Assembly (NCBI GenBank): GCA_018697195.1 | Contig: CM031858.1 | Span: 125,132,594 to 125,196,593 of the forward strand | Direction of reading: 5' to 3' | DNA length: 64,000 nucleotides | DNA from: Certhia americana | Taxonomy: Eukaryota > Chordata > Aves > Passeriformes > Certhiidae | Shown here: one piece after another, positions 1-64,000 of the stretch | Position numbering within the stretch: position 1 is the stretch's first letter | Layout of the letters: each line of letters starts with the position of its first letter | Notes under the pieces: model-generated | What the model was told of the DNA's origin: nothing | The model's database searches: none | The model's input: the letters and a program-made list of their open reading frames with translations, nothing else | Position numbers and translations under genes: made by a program

Positions 1-372
1 AACCCCCTTCTTTTTCCTAAAGAAACCAAAGCAAAGAGAAAAACCAGTTGCAATTACACACCTTATTTCCAAGAGTGTTCATTCTGTATTGTTATTTGTT
101 CTCTAGCCAAAACATGGAAATGTCTTTCCAAGCAGCTGTTGTCTTACAGTTTAGCACCTGGCCTATTCAGCCATATCTTTTAACAGAATCTTTTAATTTA
201 GTCTTTTGGTTAACTCTTATGTAAGAAGAAACTCTTCCTTGATAAGGAGCATGTTTCTGTGTAGTTAGCCATCTGCAACTGCTTGTAAACTCTTTGATGG
301 TGAAAGTGAGGACAACTGATCAGACACCTCTCAGGACTATAAAACAGGCTGAAAGCTGTTTGGTGCCTATTC
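1..372. other. gene-free flank
   Basis: AT-rich sequence left of the LTR-like element. No coding frame, splice-site pattern or recognisable repeat was seen. Confidence 0.5.
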
Positions 373-377
373 ATATC

Positions 378-1808
378 TGTCGCGGGTTTTGTTCATTTCC
401 TGGCCAACGCACCAATTTGTGTCATGGTTTCAGTTTGAAACCGGGTGGAAATACCAATTTTATATATCAGTTTTGGTTTGCCAATTCAAAATTTCCCAAT
501 CAAGAGCAAAACAGGCTTAACTTAAAAGGAATAAAAGTTTATTAACTAACGCTAAGAGGAAAAGAAACAAACAAAAAAATCAGAATGAAACCTTCAAAAC
601 ACTTCTCCTCCCCCCACCAACTATTCATTTTCTTACTCCAATATAGAAAGACAAAACTTGGCATTCTCAGTCAGTTATCACTCTTAAAATGATCATTTCT
701 CAATTTATCAAGGAGAAAGGAGTCTCTCTTGGGTACCACAGAGATTTTCCACAAGATACCAGTTCTCTTGCTTCCACACTCTACAACTGGCCTGCCTGGG
801 GAAATGTTGCCATTGTGAAGTCCCTCCCATAAAACAGCTTGCCACAGCAGCTCATGGGCCATATCAGTTTATTAGGGTACAGTTTAAGGATGCCTCTTCT
901 AGTATAAAACAAAAGTGCTCTTCATCTCAAGGAACAGAGGTCATCTTCTCTCAATGGACAGGGCATCATCTCTCACTTCCTTGGTCTTCCTCTGCTCAAT
1001 TTTCTCCAGCAGCTCACAACTATGACTAGACTTTGCATTCCCCTAAAAAACACTGCATAGGTTACAGGGTATTTAGTCCATTCTCTATGGTCTCACAAGA
1101 GAAGTCCAACCTAACCAGGCCACTCCTTTAATCTTCCTTTCCATTTAAGATTCTCTTCTCACTTCCTCTGACATTAAGTCTCATGCTGTGTCTTTCTACA
1201 TTTCATCCGGTCTCTTCTTTTTCTCTGGGTAAGAGCCACGCTTTGGAAGTTTTATCTGGTTAGAAAAAGGGTTAACAGCAGAGCAGCAGCCAGGTATGGA
1301 CAGTCATGTGATGCATTGCAGTTGATATCAAGGCCTGCTGCTGCCTTCAATTCCAGCTGTGCTGAGAGAGGGAGGCTAGGATTTTTTTTTCCAGCCTGGT
1401 CAGGCTTCAGATGTCTCACACCAGGGCTGATCACCTCCCTTTTTCTCTGCTCAGCAAACGCCGGGCCTGGCTCAGCCCCTGTTTTGCTGTGTGGGCCGTC
1501 CTGGATTAGCAGATTTCAGCAGCCAGGACTGGGCTGAGCCTTCCTTCCCCACTCCCCTCTGCCTCTCCTTCCCCTTTGCCTGCCAGGCATACCAGGGGAG
1601 CGAAGGGGGGATCCTTGGCCCGGTCTGGTCTGGCCATGGGTAACAACCGGATCGGAGCTCTTCAACTCACCCCACCAGAAACCAGAAGAGACCTATATTC
1701 AGATTCTCACCTTAAAATGTGTTTTCACTGGAGGCATATCCGCCCTTTGCATTGGTTTAATCCGGTGTCAATATTACAAAATTGTCCAATCGGAGCTAAA
1801 CAGCGACA
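378..1808 (+). mobile_element. probable solo LTR of an avian endogenous retrovirus
   Basis: The element starts with TGTCGC and ends with GCGACA, giving 6-bp inverted ends of the TG...CA type. It is flanked by ATATC (373-377) and ACATC (1809-1813), a possible 5-bp target duplication with one mismatch. Inside, the base composition differs from the surroundings, with several CG dinucleotides and a GC-richer second half around 1440-1640. An AATAAA-type hexamer occurs near 530. No gag, pol or env reading frame is present, so if this is retroviral it is a solo LTR. About 1.4 kb is long for an LTR, and the orientation rests only on the TGTCGCGG start resembling avian ERV LTR ends. A non-autonomous DNA element with short inverted ends is the alternative. 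Confidence 0.45.
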
Positions 1809-1813
1809 ACATC

Positions 1814-4800
1814 AATGGCTGGTTTAAATGGATGTGATTGTAAACTGAGCTGTGTGGCTTTTGCAATGTTTCCAAAGCATCCCTTGCTATAATACTGGGT
1901 ATCAAGGCAGAAAATAAAAATGGCGTTCGTATTATTGCAGGGGAATGGATGCTATCATAGGCAGTAACTTAAAAAGTTAAATACTTACTTTGTAATAGTT
2001 TTGAGGAAAAGTTTGTCGGTTCTCAGCAAGTAAAAACAGATTATTGAAATGTATTTAAAATTAATTCCAAATTTACGATAAAATTCTGGAAAGGTAATTG
2101 TTTTGGGACTTTATACTGCTTTGTATTGTTGGAGCATTTAGATGCTCTTTAAGGATATGTTCCCTAGGACATTGTGTAGGTAATTTTGCTTTTTGCTAAC
2201 TCAGTTTTTACAAGGACAGATAAAAACTTCGGAAAGTTTCAGAGAAATTGCTGAAGTTCTGGGAGCTGCTGGAGGCAGCTGGAGACCAGGGAGACAAGGC
2301 ACCTGTGGTTGCACTGGATGCCTGTTAGGCAGCTGAAATGAACCTCATTTCAGTCAACCCACACAGTGGAGCCTGGTATTCCATCTCACCATAAAGCAGG
2401 CCCTTATTCACTGGCCAGCTAAACAGCAGCACAGGCTCTACAAACTGTACCAGGTAGATACCTGCTGAACATGAAGGGATTCATACCTCCAGAGCACAGC
2501 TAGATACCCATTACACAATTATCTCAATATTATGTCAAGATATAATTTCCAAATGAAAAACTGCAATTATATAATTAGATGATATAAAGAATAAGTATTT
2601 TTTAACTTTTAAAAAACTTTTTATTTTTTCCTGAGTCAAATTAGTTTCAAAAGGATTGCTGATGGCAACTCAGATGCTAATTTGAGGTGACAAAATACTA
2701 GATTCTTACCTCCACTAATAGAAATGTTTTCTTTTTTTCAATCTTTTATTTCAGTAGTTTAATGTTAATCAAATATTTTGTTTCGCATCCCTTTCATTCA
2801 TATCCAAATGGGCTGGAGACATAGCTTTAGGCATTGGCATACTATCTAAGATAGCTTATTTCTAAAACAGCCTTGCTGATGAGTAGTTTGCACATGTATT
2901 ATACATGTACTTGGAAGGAATGTTAGAACTGATGCATGAACTGACAGCTTGGAGAATTGTGTGTCTTTCAGCAGGAAGGTCAATAAACCTCTCATGCACA
3001 CTATGTGCGTGTTCTTGTGGATAAAGTAACACTGGGTTTTTTTCAAGAATGGATTTTTTTTGGAAAGAGAGAAAAAGGATGTGTATGTAGCATGCTCACT
3101 GTGGATCAGAGAGAAATCTAAGCAAAGTGTATTTATTTCTTCCATAATCAGTTTTTCTTTGGTAATAGTAGACATTAGTGGAAAGAGACAAATTTATCTA
3201 AAAAGAAAATGCATATTCACTTGAAGTTTCACTTTACATGTGTGAACATAAGCAAGTCTGCATAGCTTTTACTGGAATTTAACTGGAGCACCAGTAACTC
3301 CTGCAGTTGTTTTCATGTTTCCATTCCGTACTTCTTTTTTCATGAGGGGATCAATTATTACTTCTCAAAAACATTCATCTTTCTATTTTCAAATGCCTTG
3401 AATTTGGACTTTCAAAGAAGCAAAGAAAAAATTACTGTAAGTATTGCTTTTGTGTTGGCTGAGGTTTTGTGGGAAGAATGAGAAAATAACTTCCCAATGT
3501 TCACACATTTTTTTAGCAAATCTGGACCAGAAAACCAAAAAAAAAAAAACAAAACATGGAGTGAGTCAAACATAAGCTCCATTGAAGTGGAATAGCTTAT
3601 ACTATGCCAGTGAAAACTGGACTTGATTTCAGTAGTTATAACTTTCTGAAAATCTGCTCTTTGGCAAGTCCATGGGGCTTTGGCAACATGGCACTGAGTG
3701 CACAGTGAGATGAGGAGCTGGCAGGGCAGGTGACTGTCCCTCAACACATGGGTCACCAGGTCATTGGTGATACTGTTCATTGGTGATAGGGGCATTTAGT
3801 ATCAGGATGTGATGCCAAAATTTTCCTTTTCCTATAGGTGTTTTTAGATTGACTAATTGAACTCTGGCAATTACAAAAGCCCCACAAATGTGGGCCAAAG
3901 GCCAAATCCCTCACCAGAATAAGGAACTGATGCCTGCTGAGGCCAGAATAGCACTCTCAATCTGACTAGGATTTGCTCTCTTATTTTTAACTTTCCCATC
4001 AGTAAGCTGCCTTCTATCCTCTGGCAGATCAATTGTCCCACCTTTTTGCCCATTGGGATGGTGTTAATCTTACCATTTTCTGGGTGGACTCACCATATAA
4101 CATCTGAACAGCTCTCTGACCTGCAGCTCTAGAGAATATCCTTTGTAAGCATTGTAGATACTGTAATTGTGGAAGGAGAGCTATGTGCAACTGGAGCAAT
4201 AGTAAGCTTGAAATAATAATATGGTTTTCTACAGTCTGTCCTAGATTGATTCTATGTAACAAGAGTTTGCACAGTAGCTTGTACTGAGGCACTCTGGTGG
4301 CTACAATTCTGGCAACCTCATTCTTTAAAAGGCGTCCTGTTAATTTCAGTGATCCCTGTGGGGGGGAATTGAGATGGCAATCTCTGTCTTGGCTTGAAGT
4401 GTCCACTGGGGTTTTTTCTTCAGACCCACTCTGTGCCTTCTATCTTTGTGCCTTCAAAATTAATGTCTAGGGCAAATCCCACTGCTTTCATCTACTGCTA
4501 CTTTGGTGAAGCTGAACAGGAAGTGTTTTGAACTGTGAAAAATCCATAATTTAAATGGGAATATATATATGACACACTGAAATGACACCTAGAAGAAATA
4601 CAGTCCTACAAGAGTGATATTACAGCAAATTGTCTAGAGCCAAACACAGACTGAAGGCCTCAGAAGGAAGGGACCCAAAGAGCTGTCTCACAAAATCTCT
4701 GAATACAGCAACTAGGAATCCAGCAGGTACAAAGAGTGGAAGATATTTGACATCAGAACAGGATGCAACCTTGAAGTTAAAAACAGAGTGATGCTTCACT

Positions 4801-7800
4801 TTGCATCTGGTACTTCAGCTCTTTGACAGGAAGGTGTTACATTGAATTTGATTTCATCTTCCTAGTGAAATACTGGAATTTTTAATGTTTTAAAGTGTTG
4901 TTTTAAAAAAACCCCAAACCCTCAAGGTCTCTCTGAGTTCTCTGACTCATATTCTCCATAAGCAGCAAAAACAAGCAGGGAGATATAGAAGAGGTAACAG
5001 AAGAGATCAGGGGGCCCAAAGGAAGAAGTAATGCAAATCTCAAGGCATTTTGATAACATTGAAAAATTTGTCACATTTTTTTTTTCCTACTGAGTCTATT
5101 TCTTTCTTGATCTTGATCTGTTTGTTACTTGATCTTTTGAGAACATGGTAACTAAAGACTTCACTTTGCATTGTGACCATATTTATGATGACAAAATTAT
5201 GATGAAGTTACTGCTTTCAAAGCCTCTTTAAAATTTGCTTTGTATAAACGGAGACTTCTAGGCCTATGAAATGAGACTATAACCACATTTAAAAACAGGT
5301 CAGCAGACAATGTACTTGGCTGTGTGTGTGTGTTTGTGATTTTCCAGGGATATAAGTTAGCTCTATTAAAAACAGTCTTCATTTTGGAAGTGTGATTCAG
5401 ATATGCTTGCGGTTACGCTTTCACTTCTCAAAGAAGTGAGAAAATGAGGCTTAAAGTGGATTTATCATTGCAAAATAGCCAGCATTTCACAATCTGAAAT
5501 AAAATTACCCAAGGCCCTCACAGTGCATGCTCTACATTGCATGCATATCCCAGGTGAAAGGCAGGTGGTTGAAGCGATTTGAAAGCACAGTGTGATTGCA
5601 TCAGCCAGGTGAGAGGCTGCTGGAGAAGAGCCTCAGCCCTGAGTCAGCAGAGCGTGGTGTGATACCGGCTGTGCTGGAAGTGCTGCAGAACCTCCCTGCC
5701 TCAGCAGGAGCCTTGGGAAAGTTTTTGGCTGAGAAAGCTCCTCTGACACCTACTCCCTCTGCTGCTGTTTTCACATTTTCACAAAGGATACAACTGTCTC
5801 CATTTTGGAGGAACATTCCCTAGGATGCCCTGAGAATAGGGCATGAGGTTTTGCCTGGCATTTACAGGGATCAGATGATATGAACATGGGGAGACAGGGA
5901 AAATTGAGATGGGTATGTCCTTGTTCCAAACGTGTGCATTAATGCACCTAATGTGACAAATGAATGTCCTGGAAAGACTAAAGGCCTTAGAAATTAAAGT
6001 GTTGGAGACTGTAGAAATGCTGTACTCATCAAGGAGGATTGTGGCATGACACAGCTTTTGTATTTTGCACAGCAGTTTCCTCCGAATTGCTTAGCACATC
6101 TGCTTGGTGGATTATAGGATAAATAGGCAAGGGAGAAATAGCCTTAATTTTCACTCATGAAACCACAAGGGATTGAAACCAACTATTCTTACAGTAGTGT
6201 GAACAAAGCTGTAATCCTCTTTTCTGCGCCCTTTACTGCCCTGAATGGGAGTATCCATGTCAGCATGGTTGATCCTTTCACAGCAGTGAAAGGGTATCCT
6301 GCACCAGAGAGAAGAATTCTCCATCTAGCAAGTCTGGTACAGTATATGCTGATGGAAAGAAGACAGCTGCTGTGTGCTCAATGCTCCAAGGGGAATGTAA
6401 TCTAAGAAAGAAGAATGTGCATCTGGGGATCTCAGCACTTCAAAAGGCATAATAGTCAAGAACTCTGAATGGTACCCTCTTAGAAAAAACATAATACCTC
6501 CTCACTGACTCATCATTCTTTTCATTCTCTCCTTCTGTCTCACAGGACAGGGATATGCTTAGTTAGTATGACTTACATAAACAAATGTGTGTGAGAATTC
6601 AATCCTCTTAGAAATTTCATTTCTTCAGAACCCCAAGCAGCTGTTCAGACTAATAACGAGTTATTGAACACTTTTTTCTTTTGTTCACCCTTTTACTGAT
6701 TTTACTAGATGTGCTCAAATAGCTTAGACCTCTGACTATGTGAGGTAGCAAAAGAGGTGATGACAGGGCTGGATTGTGCATAGAGAAGTCCAGTCACAAT
6801 GGCACCAATGTACAGAATGCAGTCTTCAACAGAAGCATGAAAGATGCTTTGTGAACCAATAGAATAGCTGAGAAGGAACTGGATGGGTACAAAAATGACC
6901 CTAGCTATATATTCCTAGCTGCCTACATGGGGAGATGTCATCACACAGCATTACAATCCTAGATAATTCCTTAAAACCACAAAGACTACAACTGCTCATT
7001 TTATGCATATTTCTCCCACATCAGTGGAAAATTTATATTGTGGCGAGCAAATACCACTGAAACAGAAAATGCTAATACAAATATATATATATATATATAT
7101 ATATTTTAAGCTGCTTGAATGGTTAGAACATGCTTTAAGTGATGGTTACACTCATCCTATTTTTATATGCTTAAATTCCTTTGTCTCTTCTCAGAGACCT
7201 GCAAATTTTCTGTTATTGGTTTGCATATGTTAGTGGAATAATTTGTACCATTTCTGGACTAAGTGCTGGAATTGTTTCTTATTACTCCTAATGGATAACA
7301 CTGCTTTTAATTAAAAATAAATGCAATGAAAAGCACAATAATAAAATAGATTATAGAATAAGTCCCTAGCACCTGATCTTAGTACAGTCAGCTGCACAAA
7401 CACACAGTCATTCACCTCATCTCCTCCTCTTGTTGCAGTGTCCTGAAGAGTTGAATTTATGCAATGTAACTCTTAAAATGTGAACATTTCTTGGTTTGTC
7501 TGACTTTTTCACCACCTCTGGGAAACACTAGGAAAAGATCTAGAAGAAAGCTGCCATTTCCTGAGCAATGAATTTTGCCAATTCCCAGAATTCACCCTAC
7601 AGTGGGGAGAACTGTGGGTCCTCATAGTGGAAGGCTGCTGGCCAAAGCTGACTGGTTTGGATAGACCAGTTGGTTTGGCACTATGGAGCAGTCCCCTTCT
7701 GTCATTGTGGGAGCTTTGGGAAAAAGAGCAGGAAGAGCTGGTCCAGATTAACCAGCTTGTCAAGCCAGATGTAGTCGATTGGTCTGAAGTTTGACAACTC

Positions 7801-8321
7801 TGCACTAAGTAAATTAGTATTATACCCATTTTAGGACCTAAATGCTCTTAGAAACAATATAGATGGAGATGTTTCATGATACTCTAGGGCTTAATTGATG
7901 CATGTTTTTCACTTTATGGTAAAATTTTAGTATCAACAAATTTATACCAGTCCTTATCCTTGCCTTTGTGATTGCTACCACAATGAATCTCACTAAAACT
8001 GTCCTTCTTTTTTACAACTTTTGGTCTGACGGGAAAAATTCAAGCCATGCTACATAGTTGGAATTTCTGATGTCTTTCTGCAAGTTATCTACATAATTCT
8101 GTAGCAATTCCTTGCTATTGTTTTGAGTAGTTCTTCTTTTGTTCTTTAGTGACATATTAGATTTTTGTCACTGTCACTTTTATTGGTGGGGAAGTGGTAT
8201 AGGAAATATTAGTTAAAGTCACATTCCCAGGAAGCTGGTTACAATGCTATAAATGGAGGGTAAGTTTTTATAGAGTTCTTAATTCACTTCAATTACAGCA
8301 GAACTTAATGGGCTTGGTGTT
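1814..8321. other. gene-free stretch
   Basis: About 6.5 kb of AT-rich sequence without an exon pattern I can support. It contains an (AT)12 run at 7081-7104, a short TG-rich run near 5322, and an unassigned open stretch on the minus strand at 3871-4406 that I could not relate to any family. Confidence 0.45.
7081..7104. repeat. (AT)12 microsatellite
   Basis: Twelve consecutive AT dinucleotides are followed by a short T-rich run. A simple repeat, likely length-polymorphic. Confidence 0.9.
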
Positions 8322-9045
8322 GAATCACAGAACCAGAGAATCACAGAATATCCCGAGCTGGAAAGGTCTCATAAGGATCATCAAGCCCAGCTCCTGGCCC
8401 TGCACAGGACAATCCTCAAGGGTTACACCCAGTGCCTGACAGCACTGTCCAAACACTTGAACTCTGACAGGTTGGTGCTGTGACCACTTCCCTGAGGCAC
8501 CTGTGCCAGGGCATAGCCACCCTCTGGGTGAAAAACCTTTTTCTAATACCCAACCTAAACACCCCCTGACAAAACTTCAGGCCATTCCCTTGGGTACTGT
8601 CACTGGTCACCACAGAGAAGGGATCAGTGTCCTTCCTTTTCCCCTCACAAGGAAATTGTAGATGGCAAGTGAGGTCTCTCCTCATAACTTTACCAGGCAC
8701 CAAAGTGTAACTGAGAGGCCTGTAGGTTTCAGGGTCCTCCTTTTTGCCCTTCTTTAAAATCTGCCTACTGTAACCTTTCAATCAACTAAGAACTCCATGG
8801 ATTCCCAAGACAACACAAAAATCATTGAGGTTTTTTGATGACATCATCCAGCTCTTAAAGGATTCTTGGATGAATCCAATCAGGCCCCACAGATTTTTAG
8901 GAATCCGGCTGGAACATCAGATCTCACACGATTTCAGGGTCAGCTGGGAGTTGATCATTCTTGCAGTCATGGTCCTCCAGGTCAGGGCTCTGAGACCCCT
9001 TTGGTCTGTCATCCACACTGAAGACAGAGGAAAAGTTACAGCAGG
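8322..9045 (-). mobile_element. CR1 LINE copy, 5'-truncated
   Basis: Read on the plus strand it begins with the reverse complement of the CR1 3' terminus (ATCACAGAA repeats, then a 'gagctggaaaggtc' block and 'cagctcctggccctgcacagg'). It continues through the antisense of the CR1 3' region, including 'ccctcacaaggaaattgtag' and 'cagtcatggtcctccaggtc'. The element therefore lies on the minus strand with its 3' end at 8322. It has many mutations and no usable frame. The right boundary near 9045 is approximate. Confidence 0.8.
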
Positions 9046-12000
9046 AGTGATAGATAATATATGCTGTGCAAGTTAGAAAAGAAATTAGCTACTTTTTGGC
9101 TTGAGAAAATTAGGAATTTAATAAAACTGTTATTGCAAGCCCTGTAAAAAGTACACTTTGAGCAGAACTTGCCAAAGGTGCGTTTGACTCTTGTGATGAA
9201 ACTGATGGTCCTCCAGAAGATGCAACTCTGTCTAAGCCCCTTTACCTTAACCACCAATTGTAGCTGTAGGCTTGCAAGGTGGACAGACCTGATGCAAAAA
9301 AAGATACTGCCAACCCAGGTCACAGAATATAAAGAAAAGAAAAAAGTCTTGTCTTGGAAACATTTGGTGAACCATTTTGTTTTGCAGTTGGTTGATCAAC
9401 AGTGTTTCTGAGATTACTTAAGATTTCAAAACCTTAACAGTAGCTCTCCAGAGATGGTTTTAGGGACAGAACTGGAACATGGCATTATGCAGATGCCACC
9501 TTCTATTTTTAGAGAAGTTTCTTCTTCTCTCTTCAATATATTCAGAAGAATGTACTTGAATGCAGTTTTCCTGCAGATCAGGAAAAATCCACTAGCACAC
9601 TTGTCTGATGTATAGTGGAAGTAAAGTGTATGCTAAGCAAAATTTGAAAAATGGAACATAATACTAGTGAACTAGAGGGGAGAGGGAAAGAATCAGCACA
9701 TGAACTTGAGAGTGATTGCTCCCTAGATGTTTATGAAATCTCATTTTAAACCTGAAAGCTTAGGCTGAGAAACACTGAGAATAGTTTTGTTTGGGTGTAC
9801 TGATGTTTCCAGAGGTTTTGGTAATGGGTTTCACAGGTTTCATTTAATTGCTCTCTGTCTGGGAAAACAGCCATGAATTTATGACTGATTGGAAATCCAG
9901 ATGTAAAGTTGAGCCATTTTTTGCAGCTGGACTCCAGTGGACGTAGTGAACAGTTAAGGGAAAGTACAAAGTGTTCCTGAGGGAACATTTGGGGAGGGAG
10001 GAGCGTGGACTGTCTCCCTTTTGGCAAGAAAGACTACCACTAGCAGTTTTAAAAGATTACTTACAAGGGAATGTAGAATTGTTTCTGAAGGAGATGTGCC
10101 ATGTTCCTTTTTATAAAAAAAAGCAAAAAAGTTGTGTTTGTCTCAGGAAAGGAAATCAATAAATGCACATTTTTTACAATGTTATTAGTTGCCTTGCTTG
10201 ATTTCAAAGAGCTATAACCCCTCCTGCATGAAGAACTACTTTCACAACTTCATCTGAACAGAGCACTGAGCATGGAACTGAAGCAAAGAAGAGCAAAGGT
10301 GGCAGCCAGCTTCCTCTGTCTGTTGTCAATTGCTGTTGTCAATTTGTATATTTTACTTCTAGAGATTCTTCATTGACTAATTTCTTTGACCTCAACAGAA
10401 AACTGGGCCTCACCACATGTTGGTCTTTTAATCAATTGGCAGAGACACTCCCTAGGAGCTCTATGTCTGTTCATATAGACTAGTTGAAAGATTATGGGCC
10501 TGCTGTAATCTTATAGGAGAAACAGTCTAAAACATTCTTTACCATGACCACAAACCTAATTTGTCACTCTGGTTGTGCTGGGAGCAATGCTGAGCTGTGA
10601 CTCTGGCTGTGTGGTTAATGAGTCTCAGGCAGGCTGGGGCAGTGCCCCACCACTCCTGATGGGAAAGCAGAAGGCAATCATCTCTCTCAGCACTTCCGTT
10701 GCTTCTTGGATTACATGAAGCTGCTCCAGGTATGCACTGTTTGTAGCCACACTTGTGCAATAATTTGGAGCCATTGAGCCATCAGCTGTAAAACAAAAAA
10801 TGAAGTTCTGTGGAGATACAGTTATGATCGGTATGGTCTTCCTATCAAGTTATCATACAAGTAAATAGCCTCAGTTTGGGGTAGAAATATTAAAGGAGTT
10901 AATTTGTTTAAATTTTACCTGTCACATGAAGCCTGTAATCAGAGCACCTACCATCTCCTTGGGTATTCCCTGAGGAGTACAGAGATTGTTGCCCAAACAC
11001 TGACCAGGCAATACTTTCTCTCTTATAAGACAACAAACATGATATAACTCAGAAGTTGATTTATGTAAAATAGTTCCAGCTATGTTATGTTCCTCCTGCT
11101 TTTGCCTTGACCCATTAGCTTGCAAATCCTCAGAGCCTTGCACCAAAGAGAAATTTCTTCACTGAGTACCTCATCATGAGCCAAAGGGTGGATGGGTGCA
11201 CCTCTGAAAGGCTGACATCAAGGAGGAGGCCCCTACTTTAACACAATAATAACTATGAAATTTTGCTGCTTTGCAAAATGCTGTTACAGTATGGCAAGGT
11301 TTTATTGCAGGAAAAGGGATGGAATTAGAAATAGTTGCTGTATTTTGTTAACAAAACGAGGTCTTAATTTCTGAGTTTAGCATTGCTATAGTTGGTAAGA
11401 AATCTGAAAATAGATTTCAATAGTAATAGAATTTAATTTATAATTACATATTATTACTGTAACAGCAGAAAAAATATTATGAGTTGAGATCCACTACCAA
11501 CAAGAGTTGTCATAGGCACTAACCTTTGTAATTGATTTTAGTCATCTATGACTTGATTATGAAAATGCTAGACTTTTGCAACACACTTGGAAGCAGTAGG
11601 CTGGACATGTGAATCGTGCTATAAGTTGATGATTGTATTTTGTCCTATCTCTTGTGACCCTTGGCTTTTTAAAAGCAAATATCAGATGACCTTTTGTGTT
11701 TTGTTTCATCAGCAAAGAAGACTGGATGTTTTAACAGGTCTTTAATAAGCAGCTTGAAGCAGCAACTGTGATGCAGGTGGGTGGAACAAAATTATATTCA
11801 AGGTGGAAATGTATTTCATTTAACTACAGACACAGAAGAGTCCAACACAGCCATGGAGGATTCCTCTGTGGGCAATGGACAAGGATCCCAGCAACCCTAA
11901 GCAAGCATTTGCAAATGAGGTCAGTCGTCCCCTAATGATTTTTGGTTTTCTCTGTCTGGTACAGTGAGTACACAAATGGCTAGGTTTTACCTAGACAATT

Positions 12001-15000
12001 TCCACCAAGACTAACAAAGTTAGGGAGAAATAATTCCAGCGGGAAAAGAGCAAAGGTAAACTGAGATCTAACAGGATGTGACCTCTGTATGGGGCACTGA
12101 GCAGTGGTACTTAAATGGCCTGTGAAAATACCTCACTGATGAAAAGTAGTCTAAATCCAGCCTGAGAATCAAATCATAGTGGAACCAAGCAGAAGCCAAG
12201 AACTTGAAGCAGAAAGCTCAGTCTTGGACAACGCTTTGACAGGAGACACAAAAGAGGTAACCCAAAAGAGGGTAAATAAATCATGCTGCTCCTAAGTAAC
12301 CATGCTTTGATGACCCTCAAATGAAACTGATAAAAGGGTATGGGACCTATACTTTTTTCAACATATATATTTTGGATTTTATTTTTGGTTTTGTTTTATG
12401 TGTTGCTTATTTTGGAAGTTTTTTTATGTTTCATTTTTTGTTGTGATTGTACATCACTCTTTGCCTGTCTGATAAAGGATGGCCTGACTTTCCTTTTTTT
12501 TTCCTGTTCGTTTGTTTGTTTGTTTGAAAGAGATCTCATGTTTCATATATTCACATTGGCATTCAGGAACCAAAAAGGGATCAGTTCCTGATCTATTATT
12601 CAGGCATGTCCATGCAGTCCTGGACCCTATGCCAGGACAGCTACCACTATTCTTACCATTCTCTTGCTGCAAGATAGGAGTATTTAATCCTTGGTATGTT
12701 CTCATTTTGAGGAGCATTGTGTCTTTCCACCTATCACACCACCACACCCACCAGGCTTTCACTAAAGTCTTCTCAAGGTGATTATCAGTGCAGCACAATA
12801 CTCCTGAGCAGTGGAATGGCCTAATGGAGAATAAGGGGAAATCATTAAGATTAGGTCACATTTCCAAGCCATCAGAATCATGCAGATCTGGAAAGCAAAT
12901 GTTGAACTCAGGAAAACCTTCATGCCGCCCATTGTTAAGTGAAAGCCTGGGAGAAAAATGAACAAATACATTACATGTTTTTCTAAATATTGCTAAACTG
13001 CTCAGAATAAATGTTCTAAAAATGCTCCCATGAAAGAATAGTGAATATAATAGACACATTTTTGTTGGGACATATTCATTAGCTTGAGGAACTATCCATT
13101 TCCTGATGACTTCCTCTCTTATTAGTACACATTAGATTTTTCTAAGCATGTCTGCCTTGTTGCCATCTAATCTGTTCATTGAGGAGAGGTGATTTAAATT
13201 TCACATTTTTAGGGCATGGGAGAAGGCTTACACCAATGTTTCACTGAGAAGGAAATATCCCAGTTTGCTGGTAGAAGTGTCAGCTGAACAGAATAATTTT
13301 GGGACCTTGCTGAAGGCTTTGCTGCTGTTGGACACAAACAAGATGGATGAAACTTTGTTCAGAGGGAAATGACATAATACACCATGGTGGCCAGAATGTA
13401 TCATTCTTTGTCTTCATAATAAATTAAAACATGGAGTGATTAATTTCCTAGGTAACAACAGACATTGTTTTTTAGGTTTGCTCTTGATCTTGTACAATAC
13501 CTTAAAAGAAATAATTTATCCTCTATATTTAACATCCAGAATTTTCTCCTTGCACAGAAATTCAAAGAAGAATTCAGTAAGAACTGAGGACCCTGGCATT
13601 TTCACCAGTAAAGGATTTTTTCAGGTGCTTTTGTTCTCAGCTAGAAGAATCTGGCCCCATCCTTCCTGCTGTGCAGGACACATCAAGCTGGATCTTCTGC
13701 AACTTTCCTGCTGACCTTCCCTTCGCTCTTACTTTTCAAAGGTGACACCTGTGAATCAGCGCTTCGGGCATGTCACAGTCAGCTCTCCCATCATTACCAA
13801 GATAATAAAATCCCACAGGCAACTTTCCTTTGAGCTCATCTCAGCAACTCACTAGTTCTTCCACTCCCTGCCTCACGTCCTGGTTTGCTTCTTAATCTCC
13901 ACCCATGAGATTTCTCCTTCTTTTATGCCTTTTTGGAGAATATGACTATTGGTTCTACTGCTTTCTTGTAACCCATGTATATATATTTCACAAGATGCCA
14001 ATTTTTTTCTCTAGTGAACAAGAATTCAATATAGTCCAACATCCGGTCTGCAGAAATACTCTTACAATAATATTGTACCTACCTCCAGGAGTCATTCAAT
14101 GACCAAATGCAACTGTCTTGTACTGCTTCTGTGAGTAGATAATGAATGAGTGTTGCCAATGAGTAGCTCAAAAAATTTTATTAACAAATTAGTTCGAAAG
14201 GCGGTATTGTGAAAAGAAAGTTTTCTTTGTGAGAATTGAATTATTTTTTAAATCTATCCAGTATATCTGAGCCATTTCCAACAATTAACTTCTCAAGTTC
14301 CACATTTCAGGATGAGGTTATAGCTCTAAAATGTTTGTGCCAAATCATTTCTCATGACAAATATTTTCTCTTCTAGCTATAAAATTCATCTTGTTATTCT
14401 CACTGAGATGGGAACTTAGAAGTGTGAACAACTTCTTCTCAGATATTTTTAAGAACATAATATGGGAGATTTCACAGGAAGAGATGGCCTAAGTGCTCAT
14501 AACTGCTCCTACTTGTCTAAAATATTCCTATTTATCTACAATATCACTGTAAGCCAAGACTGAAAGTGGTTTCATTCTGCCTCAAAGAAACAGAGCAGGC
14601 CATTACCAGAATAACTGGTGACACTGCCACTCTGGCTTGAGATTATCTAGTGCATAAAGTGTGTTTCATCAGGCACTTGCTCAGTTCTTTCCTCTAGGCT
14701 GCTGAGTGCTGTGAAGACACTCCAAAAAACTCCAGAGGTGTCTGTAATGGAAATTCTTGTGCATAAATTGACCCTTCCCCACATTCCAGTTTTCCTGCTT
14801 TGATATCCTTTTCTCCTTACCTGCAGGTATGCTGCACCACTGCTGTCAAATTCAAGTATACTAATCTCACTGTGCATCAGTGTTACTCAGAACTTCCTCC
14901 TGCCTGAGAAAACTTCCCAGCCACATCCAGAGTATTGTGCTGTAACTTTGAAGTTACACTAACCTGGACAAGGCTGCCAGTAGGGAAATCTCACTCTGTA

Positions 15001-16236
15001 TTCCCTTTTCCTCTGTATGAACTGTTGCATGAAGTTTTGCAAATCAGCACAAGGCTGCTGAGGGCAGAGAAATGGTCTGTTCAAATCCAGGTGAGTTCTT
15101 GTTCCTGAGGGCAACTGGTCATAAGGAAATGACGTCTGAGCTTGTGTTTTATCTATCTACATCTGTATTTCCACAATCCTGCCTTACCATAAATAAAGAA
15201 AATTAGCTTATTAAAAGTTAAAATAATACTCAATCGCCTTCTGTTTCCCAGCTTTCTGCCCTTCCCAACAGCTTTGAAAATTTGTCTAAAATTTAAAATC
15301 AAATTAGGCAGCTTCACCTACCATAACGAATAGGAAATATTTGTGCTGTCTACTGGTCCCATGTCCGAACTCATTATTTCACAAGAACAGGTCCACTGAA
15401 TGGTGAGAATGTGTCCATAACTATCATACTGTGTAGGCATAAGGAGGCAGAATTTGCAGGGAAAGCTTTGTTCTTTATTAAACTAGCTGATAAAGGCAAC
15501 AAAATTAGATGACATTTCAGGCTCAGAATTCCCTCTTCAGTTCAACAAAAAATCATGGTGTTCCACCTATAAGTATGATATTCTGTTTTTTGTTACAGGT
15601 CTCTTACTGATGGATGACGCTGTATGAGCCTGAGCTCCAGAAGGAAACAGAACGTCACTCCTGTTGATCATTCAAGCTGTCAGCTTTGATCACTAATCTG
15701 GGAAGGACTGTGACTGCACAAAAAGTCTTTACCTCTCAGTTTGTGCCTCGTTCAGGGATCTCTATTTTACCCAAAAAAGTTGTTTGAGACAAACACATTT
15801 CCAAAGCTGAGCACTGGGAATGCATGTGACACAGTCAAATCTCCCAAGACTGTTTTCTGAAGGAATCCATATGCTTGCTACTGTCAACACTTTGCTTAAT
15901 AGCTGTAAATTTGCATTGATTTTCTCAGCACTGTAATGTCCCAACAATATTAGGCAAGAATTCCTGTACGAGTCTATTACCACATACTCAGCAAGTATTA
16001 CCAGACAAGAAAGAAGCACAACTCTTTAAGTACTGGGAGAAAGGGTGTCCTAGTTCTTTGGAAATCATTTTTGTTTCTTCTTTGACCTAGCGAAGACCTA
16101 AGACTGCCCAGTGGTTTCTTCAAGGTTTTGCAATCATGAGGCAGAGCCCGGCAACTTTCTGAATTCACTTGATAGAAGTGTTTGGAAATGAGGTATCAAA
16201 TAAGTGAAACCAGACTAACTATATTCACTCCTGGTT

Positions 16237-16256
16237 AAAAAAAAAAAAAAAAAAAA
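16237..16256. repeat. poly(A) run, A20
   Basis: Twenty uninterrupted A. No retrocopy of a known gene was recognised upstream, so I do not call it a poly(A) tail. Confidence 0.85.
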
Positions 16257-17549
16257 GGCCAGGGCATGGCCCTCAGTGAGAAACTGAGATCACTGTTCTG
16301 TGAGGAAGGGGCAGACAGAGGCACATTTGGGATCTCGAGCAGAGAGGGAAAAGTACAGCAAAGGGGAGAGCATTGCGGCGATGTTACTGGCTCCTCCTTT
16401 TCGCAGCACAGCATGCAAGATGGCACAAGGAAGATGCTTCAGCTCTGGTACTGTATGTCTTCTCTTGTATGTGGAAGCTGTCAAGGGACCTCTCAGCTGT
16501 CCTTGCACAAAGACATCCCTGTCATCAATCCGCAGTGGGCCCAGTCCTGACAAACGAGTGGACTGTCTGCTACTGATACACAGAAATCTCAACTGAGGGA
16601 TTTTTACAAAGGCTTGTGAGGGGGATATCCTGTACTCCATTTTTTTTCACTACAGCTCCTCTGGCCCCCTCCTCCCACTTCCACACCCTGAGCTCAAGTT
16701 TGTAAGCCTTTTGAACTATTTAAAAAAATGTACAGCTTGTCCTCTAAGACATAGGAAATTACATTTCATGGTCTATTGTATAAGAATTTCCATATTTAGA
16801 CAAAAATCAACAGATACAATCTCTGATTTCCTTTCCCCTATACTCCTTATATTTGCCTCTTCTTGCATTGCTTGATTTGGCTCTGCCATGGTGTCACAGA
16901 GGCAGATGTCATCAATTAGAAGATGGATTTATAACTAGTGAGAGATATACTCAAAGAGCCTGCTTATTCAGATACTGTGTACTCACCCTGGTCTGGGTTG
17001 TCTGCCCCACTTCTTTTTTTGATGCTTTTAAAGGTACTTCAAAAATAAGCTTTTACTCAGCCTGTACAGAATATATGTCACATTTGAGAAAATTTTGGCT
17101 TCCTGGTCTACAAATTCCAAAGCAGTCTTTCTAAGACTTTATAAAACAGAGGTCAGTGATATTAGAGTGGATTAATTACATACCTAAACTCCAAAATGGA
17201 TTTCTAAACATAAATTTTGGGTTTCTCATATCAAATTACTACTTGGTGTAATCATGGTGTAAATTTTCTCAGTGACAGGCAACTCAGCAACAATACTGAT
17301 TGAGGAAGGAACTCAGTAGCAAGAGCTCAATAACTTGGTAGTAGTTAAACCCATTTGTAAAAATGCTGGAGAGGAATACTATAAAGCAGAACAAAGAATA
17401 ATATGTTAAAATATCAATATAATAGAAGTTAAGCTTTCTGATTTAGAATTAAATTTCTCAAGACCTTTAAAAGGATGATTCTGGCTAATTTTAAAGCCAA
17501 GAAAATGACTGATGAATACAGCAAATAAGTTAAAAAATCTCCAGCCCCT

Positions 17550-17556
17550 CCCCCCC

Positions 17557-17587
<31 letters not shown>

Positions 17588-17594
17588 AAAAAAA
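17550..17594. repeat. C28-A17 homopolymer junction
   Basis: Twenty-eight C are followed directly by seventeen A. The minus strand reads T17-G28, which makes an apparent Phe/Gly-rich open frame there that is an artefact of the run. The G28 strand could form G-quadruplexes, and such tracts are prone to length error in sequencing and assembly. Confidence 0.9.
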
Positions 17595-20500
17595 CAAACC
17601 CTGTGAAATTAAGAGAACAGCTACAATTCATCATTTGCACTTGAGACAGGACTTTGGTCTTTGTCAATTTGTACAAGAAGTGTCATTCTTATACTCAGTT
17701 TCCAAACTGTGGGATGAACCTCCTTTGAAATAAAAGACGCTTGCTAAGGTCCAGTTTCTATTCTGACAACAGCACAGACATTAACCATTCCCTTCCCAAA
17801 ACAAGCTCCCATTTCTCTATCTATTGCATACATAAATTTGTTCCTTGGATGGCATTTACATATGTGACAAAACACATAACATACAACAGAAACTGGTCAC
17901 CGCTTACAGTACAAATTAAAATCTCTTGCACTTTGATACCCGGGTGCCCATCTCTGACTGGCAAGGATTCCAGTGTATTTAAAACTAGTCCTTCATGAAA
18001 TGTTATTTAAAAAATCAGAGGGCTTGAGTCCCAAGGAAAAAAAGCTGTTTTGTTTTGTTGCACTGGATTTTTGTTGCAAAATGAGGCAGATAATTATAAA
18101 TGAGAAGTTTATGCTTTTTTTTTTAACTCTCCAACCTCTCTAAGTATTTAGGATAGCCTTCACTGTTTAGAAAGCACATGTAAGGCTTGCAAACTGGCCA
18201 ATTGTTGCCCATTAGATCAGTTTACAATATCTAGGTTCAACTAACTTACCCATATTTTCCATTGTCAGCCTTCTGTCTTATCTATTAGTCTACAAAGAGT
18301 GTTTTGCACTGTGAAATACCCATGTAACTACAATGTTTGTATTCACATGGAGAAAATTATAAGCACATGAAAGTAAAGCACATTCCTCATGATCTTTATG
18401 ATGCCTGGAGATTAAGAATACAATAGATTAAAAGAACCCAAGAATAAGTTGGTCTCCAGGAAGCGGTCACAATATTTGTATAAGTCTATGCTGCTTTAAT
18501 ATATGAATTACAAATAAAGACCTTGTAGAAATGTCTGAAATTTTTTTGAAACACACCAACCATATGACTTCATCCCCCTTTTTGTTTTTGTGCTTCAGAA
18601 GTAAAGTTGATCAAAAAGGTTTGTGCCATGCATTTAAAAAAAAAAAAAAATTCAGAATCCAATCTGTGTATGGTAAGGCTCTTCAAGATATGTTTTACAA
18701 AAACTAAGGAAGTGTTACCAGAAAGACAGTGTTTCCAAATAAATGGATGCCCCAAACAAATATTTAGTCCTTATTTGCTGTTTGTTTAGTCCTTATTTTT
18801 GAAGTTTGACTTGTTGTAGATGATCTCAAGACTCTAATAAATACTTGGAGCTAGATTAAGTATGTTCAGTGTAGGTACATTGATTGGCAGGATCTGAAAA
18901 GCGACTTTTAACTGCTTCCATCAAGAAATCACAACCATCTTGTGACATGAAGCAGAAGTTGTTATTAAAAGATTAACAAAGTTAAAATAAAATATTAAAT
19001 TAGCATTTTAGATCTTGTAAAAATACAGTGGAGAATAATAGATATTAAAAACTCATCTAGTAGGTGCCACGTAGAAAGCTGTAGAAATGGCACTACCACA
19101 AAATCACAGGTGACACTTCAGAAAGAGTTCTTAACTTGACTCTTCTCCTATTGTACCAGCTTGAAAACTGTCTTTATTCTTTTGCCATTAAAAATATTTC
19201 AGAAACAAATAAGTGAAAATATGTATCTGTTTCTTTTTGAAGGGTCATGAAACTTCGTCTTTCTCTGTGTGTCTCTATTCTTACTTAGTTTCAATAGCAA
19301 TCACCTAAGTTTAAGTTGTATTTGACAAATACTGCCAGTCTTTCAGTTATCAGTAAGAAGCCAAAAGCCCCAGGGCTGAATGTAAATCTATACCCAGCAG
19401 GACCTGACTGTCAAGCATGCATTACCATATCTGCTGCATTCTGTAAAATTGAATTATTTGGAACTACACAAATGACCCCTTTAAGAATACTTTGCTATGT
19501 GTGACAGAAACCTGTAAATTAATTTTTGTGATATTGAGAAAATAAAACTTATCTGAAGTTATCAACTGTGCAGGAAATATTTGCCCTGAAAGAAAATTCC
19601 CAGTTTGTTCAGGCCTACTTGGCCCTGTGAGAGAATTGTGAGATTATATGTTCTCCTGTCTCAATTTTAAATCTTTTGAAAGATTTTAAGCCATCTTCTC
19701 TCAGAACGCAGACAATGCCAAGTGACCTAAGTTCCAAATGCCATTTTTCCCTATGTAAGCTCAGAAACAAATTAGTTCATCTGGCCACGAGTTTGGGAAG
19801 ACTGCTCTCTTTGAATGCAGTACTGGTGCCTTCAACCTGACCCAAAAGCTTCTTTGATTACTAGACTTCATGGCCTGTTAACATCAGTGGGCATAATTGA
19901 ATCATAGCTCTCTGGTTTTTGAACGCTTGTGCATAAATTCAGTTTTGGGTCAGTGCTGCTTTGATGATTTCTGCATCAAGCTCTATTTTGTGGTGTAGGC
20001 ATCCCTGTGTTAGTTAACCCAGAGAGAGCTTGCAAAACAGTCATTGTGAAATGCAGACAGTGTTATAACCAAATGTTGTTGGCAATAAAGGCCTAATTAG
20101 ACTCTAGTCCCATGCATGGTGCCAAACCCAAAACGTCTCCCATGCATACACTCTTATTGTGCGGCATATTTAATTGAACCCTTGGAAGCAATCTAGGATT
20201 CTCATCCCGATGACTATTACCCCAATCTCCTTATGGGTTAAATCCTCAAATGCTGCTCAAGGCCAGGAGGAAACTTCAAAGCAGAACTGCTGTCAGCTTT
20301 ACCTCTAGGAGGAGCAAGCTTGCAGCGCCCCTGTGGGATGTTGCTGGGGAGCAACCTCAGCATGTCAGGGGGCACCGTATTTACACCTTGGAACTGCTTC
20401 CCTCCATCCCGCCACTGACAGCCATAGTCCTGCAGGATCCTCCCATTCCTGGTCAATACTACCCCTGAGAGTGCAGTGATGCTGCTGTGAGCAAACAGAA

Positions 20501-23500
20501 AAAGGCTGCATGACAGTGTTACACTTCTTACGACATTCTACATACACCTACTTTATTCTTGCATTCAAAAATAAAGACTCAGGTCTTGGACTGCTGTTTT
20601 TCTTCAAGTATCTGAACTAGACTTCTACAAAACAAATTGTTCGCAAGAATTTTTATTTGCAGAGCAAGGACATACAGATGCATATTAAATGCCTAAAAAA
20701 CCATTTAGAGTGATATGTCTAAGTATCAATCTGAGGAAGAAATAAATTAAGTAGAAATAATCCCAGATTTTACAAGAGAATTTGAAATGAGGTAGAGGTC
20801 CTGAAATGGCTGCTTTCAGACATGAGGAAGTCCAAGACTGCTGTGACCTGAACAGTTTCTTGGGTATCCTGACCTCAACAGAGGAAAACATAAGCAGGTT
20901 TGATGGGCCTGTCTTCTGGCACAGGTCAAGTACATTCCTACTGCTTTGGGCAGGGATTTCCTTTATTGCTGGACATGCTTCAGCCTTGAATAGGTAATCA
21001 TGTCATTTTCTAATAACTGCAGCCAGCTAAAATTTCACTGAAGTACAGGGGCAGGGCTGTTTGGTGTATTTTTATGAGTTTAAAGAAATGTAGCAAACAA
21101 GTAATACTAGACAGAAGTTCATTGAAAGGTGAGAGCAAGATACCTTTTAATTTTTGGGGTTTTTTTTGGAGACTTGGGCCCTTTACATTAAAAAGCAAAT
21201 GATTTTGTTTCACATCTGGTTCTGGACAGACAGAAGTTTTAATCAGACTGGCTAGGCAGTCTGGTAGTATATTGGTGAAGGTTCTTTTGTGGAAGTGGAA
21301 TTTCAGAAATCAAAATAGTTTTGCTAAAGTCTACAGGGAATTTGAAAGATGACGTTCAAAAAGCTACAACCACCCCCCTCTTTTAAAGATGTTTTACCCA
21401 TTAAGATTCATAAATTGTCCTGGGGATTTAACTAATTTTGCCTCTGATTCAAGAAGACAGGATCACATTCCCAGTGATTAGCCTGCTAAGCTCATCAGAG
21501 GCCATTTTCATTCCCTTGTTGCACATGGTTTGTATGTTCATGTCTAACACAGGTGTTTCTGACCATTCCTGCTTTCTGTTTTGCAGATACACAAGCTGAA
21601 AAAAGTGAATGAGTGATCTCTGTGCAGCTTTTTCCACTATTTTAGTGAACAGCAAAACATGAGCTCTTTTTTCAGTCAGGTGTTTATTTCTCCTTAGCAT
21701 ATCTATCAAGTTTCTTGCATGAAAACCGGGTTATCAGTAGCATTTGCTGTACAACATTGCTGTGTTCAGTGCAATTGAGGATCCTGTAGTGTCCGTTAAC
21801 TTTGCAGTATCAGGAAGTTTACTGAAATATCAGGAAGAACTCAAACCATTCTGTTAGCTGAGTTTTCCTGGGCTTTGGGGTGGAAGGGGCAATAAAATTT
21901 CAGAAATGCACCTAACATCAGAAGCCCCTTTCTAAAACTGGAGAAAATGAGGTATAGAAAGACTGACTAATCATTTAATCTTTCAAGCTAAAGTCCATCT
22001 TTAACTTGATACAAAATAATCAAGAGCAGATGTGCTAAAGACTTAAAGTCATCTGGGGAAGACAAAGTGTGAATGGTTGTTTTCCTCCCTTCAACTTTTG
22101 CAGAATTGGAGGACTTCAGGCAGCTAAAAGGTAAGCAGCAAGAAAGAAGCAAATGACTATGATTTTCATGTAGTGACTCAAATTTTTGTATGGTAGAAAC
22201 TGAGGTCTCAGAATGGTGGGGAGGTCAAAGGTATAGAATAATTTGTGGAGAGCAGCAACCAGACTCTTCAATGCAAGAATGTTCATGTGACCTCCAGCAG
22301 TGGAGCTTATTTGAGGGTATCCGAAGTCTGGGGGGATGCATAAGGGGGAAGGATCACTTAGTACATGCCCTGTTTACTGTTGTGTGCTCTTCTCATCACC
22401 CATAGATAGCTGCTGCGAGAGATCAGGCCTTAATAGCACTTTCAGTCTGATCCAGTACAGCAATTCCCTTATTATCTCTAGGTAAGCAATTCTTAGACAC
22501 AGATTTATTTTAATGCATCTTTATCTCAAAAATGCTGTCAGGCAATTTCTAAGTAATTTGAATAATTCCTTTTCACATCCCTAGTAAGCGATGCCAGGGA
22601 GCATTTGCTGTTCAGCATTTGTAAAAGTGCTGATCTATAATAAGATAGTAATCTGTTCCTTTGCTGCCTGGAAAGAAAAAAAATTGCCATAAATTCATAG
22701 CTGTCTCATGAGGGCTGCAGGGATCAAATGCTTTTTGTTTCTCTCTTTTATCCACAATAGCTTCCTTCACAAACTAGCTGCGGTAAGCAGTGGCACAGCA
22801 AGTGAATTCCAAATCACTCCAGGCTTTGTTTGACCTAGAAGTCAATATAAGACAGGGACACAACTGCATTATAGCTTCCTTCCCACAACACAGCATTGTT
22901 TGGAAGCTGCCCAAAGACTACTACACCACAGGCTACATTCTTAGCCTAGTGGGTATCAGTAGCCCAAAAAATTGGTTCCCTCATTTATTAGTTAGAGAAC
23001 TTCCCACTTTTACCCTGTCCCTGAAGCTCTGTTGTCTATGTAGTATCATCAGAGCCAGTAACCACAGAGAAACACTTATAAACAGAGAAATTTTAAGTCC
23101 AAGAATAAAAATTTTCTCAATAGGAACTTTATAATATTTTTAATGACTGTTGATGAAAGAGCAGACACTGCTTTAAATGTTTGCTTATCTAATGTTCACT
23201 TCCTCCTTCCCTCCCTTGCACCCATGCTTGTCCTCAAATTCAATACATTTACTCATTATCTTTCAAGAAGTAACACCAAAAGGAGTGCACCATCACTAGA
23301 AATAGGCATCTACTACGAGTGTGCATGTTCATGACAAGTTATAAGTTGTAATTAATACTGTATCAGTGAAAACCATTGTTCATAGCAGCAAGAGCATTAC
23401 AATCACTTTTTGTTCTCTAAAACAGGGACATGGTCACAAATTCCAGGGTACTAATTGCATTTTCAAGGTTAGGCACATGCTTCACTCTTTCAGAACTTAA

Positions 23501-26500
23501 GACTGTAAGAAATAATATTTAAACCCAGTGATCAGGGAAGACAATTTGGGATAATTAATGGAAATTTAATTGCGCATTTAATCTGGCTACTACAAAGATT
23601 AAGTATCATAGTCCTGACATAAACCTTCCTTTACCTAATGCTGAACAGCCTTTGGCCCTGTTCCAAACCCCACTGAAGACATCAGAAATCTTCCCAATGC
23701 CTTCAATAGGCTTCCAACCAGGCTTTTCAGTGTTATCTATTTATAAATTATGTTTATTGAATTTTCTTGTGTTTTTACAGTACCTGAACAGCTGCTAATT
23801 AACCACATAGGGGTATAATGGAGAACATTTACCTAAAGAGTGGAACGCCCCTGGTGTGGTTTGAGGCAGAAAGCCCATGCTTGGCTCTGACAGCAGCTTC
23901 CCCGGGGCAAGGCGCCAGCCTGTCTTCAGCAGGTCCAAGTCCCTGTGAAAGGAGGGAAGAGGGACACCCTGCCCTGCTAGAACAGGCTGTCAAACTGCTC
24001 AGGAAATGGTTTTCAGTCCTGGCCCCACTTACTGAGGGTTTCTATGAAGATGTTCAACTTTAACGTCCAGCCCAGAGAATGGTCCTAAGAGAGTGGGCGG
24101 TGGGCTCACTGGCTTCCTTTGCTTCCCAGAGCTGCTGCTTGGACCCCACCCTGTGCAAAATATAGCCTGGAAAAGGAAAGGGGGCTCATTATATCCCATT
24201 GTCCTTGCTTCAGGCTTCCTTGCCTTTCCCCGGCATCCCTGTGAGGCATCATAACAATCAGTTGTGCCCTGGGTTTGTGCTGGGCACAGGGACTTGCCAT
24301 ACCATGTGGAAGAGGCTTGGGCTGACTGTTCTCTCTGGAACATTTGGGATAAGCACAGGGAGCATGGGCTGGTGCTGCTCCCAGGGACACTCTGGCAGCT
24401 CAGGCAAGGACTGTCACAGGGCTGTGTCTGGTCCAGGTAAAGGTGCAGTGTGGGTATCCCTATGTGAAGTGCTTCCAAGTGACTTGGGGAGAAGATGCAG
24501 AGATTTAGACAGGCTCCCTATGCTCTGAAATGTGAAATTGTTCCACAACTCTCCAGAAGGGAGATGAGAGGCACCTTTTACAAACTGAAATATCTTAAAC
24601 TTAACTTAATAAAAACCCTGAACTGATGGGAGTTTCTTAACAAAGATATGGCATCTTTGGTGATTGCAGTAATTCTTGCTTTGCTACTCAAAAGTGACAT
24701 GAGCCTGTACAAGTATACTGCCATGAGTTGGAAGGCTGTTTTTACTTCCTCTGGCTAGTCTTTATGGAAAACCGTGAAAGTGCATCACAAATAAGGATCA
24801 ATTTCTGTCCATGAAGATTTATTAACCCAGTTTGAAAAAAAAAAAAACGGCATTTAGCAGCCAACATCTTAGATATAATATTTTGCTGGGTATGTCCTAC
24901 CTATATGCACAGTAGTTTCACTTCCTCACTTGAGGATGAAGGAGCACTTTTACAGGTCTCTCAGGAAGACAGATTTGGATGCTGGCATTTACTCAACATG
25001 CACTGTCTGCTAACTTTAATGATATTTCATTGTCCCAGGGAAATCACAGCTTCCATGGCTGACATTTTTTGGATCTTATGAGCATGCAGCAGCACAGTTT
25101 CCTGGGGACTAGAGAAAAGGTGACTGTGACCTGTGGATGAAGCACAAAGTGATGATTCAGGGCTCTCTAATTTTAAAAGGAGGTGTCCTGCCTACCAGTG
25201 AGTTGGCAGCTGTGGTAAAGAAAGCAGGTATTTCACTTTTCCCATGTTGCTGTTTGATTGTTTTGTCTGGAGACTTCAACTCTGAAGAGAAATTGTACTG
25301 AAAGGAAGACTGTATGTAAACATTTCAGACTTCTTAGTACTGCATAAGTGAAAATATTCCTCCTGAAAGTCACTTCTTGGCCTCAGGCCAGCATCTCCTG
25401 CAGGCAAGGAAGTGCTCTAAGCACCTTTCTTCCATTGCCATTTTGATGTCACAATTTTTGGGACATTTCTTATTTCTGAGAAAATCTCAAGTCTTGACAG
25501 TGACAGGCAGATCAAGAAATTAGCTTTCCAAGGTCTGTCTGTTGAGACCTGGCTCTAGAGCACCCATCCCAACTTCAGCCACAGAGGCTGTGCTGTGCCT
25601 GTAGCTCCCTACCTGTGGTGGTACTTTTAGCATCAGACCACAGTGTGTTCTTACAGCTCAAAAATCTCACTGCCCCAGACCACTTCCTTCTTACCATTCC
25701 TTTTGACATTTAACAACACTCTATGGATCACTAATACATTCCTCTCCTAATATAGCCTAGATGACTTAAGGCACAGAAAGTAAGCTGTAGGCTTTGCACT
25801 TCTGGCCTGCCAGCTGGAATCCAACACAGATGACTTGTTCTCATCATGAGCTCTCAGAAGGAGGGAGAACTGAGGGACATTTTTTATTTCCCATACGACT
25901 TACTACAGGGCCAGCTTTTGAATGATCTGCTATGTCTTTCCAGGGGTCTAACAGGAGTGTCTCATTTGGCATATGCATCCTAACAATAGGCCAGAGATGA
26001 CTTATGCTTAGAGCAAACATATATGGGGAAATTTGTCCCACTCTGCACTGATCAGGTCAGGCTGTCGCACAGATAACTAAGAATAGCAGTGCCATGCAGT
26101 CAGTGCGAGTGATGATTCAGAAGTTGTTTTTTTAACTGAAAAACATTCCTCAGAGTTGTCACTGAGGATGATAGATGCATGAGGAACATAGCACTAAAAT
26201 CTGGCCTTTTCATTTTCCTTTTAATTATTTGTCAACTTACACATTTCTTCATGCTCATCTACTACACATTTATTTTTAGAAGTAAATTCAGTGCCCTCTT
26301 TCCCTTTAAAATCATTTAACATAAAGATATGGAGGAAGAAAATAAAGCTACACATTAGCATTGCTTTATAGGTTCCTCATGTACTTTGAAACTTTCAAGA
26401 ATATATAAACAAAATCCTACTCCTTCCTTAACCCATCAAACTACCTGTTTTTCATAGCAGGTTTTTTTTTTTACCCCTGTTGCAGCTGGCAGGGTGGAAA

Positions 26501-29229
26501 TGAACATTACATCTCAGTTGAATATTGTTGCAGGTTCCAGGTTCCTTCATAGTGGAGACTTAAAAGCAAATGTTTTTGGTATAATGGGTCATGTAGATTC
26601 TTAAAGTGTCTGCCTGTCTGACTACAGGTATTAACTGTGGGATGCTGAACTATAAATTTGCTCTGAATGTGGAAATTTCTCCCGTTTCTCAGTACCACAC
26701 CGAGTTCTCCGTGTGGTAATAAGTCATATGATTAATGTTGGAAGGCACTAATTCTTAATGAATATAAGTTTCTCTAATCAGCCGCCAACACAAATTCAAC
26801 AGAAATATGCTGTAATTAAGTTTATTTGCTTCAAATACTTTGTGGATCATGTTTGGTTAACTGCATCTTCCCCAAAACAGCTTTAAAATAAAAGAATAAG
26901 TACACTCAAGAGAGTCCCTGGCTTAGGGTGCATGTGACTTTTAACATAGACCTTAATCCTGGGCACTGAAGCATTCACATGATTATTTAATACATATTTA
27001 AAATACCAAGAAAAGTACATGACTTTCTAATCACTGACTTACTATTTTCCCCTCCCGTGCAAGTGAAAATACCAGCACTTCATACGTGCAGCTGCTTTCT
27101 CTGATCCTCTGGGACATTGTTCACTACTGGATAGGAAATGAGTTTTATAATCTGGGATTTATTTTCTGCCAAAATGTTGGTTTTTTTTCTGTTTCACCTG
27201 ATACCTACCCTTCCAGTATACTTTAAACTGGACAGTGCCAACCAGTCGAAAGCTTTCCTGGACAAGCAGCTATAAAATGACTATATGAAGACAGCATATT
27301 GAACATACTGGTTTGCATTAGCACATGAATCACATTGAGGTTTTTAACATCCTTTGTCACATTGCTTCTATTCACAGAACCCAGTACTTGAAGGGATAGT
27401 AGTAGTGGAGGTGAAGGGAGGTGTCAATGGCTTCCATACAATGAAAGGGCAATGACAATTCACACCCAGAAGGCCCTGCAGACAGTCTTGCTTGCTACAA
27501 GTGCCATCTTCCTGGGCTCCTGAGGAAAAAGAATTACACACAAAATATCTGTAAAGGCAGGAGTAGCCTTGCAAAACAGATCAAAGTCCTATGCTGACAG
27601 ATAAGGTTAATGCAGGCTCCAAAGTCTGTTTTTAGAGTCAGTGTGTCTGTGTGTGTCTTCTCACTGAGGTCTGACCTGAGGAGATCTTTATCCCAGACAA
27701 GTCTTAAAAGGAACAGTGATATAGACATACCTATTGGACATCCAGCTTTGCAAATTCTTGTCTTTTCATGGCAAGCTACCTCAAAGGTGTTCAGTCTCAT
27801 CGCCCCAGGAATCCAGCAACAAGCAATGTGGGGTATGTTCAGAAAACATGTGGGCTGACCTTGTTCATGGCTTTTTAAATGTTCTTCTACATCCAAAAGC
27901 TATTGTTGACTTTTATGATTTAATCCAATCTTAATTCTTTCACTTCCTTTCCCAAACTTCTGTGTTTTAGTGAGACTTTATGAGTTTCTGTCAACTGGGA
28001 GACCTTTCAAATACACTCTCAATGAATACTGTTTCAAAATGCACAAGCACACACAGTAAACAGAAATGGAGAAACAAAGAAAGGAGAAATCCTAGACTTG
28101 TCATACTGGTAGGCATAGTTGATCTTTCAGTACACACTGTGGATTCAGAAGCCTGGAAAAGACTTGGCTAGAAGTAATAGGCAAAATATTAAATGTCAGT
28201 CTTCTTTTTATAATAGACCTTTCAGTACAATGAAACTCATAGAGTCCCATCAATGCTGCCATGTAACACTCTATTTATATGTATGCAAAAGTAGTTTGTC
28301 TAGCTTTTGTGAATATGGAGTCAATCAACTTTCTTTTCACATCTTTTTTTAACTGTATTTAAACACGTTTGTTACTTTGCTCCTCTGCTCTCTGCCTCCC
28401 CCAGAGTCATATTAATATCTCAGAGCCTCAGTTTTACAAAAAAACTCCAAAACAACCTGTGAAAAACAAAACAAAATAACCAGTAATCTATTAGCAGAGA
28501 AAGCTTGAAAATGTGGTTGCTGACAATGTAAGGTCCAGATCTAATGAAAGGGCTGTGAAGTACTGTGGGTTTGGAGAGTTTTTTAGGGTTCTGTATGTTT
28601 GGGGCTGATGACAATGGAATAATGAAGGCTAATTAGGCATTTCTAAGAGTTGGGATTTCTGTGCAATGGCATGCAGCATGTGCTAGATCTGAACTTGTAG
28701 AAATCTTCCTTCCCCTAAGGTGGCATCAGGTCTGTTGCTAACCTCCTCTGCCTCTGTGCTACATAAAAGGCAGCAGGCTGTCAAAACATCCGTCTGGAGA
28801 ACAATATTCCAGTTTCCTCCAACAACATGTTGTCTCAGAAGTCTTTTAAAATAGTTTATAAAATTTCCAATAGACACAGCAAAACAGTAAGATAACTTCA
28901 GAAAATCATCAAAAGCAAATTAGGAAATGAAGCTTTAAAAAAACGGTGGGGTATGAATGAAGACTGTCTGTGCACTTTTGTGTGTAAAGGATGAAAAGAT
29001 TTTGTAGTTGCATAATGTGGAGCTATGCTGGGACTCTGTCAAGTTACTACTAGCATTGCCTGCTTTTAGTAATAGCAACTTTGTGTCCACCAACTGGATG
29101 TGTCGTACACATTGCCTTCATTTTTTCTGCAAGTGATAGCAAATATTTGCCACGGATTTTTACCTTCATAACCTCCTAAATACATTTTGATGGTGTCTGT
29201 CTATTGATAATATTGTATACAGTAGTTTA

Positions 29230-29371
29230 ACAAGGCCAAGTGCAAGGTGCTGCACCTGGATCAGGGCAACCCCTGGTATCAACACAGGCTGGGGACAAAC
29301 AGATCAAGAGCAGCCCTGCTGAGAAGGTCTGTGGTGTGCTGGTGGGTGAGAGCCTGGACATGACCCAGCAA
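29230..29371 (+). mobile_element. CR1 LINE internal fragment
   Basis: The sequence 'ggccaagtgcaaggtgctgc' and the following 'agatcaagagcagccctgct' and 'agcctggacatgacccagca' are CR1 sense-strand motifs of the reverse-transcriptase 3' portion. The fragment stops abruptly after about 140 bp and lacks the CR1 3' end, so it has lost sequence on both sides. No coding capacity. Confidence 0.7.
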
Positions 29372-32300
29372 ATGGAGTTTTACAGCTGTTGTTTCTATTT
29401 TCATCAAAGTGTTTTTGCCTTTTCAGTTACAAGGAGTGTAGGTTTCTTTCATTCTTTCACTGAACTTTATCTTCAAGGTGCCCTAATCTGGAGTTTGTCA
29501 CCTCTCCATTTTAATTCAAATCTACGTTCTTCCATGAAAATTTGGTAAAAGAGAATCATCTTATTGACTCTATTATCTCCAAAGTTCACAGGGCTTTGTT
29601 ATATATTTATGTGTATGAGCTACCACATAAGAAATTCCACACTCTCAAAAAGACCTGCACAAAAATGCAGGTGAATCTATTTACAGGAAGCCATACCAGC
29701 AGTTGGATCATATTTCTAACTATTACTTGAAAGCTCTGTGGGGAAATTCACAAAAAGATACAACATAAAACACCAAGTCCCATCCAAGTGAAATCCCTGT
29801 AATCCTTAGCACAAGATGCCCAAACTTGTCATCTTCAGAGTCTGGGAGAGGGAAACCTGAGACAAGGAATGACCTGCAGCAAATAAGGCAGTGCATAAGT
29901 GGGGAAAAGACCTTGGCTACATTGCCTGGACAGAGGAGAGACTGGCATGAAACTCAAAAGTGAAGTATGTTGGAAAGTGTAAAACCAGTGCTGAAAGTAA
30001 GTGGGATATTTGGAAGAATTCTTTTCTACTTTTCCCTGTTCACTAAGAGTATTTTTTAAATGATCGATTAATGATTTTTTCCTCTCAGTGTTTTCAGTCT
30101 AAATACTACTACTTTCTAACAAATGTGGCCATAATTTTTGTTATTATTTTTCTTTATCTGATTGGAGAATATTCACAGGACAAAACCAGTATGGTGTATT
30201 TCACCAGTTTTTATACAGAAACTTTATTGTTGAACATAAAAAGGCGTTCTTATTAAGCATTTATAAATAGCTTTTATTTCCTGCCTACAAACATTGTGTG
30301 GAGTTACTCTTCAACCATTCATCCATCTTCGGTTTCATGCCTAATGTAGAAATAAATGATGCATGTGTTGGATTTTATATGTTGGAACCTTCCGTTGCCA
30401 GAGGGCTGGATTTCCTGCTATTGTTTGCCACAGGTGACTGTGTACAGCCAATTACCATGCTGAAGACCAGTGTTGTCTGAGGTATCTTTTGGCCCAGTAC
30501 CTACAGAGCCAGACCCCAGAGCACGTCCTTTTGTTTGGTTTAATAGTGGAAAAATAGAAAATGTTCTTTTCATTTTCATTCTTCACTTTGAAATCAATAT
30601 CAGCTTTTTAATGTGATTAAGAGCTAATTCCTTAAGTGTCTTGGGAGACAGATTGTCATGCTGACTGAAGTGGATAAGAAAAGCAGTGAGGTTTCTGTGT
30701 GTTCAAACAACAAAGAAGTCAGTGCAAGGTGCTGTGCTTATGGGTTCTCTACAGAATGGCATATGAAACAATTTTTCCCTCTGCATCTTGACACTCTATC
30801 CTTTTCACCTATCTGCCACAGCTACCATTCACTTTTGGTAATCAAATCATCCTGTTCTAGTTTCCAGCTCCATGAATATGACTCGATTGTCCTTGGCGAG
30901 TCTGGTTATGAAAATGGCACAGTAAAAAGTGGTTTGCCTTGCTGTGGATATACAAAGTCGGACCCGATCTGCTCAAGAAGATGACAGAACAGCAAATGTG
31001 TTAATGGTGGGAGAGAGGACATGTCGTCTCCCAAATCTAGTCTGCTTTTTTACAAAATGAGCAACACTTCCAGATGCTGTGATTAGCAGCTACCAGTAGT
31101 TGCTTGTTACCTTTTTGGATATTTACCCACTTAGATGTTGCAGTTTGGCTGTGCAAGCAAGGGAGTAAACCCTACTGCTGGACAAACCCCAACAGAAATA
31201 AGTTCTGATAAGATGAAAGGAATCAGTTTTCCATGGACAAGTGCGCAGCCTCACCATTGTGAATATTCTCCAGTCCATGGAAATAGCTTGTATTTACTTT
31301 AGAATCTCTCTTAGTTACAACCAGTGATTCCAGAAGGAGCAGCTTTTTCTCCATTACTGCTTAGCTGCCACAGAGCAGCAAATCTGCCTTTTTAGAGACA
31401 TGTATGATATTCTGGTTCTTTGCACCATCAATTCCTGGGACAGAAACTGTCCTCTCTGTCAGTAAAGATTAGCACAAAGGTCCTGGTTTCATTGTATTGT
31501 TGCCGTTGGATTACAAATGTCCTTCACATTTAGCCAGAAGATCTGATAATAAATTGTTCTGCTTTCATATTGCTATCAACAAGATAACTCCATCAGGTAA
31601 TGCAACATTTTCAGGAATGTTTGTTTAAATTGTCATCCTGGTTTTTTTGTCTTATTAGTGCAGGGAGAAAATGGGAATGTTTTTAAAGAAGGAACATCAC
31701 ATATTTTGATGGAAAAAAAGCATCTTTTCTATAGAAATTGTAGATGAAGTTCCAAAAAGGACGACGAACTGTTTTACAGTCTATGGATGGATATCAAACA
31801 CACAAGAAAAAGAAAACCCAGTGTTATTTTTAATTAATATTACAGGCTATAAGAATTGAAAATATATATTGTTAAATATTTTTTACTTTTCCACAAACTC
31901 TTACTGAGCTCACTTTTTTTGAGAGTTCTTGGGGTTTTTGTAAGAACAAAGACCAGGCAGATGTCATAGACAAGCCTCAGAAGGAAAGACTAAAGATGTG
32001 TAGTGATACAGTTTTGCTATGCCTTCAGGGTTACCTCTTTCCCATCAATCATTGCACAGGAGTCAATCACACTAATTACTTCATTTTAAACACATGGCTT
32101 TCTCAGGCTAAGTAAGGAAAACTAATGGATTTCTTGGGTTAACTAAGGAAAACTAATGGATTGCTTGGGTTAACTAAGGAAAACAGGTTTATGCTCTCTT
32201 TCTACCACACATTTAGACTCTAAGGAAGATACTTCAGGTTTTCTGTCTTTTGGCCATGTCCTCTCTTTGTCACAGTTTGAGAGACTGTGTTTGTAAACAG

Positions 32301-35300
32301 TAGGAGTACATCAACTCTGTGTGTGTGTTTGTTTGTGTGTTATGAGAAGGATGTGTGTGGAAAGCCATGTGAATTGCAAAGGGTAGTGTCATCGTTTACA
32401 AGTTATTTCCTTTAACAAGTACTTCTATTCAAATCCAGATGGTGCTTGGAGAATTTTCTGCTATTGAAAAAAGACTTCCCTTCCTCTTGGCTGTGGTACA
32501 TCCTTGCACCACACCTGGGAGTGACGCTGGTCACATTTCTATTGCCTGGCTTTGGATCTGAATGTTCCACCATGTGATCACAATGTGGATGCTCAACTCA
32601 AGTCCCTGGGGTGATGTTCCCCATTTCTCCGGGACATAAACATCATGCTGTTGTTGAACTCTAACATCATTTCCATGTTTCACCCTTTCCCTGTCTGCTG
32701 AAAATTCTCTCCACAGACTTACCAGGAGAAGAGAAACTCATTTCAAAAACTGCTCTAGAGAGTCCTCAGTAATCTCCTGATGAAAGGTCTGAAATGAAAC
32801 TTGAGAATCTTGTTTCTATTTTCTCTTGCTACTTTGTGAGTAGAAAAACTGCAGTATTTTTAGAAACAAATGAGGAACAAAGATTTAAAGTTAGTTTTGC
32901 TTCCAGTATTTCGAGTATTTGTCAGATTCATGAGACTCTCCTGGGAACCCAAACTAGGTTATGACAATACAACAGCATATTTCGATTAGTCAAGAAGGAC
33001 TTTCTAGTTCCCCAGATTCCCACACGTTTTCCCAACACTACAACTGAAAACAAAATTAAGCTATTTTTGAGTTAGTAAAGGAAATAAGCTGGAAAGCAGC
33101 CATCAGTCCTGCCCAACCACTTTACCCAAGAAGCAGGACAGGCTGTCAAATCCATTGAAAGAGCAGGAAGCAAAGCAGCAGTAAGCAAGACAGCACAGGC
33201 AAGCAGAAGCAAAAATCCAGCACCACATTTAACCACGTACACATGCATATGATCAGGACCACGCCTGCACAGCTAAGTGGAAGGAAACAGGTAATTTCTT
33301 TGCTCATCTCAGTAGATGATCTTCAGTCACGTTAACAGAATTGATGCAGTTTAGAGTACATGTACTGAATTTCCCATATGGATATTGTGATGTGTCACTG
33401 ACACACAGAGATGTCTGAGGGCTTTCATTGCATCACCAGCACACCACCACTCCCCAGCTGTATGATCCTTGGGGCTCTCACAGCAAAGAAAGCTCAGCCA
33501 CAGACCTGTCAGCCAAAAGAGTGGTGAGAGCTACAGAATCTTCAGCTCAGTGAGGTGTTGCATCAAGTATCAGACAACATAAATCCTTTATCAGGCAGTG
33601 TAAAAACCCCATGTTTCTAAGCTGTTATTCATCTCCAAAAGAAGGTATTTAAAATAGGTCAGCTAAAGTATTACCTGAAGGTGTTTGTCACTCTCCAAAA
33701 ATTGTAGTAGGGAGGTATTTCAAATGTTGATGTCCATGGTGGGTTAGGAGAAACTGTCTACACTGCATTAGGGAGATCAGAGGCCAGGATTCAAGAGGAG
33801 AGGAGTGTTAAATTCAACAATTCACTTAGATCCAGATCAAGTAGTGTATATGTTAAAACTCACTGTGAAACCAGGGCTTGACTGAGGGATGGCAACATAC
33901 AGGAAGAGATGGCTGAGTCATGGAACAGGGGATATCTGTCTGGGTTTACTGAATTCAGTGGCCCCACAAAGGTGAGGCTGATGTAGATCTCTGCCTCATG
34001 TACAGTCAGCAGCAAGACTGGCCAAAACGTGCACATGGCCACACACATGCTGCACATGCACCTGGCCAGTGCAGACTGAAACACTCAGCACTCAGCCAAA
34101 CGTGGACAGTCTCTGTTCTGCTTCCCTCCCTGCTGACCAGGATGAAGGTGGATAATGGCACATTAAGTTAAACCAGTCATTCAAGCAGGTATGGAAAATA
34201 TGGAGTTAGAAGAAGAGGCAGAGAACAGCTGGGGTGAACTGTGTGGTAAAAGCAGATGTGGGGACAGCGTGCTGTGAGCAGTGTGGGTTGCCAGGAGGAA
34301 CAAGTTTAGCTACAGGCAAAAAGGAGAAAAGATGTGCTTTAATCCCCTTTTGTTTATGGCCTCTCATCTAAATGCTGTGTAAAGGATTTACTTTGTTTGG
34401 TGGCTTGTTTTTTTGTGGCAAAATAGATTCTAAGATGGTATTTCCACCTGAGCAGGATGCTGCAAGCTGCTGGGGGAACCCTGCCAAATCCCTCCCTCTC
34501 TAGCCTTCCTGGACAGGAATGTATGTAGTCAGGCAGCAGAGACTGCACTTGCAGTCTGAGTGTGGGCACATCCCAGACCTTTGTCCATAAGAGGTGAAGT
34601 ACTGCAGGTGCACAGGGCAGGATCTCAAATGGAGAAAGCAAACTGGCTGTGACTGCTACCTAGAGCAGTGAACATCATGATCAGCGAGTATAAATCCACC
34701 CAGCCGAACCTCAACACTACAGGGCCTTTTTCAGAGAGTTGTTTTTGACTGAGCTAATTGCTATCTTCCAAACTGGATATTTTCAGGAATTATGTATTCT
34801 GCCAGTGGCTGGGGGTAGCCCCTCATCAGTCTGTCTCAATGAATTCTGCCTCCAGAAGGTGCCTGGTAGATATCCAGCAGTAGCTCACAACAGTAGAGGT
34901 AACTGAATTTACCTGAGCAGTAAGAAATAACCTTGGCCATCTCCCTTATCACTTCAGCTATTTTTTAAGATATTCATTCTAAGAGCACAGCCTTACATCA
35001 AAACTATAAATCGTATTGATGCCCCTGTGTTGACAACCAGGAACTGTCAGGAGGGTTTCCAAGCTGGTTTTAGATGGAAGAGCTGTTGTTGACATGGAGC
35101 TTGTGAATATTTTAGTCCAATGTATGTCTTCTACCCCAAAGTGCTTATAGGTACCATAAAGGCAGATTCTGAGAATTCAGCGCTTATGGATTTCATAGAA
35201 GAACTCTGTTTGGAGTACAGTTAAAATTAAGTCCCAAAAAGTGCATTCTTCAATTGTTTTCATAGGCCCCTATGAATAATCTGAAACTTGTATCAAAAAC

Positions 35301-35355
35301 CAATATAGCAATTCTTTCCTGGTCCTAGAAAACCTTGGGAAGATGACACTTCAAA
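29372..35355. other. gene-free stretch
   Basis: About 6 kb with no exon pattern or recognised element other than the 31-bp tandem repeat at 32,110-32,184 and a TG-rich run near 32,318-32,340. Confidence 0.45.
32110..32184. repeat. 31-bp tandem repeat, 2.4 copies
   Basis: Unit 1 (32,110-32,140) and unit 2 (32,141-32,171) differ at only two positions. A partial third unit of 13 bp (32,172-32,184) follows. The near identity suggests a recent local duplication. Confidence 0.85.
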
Positions 35356-35497
35356 GATCACAGAATATTCTGAACTGGAAGGGACCCAAAATAATCACCA
35401 AGTTCAACTCTTGAGTGAATGGCCAATACAGGGATTGAATCCATAACCTTGGTTTTATTAGCACCACACTCTGACCAACTGCATTAATCACCACCTG
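35356..35497 (-). mobile_element. tRNA-Ile-derived SINE with CR1-like tail (TguSINE1-type)
   Basis: Read on the minus strand, the head carries a degenerate A box (complement of 475-487 within the 35 kb block), an anticodon-loop region reading CTAATAA as in tRNA-Ile(AAT), and a B box GGATTCAATCC (complement of 35,432-35,442). The body then joins a short segment ending in 'agttcagaatattctgtgat', which resembles the CR1 3' end. A tRNA-Ile head plus CR1 tail is the known build of the passerine SINE first described from zebra finch. The A box reads TTAATGCAGTTGG, not the tRNA-like TTAGCTCAGTTGG, so this copy is mutated. The left edge of the head is approximate. It is not a functional tRNA gene. 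Confidence 0.7.
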
Positions 35498-36013
35498 ATC
35501 TGTAACTGTGTCAGGGTGACAAGCATATTTTTTTCAGAAAATACAGTGTCTTCTACTTTGCAAGCACTGTGCATCCTGATAGGATGTTTGCATTTTTTGG
35601 TAAGACCACATTCACTACTCACTTTCAGTCTGTGATCTGGCGTAAAGCCACAGTGTTTACTTTAGTTCTTGCTTGTTGTCCATCTGGTATTTGTGCTTTT
35701 GCTTATATTGCCTAGTGTATTTTTTCCCTCTTAAATGTCCCTCTGGCTTTTCAAACTATTACCTAGGTTTGTTGAGATCATTTGAATTTGAACCCTGCCC
35801 TTTGGTATGCTTGAATTTTCTCTCAGCTCTGTATACTCCACAAATAGTAACATCGTTATTACTGAGAAGATTGAACAGATTGGACCAGCACAAAACCATG
35901 AGATATGTCCTTCCACTTTGAACCCTTGGCTGGTAAAGTATGGGTTTTGCATCAGTTTGTACCCTCTCTGTAGCAGCAGCTTCATCTGATTTAATTTACA
36001 GCATATTTATGGA
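35498..36013. other. gene-free stretch
   Basis: AT-rich spacer between the SINE and the next CR1. Overlapping short open frames on both strands look random. Confidence 0.45.
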
Positions 36014-36329
36014 CACAGAATCATAGAATGGTTTGGTTTTCAAGGAACCCTGAAGATCATCCAGTTCCAACCCCCCTGCCATGGGCATAGACACCTTTCA
36101 CTAGACCAGTGAACATTTGGTCATGATGTTGAACATTTCCAGGGATGGGACATCCACAGCTTCTCTGAGTAACCTGTTCCAGTGCCTCACCACCCTCACA
36201 GTGAAGAATTTCTTCCTCATATTCAATCTAAACCTGTCCTCTTTTATTTTGAAGCCACATTTCCTTGTCCTGTCACTACATGCCCTTACGAGAATTTCTG
36301 CTCCAATTTTCTTGTAGGCCTTCTTGTAG
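36014..36329 (-). mobile_element. CR1 LINE copy, 5'-truncated
   Basis: The plus strand starts with the reverse-complemented CR1 terminus 'cacagaatcatagaatggtt'. It continues with 'ccagttccaacccccctgcc', 'tccagggatgggacatccac' and 'gttccagtgcctcaccaccc', all classic antisense CR1 3'-UTR and ORF2-end motifs. The element is on the minus strand with its 3' end at 36,014. It is truncated at about 315 bp. Confidence 0.9.
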
Positions 36330-39300
36330 GCTGATGTTTTTGGTTATATTGTTAAAACCTTTCAGAAGTCAGCAGAGGTGACTACTACTGTTCTTCCATC
36401 CACAAGTCTTGTTACTCTGTGAGATGAAAATGAGATAGGTTTGAAATGCCTTGTCCAAGTAGGCCCCCATGCTTTAAAAAAATCATCCTTGACACTGATT
36501 TTTCAAGCCATTAACTTAGACCATGATGATTGCCTCTGTATTTCACAACATGCTCTCTGCCCAACTGGAGACAGAGCCAGGATAAACTGTTATGATGCTT
36601 CTTGATTACACCAAAAGCCCCAGAAAAAGGAAGCACCAGGAAAACTCTTAATCTGGATTCCTGTTCTCCTGGCCAGAGGGCTCAGTTCCGATCTGGAAAC
36701 TACAGATGTTTATACACCTAACCTTTCATAATCTGACTGCTCTCTCTCTTGTTAAATTAAATTAAAATATTTGTGTTGACTGAGTAATTAGGGACCTTTA
36801 ATGTTATGCCTTACAGTCCCAAATTGTTTTGTAGTGTTTTCTTTTCCCACTGCTCATATGGAGAGGAGGTCTGTGAAGGAATTACAATGCATTTGCCTAT
36901 ACAAATCCGTAGGAGTCAGTAGGCTATGAAACTATGAACACAATATGGTACACGACACAAGAAGGTGGCACAATGGGATAGAAAGCTGCAAACCTCTGCT
37001 AGGATATTATGTAAGAAGACTGAGGGACCCACCTTCAATGTCTTGCAGATTTTTTCATATCAAATGTGCAGAGCTTCCAAGTAAAACTTATATATATATA
37101 CCTCTATATTTTAGATTTTTTAGCTTGGGAAATTATTACTAGGATCTGAGACAAACAAGAGTGTAGTTGGCATGTATAAGTGTTGTTCAGTAGCTAGACA
37201 CTTTACATATCTCCCCTTTCCCAACATTATGTCTACAGATTTCCAAAGCAACCCTAACCTCTCTCAAACTTGAAACAGGCATGTCCCACAGCTCCACTGG
37301 GTCTCTGGTGCAACTTTAGCTGTGACACCACATCTATAAGCTTGAAAGACAAGATGAATCCTTGCAGTGTTTTTGACCCCATTGCTAACACATGTGCCTC
37401 TTGTCAGAAGTCTTATCCACAATGGAGTGTGATAGGGACTGTGTTTAGTTTGAATTAAACAGAAAACCCTTTCTTCTTCCCTCATCTTCTCACAAACAGT
37501 ATGATTGATACTGGAGATCACATTATAGCAAATATAAAAAAGATTCAAAAATATTTTTATTAAATATTTTTATTAATTCTTCATTGAGAAACTGTAAACA
37601 AATCTATCTGTAATGCAGTCACCCCACCCTTCCGAATCCCTGAGTGATTGCATTTCTTCTAATTTTAAATTTTAAATTTCTTCTAGTTTTAAATTTTTTC
37701 ATGACGTCTGAGGAAAGTATATTTAAATATTGATATGCTTCTTGAAAGGTAAAATAAGCACACTTTCCTTTGAAAATACTGTATGAATGCTGTCTAACAC
37801 AGCTTTCCCTTTCTGTAGTGTGTCAGGCACAGTATTATTCCGAATGTTGTTCTGCCCTTTAGTCCAAATAACATTTTCTTGTGTTTCTCATCTGCAGCAG
37901 ATGGCCAATAGCCAACCACAACATTTTTCATTGAAATGGCGAGGATATGCTCTAATTGCCTCCCTAACAAAGCCCTTGATTACATCTAAATTCCAGGATT
38001 TCTGAAGGCAATTTTTTCGTGGTATCAGCCTATTTGTTTCTGACTGATTATCCCTTCAGCGCTAACCTTTCACTCTTTTGTATTCCAGAAAGCAACAGAA
38101 TGTCTTTAATCCAAAATGAAAATTAGGCAAGGTAGCAATGTCTTAAAAGGCACAGTTGAGCAATTTATAAACAGCACAGTGTTTAATATATATTCAATAT
38201 AACAAGTTGCTTCTTGGAAAAAACATGGGAAGTGGTGAGGACTTCATATGAAGCACAGTTGCTTTAATAACTGCCCAATCTCCCTCCCCAAATCTTTGCT
38301 ATTTCTAGAACTGCCCAGCCACACACTCACTGTCCAGTCAAACTGTCCCAGCAGGTGACAAGGTCCCTGTGTAAAACAATGGCAAATCTGTACGCTGGGC
38401 ACCTGGATGTGTGTGAATTCACTTTACAGGATTACAGTTGCTCCCAAAATGAACTTTGAGGAGATGGACAAGGGAAGTTCAAAGCTGTAGGAGAGTCTAT
38501 ATTCTCTGCTCCACTCCATGTGGAAAAGACTGGGATGCAGGGTTCAGTATTCTGGGTTTAGCTATATATCACCAGGCAGTGTTTTCTGTCACAAACTGCC
38601 AAATTTCACTCAATCCAAGAAAGGGGCTTTAATACATGGAGTCCAGATGCAGCTTTCACTTGATTTCAGTGCTCCCCATGGAGGCACAGGGGCTGAGAGG
38701 AGCTCTTGCCACAACAGCTTGCTTCTTCCCCAGCAGATGTCAGAGAGGGCAGAGGCAGGAAATATTGCCGGACCTGCAGCAACTGGAGGATAAATACCCC
38801 ATGTAGGTGATTCCCACCAACTCAGGAGATGCAGGAAAAAAAGAGGTGCGACAGAGCCTTAAAAAACTTACAGAAAGAGCGACCAATGGGAGAAAAATCT
38901 GAGTGTGGTATTCTAAACTCAGCCAGGACTTCATTGCCTGGGGTGGATGCTAGATCAAGCTGATTGCTTTAAATAATGCTATTTATACACCAGCATCAGA
39001 CTGCCAATATTTCTAGGCTAAGTTCGTACACAAGCTAGGAAAATAGCAAATGGACTTGTTTGTCAATGTACAGCTCAAGACACAGACCTTGTACCTCAGC
39101 CTAGATGTTCATTCCAGAAGTATCTCACCTGTATAAAAAGTTTAAGAAAGAAGAAAAACTAATTTACAGTAAGACATGAAGAAGACCTTGAGACTAAAAA
39201 AATTCTTATTCCCCCTAAATTCTCCTGGAGACACCAAGGACTGCTTTGCAGACAGCAGTAGCCCAAAGTGCTCCATTTCTATTCTGATTTGTACCACCTG

Positions 39301-41604
39301 CCCTATTGTTTTTGCCTTCAACACTATCAGTGCTGCTGCACTTATCCTGTTTTGAAAAGTCTCCAGCTCTCATGACATTTCTAAGTGACCTCTGTATAGA
39401 GTGAAAGTGCCAGATACTAGGCTCCTAAACAGCATATCTGTATTTAGTTAGGAACTTAAAACCCCAAAGTTATCATTATTTTAATTCCAAATCTCTGGAA
39501 AAATAAATGCAACTCAAATTTACTTTAGAAGAGGAAGAGAGAGATGGGTTATGTCACAGAAATGGAGACAACAGTAAATAAACAAATGAAGAGTAGGTGA
39601 GCAGTCTTTTGTTTTTATTCTGTTACTGTTTCCAGATCCGGAAAAACTATAGTTTGTACTGAAGTAAATGTTTATTTCCTTTGCCTAAGGAAATAAAAAG
39701 CTGAAAACTAATATTCTGTTCATGAAGAGATTTTGCATTTAACTTGAGATGAATTTACAGGCTACATCAGGAAAAGCCAAGGAAATACAGAGCTTGTTTG
39801 CAGCAGTAGCTTCTCCCTTGCCTGTGGCTCAGGGGTGGGAGGTGAGCTCTGCTTAAAAGGCTCTGGACAAGTTCCAGCTTCCAAGAGCTAGGCTGGAGTG
39901 GCTCCAGCAGCCTCACTGGGATGGTGCTGTACTGCAAGGTGAGAGAATGAAGAAACTGCAGAGCAAAAATCCACATTCACAAGTCCATTTCAGGCAGATT
40001 TTGAGCTGTAAGAAATGTCTCTTTGTCTCTCTGTATCAAGACTAGGAGAATAATCTGGAGGGCCATGTATAATGAGAGTTCACACTGTATGACTTGCTCT
40101 TACAGAAGCCTGGTAGAACATCTTCACTCAAAATATGTGATTACATTCTGTTTGCAAAGATGATACAAGAGGCATCATCCTGCCTCCATTCCTTGTTACA
40201 GTCACTGAGGACTTGGAGTCACAGAAACTCTGATGCTCACAGAGGTGAGTTTCAATGAAAAGGTTAAAGATGGGGCATTTTATCCCTTCATCTAGGTTAG
40301 AGACTAGGATAAATTTTTCCTTAAAACTGCTGTTCATAAATCTCACAGCTTTCTCTCACAGCTCATGTTTTCAAAGATTCATCCTGTTTGCATTCTGGGA
40401 ACTGCCTGCAGTTAGACTGCATCTACATAAAAATGTATCCAAGGCTGGGCCCAGATTCTGGCTTTTCCAGTGGTGGGTGGAGAAGAAAGATGACCTTTAT
40501 ATCTTTCATTTGCATATGATATCCATCTCTTCACTCTCTGCTTGGCTAAACCAGTTTAGATTCTGACATTCAGGATCTGTCTTAACCTTGAGAATTTGTG
40601 TTCTTGCCTGATAAACCAGTAGGCAAATGTTCGTATCAGCTCTGCTGTTACTAAGGAGCCAAAATAAGCACATGAGCCTCTCACAGGCTCTGTGGGGTTG
40701 CTTTAACCCCACAGAGGAGGCAGGAGCTCTGTGTGATAGCATGGAGGCAATGACACAGGATGAAATAATGTGGTTAGTGTGAATGTGACGGTGATACTGA
40801 CCACTGGCCAATGGAGACAAATGTTAATATCCTGCCACAGTGCTTTTTTGGTTAAATAGATTACCAGAAGTTTGGGTTTGCTTTTTATGTTTTTCTCCTT
40901 AGATAAAAGCAGAGTAAGTGCAGTGGAAGGAATGAACACTTTAGCTACTCAGTTAGGCTTGACAGCAAACTCTACCCGAGGCATCTCGTCTGTGTGCTTA
41001 ATATTAAGCGTACACTTAAATACCGTGCTGGAAGTAGGCTTGATTGCTGTGCACTTTTAAAATTAAGCCCTCTAGCCTTAAGACTTCTGGAGTTCATTCA
41101 CACCTGCTCCACCCTTTGTTTCACAGGTTTATCTGCTCTTTTGGCAGACAAATATGGAAGATATTCCATTTTTTTTTCCTTTCAGTACCTGTTTTCTTCC
41201 AAACAAATGCCAGTATATAAATCCCAGTACTAAAAGAAGTATAAGCTTTTTTGGGTGAGTATGAAACAATGATGTGCTAAAACTGTAAGGCTACAATGAT
41301 ATACCATACTGAAAGTCAAAGATTCTTGTGGTAAAGACAATTTTCCCTATAGGAGCTATTCAGCAATAAAATCTTTTGCAGGAAGAGAATATTGAGTCCA
41401 GGAGATTATATCTTTTACACATATCAAAGAAGCAGTGTTAGCTTTTTCTCAGATATAGATTACTTGTGTTTCACCATTTTATTCATAAAAATAGTCTGAC
41501 CTTTTGTACTGACCCTATCAACAGAAAAGGTAGCGCTAGTCAAGAAAGTAAATGTAAATCATTCACGTGGAGTCAAACACTCTGTTTTCTGTGTTGAGGA
41601 AGCT
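36330..41604. other. gene-free stretch downstream of PMP2
   Basis: About 5.3 kb 3' of PMP2 with no recognised gene. It has AT-rich direct repeats of an AATATTTTTATTA-like unit at about 37,547-37,577 and a TTTTAAATTT-rich patch near 37,660-37,695. A perfect 12-bp hairpin lies at 40,688-40,716. Confidence 0.45.
40688..40716. repeat. perfect 12-bp inverted repeat
   Basis: CTCTGTGGGGTT (40,688-40,699) and its exact complement AACCCCACAGAG (40,705-40,716) are separated by GCTTT. No T-run follows and there is no obvious host element. Significance unknown. Confidence 0.8.
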
Positions 41605-41610
41605 TTTATT
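41605..41610 (-). terminator. PMP2: PMP2 poly(A) signal
   Basis: TTTATT on the plus strand gives AATAAA on the coding strand, 177 nt after the PMP2 stop codon. It is the first canonical hexamer after the stop, and the position resembles that in FABP4. Confidence 0.55.
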
Positions 41611-41787
41611 GGATCACCACAATATTTTGGATTAGTTACACTATGGCTCTGAAATATCAAATTATGGTGTAGTCATTTTCCTAATAAAAGGAAATAAAAT
41701 AAAGAAGCACAATGCATGAGGCTTTGGTCACTGAACTAAGCCGAGGTTTTAGAGCCAGTTCTGGTCCAGTGCAGAGAGGGAACTTCT

Positions 41788-41838
41788 TCACAGTCTTTCA
41801 TAAACTCTAGTGCAGACAACCCCTTTCATGGCATATTC
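41788..41838 (-). CDS. PMP2: PMP2 exon 4 (coding part)
   Basis: Encodes residues 117-132 and the TGA stop. The acceptor is TATGCCTTAG|GAA. It carries Arg127 and Tyr129 of the carboxylate-binding site, and Tyr118 in place of the mammalian Cys. Confidence 0.92.
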   Translation of the reverse strand, partial: EYAMKGVVCTRVYERL

Positions 41839-44800
41839 CTAAGGCATAAAGGAAAATATTAATATAAACCCTTTGCTGACAGCAGTTGTGTCTGCTGAAG
41901 TAACCTCCGAGGTCAATGAAAATCCATGTTTTACATCTCTACATATTTGCAGAACTTTCAGAGCAAACAGCAAAGCTATTTTTATATTACAAAAAGAGTT
42001 ATTTCTATTTTAACAGCTTTAAACTTCAGTAAGTGGCATTTAATGATGAAAAGATTGCAGAATTAAGCTTGGCTTCCACAAACAAATTTACTATCCTTGG
42101 TGTTATTGCTGGCTTTTCAGAAATATTAGCCCCACCTAGTTTTTACATCATGTCCCACCAACACTTTCAAATTTTCCAAGTAGTAAGGGTTTCTTGTGTA
42201 GAAGCAGAAGTAGCCTGGCTATTTCAAAGGTCAGGCTTCTGGCCTAAAAAACTTTGCTCTTCTGAATCGTAAAATATTTCTCTTGACCCTCTCACCCCAG
42301 TGGCCTTCAGTGGTTGCTGATGACTCACAGCCACAGGATGCATGCAACAAAGGCGACAGGATGTTAAAAAAATACTTCCTTGGTCTGCAAAAGATGAGGA
42401 GTCCTCCACAACCCTGTATGAGGCAAGGGGCAGACAACAGGATGCTGACAGAAGAGGCACCTTACCTCTCTGCTTTATGAAAAGAATTTAATAATTATAA
42501 AATCTTACACAGAAATACAGCTATGAGGAGATACAAAAACAAATCAACCTTCCCACATAAAGCGAGGTTTCAAGAGAGCTGGAGATGGACTTTTTACAGG
42601 GGTATGTAGTGGCAGAACAAGGGGGAATGGCTTTAAACTGAGAGAAGAGAGGTTTAGATTAGATATTAGGAAGAAATTCTTTACCATCATGGTGGTGAGG
42701 CATTGGAACAGGTTTCCCAGAGAAGTTGTGGATGCCCCATCCATGGAAATGTTCAAGGCCAGACTGGATGGGGCTTTGGGTAACCAGGTCTAGTGGAAGG
42801 TGTCCTTGTTCGTGACAGTGGGTTGGAACTAGATGACCTCTAAGGTTCCTTTCAACCCAAACCATTCTATGATTCTACATATGAGAACTTATAAAAAAAG
42901 ACAGTAAAAACAAGCTAACATGTAAAAGTGTAATGCTGCTGACTTCAAACAAGTTGCCAAATTTAGTTTGATTCCAATTTTTAAAAACTTTAATTAAAAA
43001 AGTGAAATCTTAATTTTAATAGCGACCCTTTCAACTAGAGTCCCTAAAATGTTTTATCTCTCTGGCTTGGCCAAGATAGTGAAAACGAAAGAGCTGTTTC
43101 AGGGACAGCAGTACCCTGCTTGTAAATTTTTGTTTCCATTTCACAGGTTTCTATTATTTTTAAACCTTGTTCCTTTTATGAACAATAACCTTGAGACCAG
43201 TACATATGCTGTCAGTTTATGGCAAGTCTGCCAATATAGTCACTTTAACGACAAGTTGCTGTATGCAACAATATTTATGTCCTTCCAGCTGTTTTCTAAG
43301 CTTGGTTTCCTTTTTCTCTCCTTTAATTTGTCTCATTATTCAAAGAGTAAGCCAAAATTGATAGTCTGGTTAGAAACGTACTGAAGGCTGTATCCTTCTG
43401 ACCTTTAGCAGTATACAAGGAACATGAACTTACCACCACCATCTTCCCATCAACAAGTCTTCTCTTTATCGTGGTCTCTTTGCCATTCCACTTCTGCACT
43501 TGCACCAGTGACCCTTTCTCCAAGGTTACAACACTCTGCAAATTCCAAGAGAAGAGTTTTAAACTGCTGGCTGAGCTTTGAAGATTAGAGTAGCAATTAA
43601 CTTTCCGTTCAGCAAGATACATGCTCTGGGATAATGACATGCTCAATAACATTATATTCAGCACTATACTGTTTCTTCTTTCAGTGCTTTATTTCAATAG
43701 TTTGGAAAGCTCAAGGTGCACTAAGGGAGTAGGTAAAATTTCCCCTGGTGTTCTAGGAGATGTTCAGGCCATTCAGAGATCATCAGTCCCCTTACCTTGA
43801 CTTTCCGGTCATCTGCTGTTGTTTCATCAAACTGCTGGCCCAGTTTGAAAGAGATGCTTGTATTTTTGAAGGTGCTTTCAGTTCTGATGGTCACTATGTC
43901 ACCTTTCATACTGATAATCACATCAGGCCTTGCCAGGCCACCTAGTTTCCGGGTAGCTAAGCCCACTCCTAGAAATCAAAACCAAAACAATCATTACATT
44001 CTAGAAGCAAGAAACTTAGTATCCTTTCAAGATTCTTCAGTGGAAGAATAAGGAAGAGTTTCTTCTAGAATACTTAAATGCCTGAATTGGATGAAACACT
44101 AATTCTTTAGATGAGACACTTGAGATGAGACAGAGGTAGGAATGGGAATCTCAGCATTCAGGGGCCGAGGCAGCTCCAGCTGATAAGAGGGCGCCTTCAG
44201 CAAGAAGTAAAGATATACAGCGTTATAGAACTGTGCACATTTAGCTAAGACAAAACATGGTTGGTTTCAAATCTGCATTAATTTCATATAGATAGAATAA
44301 TTAGAAAAATTCAGAGGAAGAGTCTGGTTTTCATAGAAGTTTGTGAAATTCCTTTTAAAAAAAATCCTTGAGAAATCTGAGGATTTGTACCTTTGTTAAT
44401 AGCTGCAAGGAAGAAACTGGACACTGAACTGCCAATATGCTGGTGTGTTTTCATTAAAACATACTGAAGGCTGGGTAATTCCTAAGTTAATAACATCCCT
44501 TAAGGATCTTTGCATATAAACCTCAGTGAAAAGCATGAAATGTAAAAAACGTTGAGGTATAAGGGTGGAAAGCTGCAAAGAGTTTCCAGGAAAATCCCAT
44601 ACCAAAAGCTTTTTGTATTGCCTAGTCCTTTCCAGTCCAGTTCATTGTCTACAGACTATGAGGCTTGGGGTAAGTAGGAATGAAGCCACTGGTGATGATT
44701 GCTGCTTCATAAAAGCAGAAAAGGGATAGCTACAGTTAGGACCTTTGTTAATGCTATGCCATGCTCAGATAAAAAGGTCTGTAAAAAAGGGTATAAAGTT

Positions 44801-45566
44801 ATCTGCGAAGTATAGAACTATTTGCATTAATTATTCCATACTAAGCAATTTCATTCAGATGTTCAGAAAAGTATCTGCAGCTGGACCTTCCTCCCACATT
44901 CACCCTGACTAATTAATTAACTGCAATTCTTTTGTTATTCAGTCTAACATTTCAAATAAAGGGAATCAGTGAATCATTTATATGGCAAAAGAAATGCTGT
45001 AGCTGACTGTCTGTGAACTTGGCATACAGGAATGAAGGCAGCATTAAAATGAAAAACAATGCTTAATTTGTTACATTCCTGGCATTCTTCAGTAACAGAT
45101 AGATTCATTCATAGTATTTAGATGTCTGAAACTACAGTGTCATGAGACATCAGCTCCATTATACATTGTAAATTATCATAAGTCACAAGTTTAATATGCA
45201 ACCAAGAGGAAACATAAAAAAAATCTGTATCTCCATAGAGTACTCTCATGACAGAAAAACATATTAGATCAGTTCATATCAGTTAGACGGAAGTAAATCT
45301 ATAATAGTAATTCATCACTTACCTTTTTCAATTTAGATGCTAAAAAAAAAAATTAAGTTCTGTTAGAAGAGCAATCAAGTGCTTTTTCTTGGCCAGGAAG
45401 AAGGCATAATCCATGAACAGAAATTTCCCAAATGAAACTTACTAACAAAAAAACCCCCAACCAACCAAAAAACAAAACCACAGCATTTCTCACCCAATTC
45501 TTTCATATAGTCATCAAAATTTTCACTGGAGATGAGTTTCCAGGTTCCTACAAATCGGTTACACAT
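41788..45566 (-). CDS. PMP2: PMP2 (FABP8), myelin P2 / fatty-acid-binding protein 8
   Basis: Four coding exons join to a 132-residue cytosolic lipid-binding protein: exon 1 45,494-45,566, exon 2 43,796-43,968, exon 3 43,434-43,535, exon 4 41,788-41,838 (399 nt with stop). All junctions are GT/AG, and the lengths 73/173/102/51 nt are the standard FABP plan. Introns are 1,525, 260 and 1,595 bp. Residues 7-24 fit the FABP signature (G7, W9, N16-F17, Y20). R107, R127 and Y129, which bind the fatty-acid carboxylate in this subfamily, are present, as is portal Phe58. The segments 'RKLGGL' and '[16 protein letters not shown]', and the end '[13 protein letters not shown]', fit PMP2 better than FABP4. 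In mammals PMP2 stacks with membranes in peripheral myelin and carries fatty acids. Oddity: residue 118 is Tyr, where mammalian P2 has a Cys that can pair with Cys125. The start is the first ATG (ACCATGT context) after the promoter. Confidence 0.93.
42566..42878 (+). mobile_element. CR1 LINE copy inside PMP2 intron 3
   Basis: Sense-strand CR1 3' region, running from 'gagagctggagatggacttt' through 'ggcattggaacaggtttccc' and 'tggaaatgttcaaggccaga' to the terminal 'accattctatgattctac'. It is 5'-truncated with an intact 3' end, lies antisense to PMP2, and adds about 310 bp to the 1.6-kb intron. Confidence 0.92.
43434..43535 (-). CDS. PMP2: PMP2 exon 3
   Basis: Encodes residues 83-116 in phase 0, with Trp98 and Arg107. 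The acceptor is TTTGCAG|AGT and the donor GTG|GTAAGT. Confidence 0.93.
43796..43968 (-). CDS. PMP2: PMP2 exon 2
   Basis: Encodes residues 25-82, including the second lid helix and strands B-E, with portal Phe58 and the conserved '[10 protein letters not shown]' segment. The acceptor is TTTCTAG|GA and the donor AAG|GTAAG. Confidence 0.93.
45494..45566 (-). CDS. PMP2: PMP2 exon 1 (coding part)
   Basis: Encodes residues 1-24 and the first base of Gly25 ([17 protein letters not shown]..., helix-turn-helix lid start). The donor is G|GTGAG. Confidence 0.93.
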
Positions 45567-45674
45567 GGTACAGGCTTTGTGAGGCACTGGTCCTGCAGGG
45601 AGAAGCAGTGGTCACAACAGCTCTTGTTGGCAGTCAGAGAGCTAGTGTGCCCAGCTGAGATGTAGTGGTCTCCC

Positions 45675-45715
45675 TTTAAAGAGTTCTGGTCCCCGTGGTG
45701 TCGGGGTTGGCCAAT
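45675..45715 (-). promoter_or_regulatory. PMP2: PMP2 core promoter: inverted CCAAT box and TTTAAA box
   Basis: On the coding strand ATTGG (complement of CCAAT at 45,711-45,715) lies 30 bp upstream of CTTTAAAG (TTTAAA at 45,675-45,680), a TATA-like element about 110 bp before the ATG. Transcription would be expected to start about 25-30 bp further on, near 45,650. FABP4 has the same arrangement. Confidence 0.55.
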
Positions 45716-46019
45716 GGGGGAGGCAGTACCAGGGAGAGACAATGTGCACCTTGTCCAAGGCAGCTGTGCCAGGGCCAAGGCTCTGGGTGACGCTGCCTTG
45801 GCTTCCTGCACTGAATACACCAGGACACAAGGGGCACATGGGGATGGGCATGGGATGCTGGCGCTGCACCCACACAGCAGACAGGGCACACTGCAGTGGG
45901 GTGTCAGTAGCACAGAGACAAACAAGTACAGGAGCACTGCCTCCCTACAGAACCCAGCTCCGACTGTCCCTACAATGTTATTGTCCTGCTATCACCATGT
46001 AGAACAGAAATCTATAACA

Positions 46020-46350
46020 ACTATCTCATCCAACTGACTGACCAATCCAGGGCTGACCAAAAGTTACAGCATGTTGTTAAGCCATTGTCCAAATGCCTCT
46101 TAAACACTGACAGTCCTGGGACTTTGACCACCTCTCTAGGAAGCAGGCTTCAGTGTATGACCACTCTCTCACTAAAGAAATGCCTCCTAATGACAAATCT
46201 GAACCTCCCTTGACACAGCTTTGAACCTTTCCTATCCCTGGACACCAGGGAGAAGAGATCAGCACCTCCCCTCCACTTCTCCTCCTCAGGAAGCTGTAGA
46301 GTGTTACCACTGTTGTCATCACCTCGGTTCTAGTGAGATAAATCAAAGCC
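46020..46350 (-). mobile_element. CR1 LINE fragment upstream of PMP2
   Basis: Antisense CR1 text, including 'aaatgcctcttaaacactga', 'ccacctctctaggaagcagg' and 'ccctggacaccagggagaag'. It lacks the CR1 3' terminus and is diverged. The edges are approximate. It may belong to the same insertion as 46,945-47,128. Confidence 0.75.
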
Positions 46351-46944
46351 ATGTGGATTGTGTGAAGCAACTGTCAAGGAGATGATGTACAGTGGTTTAT
46401 TGTTGTTTTTTTTTTTACTTTCATGATCCATCCTGAAAAGGGTCTGTATTTTTTATCATTTAAAAGCAGAACTGAATTATACTGTTCTGTTTTCTCCCTT
46501 CGCATCAGAGAAATAACCCCAAGCTGTGGGTTCTTCCCTGCACATATTCCAAACAGGATCACAAATAGAAGAAGCAGAGAATATTTGCTGGCTCCATTTT
46601 AGATCTGGGCATATTCAGAAGATCAGTGCATCAATGGAAATCAGCTCTTGTGCTTGACAGGTGGATGGCATGAAAAGAGGCTAACTCATTAAAGGGATTA
46701 TTCTTAGTTCAAACTCACTTGGTGAGAGGCAAGAAGCTTTGATGACTTGGGAGAGGGACATATTCTGTTTTCTTTTTGTCTTTCCGCACATGGGTAGTTG
46801 ATCCACCATAAGGTGAAAGGAGGATTTAAGCCAGCACAATCATATCAGGCATTCCATTCAAATGTGTCCTGCTATTGTCAGACCTCCTCAGGTTTCTGTG
46901 CTTCCATGAAGAGATGCCATGACATCCTTGGGTTCATGTATTGC

Positions 46945-47128
46945 TTGTACTGTGGAGCCCTGAACTGGACCCAGCATTCCTGCTGTGGCCTGCTCAGTGC
47001 TGAATAGTAGGGAAGGATAATCTCCTTCAACCTCCAACACTCCTAATGCAGCCCAGGACATCACTCACCCTTTGCTGCCGACACATGTCCACCTTAGCAT
47101 ACACCAGGACTCCCAGAACATTTTCTGC
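46945..47128 (-). mobile_element. CR1 LINE fragment
   Basis: Antisense CR1 downstream segment ('gtggcctgctcagtgctgaa', 'aatgcagcccaggacatcac', 'cacatgtccaccttagcata'). It has the same strand and the expected order relative to the 46,020-46,350 piece. The roughly 600 bp between them were either inserted later or are too diverged to recognise. Confidence 0.65.
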
Positions 47129-50100
47129 CAAATCAAAATTGAAAGATTCGAGTTTTCAGCATTTAAAGCTGTTTTGTTTTTTTATTTAAGTCCACATTTA
47201 TAGCCATTGTCTAATGGTTGCTAAACAACACACACAAAGAACAAATCCATAAACCACATGTATATGTGACAGGCAGGAATTTAAAGCGTTATAATTCCAG
47301 ACACCTCAAACTGTCTGAAACTACTTAATGCAAGACCACATCAGATGTAATTCTGTCCTTCCCCTCACTAAACCATCTTCCCAGAGAAAATCATTGCTTG
47401 ACACATGCAAAGATTAGGGGCTTCTTTCCAGCTTGGGTGAACAATAGTTATCTGTTTGCCTTTTTTGTATGACTCTAATTTCTGGGTTATGGTGACCCAT
47501 AAAGACTCTTTAGATCTATATTTTAAGGACAGAGACACTGGGATTATAGGCTGTGGGACCAGATTTCTTGTGTTTAGAGTTGAAAGAATGAGATGGAAAT
47601 GGTGGTGTGCCAAGGAGGGTGAGGTCTGGGTCCTGACTTGAAAGCTGTCCTAAGGAAGAAGAGGAACACACTGGAACAGGTAGATGATAGTCTGAGGAGT
47701 GAAATTGTTGTAGTCTTTGGTTTATATGGTGGTTGTGGGAAATAAGAAAGTCTTCAGTTACATATTTTGGTGGCATATACAAAATATTTTTAAACCCCTC
47801 AGTCATAACATCGGCAGGGGAAGCTGAACAGAGCTTCCCTTGCTGCACAGGTCTAATGACAGTTCATGAGGGGAGCAAAAGTCTGAAGTGATTGAAAATA
47901 TAAACAAGGCAGGGAACTCTTTCTATCCCACAGTAGGAAGCAGATGCTGTATCTGTAATAAATAAATAAATGCCAGTCTTTGAAGGTGTCCACACAAAAC
48001 TCTTCTAAAGCAGAGATGCATAATATCACATTTTGTATAAAGAATGGCTAACGCTTTTATCCTATCTCTGGAAATAAGAAAACTACTTCTAAATGAAATT
48101 ATCCATCATTTTCAAGAAATAAAATTAAAATATTCTACCATCGCTCCTCAAACATTCTTTGTTCCTTTATTTAATTGTCCTATCCACATAAAGGCATTTT
48201 AACAAGACAAGGCTGCTGCCTTTGTGAAATGAAAGCTGATTGGGATGTTGTAAAATCAGGCCCAAAGAAATTGAAGAAGAGCAAATTAGTCAGAATAGAA
48301 CAGCTACACTGCAGTAACAGTAACCTTAAGAACAAAAGTAACAGAGAATTATTTATTCAGACAAAACCCCAGTCTTAAGCAGTTTCAAACAATGTTGACA
48401 TTGCTACCATCTATCTCTTTGTCACTAAGAAAAATCAGTACCTTCATTTAAAGGACTTACAGTTTAAAAGGAAAAAGAGCAGGGAATTATATTTTTGTAG
48501 AAATAATTGTGGAAATCAATCTTTTCTTGAAGTTTAAAGGGGAAAAAAGTGTCAAGGATTGTGAGTACATATGATAAGGGAGAGCCTTGATCCCTTTATT
48601 TTGCTTATGGTTGACATAAAACAGGATTTAAAACATTGAACTTGGAGATTGTGAAGAAGCACAAGACTTGATAGAAATAGAGAACTGAAAATTCAGAGAC
48701 TATTTAGAAATAAAGATACTATTCAAAGAAATACAGAAAGTAAATTTGTGTGAATTTCTTTAAAGGAAATATGATCTAGGCAAATTCAAGGCCAAAAACA
48801 GTCTAGATTCCCAGGGGAGCAATGAAGAAAACAGAAATAGAAAGGGAGAACAGAGGTCAAAGGGGGACTTGCTGTGAGGACACCAAGGATGTTTTAGCAT
48901 TGACTCCATGAAGCTGAAGGATCAACCCCCGAAAATGGGGCCAGCAGCCTCCCTTTTCCCTATGGCTTAATTGGAGGGTGCAAATAGCTTCTTGTCCCCT
49001 TAGCTGGAACATCCTACAAGACCAGACTGGGGCAGCTGGGCTGCGGGAACAAATCCAGACTGCGCTGCACACACAGGGCTTGACTGGCCAGGACACAAAA
49101 GTCCTTCAAGTTCTTTCCAGTGAAAATAAATAGTTAAAAGAAAAAGAGATAAACAACTGATAGCTCAATGCTCAGAACAAGCCTTTCCTCATCTTTCTGC
49201 TGAACTGTCAAAAATCTGTAGGCGTGAGTTGCCTTTTCCTTTTGTTGTTCAATAAACTTGTAAAGGAATAGTGAGTGAATATGGTAAGGGGCAGAGATCT
49301 CCTCCTCTCAGCATCCAAGGTGCTTGCTGAGATAAGTGTGCTGCCCATGGGTTTGTAGGGGTTTAGTAAGATCCTTTTTTGGGAGAAAAGAATGCTCTGG
49401 TAACTGACTTTTGGATAATAGTTCATCATGACAGAAGAGAGGGAGGGACCTGTGATGCTCTGCAGGTGAGGACAAGACACTGATCTGACTTTAGCCCTTA
49501 GAAGCATGTGCTCCTACCTCCATCTGGGTCTGAGAGCACACACCTTTTCTTGACAGGGAGGAATCACCTCCATTTATTCAAGCAGTCACAAGACTGCTGC
49601 CATTTTCAGACAATAAACTTAGTCCTTCTTCAGAGAATAAATTCCAAACATATTCATATTCTAAGAAAAGCATCACTAGCACATCCTTATGGTGCTGTCC
49701 CTGTTCAGGTTTGTAGACAGAATGTCACTTTATTGAAATTTCCAAAAATTGAAGTTTTAAGTGTCTTTATTCATTCACAAAGTTCAAAGTCATTCACCAG
49801 GTACCAAAATAAATAATGATGTTTTTAGAAGAAATTACCCTTTGCTGAAATATTAGGCTGTGAATGTTAAAATTGTAACTGCTGGCTGCATTCAAAATGT
49901 AAGATTTCTGGAAAATGAAATCTGCTATATGAGTACTGAAATATTGGAAATTTTGCCTCTGACGGAATATGTCCAAATCTGTGGATGATAGAATACTATG
50001 GGCTGATATTTAATAGCAATTGTAGTTGATTTAAGTCAATGATTCTGCTTCTTATAATCATCACTCTCATGTAGATTTTCTACTTCTAAACAGTAGTTGC

Positions 50101-51498
50101 ATCCTAACTCTTATAAATAATTTTGGTTTTGTTAAGTGCTAAGTACTGTATATATGGAAGATACATATATTCTGATGTGTTCTTCTATCCCCTATGCAAC
50201 TGCTGTTCTCTAAATTGGTGAGATTTCACAAACAATGAAACCAAGGTGAAAACACAGGAGTTGCTTGTTCATGGTTATTTCAACACTTTCTGCAGAATTT
50301 ACTGATAGTCTTTGGCATCACTTTTAAATGACTCCTCAGCTTGTGCACATTGTTAAAGTACTTCCATTTCCCTATCCTGTCATATAAATAGTGCAAAAAC
50401 TTGGGAACAACCTGAGTTATGCGGAGGAAAGTTCAAGTGAATGGGAGGTCTCTGCTGCTAGCAGCAGGGACTCAGCACCATCACCTCTAACAGCTGAATT
50501 CAGGAATGTCAGGAATATGTGGAATTTGGTTCAGAGATCTTTATCATTTGAGATATGGTCCTTTTCCCATTTAGTGGTAAAGGCACACATTTTTATACTT
50601 ATTGACGAGGTTTTCCCTAGAAATCTAATTTTTAAAATTTTTGTCCTTAATTTAAGCCCTCACGGGTGTAGAAATCATGGTTTTTGTAGATGCCAAGTTT
50701 TGAAATAGGAGACCAGGCCTATGGGCAGAAGTTCAAAAATAAGCAGAGGTGAAGAACATGGTGTCCCAAAGGGCTTTGCATCTAGAAAGGCTCATGCTCC
50801 CAAGACTGATCAAGCCTAATGAGCTAGTAGAAAATGCATGTAGATAATAAAGGAGGTTGTACCATCAGCAAACCTGCGCAGACTTTTAGTAAACATGGAT
50901 GTTTTTTTAAGCTATGTTTCTTAATTCAAGGCTTTTAGCCTATCTAGGTAAAAATGAGTTGTTCAAGACAGTAAAATTGACAAAATAATCACAGGTGAAA
51001 GCTCTAACTGCTGTGATTTCTCATTTGAGGTGGAAAAGGAGAAGATCAAGCTACTTCAAATGGTCCCCAGCTTTAAAACCATCTGCATTTGTGCACAGAG
51101 GAGGTGCCTGGTTCCCTGCTCATGTTTGGAAGCCAAAACTGGGTATCCACAGCTCATCCTCCTCCCTGTCCCAGGAAGAACCATCTCTGCTTGAAGCTGA
51201 GAAGAGCAGCCCTATCATTCCCCTGGCTGTGCACAGACTCCTTGCAGGGGGCAGCCCACACACAGCATTCACCAGATGATGTTTTTGTGTTCAGGGGCCC
51301 ATCTGCCACTGTGACACGAGTGACACTCACTGGACTGGCTCCGATGCTCTTTCCACAGGGAGATGGGTGACATGGCTGGGTGTGGGAGTGGCTTTCACAC
51401 AGTGCTTCCCTGCACAGCACCCCTTCCCACACTGCATCACCCCCAAGCCCCTTTCTGACAAACTCCAGCATAAGCACACACTGTAGAAAGCAGAACAT
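47129..51498. other. spacer between FABP4 and PMP2
   Basis: About 4.4 kb that in mammals would be the place to look for FABP9. No FABP exon was recognised here on either strand by eye. The part from 51,000 to 51,480, just 3' of FABP4, is GC-richer with overlapping frames on both strands but no recognisable product. Confidence 0.45.
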
Positions 51499-51504
51499 TT
51501 TATT
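51499..51504 (-). terminator. FABP4: FABP4 poly(A) signal
   Basis: TTTATT on the plus strand gives AATAAA on the coding strand, 159 nt after the FABP4 stop. Confidence 0.65.
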
Positions 51505-51663
51505 GAATAGGCACAACAACTTAGACTAAATGCGTGTAACTGCTTTGGGATATATCTGAAAAATAGTACAGTTCTCTTTAAAATAGATTTGTGGGGCTTT
51601 TCTCCTTTGGTTAAGTTGTTTTATTACAGCTTTAAGCATTAGTCCTGTGTGAAGGTGGCTTCT

Positions 51664-51714
51664 TCATGCTTTTTCATAAACTCTCTTGCAGGAAACGTTA
51701 TTCATGGTGCATTC
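51664..51714 (-). CDS. FABP4: FABP4 exon 4 (coding part)
   Basis: Encodes residues 117-132 and TGA. The acceptor is TTTCCAG|GAA. Carries Cys118, Cys125, Arg127 and Tyr129. Confidence 0.94.
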   Translation of the reverse strand, partial: ECTMNNVSCKRVYEKA

Positions 51715-54700
51715 CTGGAAAGAAAAGATAACTCAATAAGCTTTTAACTCTTAGTAAATGCTTTTTAGTCAGAAGGTAGAAAATTACTTATCTATTTGGA
51801 AGCAGTTTAAGAAAAATTTACATTTCTCCGCCTCTAAAGGCAATTGCTATAAGAGTGAAACTCAGTTTTGAGAGCTTCAGCAACAGAAGACTAAAAAAAA
51901 GCATAGAAGTGAAAGAATTTTCAAGAACTGCTGTACTGACCCCCAGGAGATTTCTAATCTTATCTTAAAAACCTCTAAAGAAGGTGCCTAGGACTTCTGT
52001 GGAGGCTGACTGGACCCTGAAGCTGGGCATTAACCTTTCCTTCCTTCACCTTTTGCAGTTGTGCCTTGTTTTCTTCACAGACATGAGCACAACACATACA
52101 CACACAAAGAGCTGCTAGTGTCAGCCTCTGAATGTTAGGCTATGTCCTCATCTATTTTTCAGTTAGAGCAAACTCTGTTTTGTTCAATCTTTCTTAATGG
52201 AGTTGTTATTAAAAATTATTTCTATTTCTTCTCCTCTGGTCTCTATCCAAAGAAATTTAAATATTGAATTTATGGACACATTATTTTTCCCTAGGGGAGG
52301 GCAGAACTCTTCAGGAATTTTGTGTATGTGTATTATTTTGCAGCATGTAGGAATCTCAGCTGCCTTTTATGAACACAGATTTAAGTCCTGTTCCAGATTC
52401 TTCAAAGAGTGTTTGCTAAAACTGCAGAGCAGAGCTGGGAAGCCCCAGAATGTAGGTGGGCCCTACTTGCACCAAGTCAAGCACAATAGTCTCTGACCAG
52501 ATAAAACCAACCAACAGAGCTTGGACACATGTTTTCTTACTCTAACATCATATTTTTAATGCAGTTGTAGGTGATGCATAGCAGGATTACCACAGATGAC
52601 TCTAAGCCTCTGCTGAAGATGAGCAGGAGTCTTCTGCATCAGCCTAGAGTGGATGTATTTAATGTGGGCTTTTCTAATACTTCTTCTATACTGTCCAGGA
52701 CTTAGAGATTCTGATTTATATATATGTTTCCCCCAACATCATAGGGATGTTGGGTTTTTCTTCCTACACTTTGACAACGATGTCTTGCTATGGAGAACAG
52801 GCACCTCCATAGCACTGCATAACTTTAACAGCCTTTCAGTTTTAGCCTACACTTTAGACTCAATCTAGATTTGGTGAGAGGCTTTTTACCAAGTGCACAG
52901 AGCCCTTTCAGACGCTTTCCCTCCCTGTGTTTGAATCCAAAGTCATACATCAGCTAAACATGAATTCTGCGCACTGAATACAGCAATTAAGTAACAAAAA
53001 TTAACTTACCACCACCAGGTTCCCATCCACCACTTTTCTCTTTATGATAGTCTCTTTTCCATCCCACTTCTGCACCTGGCTCAGCACACCATTGTCTAGG
53101 GTTATGACATTCTACCAAAGTAAAAAAAACAAGGTGTGGCTGTTTCATCAAGTTGCTCTGGTATCAGGAGAAGACTCTCCAGGTCTAAACAGCACTAAAC
53201 ACAAAGCACCCATAACAGTTTTACCTGTGGAGGCCCTGGATGTCAAAATCACATCTCTGCTCTGCTGCTCCCACATCCCTTTTGAGAGATGTAATTGCAA
53301 AATGCCATTTCAGGACTCACCTTTGTTTTTCTGTCATCTGCTGTGGTCTCATCAAACTCTTCACCCAGCTTGAAAGAGACCTCTGTATTTTTGAAGGTAC
53401 TTTCTGTTTTGATGGTTATCACATCACCATTGATGCTGATAGTTACATTAGGCTTGGCCACACCAGCCATCTTCCTGGTAGCAAACCCCACACCTGCAAA
53501 TAAGTTAGGGCACTATGAAATTTTTATCTTTCCTCAATCTTTTTGTCTTATACATTGGAAAAAAACCCCTCAGTACTTTTTCCCCTATTGCTTTCTGAGT
53601 GTTAATCATTCTATATTACAGAGATTCTTTTGTAAAGTCTCAGTTGGTAGTGCTATGGACCAAGCTGGGTGGGTTGATGTAAGGAAATTCTCTATCCTGT
53701 CATTGTCAAAATAGCAAAAGCAGTATTTTGAAGACTGAGATTATATGAATGCCAGATATTTGCACACAGACTTGTTCAGAATAGCTTTCATAGCTCATAC
53801 TCTAAGCTGTGTGCTAGTTGTATCTAAATGTAAATAAGCAGGAATACATGACAGTGCCTGAGCCACGAAAGCAACAAAACAAACAAAGAAGGGAAAAAAA
53901 CCCAAGCTTTTTTATATTTACAAGTGGGTAGGTTGAATATAAGGAAATGATTAAGAAATTGCTGGCAATGTTTATGTCCTGAGTAAAATCTGGAGTAAAG
54001 ATTAAGAGTGCAAAAGTCCCACTCATTGAAAGCTGTCAGCATAAGTTAAAGTATTTTACCCCTAAACTGCAAATACACCCCCCCCCCAGCTTTTTAACAC
54101 GTACTAATTGAATCAGTGCAAGTTACCCCCTGCTTCCTTCTCACTAAGAGAATATTGAAACCTTTCAAATCCCAATTTTAATACTAAGCGAGAAGTCTGC
54201 ACCTTTAGAGGAAAGTGTTAGACATCCAATCTTGCAAGTATCTGCATGAATCCACACAATTGTCTTTGTTAATATTCACTGGAGGCAGCTACAGAATTTC
54301 ATTCAATATAATAGCCGTGGCAATTAACTGGTGTCCTAATCCAGTAGCATTTTAAAGTTGTTTAGGTGTATTGCTCATAGACATAAGGAAACTCACTGCT
54401 TTCTAGCATCACACAATTTGTGTGTCCAAGGATAAAAGCTAATTAATAACACAAAATAATCCAGTGATGTGTTTTACTTCAATTTATAGCACTACTAATA
54501 AGACATGCATAGACTTGGCTTACCTGAAATTATTCCCATCAATAAAAGTTTTTCTGCATTATAGAAATTTAACCCCACTTACTGAAGCAGACAAATTCTC
54601 CAGTTTAAGACTATCTGATCAAAACAGTGGATTAAACCTCCCCAATAAACAGCACAGTCAGAAAAAGCAAGTAAAAGAGTAAAGTTCAAAATTGGTATTC

Positions 54701-54816
54701 CTTCCCTGTTCCAGATACAAGAAATTGAAATAACAATTCTCACCCAGTTCTTTCATATAGTCCTCAAAGTTTTCACTAGAAAGGAGCTTCCAGGTGCCCA
54801 CAAACTGGTCGCACAT
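51664..54816 (-). CDS. FABP4: FABP4, adipocyte fatty-acid-binding protein
   Basis: Four coding exons (54,744-54,816; 53,321-53,493; 53,010-53,111; 51,664-51,714) encode 132 residues, 399 nt with stop. Introns of 1,250, 209 and 1,295 bp have GT/AG ends. The FABP signature spans residues 7-24. Portal Phe58, Arg107, Arg127 and Tyr129 (fatty-acid carboxylate site) are present. So are Lys22, Arg31 and Lys32, the basic cluster linked to nuclear import of FABP4, and Cys118/Cys125. Segments such as '[19 protein letters not shown]', '[16 protein letters not shown]' and the end '[10 protein letters not shown]' identify FABP4 and not a paralogue. It shuttles fatty acids in adipocytes and macrophages. 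PMP2 lies downstream on the same strand and is probably a tandem duplicate. The start codon is the first in-frame ATG after the promoter. Confidence 0.95.
53010..53111 (-). CDS. FABP4: FABP4 exon 3
   Basis: Encodes residues 83-116, with Trp98 and Arg107. The acceptor is TTTGGTAG|AAT and the donor GTG|GTAAGT. Confidence 0.95.
53321..53493 (-). CDS. FABP4: FABP4 exon 2
   Basis: Encodes residues 25-82. The acceptor is TTTGCAG|GT and the donor AAG|GTGAGT. It contains Arg31-Lys32, Phe58 and the '[10 protein letters not shown]' segment. Confidence 0.95.
54744..54816 (-). CDS. FABP4: FABP4 exon 1 (coding part)
   Basis: Encodes residues 1-24 and the first base of Gly25. The donor is G|GTGAG, identical to that of PMP2 exon 1. 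Confidence 0.95.
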
Positions 54817-54905
54817 TTTGTCAGGCTAGAAAGATGAGTTCCACAGGTTCAAACAGAAATGCAGGACAGGAGAATATAATGAGCTCCAGGAGAAGAGTAC
54901 TTATC

Positions 54906-54949
54906 TTTAAAAAGGAACCGTGGCCACATGATGATCTGGGATGACCAAT
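54906..54949 (-). promoter_or_regulatory. FABP4: FABP4 core promoter: inverted CCAAT box and TTTAAA box
   Basis: On the coding strand ATTGG (complement of CCAAT at 54,945-54,949) lies 33 bp upstream of TTTTTAAAG (TTTAAA at 54,906-54,911), about 90 bp before the ATG. Order, orientation and spacing match the PMP2 promoter. Confidence 0.55.
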
Positions 54950-56039
54950 GAAGAGGGAGTCCCAGTGCCCAGTGTTTTTCTTCCTCCCCTACCCCTCCTC
55001 TGCCAGTGGGTCACAGTGCTATTATTCATATGCCTTTACTAGCACAAAGATCACTGTCTTGTTCTTATTTAATTATTTTTGTCATTCAAGAACACTCTAC
55101 CTTAAAGGCAAATAATTAGATCAAACTACCTTTCAGAACAAAAAGGGAGGCTTAAGCTCAACCCACAAAAATTAATGTTCTCTTTCCTACTCTTTCATTT
55201 CAGTCCACTATATCAAATGGACACAGCTCAATTCCAAGATTTTAAGATCCAAAATGCTCATTGGGATAATTTAGTTTGCTTTCAGCACCCCTGCAATCAG
55301 AAATTTCCTCTAGGGAAATACAGAGCTACAGGAAGAAGTGGATTTGGAGTACAACGAGGGAATGCTGGGGTTATAGAAGGCTAAGGCAATAAAATTGCTT
55401 CCTTGATTGGGATCTACTTGTCCTTGCACCACCTGAATCAACTTAACAATAGGTCTGTAATATGCTTTTATGTAATGGAGACGGAACATGGGGTTCTGTG
55501 GGAAGAAAAGTAACAATACAGAGAATTTCTCTCCCTTTTACTCCCATGCTTTCAGAAGAGCTATGTCCCAATGACTAGCATTTTGAGCAGTTATGGCATA
55601 AAGCTAAGCTCTAATATTGACCTACTAGAAGTCCCTGGACACTTAATTTCTTTTTGTTTGTGCTGTTCAGGCATTAATTTTTTTGAGGCAAGTTATGCAC
55701 AGGCCTTACAAAATGGGTTCATCTTGACTGATCCTCTAAGCCCTGTCGTACTTCAGTTCACAAAAAAACTATCAAAAAGCAGTCAATCAAGTTCTTAGAC
55801 CTTACTTTGTCTATAATGTGCTATTCCAATGGCCAAAAGCAGCTAGTAAGTGCATAGTCCAGCTCCTGCAATTTGCTTTATGTGGATTTCCAGGAATTAC
55901 TCTGCTGGTTGCTAGGCATCGAAATTGTGGACCACGTTTTTCTACTTGTTGTGTTTGTACGTAACAATGTTATAGAAGAGTTATTTATATGAGATTGCAA
56001 GATCATAGGGGTTTGTAAGGGAAGGGAAGTGAGGAGGTC
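54950..56039. other. FABP4 upstream region
   Basis: AT-rich 5' flank of FABP4 and left part of the spacer to the plus-strand FABP relic. No exon or repeat was recognised. Any FABP4 enhancers would be expected here, but no motif was clear enough to call. Confidence 0.4.
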
Positions 56040-56655
56040 TCCAGTGCATCCTTCCACTCAGGCAAGGTCACCTCTGATCCCATATCACACTGCTTAGAGC
56101 TGTGGCCTTTTGTGGATCAGAAAACTCCCAGGATGGAGCCAGCACAGTTTCCCTGGGAAACACACACTCCTGCCCAGCTGTCCCAAGGGAGAAAGGATCT
56201 CCTTATTTTCTCTCTGAACCTCTTCACTTTCAGCTTTTATTCACAATTTCTCATCCCCCCACCATTCACTGCCTGGTTCCAACTCCTTGGTCACTTTCCC
56301 ACATGTGCTGAGGGCTGCTTGTAAGCTCTCACAAAGCTTGGTCAGGAAGACCAACTTCAGTCTCACAGCCTCTTCTCATGGGGCAAGTGCTCCAGACCCC
56401 TGAGAATCCTGTGGGTCCTCTGCTGAAGTCACCACAAAACTGGATGCAGTACTCTGGATACACCCTAATGACTGCTGAGGGGCAGAATCACTTCCATCAA
56501 CCTGCTGGCTGTACTTCTGAACACACAGCACAGGATGTTTTTGACCTTTCTGCTGCCAGGTCTCAGCTCACTGCCCACCAGGACCCTGAGGGCCTTTTCT
56601 GCAGGGCTTCTCCCTAGGCAGTGTGTCCCCAGCCTGGATTGCTCTGGGAGCTGAG
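56040..56655 (-). mobile_element. old CR1-type LINE copy
   Basis: The plus strand reads as diverged antisense CR1: 'ctggatgcagtactctggat', 'gctgaggggcagaatcactt', 'gacctttctgctgccaggtc' and 'accctgagggccttttctgc'. It lies between the FABP4 promoter and the plus-strand FABP relic. The 5' part (56,040-56,330) is the least certain. Confidence 0.65.
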
Positions 56656-56968
56656 CATGTTTGTACACATATAACTAGTTATCCCTTTGTGCCTTTAAGA
56701 TATCAGTCTATGGGGACTAGAATAGCTAATCTTAGATTTGTCCTATACTTTTAATTTTTTTTTTGCGTATTCACTGATTTTGGCCTAATCTCAAAATAAA
56801 TAAAACTATATTCTAATTATGAAGCAGCTGGTGCCTTTTCTGGTTGTTTTTTTGCAGAGTGTCACATGCTCAAGTGTTCTTTAAAAGGAAATTCTGAGGT
56901 CCCTCAAGTTTGTGTCATTATCTTGAGGTACTTTTACTTCAGATTATTAGCTTGAGAAACTCTGTATT

Positions 56969-57039
56969 GTGTGTGAACAGATGGTAGGAACATGAAAACT
57001 CAAATCCAGCATTTAAATAATGAGAACTGAAAGAACCAA
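56969..57039 (+). pseudogene. FABP relic exon 1
   Basis: Frame from GTG (once ATG): V C E Q M V G T stop K L K S S. Nine of these 14 positions equal FABP4 residues 1-14. The sequence GTAGGAACATGAAAACTCA matches PMP2 exon 1 at 17 of 19 bases. TGAAAGAA near the end corresponds to the codons for Met-Lys-Glu. About 2 nt are lost in the middle, and the donor is mutated from GTGAG to ATGAG at 57,040. Confidence 0.82.
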
Positions 57040-57722
57040 ATGAGGATTGCTGCAGTGGCCCAAATAGAAAGGCTGTGATGTGGATGAAATCAGGTCCTGG
57101 TCGTACTTTCTTGCCTTTTGGGAACTATTCTGTGTGCAGCTTACTACAACTAGCATTCATGTGTTTGGAGGAGAAATAGGGCTTTTATATTCAAAGCTAC
57201 AATCTGGGAGAGGAAATTAGCCTTCCTTTGGTGTTAACAGTTGTCTGCAATGCTTGTGATATTGGAAGAGCTTTTGGGGAGAGTAGAAGCATCTTTCCAT
57301 GTACATCAATTTGGAGCAGACAAGCACACCCTCCCCAGGCAGTCAATTACTTGCACTTACTTCAAGTGAATCTGAGCTATTTGTAGATATCTTGTGAATG
57401 TGGTGACGCAAAAATGCAAGGAGAAAGCCAGCTTGTGGGTTGACTTGCATGTTTACTTCAACAAGCAGCTATCTGTGAGCACACTTATGGTCCTCTCTTG
57501 GAAAGTATCCTACCAATGGTATCCTTTCCCTCAAGAGAGACTTCCAGTAACAAGGGATAACAAGAGACTTATGGCACTGATGTCATCTAATACAAATCAT
57601 GCCTCTCACTGGGGCAAGTGCTTGTAGTCTTCTGATAAAGACTAGAGTTTTTAATGGACATGAAAAAATCAGTAGGGCTTCTGAGCCTGGAAGTTTAAGC
57701 AAGAGATTCGTTTCACTTGCAG

Positions 57723-57891
57723 AAGTGTCTTGACAGCAAGAGCTGGGAAATCTGGCTGAACAGCCCTGTGGTTATTGACACTGATGTGATCTCATACCAC
57801 CAAAAACAAGGTCATCCTCAGAAGTGTAGAAACCTCCTTCAAAATAAGCATAAATTTTGAAGAAACCACAGCAGGTAAGAGGTAAACCAAG
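57723..57891 (+). pseudogene. FABP relic exon 2
   Basis: Follows TTTCACTTGCAG. The frame changes within the exon. 'LGNLAEQP' matches the RKLGNLAKP region, then GATGTGAT matches the codons for D-V-I. A last block of 29 codons contains SFK, FEETTA, R and TK, with 12 residues identical to FABP4 54-82. Stops are present and the final donor reads AAAAGG. Confidence 0.85.
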
Positions 57892-58063
57892 AAAAGGAAG
57901 CTGGTGAGGGTCCAGTACAGGAAATGCTGACAAAGAAAATTCATCTCTTAATCCTGATATGAACTGATGCAGCTCAAGTCTGCAAATAACAATGATACAC
58001 TGTCTGCAATGTGGTCTTGGGGTGCTGTGACATTTGAGGATAGTCCCTTTTTCAGGGTATGCA

Positions 58064-58153
58064 GAAGTAATCACAGAATTCTGTGGTTCTATGAAGTGTA
58101 ACAGCAAAGCAGCAGCTGTGCAGGAGAAATCAGTAGATGGGAAGGTAGCAATT
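58064..58153 (+). pseudogene. FABP relic exon 3
   Basis: One open frame of 30 codons. Allowing a 12-nt deletion (the VQVQ codons), 11 of the 30 residues equal PMP2 exon 3, including V-T, G-S, K-x-N-x-K and V-D-G-K. The donor is lost (ATGGGT). Confidence 0.82.
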
Positions 58154-58269
58154 ATGGGTTAAATCTTACTCTGTGACTCAGAACAAAGGTAGAGATCTAC
58201 TTGAGATAAACTGCTTTTCACAAAAATAATCACAATAGTAACCTCCCTTTGGCTCTTTCGGGCTTGCAG

Positions 58270-58311
58270 AAGCAATGAGGCTCTCCCACTAGAGTATGTG
58301 AAAAAGAGGAT
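58270..58311 (+). pseudogene. FABP relic exon 4
   Basis: Follows GGCTCTTTCGGGCTTGCAG, a good acceptor. CACTAGAGTATGTGAAAAA reads T-R-V-C-E-K (TRVYER in PMP2, KRVYEK in FABP4), and a preceding ATG fits the conserved Met120. A frameshift lies between the two blocks, and the stop codon position is no longer a stop. The 3' limit is set from the family length. Confidence 0.7.
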
Positions 58312-58496
58312 GTTTATTTCTGTAGTGAAGATCTGCCACTTAGGAGACCTTTTGACTGAGCATTGTGCTAAACCTTCCCTGGTACTTTATGAAAGCAAGG
58401 AATTGTCAAAGTAAAGACACATTTTTCTCTTGAATGTGAAAACATAAGTTAACAGTTATGACTGCTTAAAAGGAGGGCTCTTTCTCGAGTCCCTCC

Positions 58497-58951
58497 TGAT
58501 GCCTCAGGTTTTAGCTATTATATTTTTTAGACTCTGTGCTGTTTCAGTGAGTAGTTTTAAGTTTCATATTCAGTGCTACTAAGCTCTCTTCATAGTAGAG
58601 ATAGGCATTATTCCATTATTAATAGATAATTCCTTCTCTAGTTTGATACCAAGGACAACTTTCAGGCCCAAGTATGAAAACAACGATGAAGTGAGAAGAA
58701 AAAACAAAGAGGATGGAGCTTCAAAACCTGAAGCTATGGTTGTACAATTGATTCTAATATGCTAATATTAGAACCAGAATGTATAAAAATGTGACCTGGG
58801 TGTCCATTTTGTGACCACTTTGGGGGCATCTTGGGTGTGGTCTGTCTGGACTCTTGTGGCCTAAGAGTACCCATTGAGACCTTTCAATAAATACCTACTT
58901 TAACCTTTGCCCTGTCCAGTCTCTGTTCCAGGTCAGCCCCAGAAGGCATCA
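58497..58951 (+). mobile_element. solo LTR, 455 bp
   Basis: Starts TGATGCCT and ends AGGCATCA, a perfect 8-bp inverted pair of the TG...CA kind, flanked by direct CTCC repeats (58,493-58,496 and 58,952-58,955). Inside lie a TATAAAAA box (58,782-58,789) and an AATAAA (58,886-58,891) about 100 bp later, the usual U3-R order on the plus strand. The text after AATAAA ('tacctactttaacctttgcc', 'tgtccagtctctgttcc') resembles avian ERV U5. There is no internal proviral sequence, so this is a solo LTR left by recombination. A 4-bp duplication suggests a gammaretrovirus-like (class I) element. Confidence 0.8.
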
Positions 58952-58955
58952 CTCC

Positions 58956-61900
58956 TTGCCCCAGAAGGGAACAGAGTAAAACTCTGTTGAGTGCTCTGGC
59001 TGTCAAACTGGTGACTACCAATGAGCAGTAGTGTATTGTGCTCACTCACTTGTCCCCATAGTTCTGCTATTCTTTGGATAAAAAATGGCATGAAAAGACA
59101 TCCATGCTCAATTCCATGGCTAATGATATTGACAATGACTTCCTCTGAACACTTCCTTAAAAGGAACCTGGCCTCTGTGTGGGGTTATTACTGGCACAGG
59201 TGGCAATATTCGTAGTAAGAAGAAATATGTATTCTTGGCAAAGCTACAAAAAGGGAGCTTTTTTCTTCTGCAAGGGGGGAAACTGTGGCTTTGATGCAAG
59301 TTTCTTGTTCAGACACAATAACTCCTATGGAGAAGATGGACTATAACAGGCCTCATATTAGGAAGGAGGGACCATATCACACTTTCTGGTACTGCTGCAA
59401 TTTAGACAAAGCAAAAACCTTTCTTAATGGTTTCCTGGTTAGGTACCAGATTGGCAATTTGTTCTAAGGCCCCAGAGTAGCTACAGACAGGTGATCTTAT
59501 CCTGGAGCAGACAAGAATAGGTAAAGGAACTCCATCTCTGCTCACAAAGTTGCTACTTTCATTTCTGATAAACATTTGAAACAGGTCAATTGCCTTGGAC
59601 TTCTGCTTAGTCAGGAAAAGGTACAACTAAAGCTTCAGTACTCATAATGTGACACACTGACTACAAAATGCTGGCTTCAGTTCAAATACAGCTTGAAAGT
59701 TCAAGAGGCCAATTGGTTTTCAGTAGACTTTTTCTCACTCCTGGGGGAAGAGGTGAGCAGGAGAAAACAGGTCCTTTTTCCTGTGCTCAGTCCCCAGGAT
59801 CAAGCTGATGCTCCCCCACTTGTGATTGTGGCTTCAGACCACACTCAGAACTGAGGGTACTATTGCAAATGGTCACTTTGTTGAAGGAGTCAGATTTGCC
59901 AGCAACAACAGATCTGCTGTTTCCTGGAGTGGGCATTGGCACCACTCTACCCAGTCACACTGCTGGGCTGTGACATTTGGAGACATCAGGCTGGTGTACC
60001 CCAGCACCTGCTCTTTTACTTTTCATGATTCTGGGTTCTTTTATTTCATCCTGAACTTTAGGCCAACCAGTGAGTCTCCACGCCCTTAAATAGGTTTCCA
60101 ATATCTGAAGGCACGACCGTGAAAATTAAAACACTTAAAAGGTGTTTCTGAAACACGAAGCTAAGTTTGTGGTAAAGCTTTTAGGAGCAGAAATGAAATC
60201 TCATAACTCTGAGGCATAGTAAGATGAAGCCCGAAACAAAACCTGGTGGTTGACTCCATTAACTTGAAATTAAAGTATGCATAGTTATGTTTTCTGAACT
60301 TGCTTTAAAGATGAAGAAAAAATGCAGATATGTCTAGAGAATAGAGCAAACCTCTGGGCCCTTGCCTTCTCCTGATTCTGGCTTTTCTCAGCAGATGGCA
60401 TGGCAATAATATATTCTCTCATACGTCTGTGGCTCATATTCTCAGGATTGCTATTCCTGAGAAGACCTGGAATTATCATACTCTCCTCTAACATGTATAT
60501 CACTCATTCTTGGAGCAAGGCAATCAGCAGTGTGAATTTTATGAATTGCAGGTTATGCAATCAGAAAAGTGAAAAAAAGACAAGTATTTGCATATTTGGT
60601 TTGTTGTTTTATTTCTTTGCAATAAGAAGAAATGCAGGTACACTAACTCTGACAGGCATGCAGGTGATGGGCTTCCAGGAGATAATGTGGACATTTCTAT
60701 AAGAATATTCAAAATATCAGAGGCTCACCTCATATATCCTGTATTCAGCAAATGCCAGAGTGGGATTAGTGATAAATCGAACTTCATGATTTAAGAATGT
60801 TTGTATGAGAGAAGATCTCAATTTGCTGGCTATAATGTAGGCATTGCAGATGCTTCATGTTCCTAACCATCTACAGATTTCCCTCATCTAAAGAACAAGT
60901 TTAAAGTTGTCTAAGGTTCTTCTGATATTCAAATCTGTCCAACTTTTTTGCAGGTATGGTACAAGTCTTGCATTTAACATCAGGGCTTCTCCTCTTGAGA
61001 GTGTATAACAAAAGTTGGCCTTTTTCTGAATCCTGCTTTGTCTTGTCCATGGACTTACCTCAGAGCACATAATTCCTTGCTGTTCTTCCCCTCTACCTTC
61101 CCCCCACCCCACAAATAAAAAGATGCTTTTCTTTTCTTACTTTTTTATCCCTAAACTTCACTCTAAATTTAGATATTGCAGCATAGTTGCAAATGAAGAA
61201 AGCAGTATGTTTCCCAAAGAACTTTTGGATTTCCACTAGCAATTTGAAGACTTGCTAGAAGACTAGACTGGCTAATACTATTCTGAAAATCCCTTTGTAG
61301 GACTTCCCCAGATGCACTTCTGAATAATCCCAGATCATCCATCTGAAACACTCTCTCAAAGCCTTCATCTGAACAATGGAGTAACACTGTTGGTTACATC
61401 TACTTTGGGACTGCACAAGAGGCCTCCATCCCAGCTCTGCCTGCTTTCTACAGTTCATGCAATACCACCCATTTTATTTCCATACAGATCTGCATTTAGA
61501 AACCTTCCACTCTTTTGTTTGTTTCTTGTTAAATATTTTTTATCAAGCTGAAGAAAAAATCTTCGAATAGGGATGAGAGTAGTGCATGTTGGTAACATGT
61601 AATATCTTGTATATTTAAGCTATTCCTATCAGTGGTTGTCCTCCTCTCAACAGCTGCCCTCTTGTGAAGCAAGAGCACTCCCACAATTTCACTTGTTTCT
61701 AACCCAGCAAAGAAAGAACAAAGTGTAAAAGCAGTATTTAAACAAGACTAAAAAGACCCTGTACAAAACATTTAAGCTCTGCTGAACCTGCACTCTGAGA
61801 AAAATATACGTGGGATTGGCAGCCCTGTTTATGCATGTCTGCCTTCTGCGTGCTGCAGTTTCTGGCATCCTATGCTTTCAATCTGACAGCTTGCTCTGAA

Positions 61901-63356
61901 ACTTTCAGTGAACTCCTCCTTGCATTTTCCAGAAAGATATTATTACAGATGTATTTGGATCACATACAAAGACCTAGTGCTCTATGTAAGGAAAGTAAAA
62001 AAATCCAAATATGAAATGCCCTTCAGAGCTGAGGCTTTCTGGAGAACAGCCTTCTCCCTGCAGCGTGGTGAGGAGCGGGTGGGTGTGAAGGCTGGCAGCT
62101 CTCCGACTCTCTACAGCAGCTCTCTAATCCTCTGCAGCTGACTGCTGCCCCCGGGCGCTGCCAGCTGAGGGAGGGAGAAGGAGCCAGAAGCTCCTGCCCA
62201 GCCACTGACCTTGCCTGGGCAAGTGGGCTCTTGCAGTTGCCTTCATTGCAGCCTCACTGCTGGATTTCACTGTCACCGCCAATCTCATTTCAGCTCACCT
62301 TGTACCAGGAATAATAGACAGGCAAACAAAAGGATCTCTGAGGAAAGAAGTGCTAAGGTTTTCTAAAGCAATCCATCACACCTGCCCTTCCTGCTCTGGA
62401 CAGCTCTCTTGCCAGGAGCTAGTCAATGTTGTTTATGTCTGACTTGTGAAAACTCACATCACATCTCAAATAAGGGAGTGTCTGTAAAATGCATTGCTTA
62501 ATGTAGGGCAGTAATGCAGGCCCTTGTTGTGGAGGGACTGGAAGCACAGGACAGCTTGCACAAGGAGGATGGAGTTTGCTACCATATGTCCTGCACCCCT
62601 CCCAACACCATCTTCAGCAGATGTGGGAAAGGAATGTCCCTACAGCTCTTTTGCCCAAATACCTAACTACATCCAAGCCTTATTTTTGACACACAGAGTC
62701 ACTAAATTTTCTACCCTGAAGTCCAAAAGTTACTTTAAAGTGCTCTCTTCTTTCTGCTTTTTCCCCTCTGGAGGATTCCATCATAGCTTGCAGACATGAC
62801 AAATGTCTCTATTGGAGATGCATTACATGAGGCTAAATCAATGCTTTTTTAAACAGATACTGTTTCTTCCTCACCCCTGAAGGTTTCTCATTCTCTGATA
62901 TCATTTTAGTCTTGCTGACAAATTATTTAAGCTGAACATAACTTAATTGCTTTTATAGTCTGATATGGCTTTAGGTTGTACATATCTCTGTTCTAACACT
63001 ATTTTCTGCACTAGCTTTGTTAATGTAGCTTCTGGTAAGACAATACTAACTTGCTGAAATTGTATTGAAGTGTTTGAGAATCTCTTCTGTCATTTTTAAT
63101 TTAGTGCCTGGCTTATTGCTCCTTGAAACTGCTCACCCCAAGTAAGGCATGACTGTGCCTATTCACTGGCACAGTCTCCAAGGCTTTCATGAAAAATATC
63201 CCTGCCCAAGAAAGTTGATACACTGGATGTGTTAGTAGGTGGTGGGGTATGCAGGCTTGAATTCCCGTGGCCTGAAGTGGCTGCTGAAGCTACATCTTCT
63301 GATACTCAAAGTGGGAGACAGGGAAGTTTTGTTCAGCTGTGTTGGTTACTTATAGT
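58956..63356. other. gene-free right arm
   Basis: About 4.4 kb without a recognised exon. A slightly GC-richer patch at 62,040-62,290 has a few CG dinucleotides but is not a clear CpG island. In mammals IMPA1 follows the cluster on this side; nothing of it was recognised within the window. Confidence 0.45.
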
Positions 63357-63402
63357 TGTTATATAGTTCTTCCTCTGCCTATAGAGGAAGAACTATATAA
63401 CA
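63357..63402. repeat. perfect palindrome, 20-bp arms with 6-nt loop
   Basis: TGTTATATAGTTCTTCCTCT (63,357-63,376) is exactly complementary in reverse to 63,383-63,402, with GCCTAT between. As RNA it would fold into an uninterrupted 20-bp stem. It lies 20 bp from the CR1 copy that begins at 63,423. No transposon ends or target duplication were seen. Confidence 0.9.
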
Positions 63403-63422
63403 GTGAACTGACTCCTTCAGCT

Positions 63423-64000
63423 CACAGGATCACAGATCACAGAATCATTTAGATTGGAAAAGACCTCCAAGATCATTGAGTCCAACCTTTGACTGATCAC
63501 TTAGAGCACACCACTACATGCCATGTCCAGTTGTCTCTTGGATATTTTTCCAGGGATGTTGACTCCACCACCCCCCTGGGCAGTCCATTCCAATGTTTAT
63601 CAACTCTTTCTGTGAGGAAACTTTTCCTGATGTCCAAGCTAAACCTCCCTTGGTGCAGACTGAAGCAATGTCCACTTGTCCTGTCACTGATTGCCTGGGA
63701 GAACTGACTCCCACCTTGCTACAACTTCCTTTCAGGTACTTGCAGACAGTGAAAAGGTTTTCCCTGAGCCTCCTTTTCTCCAGGCTAAACAACCCCAGCT
63801 TCCTCAGCCACTCCTCATAGGACTTATGTTCCAGCCCCTTCTCTGGACATGATCCAGCATCTCGATGTCCTTGCTGTGAGAGGCTCAAAACTGAGCACAG
63901 TACTCGAGGTGTGGCCTCACCAGTGCCCAATACATGGGAACAGCCACTGCCCTGATCTTTGCTGATACAGGCCATTGACCTTCTTGTCCACCTGGGCATG
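63423..64000 (-). mobile_element. CR1 LINE copy, runs off the window
   Basis: The plus strand opens with the antisense CR1 terminus ('gatcacagatcacagaatca') and continues through 'ccagggatgttgactccacc', 'tttctccaggctaaacaacc' and 'tactcgaggtgtggcctcac'. The minus strand still has a long open frame whose segment '[18 protein letters not shown]' is the usual C-terminal end of the CR1 reverse transcriptase reading frame, so this is one of the younger CR1 copies here. It continues past 64,000. Confidence 0.93.

Follow-up and report, generated by a model that had tools for sequence, protein, structure and literature searches.

The window analysed here, a 64,000-nucleotide stretch of the Certhia americana genome, contains two intact genes of the FABP family and the remains of a third. 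PMP2 (FABP8; 41791–45566) and FABP4 (51667–54816) each comprise four exons and lie on the same, minus strand, the coding parts of FABP4 falling at 54816–54744, 53493–53321, 53111–53010 and 51714–51667. The window FABP4 protein displays 97% identity to an emu-represented cluster with 324 member sequences, and its close relatives include those of the passerines Zosterops, Pitangus and Turdus; the window PMP2 clusters with the PMP2 of birds in the tree. The third gene is a four-exon FABP relic at 56,969–58,311 on the plus strand, delimited by spliced profile alignment and exon-wise tests. It is positioned head to head with FABP4, with 2,153 bp between the two start codons, and is directed away from it. 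An earlier, sequence-only reading of this DNA had proposed four FABP-like blocks in the correct order on the plus strand, taken as a decayed third FABP gene opposite FABP4; coordinates, order and strand were all confirmed, and the gene itself proved well supported, its profile score of 42.2 bits lying far above those of shuffled sequence and of other tiles of the window.

The region around the relic contains further features. The segment at 56040–56660, between FABP4 and the relic, resembles an antisense CR1 LINE fragment, and 58790–58960, around TTCAATAAATACC, looks like part of the LTR of an endogenous retrovirus. A search of Rfam returned zero matches at gathering thresholds. A tblastn search of the window for IMPA1, the gene beyond FABP12 in mammals, found no match at E 1, and the relic's slot in the cluster could therefore not be anchored. 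Gene models of birds (P0010, P0026) and of a thrush (P0123) join FABP4 exons 1–2 to PMP2 exons 3–4, or continue from FABP4 into PMP2. Such models may reflect read-through splicing between these neighbours (41791–54816) or errors of annotation.

Exon anatomy and decay of the relic

FABP genes have exons of about 73, 173, 102 and 51 nt separated by introns at fixed positions. The relic retains this layout, with exon remnants of 71, 169, 89–90 and about 42 nt and three AG acceptors, of which exon 4 is the weakest part; these lengths and acceptors agree with the sequence-only reading. In exon 1 (56969–57039), GTG replaces the start codon, TGA stands at the position of Trp9 and the frame is broken, while donor 1 is lost through an AT in place of GT at 57,040. 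The intron 1 remnant that follows (57040–57722) ends in TTGCAG. Exon 2 (57723–57891), which is found by tblastn and at the DNA level as well as by the profile, carries frameshifts, one short loss and a TAA near its 3' end, and its donor is lost. Exon 3 (58065–58153), located through single-protein queries, has suffered a short loss and retains its AG acceptor, with its donor displaced or lost. Exon 4 (58270–58311), seen at the DNA level and weak at the protein level, retains a TTGCAG acceptor, is broken in frame and has no recognisable stop codon. The GTG start, the TGA at Trp9, the further stops and the indels that had been described earlier are all borne out by the sequence and the profile alignment; the claim that all three GT donors were lost holds for donors 1 and 2 but is slightly too strong for donor 3, where a GT is present four bases on (GGGTTAAAT), albeit in a poor site. 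An FABP gene has an open reading frame of about 132 residues, whereas stops interrupt frame 1 of the relic and stops and frameshifts interrupt its aligned reading. The relic cannot code for an FABP now and is a pseudogene rather than a gene.

Because the exons are short and decayed, the similarity was measured against chance using a profile made of the window FABP4 and 105 of 120 homologues, namely those of 128–137 residues. The profile-to-DNA alignment allowed frameshifts and stops and accepted introns solely near the three fixed FABP sites, at 10 bits each. The segment 56,700–58,999 scored 42.2 bits, an optimum that was left untraced and that runs to 58,994, beyond the relic; an overlapping tile from 56,351 scored 41.9 bits and ended at 58,144, within exon 3. 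A tile lacking exon 1 still reached 38.5 bits, and one containing exon 1 alone reached 26.1 bits. In 150 dinucleotide shuffles the maximum was 22.1 bits (mean 16.4, sd 1.6), and in 94 of the 110 window tiles, the 16 at FABP4, PMP2 or the relic being omitted, it was 21.3 bits; the similarity to FABPs is therefore beyond chance. Plain tblastn with FABP4 over the whole window picked up just two exons of the relic, exon 2 at E 0.022 and exon 1 at E 1.7.

The pooled profile was also run on each exon separately, in 600-base regions, the controls being 100 dinucleotide shuffles and 134 tiles covering the first 40 kb. None of these shuffles or tiles equalled exon 1 (26.1 bits) or exon 2 (36.0 bits). 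Exon 3 was not significant, as its region gave its best match elsewhere and 8 of 100 shuffles and 14 of 134 tiles did equally well or better; exon 4, at 14.1 bits, was equalled or exceeded by 5 shuffles and 6 tiles. Single-protein queries with tuatara P0096, gharial P0120 and the window PMP2 located exon 3 at 58,067–58,153 with no shuffle in 100 as high, compared with one in 100 for turtle P0092 and four in 100 for the window FABP4, which aligned with the second part of the exon only. Exon 4 was not significant at the protein level, 7 (P0096), 49 (P0092) and 17 (P0120) of 100 shuffles scoring as high. At the DNA level, exons 2 and 4 with their flanks each exceeded all of 300 mononucleotide shuffles, both against FABP4 and against PMP2, and exon 1 with its flanks exceeded all of 300 dinucleotide shuffles. 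Exon 3 is without support at this level, since 174 of 300 mononucleotide shuffles scored as high against FABP4 and its alignment with PMP2 (3 of 300) was out of register. Taken together, these results make exons 1 and 2 secure, exon 3 well supported and exon 4 likely genuine. A profile search had been proposed as the check on exons 1–3, and with it exons 1 and 2 were significant; exon 3 became so only with single-protein queries.

The weakness of exons 3 and 4 in the pooled profile might suggest that the blocks are chance matches or derive from a repeat, and the conceptual protein finds no homologue: its read-through translation, searched against 5.8 billion proteins, shared words with 5 candidates, none of them at E 10 or better. 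Such an origin is nevertheless refuted, within the shuffles and tiles run, by the spliced-score and exon-wise controls, and we assign it a negligible probability; no shuffle or other tile approached the spliced score, the order, strand and spacing of the blocks are consistent, and no tandem repeats were found at the relic.

Mode of copying and parentage

The missing introns that mark a processed (retro) pseudogene are not seen here, as three introns are retained at FABP positions. Upstream of exon 1, the pattern positions of a promoter-like box, TTCTTTAAAAGGA (56877–56889, plus strand), suggest a former promoter; in the relic, the TTTAAA core of the TTTAAAAGG box stands at −89 relative to the former start codon, and a TTTAAA core is also present upstream of the window FABP4 (−95) and the window PMP2 (−114). 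In addition, the similarity between the relic and FABP4 extends ten bases beyond the exon 1 donor into intron 1. The retained introns, the homology across donor 1 and the promoter-like box are those of a non-processed duplicate, and they indicate that the relic is a copy made at the DNA level. A retrocopy is ruled out by the introns at FABP positions.

To assign the relic to a class, a set of 56 FABP proteins was compared with it over 104 aligned residues, two of the proteins covering 101 and 102 of these. The closest is tuatara P0096, an unnamed protein with 53 of 104 residues identical to the relic, followed by turtle FABP4-like proteins (up to 51), PMP2 (up to 49; the window PMP2 has 45), bird FABP4 (up to 47, the value of the window FABP4), FABP12 (up to 43), FABP9 (up to 42), human FABP5 (34 of 102) and FABP7 (31). 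The tree pairs the relic with P0096 at 88/88, a placement that is unstarred and involves a very long relic branch of 1.59 changes per column. Under a neutral codon model, in which the codons of a candidate protein drift neutrally into the relic, the tuatara protein again gave the best log likelihood of all the proteins tried, −321.4, compared with −331.7 for the best complete turtle paralogue and −326.5 for turtle P0088, from which some residues are missing. The best PMP2, that of a mammal (a tenrec), reached −332.7, gharial PMP2 −340.0, bird FABP4 −340.9, the best FABP12 (turtle) −345.6, bird PMP2 −349.1, FABP9 −357.4 and FABP5 −368.8. Turtle P0088 and human FABP5 were left out of the codon bootstraps. 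In 2,000 replicates, best against best, the tuatara–turtle class was ahead of FABP4 in 1,956, of PMP2 in 1,816, of FABP12 in 1,997 and of FABP9 in all 2,000; by class means the corresponding counts were 1,950, 1,801, 1,992 and 1,989, and 1,666 against bird FABP4 alone. Without the tuatara protein, the turtle class led PMP2 in 1,459 of 2,000, a thin lead. The nearest class among the tested proteins is thus that of tuatara and turtles.

Sister-group AU tests, whose p values are weakened because the groups were chosen once the scores had been inspected, rejected bird FABP4 (p 0.002) and sauropsid FABP12 (p 0.007) as partners of the relic and did not reject turtle class B (0.46), all FABP12 (0.43), bird PMP2 (0.36), FABP5 (0.28), all PMP2 (0.22), bird and crocodile FABP4 together (0.18) or FABP9 (0.14). 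These data have led us to regard the relic as probably a unitary pseudogene, left by an old FABP4-like gene whose class is still alive in the tuatara (P0096) and in turtles. Among the proteins tried, P0096 ranks first in both identity and codon likelihood, turtle class B scores best in exon 2, and the four-exon layout of the relic is expected in both; the tuatara and turtle proteins (P0096; P0092, P0084, P0046, P0089, P0160) are intact, whereas the relic is dead. Bird FABP4 and PMP2 share with the relic the exon sizes, the intron positions, the promoter-like box and the neighbourhood; they differ from it in being intact and on the opposite strand, and are poorer parents by likelihood.

Three other parents have to be weighed. 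Descent from PMP2 or a PMP2 ancestor, by an old inverted duplicate that landed beyond FABP4 and then died, would account for the first and third exons: exon 1 with its flanks is nearer at the DNA level to the window PMP2 (34.0) than to the window FABP4 (27.5), and exon 3 gives its best protein scores with gharial PMP2 (50) and the window PMP2 (46), the window FABP4 scoring 34. The AU value for the PMP2 clade (0.22) and the exon 2 scores of mammalian PMP2 (86–92), which are near that of the tuatara protein (96), also agree with it. Exon 2, however, which is the longest, is better matched by the tuatara protein and by turtle class B (up to 99) than by sauropsid PMP2 (54–77 in birds, crocodilians and turtles, 80–81 in lizards), the codon likelihoods of PMP2 fall 11 to 35 units below that of the tuatara, and PMP2 is the loser in those 1,816 bootstraps; we consider this origin unlikely. 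An inverted duplicate of FABP4 arising in the archosaur or bird line fits the position of the relic next to FABP4, the AU value for bird and crocodile FABP4 (0.18) and exon 1, where the protein score with the window FABP4 (43) is among the best, but it has against it the rejection of bird FABP4 (0.002), a likelihood 19.5 units below that of the tuatara and the absence of inverted repeats longer than 28 nt from 50,000–61,500, and appears improbable. A recent inverted copy of FABP4 is ruled out by the same AU value together with the lack of such repeats.

Less probable again, and indeed very unlikely, is a lost FABP12 standing, reversed, in the place of FABP12 beside FABP4. In mammals FABP12 lies beside FABP4 on the side occupied by the relic, as seen in the fused mammal model P0125, where FABP12 is upstream of FABP4; crocodile and turtles possess FABP12 (P0162, P0129, P0149), the grouping with all FABP12 has an AU p of 0.43, and the portions available of two surveys list no chicken FABP12 (PMC7193176, PMC6928644). 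Exon 1 of the relic differs, however, with FABP12 proteins scoring 14–22 against 36 for the tuatara and 43 for the window FABP4 (turtle class B, 23–33); sauropsid FABP12 is rejected as the sister group, FABP12 is beaten in 1,997 of 2,000 bootstraps, and in the mammal model FABP12 is on the strand of FABP4. A FABP12 origin was the initial idea, founded on the mammalian gene order and on exon 2 scores, and was dropped on the evidence of reptile FABP12 sequences and of the exon 1 misfit. The sequence-only reading had offered two origins, what is left of a gene that birds have lost or an old inverted duplication; the former fits better, given the rejection of bird FABP4 (p 0.002) and the likelihood of the tuatara protein (−321.4) against those of bird FABP4 (−340.9) and bird PMP2 (−349.1), and the latter still finds room in the p values of 0.18 and 0.22.

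Proposed history and relatives in other vertebrates

We propose a model in which an old FABP4-like gene would have been duplicated at the DNA level together with its promoter, introns and four exons, the copy coming to lie on the strand opposite to FABP4 either because the duplication itself was inverted or because a small inversion followed. An ancestor of birds would then have carried a working gene at this spot, which may subsequently have been disabled and have drifted for a long time. The neutral model fits best with 0.4 changes per site between the relic and the tuatara protein, and birds accumulate 2–3 changes per site per billion years. Taken together, and with the rate uncalibrated, these values would place the total divergence of the relic, part of it as a working gene, very roughly at 130–200 million years. 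A more speculative and rather doubtful extension is that the common ancestor of birds, crocodiles, turtles and the tuatara had an extra FABP class that, being born by inverted duplication, had always faced FABP4 head to head, and was multiplied in turtles, kept in the tuatara and lost in archosaurs; the paired promoters might then once have formed a shared two-way control region of FABP4.

Living members of the class were sought with a class profile, which included human FABP12. Among the 120 matches listed of 2,470, neither birds nor crocodilians contributed a protein of the tuatara–turtle class; the ten bird proteins among these were FABP4, PMP2 or joins of both, and the crocodilian proteins were the PMP2-like P0120 and P0162, named FABP12 in UniRef. 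Crocodile FABP4 (P0030) came from a separate FABP4 protein search. Since an intact class member would be expected to rank above bird FABP4, its absence among the matches listed points to loss of the class in archosaurs. In turtles, several kinds of FABP4-like protein occur (P0046, P0092, P0089, P0088, P0160), under names such as “adipocyte-like” or “myelin P2-like”, and the joining of some within one gene model (P0121, P0001, P0128, P0082) suggests a tandem family. Turtle copies are joined to one another in P0121, P0001 and P0128, and not recognisably to FABP4, which implies that some of them share a strand. P0159 at first sight resembles a join to FABP4 exons, but the 49 residues at its end are closest to P0088 (43 of 49), with FABP4 proteins nearly level (42 of 49), and it therefore gives no turtle order relative to FABP4.

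The mammalian genes had been said to share one strand, in agreement with the fused models P0125 (FABP12–FABP4), P0122 (FABP4–FABP9) and P0124 (FABP9–PMP2, its first half named by eye); the thrush model P0123 runs FABP4, then PMP2. So far as these models tell, the strand of the relic is opposite to the mammalian cluster order, and it would represent a datable rearrangement beside FABP4. Two FABP surveys, in the parts available, confine FABP9 and FABP12 to mammals (PMC7193176, PMC6928644). Proteins of Crocodylus porosus (P0162), Pangshura tecta (P0129) and Carettochelys (P0149), however, form a group with the FABP12 of mammals (four proteins; 99/96), and by this grouping FABP12 is present outside mammals. 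The crocodile FABP12, the turtle proteins that group with it and the separate FABP4-like family of turtles together make the mammal-only picture look incomplete for the sauropsid cluster.

Pseudogenes and losses are common in tandem gene families, and the relic, as a dead gene of a well-known one, bears on the history of that family. If it does derive from an FABP4-like gene of sauropsids, early reptiles had in their adipocyte/myelin FABP cluster a gene now missing from birds, and a fat-handling gene was lost directly beside FABP4, the adipocyte FABP. Gene losses in birds are well known from papers such as those on STK33 (PMC4509753) and PMC4290089. STK33 resembles what is proposed for the relic, as other vertebrates retain the gene and some birds have only a dead copy, and differs in that it is, by the title of that paper, alive in palaeognaths, whereas the relic is known from one bird sequence. 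The titles and abstract openings of the literature surveyed contain no treatment of an FABP relic in birds, and a term search of the main text of PMC4290089 for “FABP” returned nothing. Lastly, two IMG/VR contigs (L001:5001–5156 and L002:4213–4368) showed a weak 35% match to residues 12–61 of FABP4 (E 2e-4, among candidates only), which may reflect an FABP-like gene in a contig that is viral or was mis-sorted.
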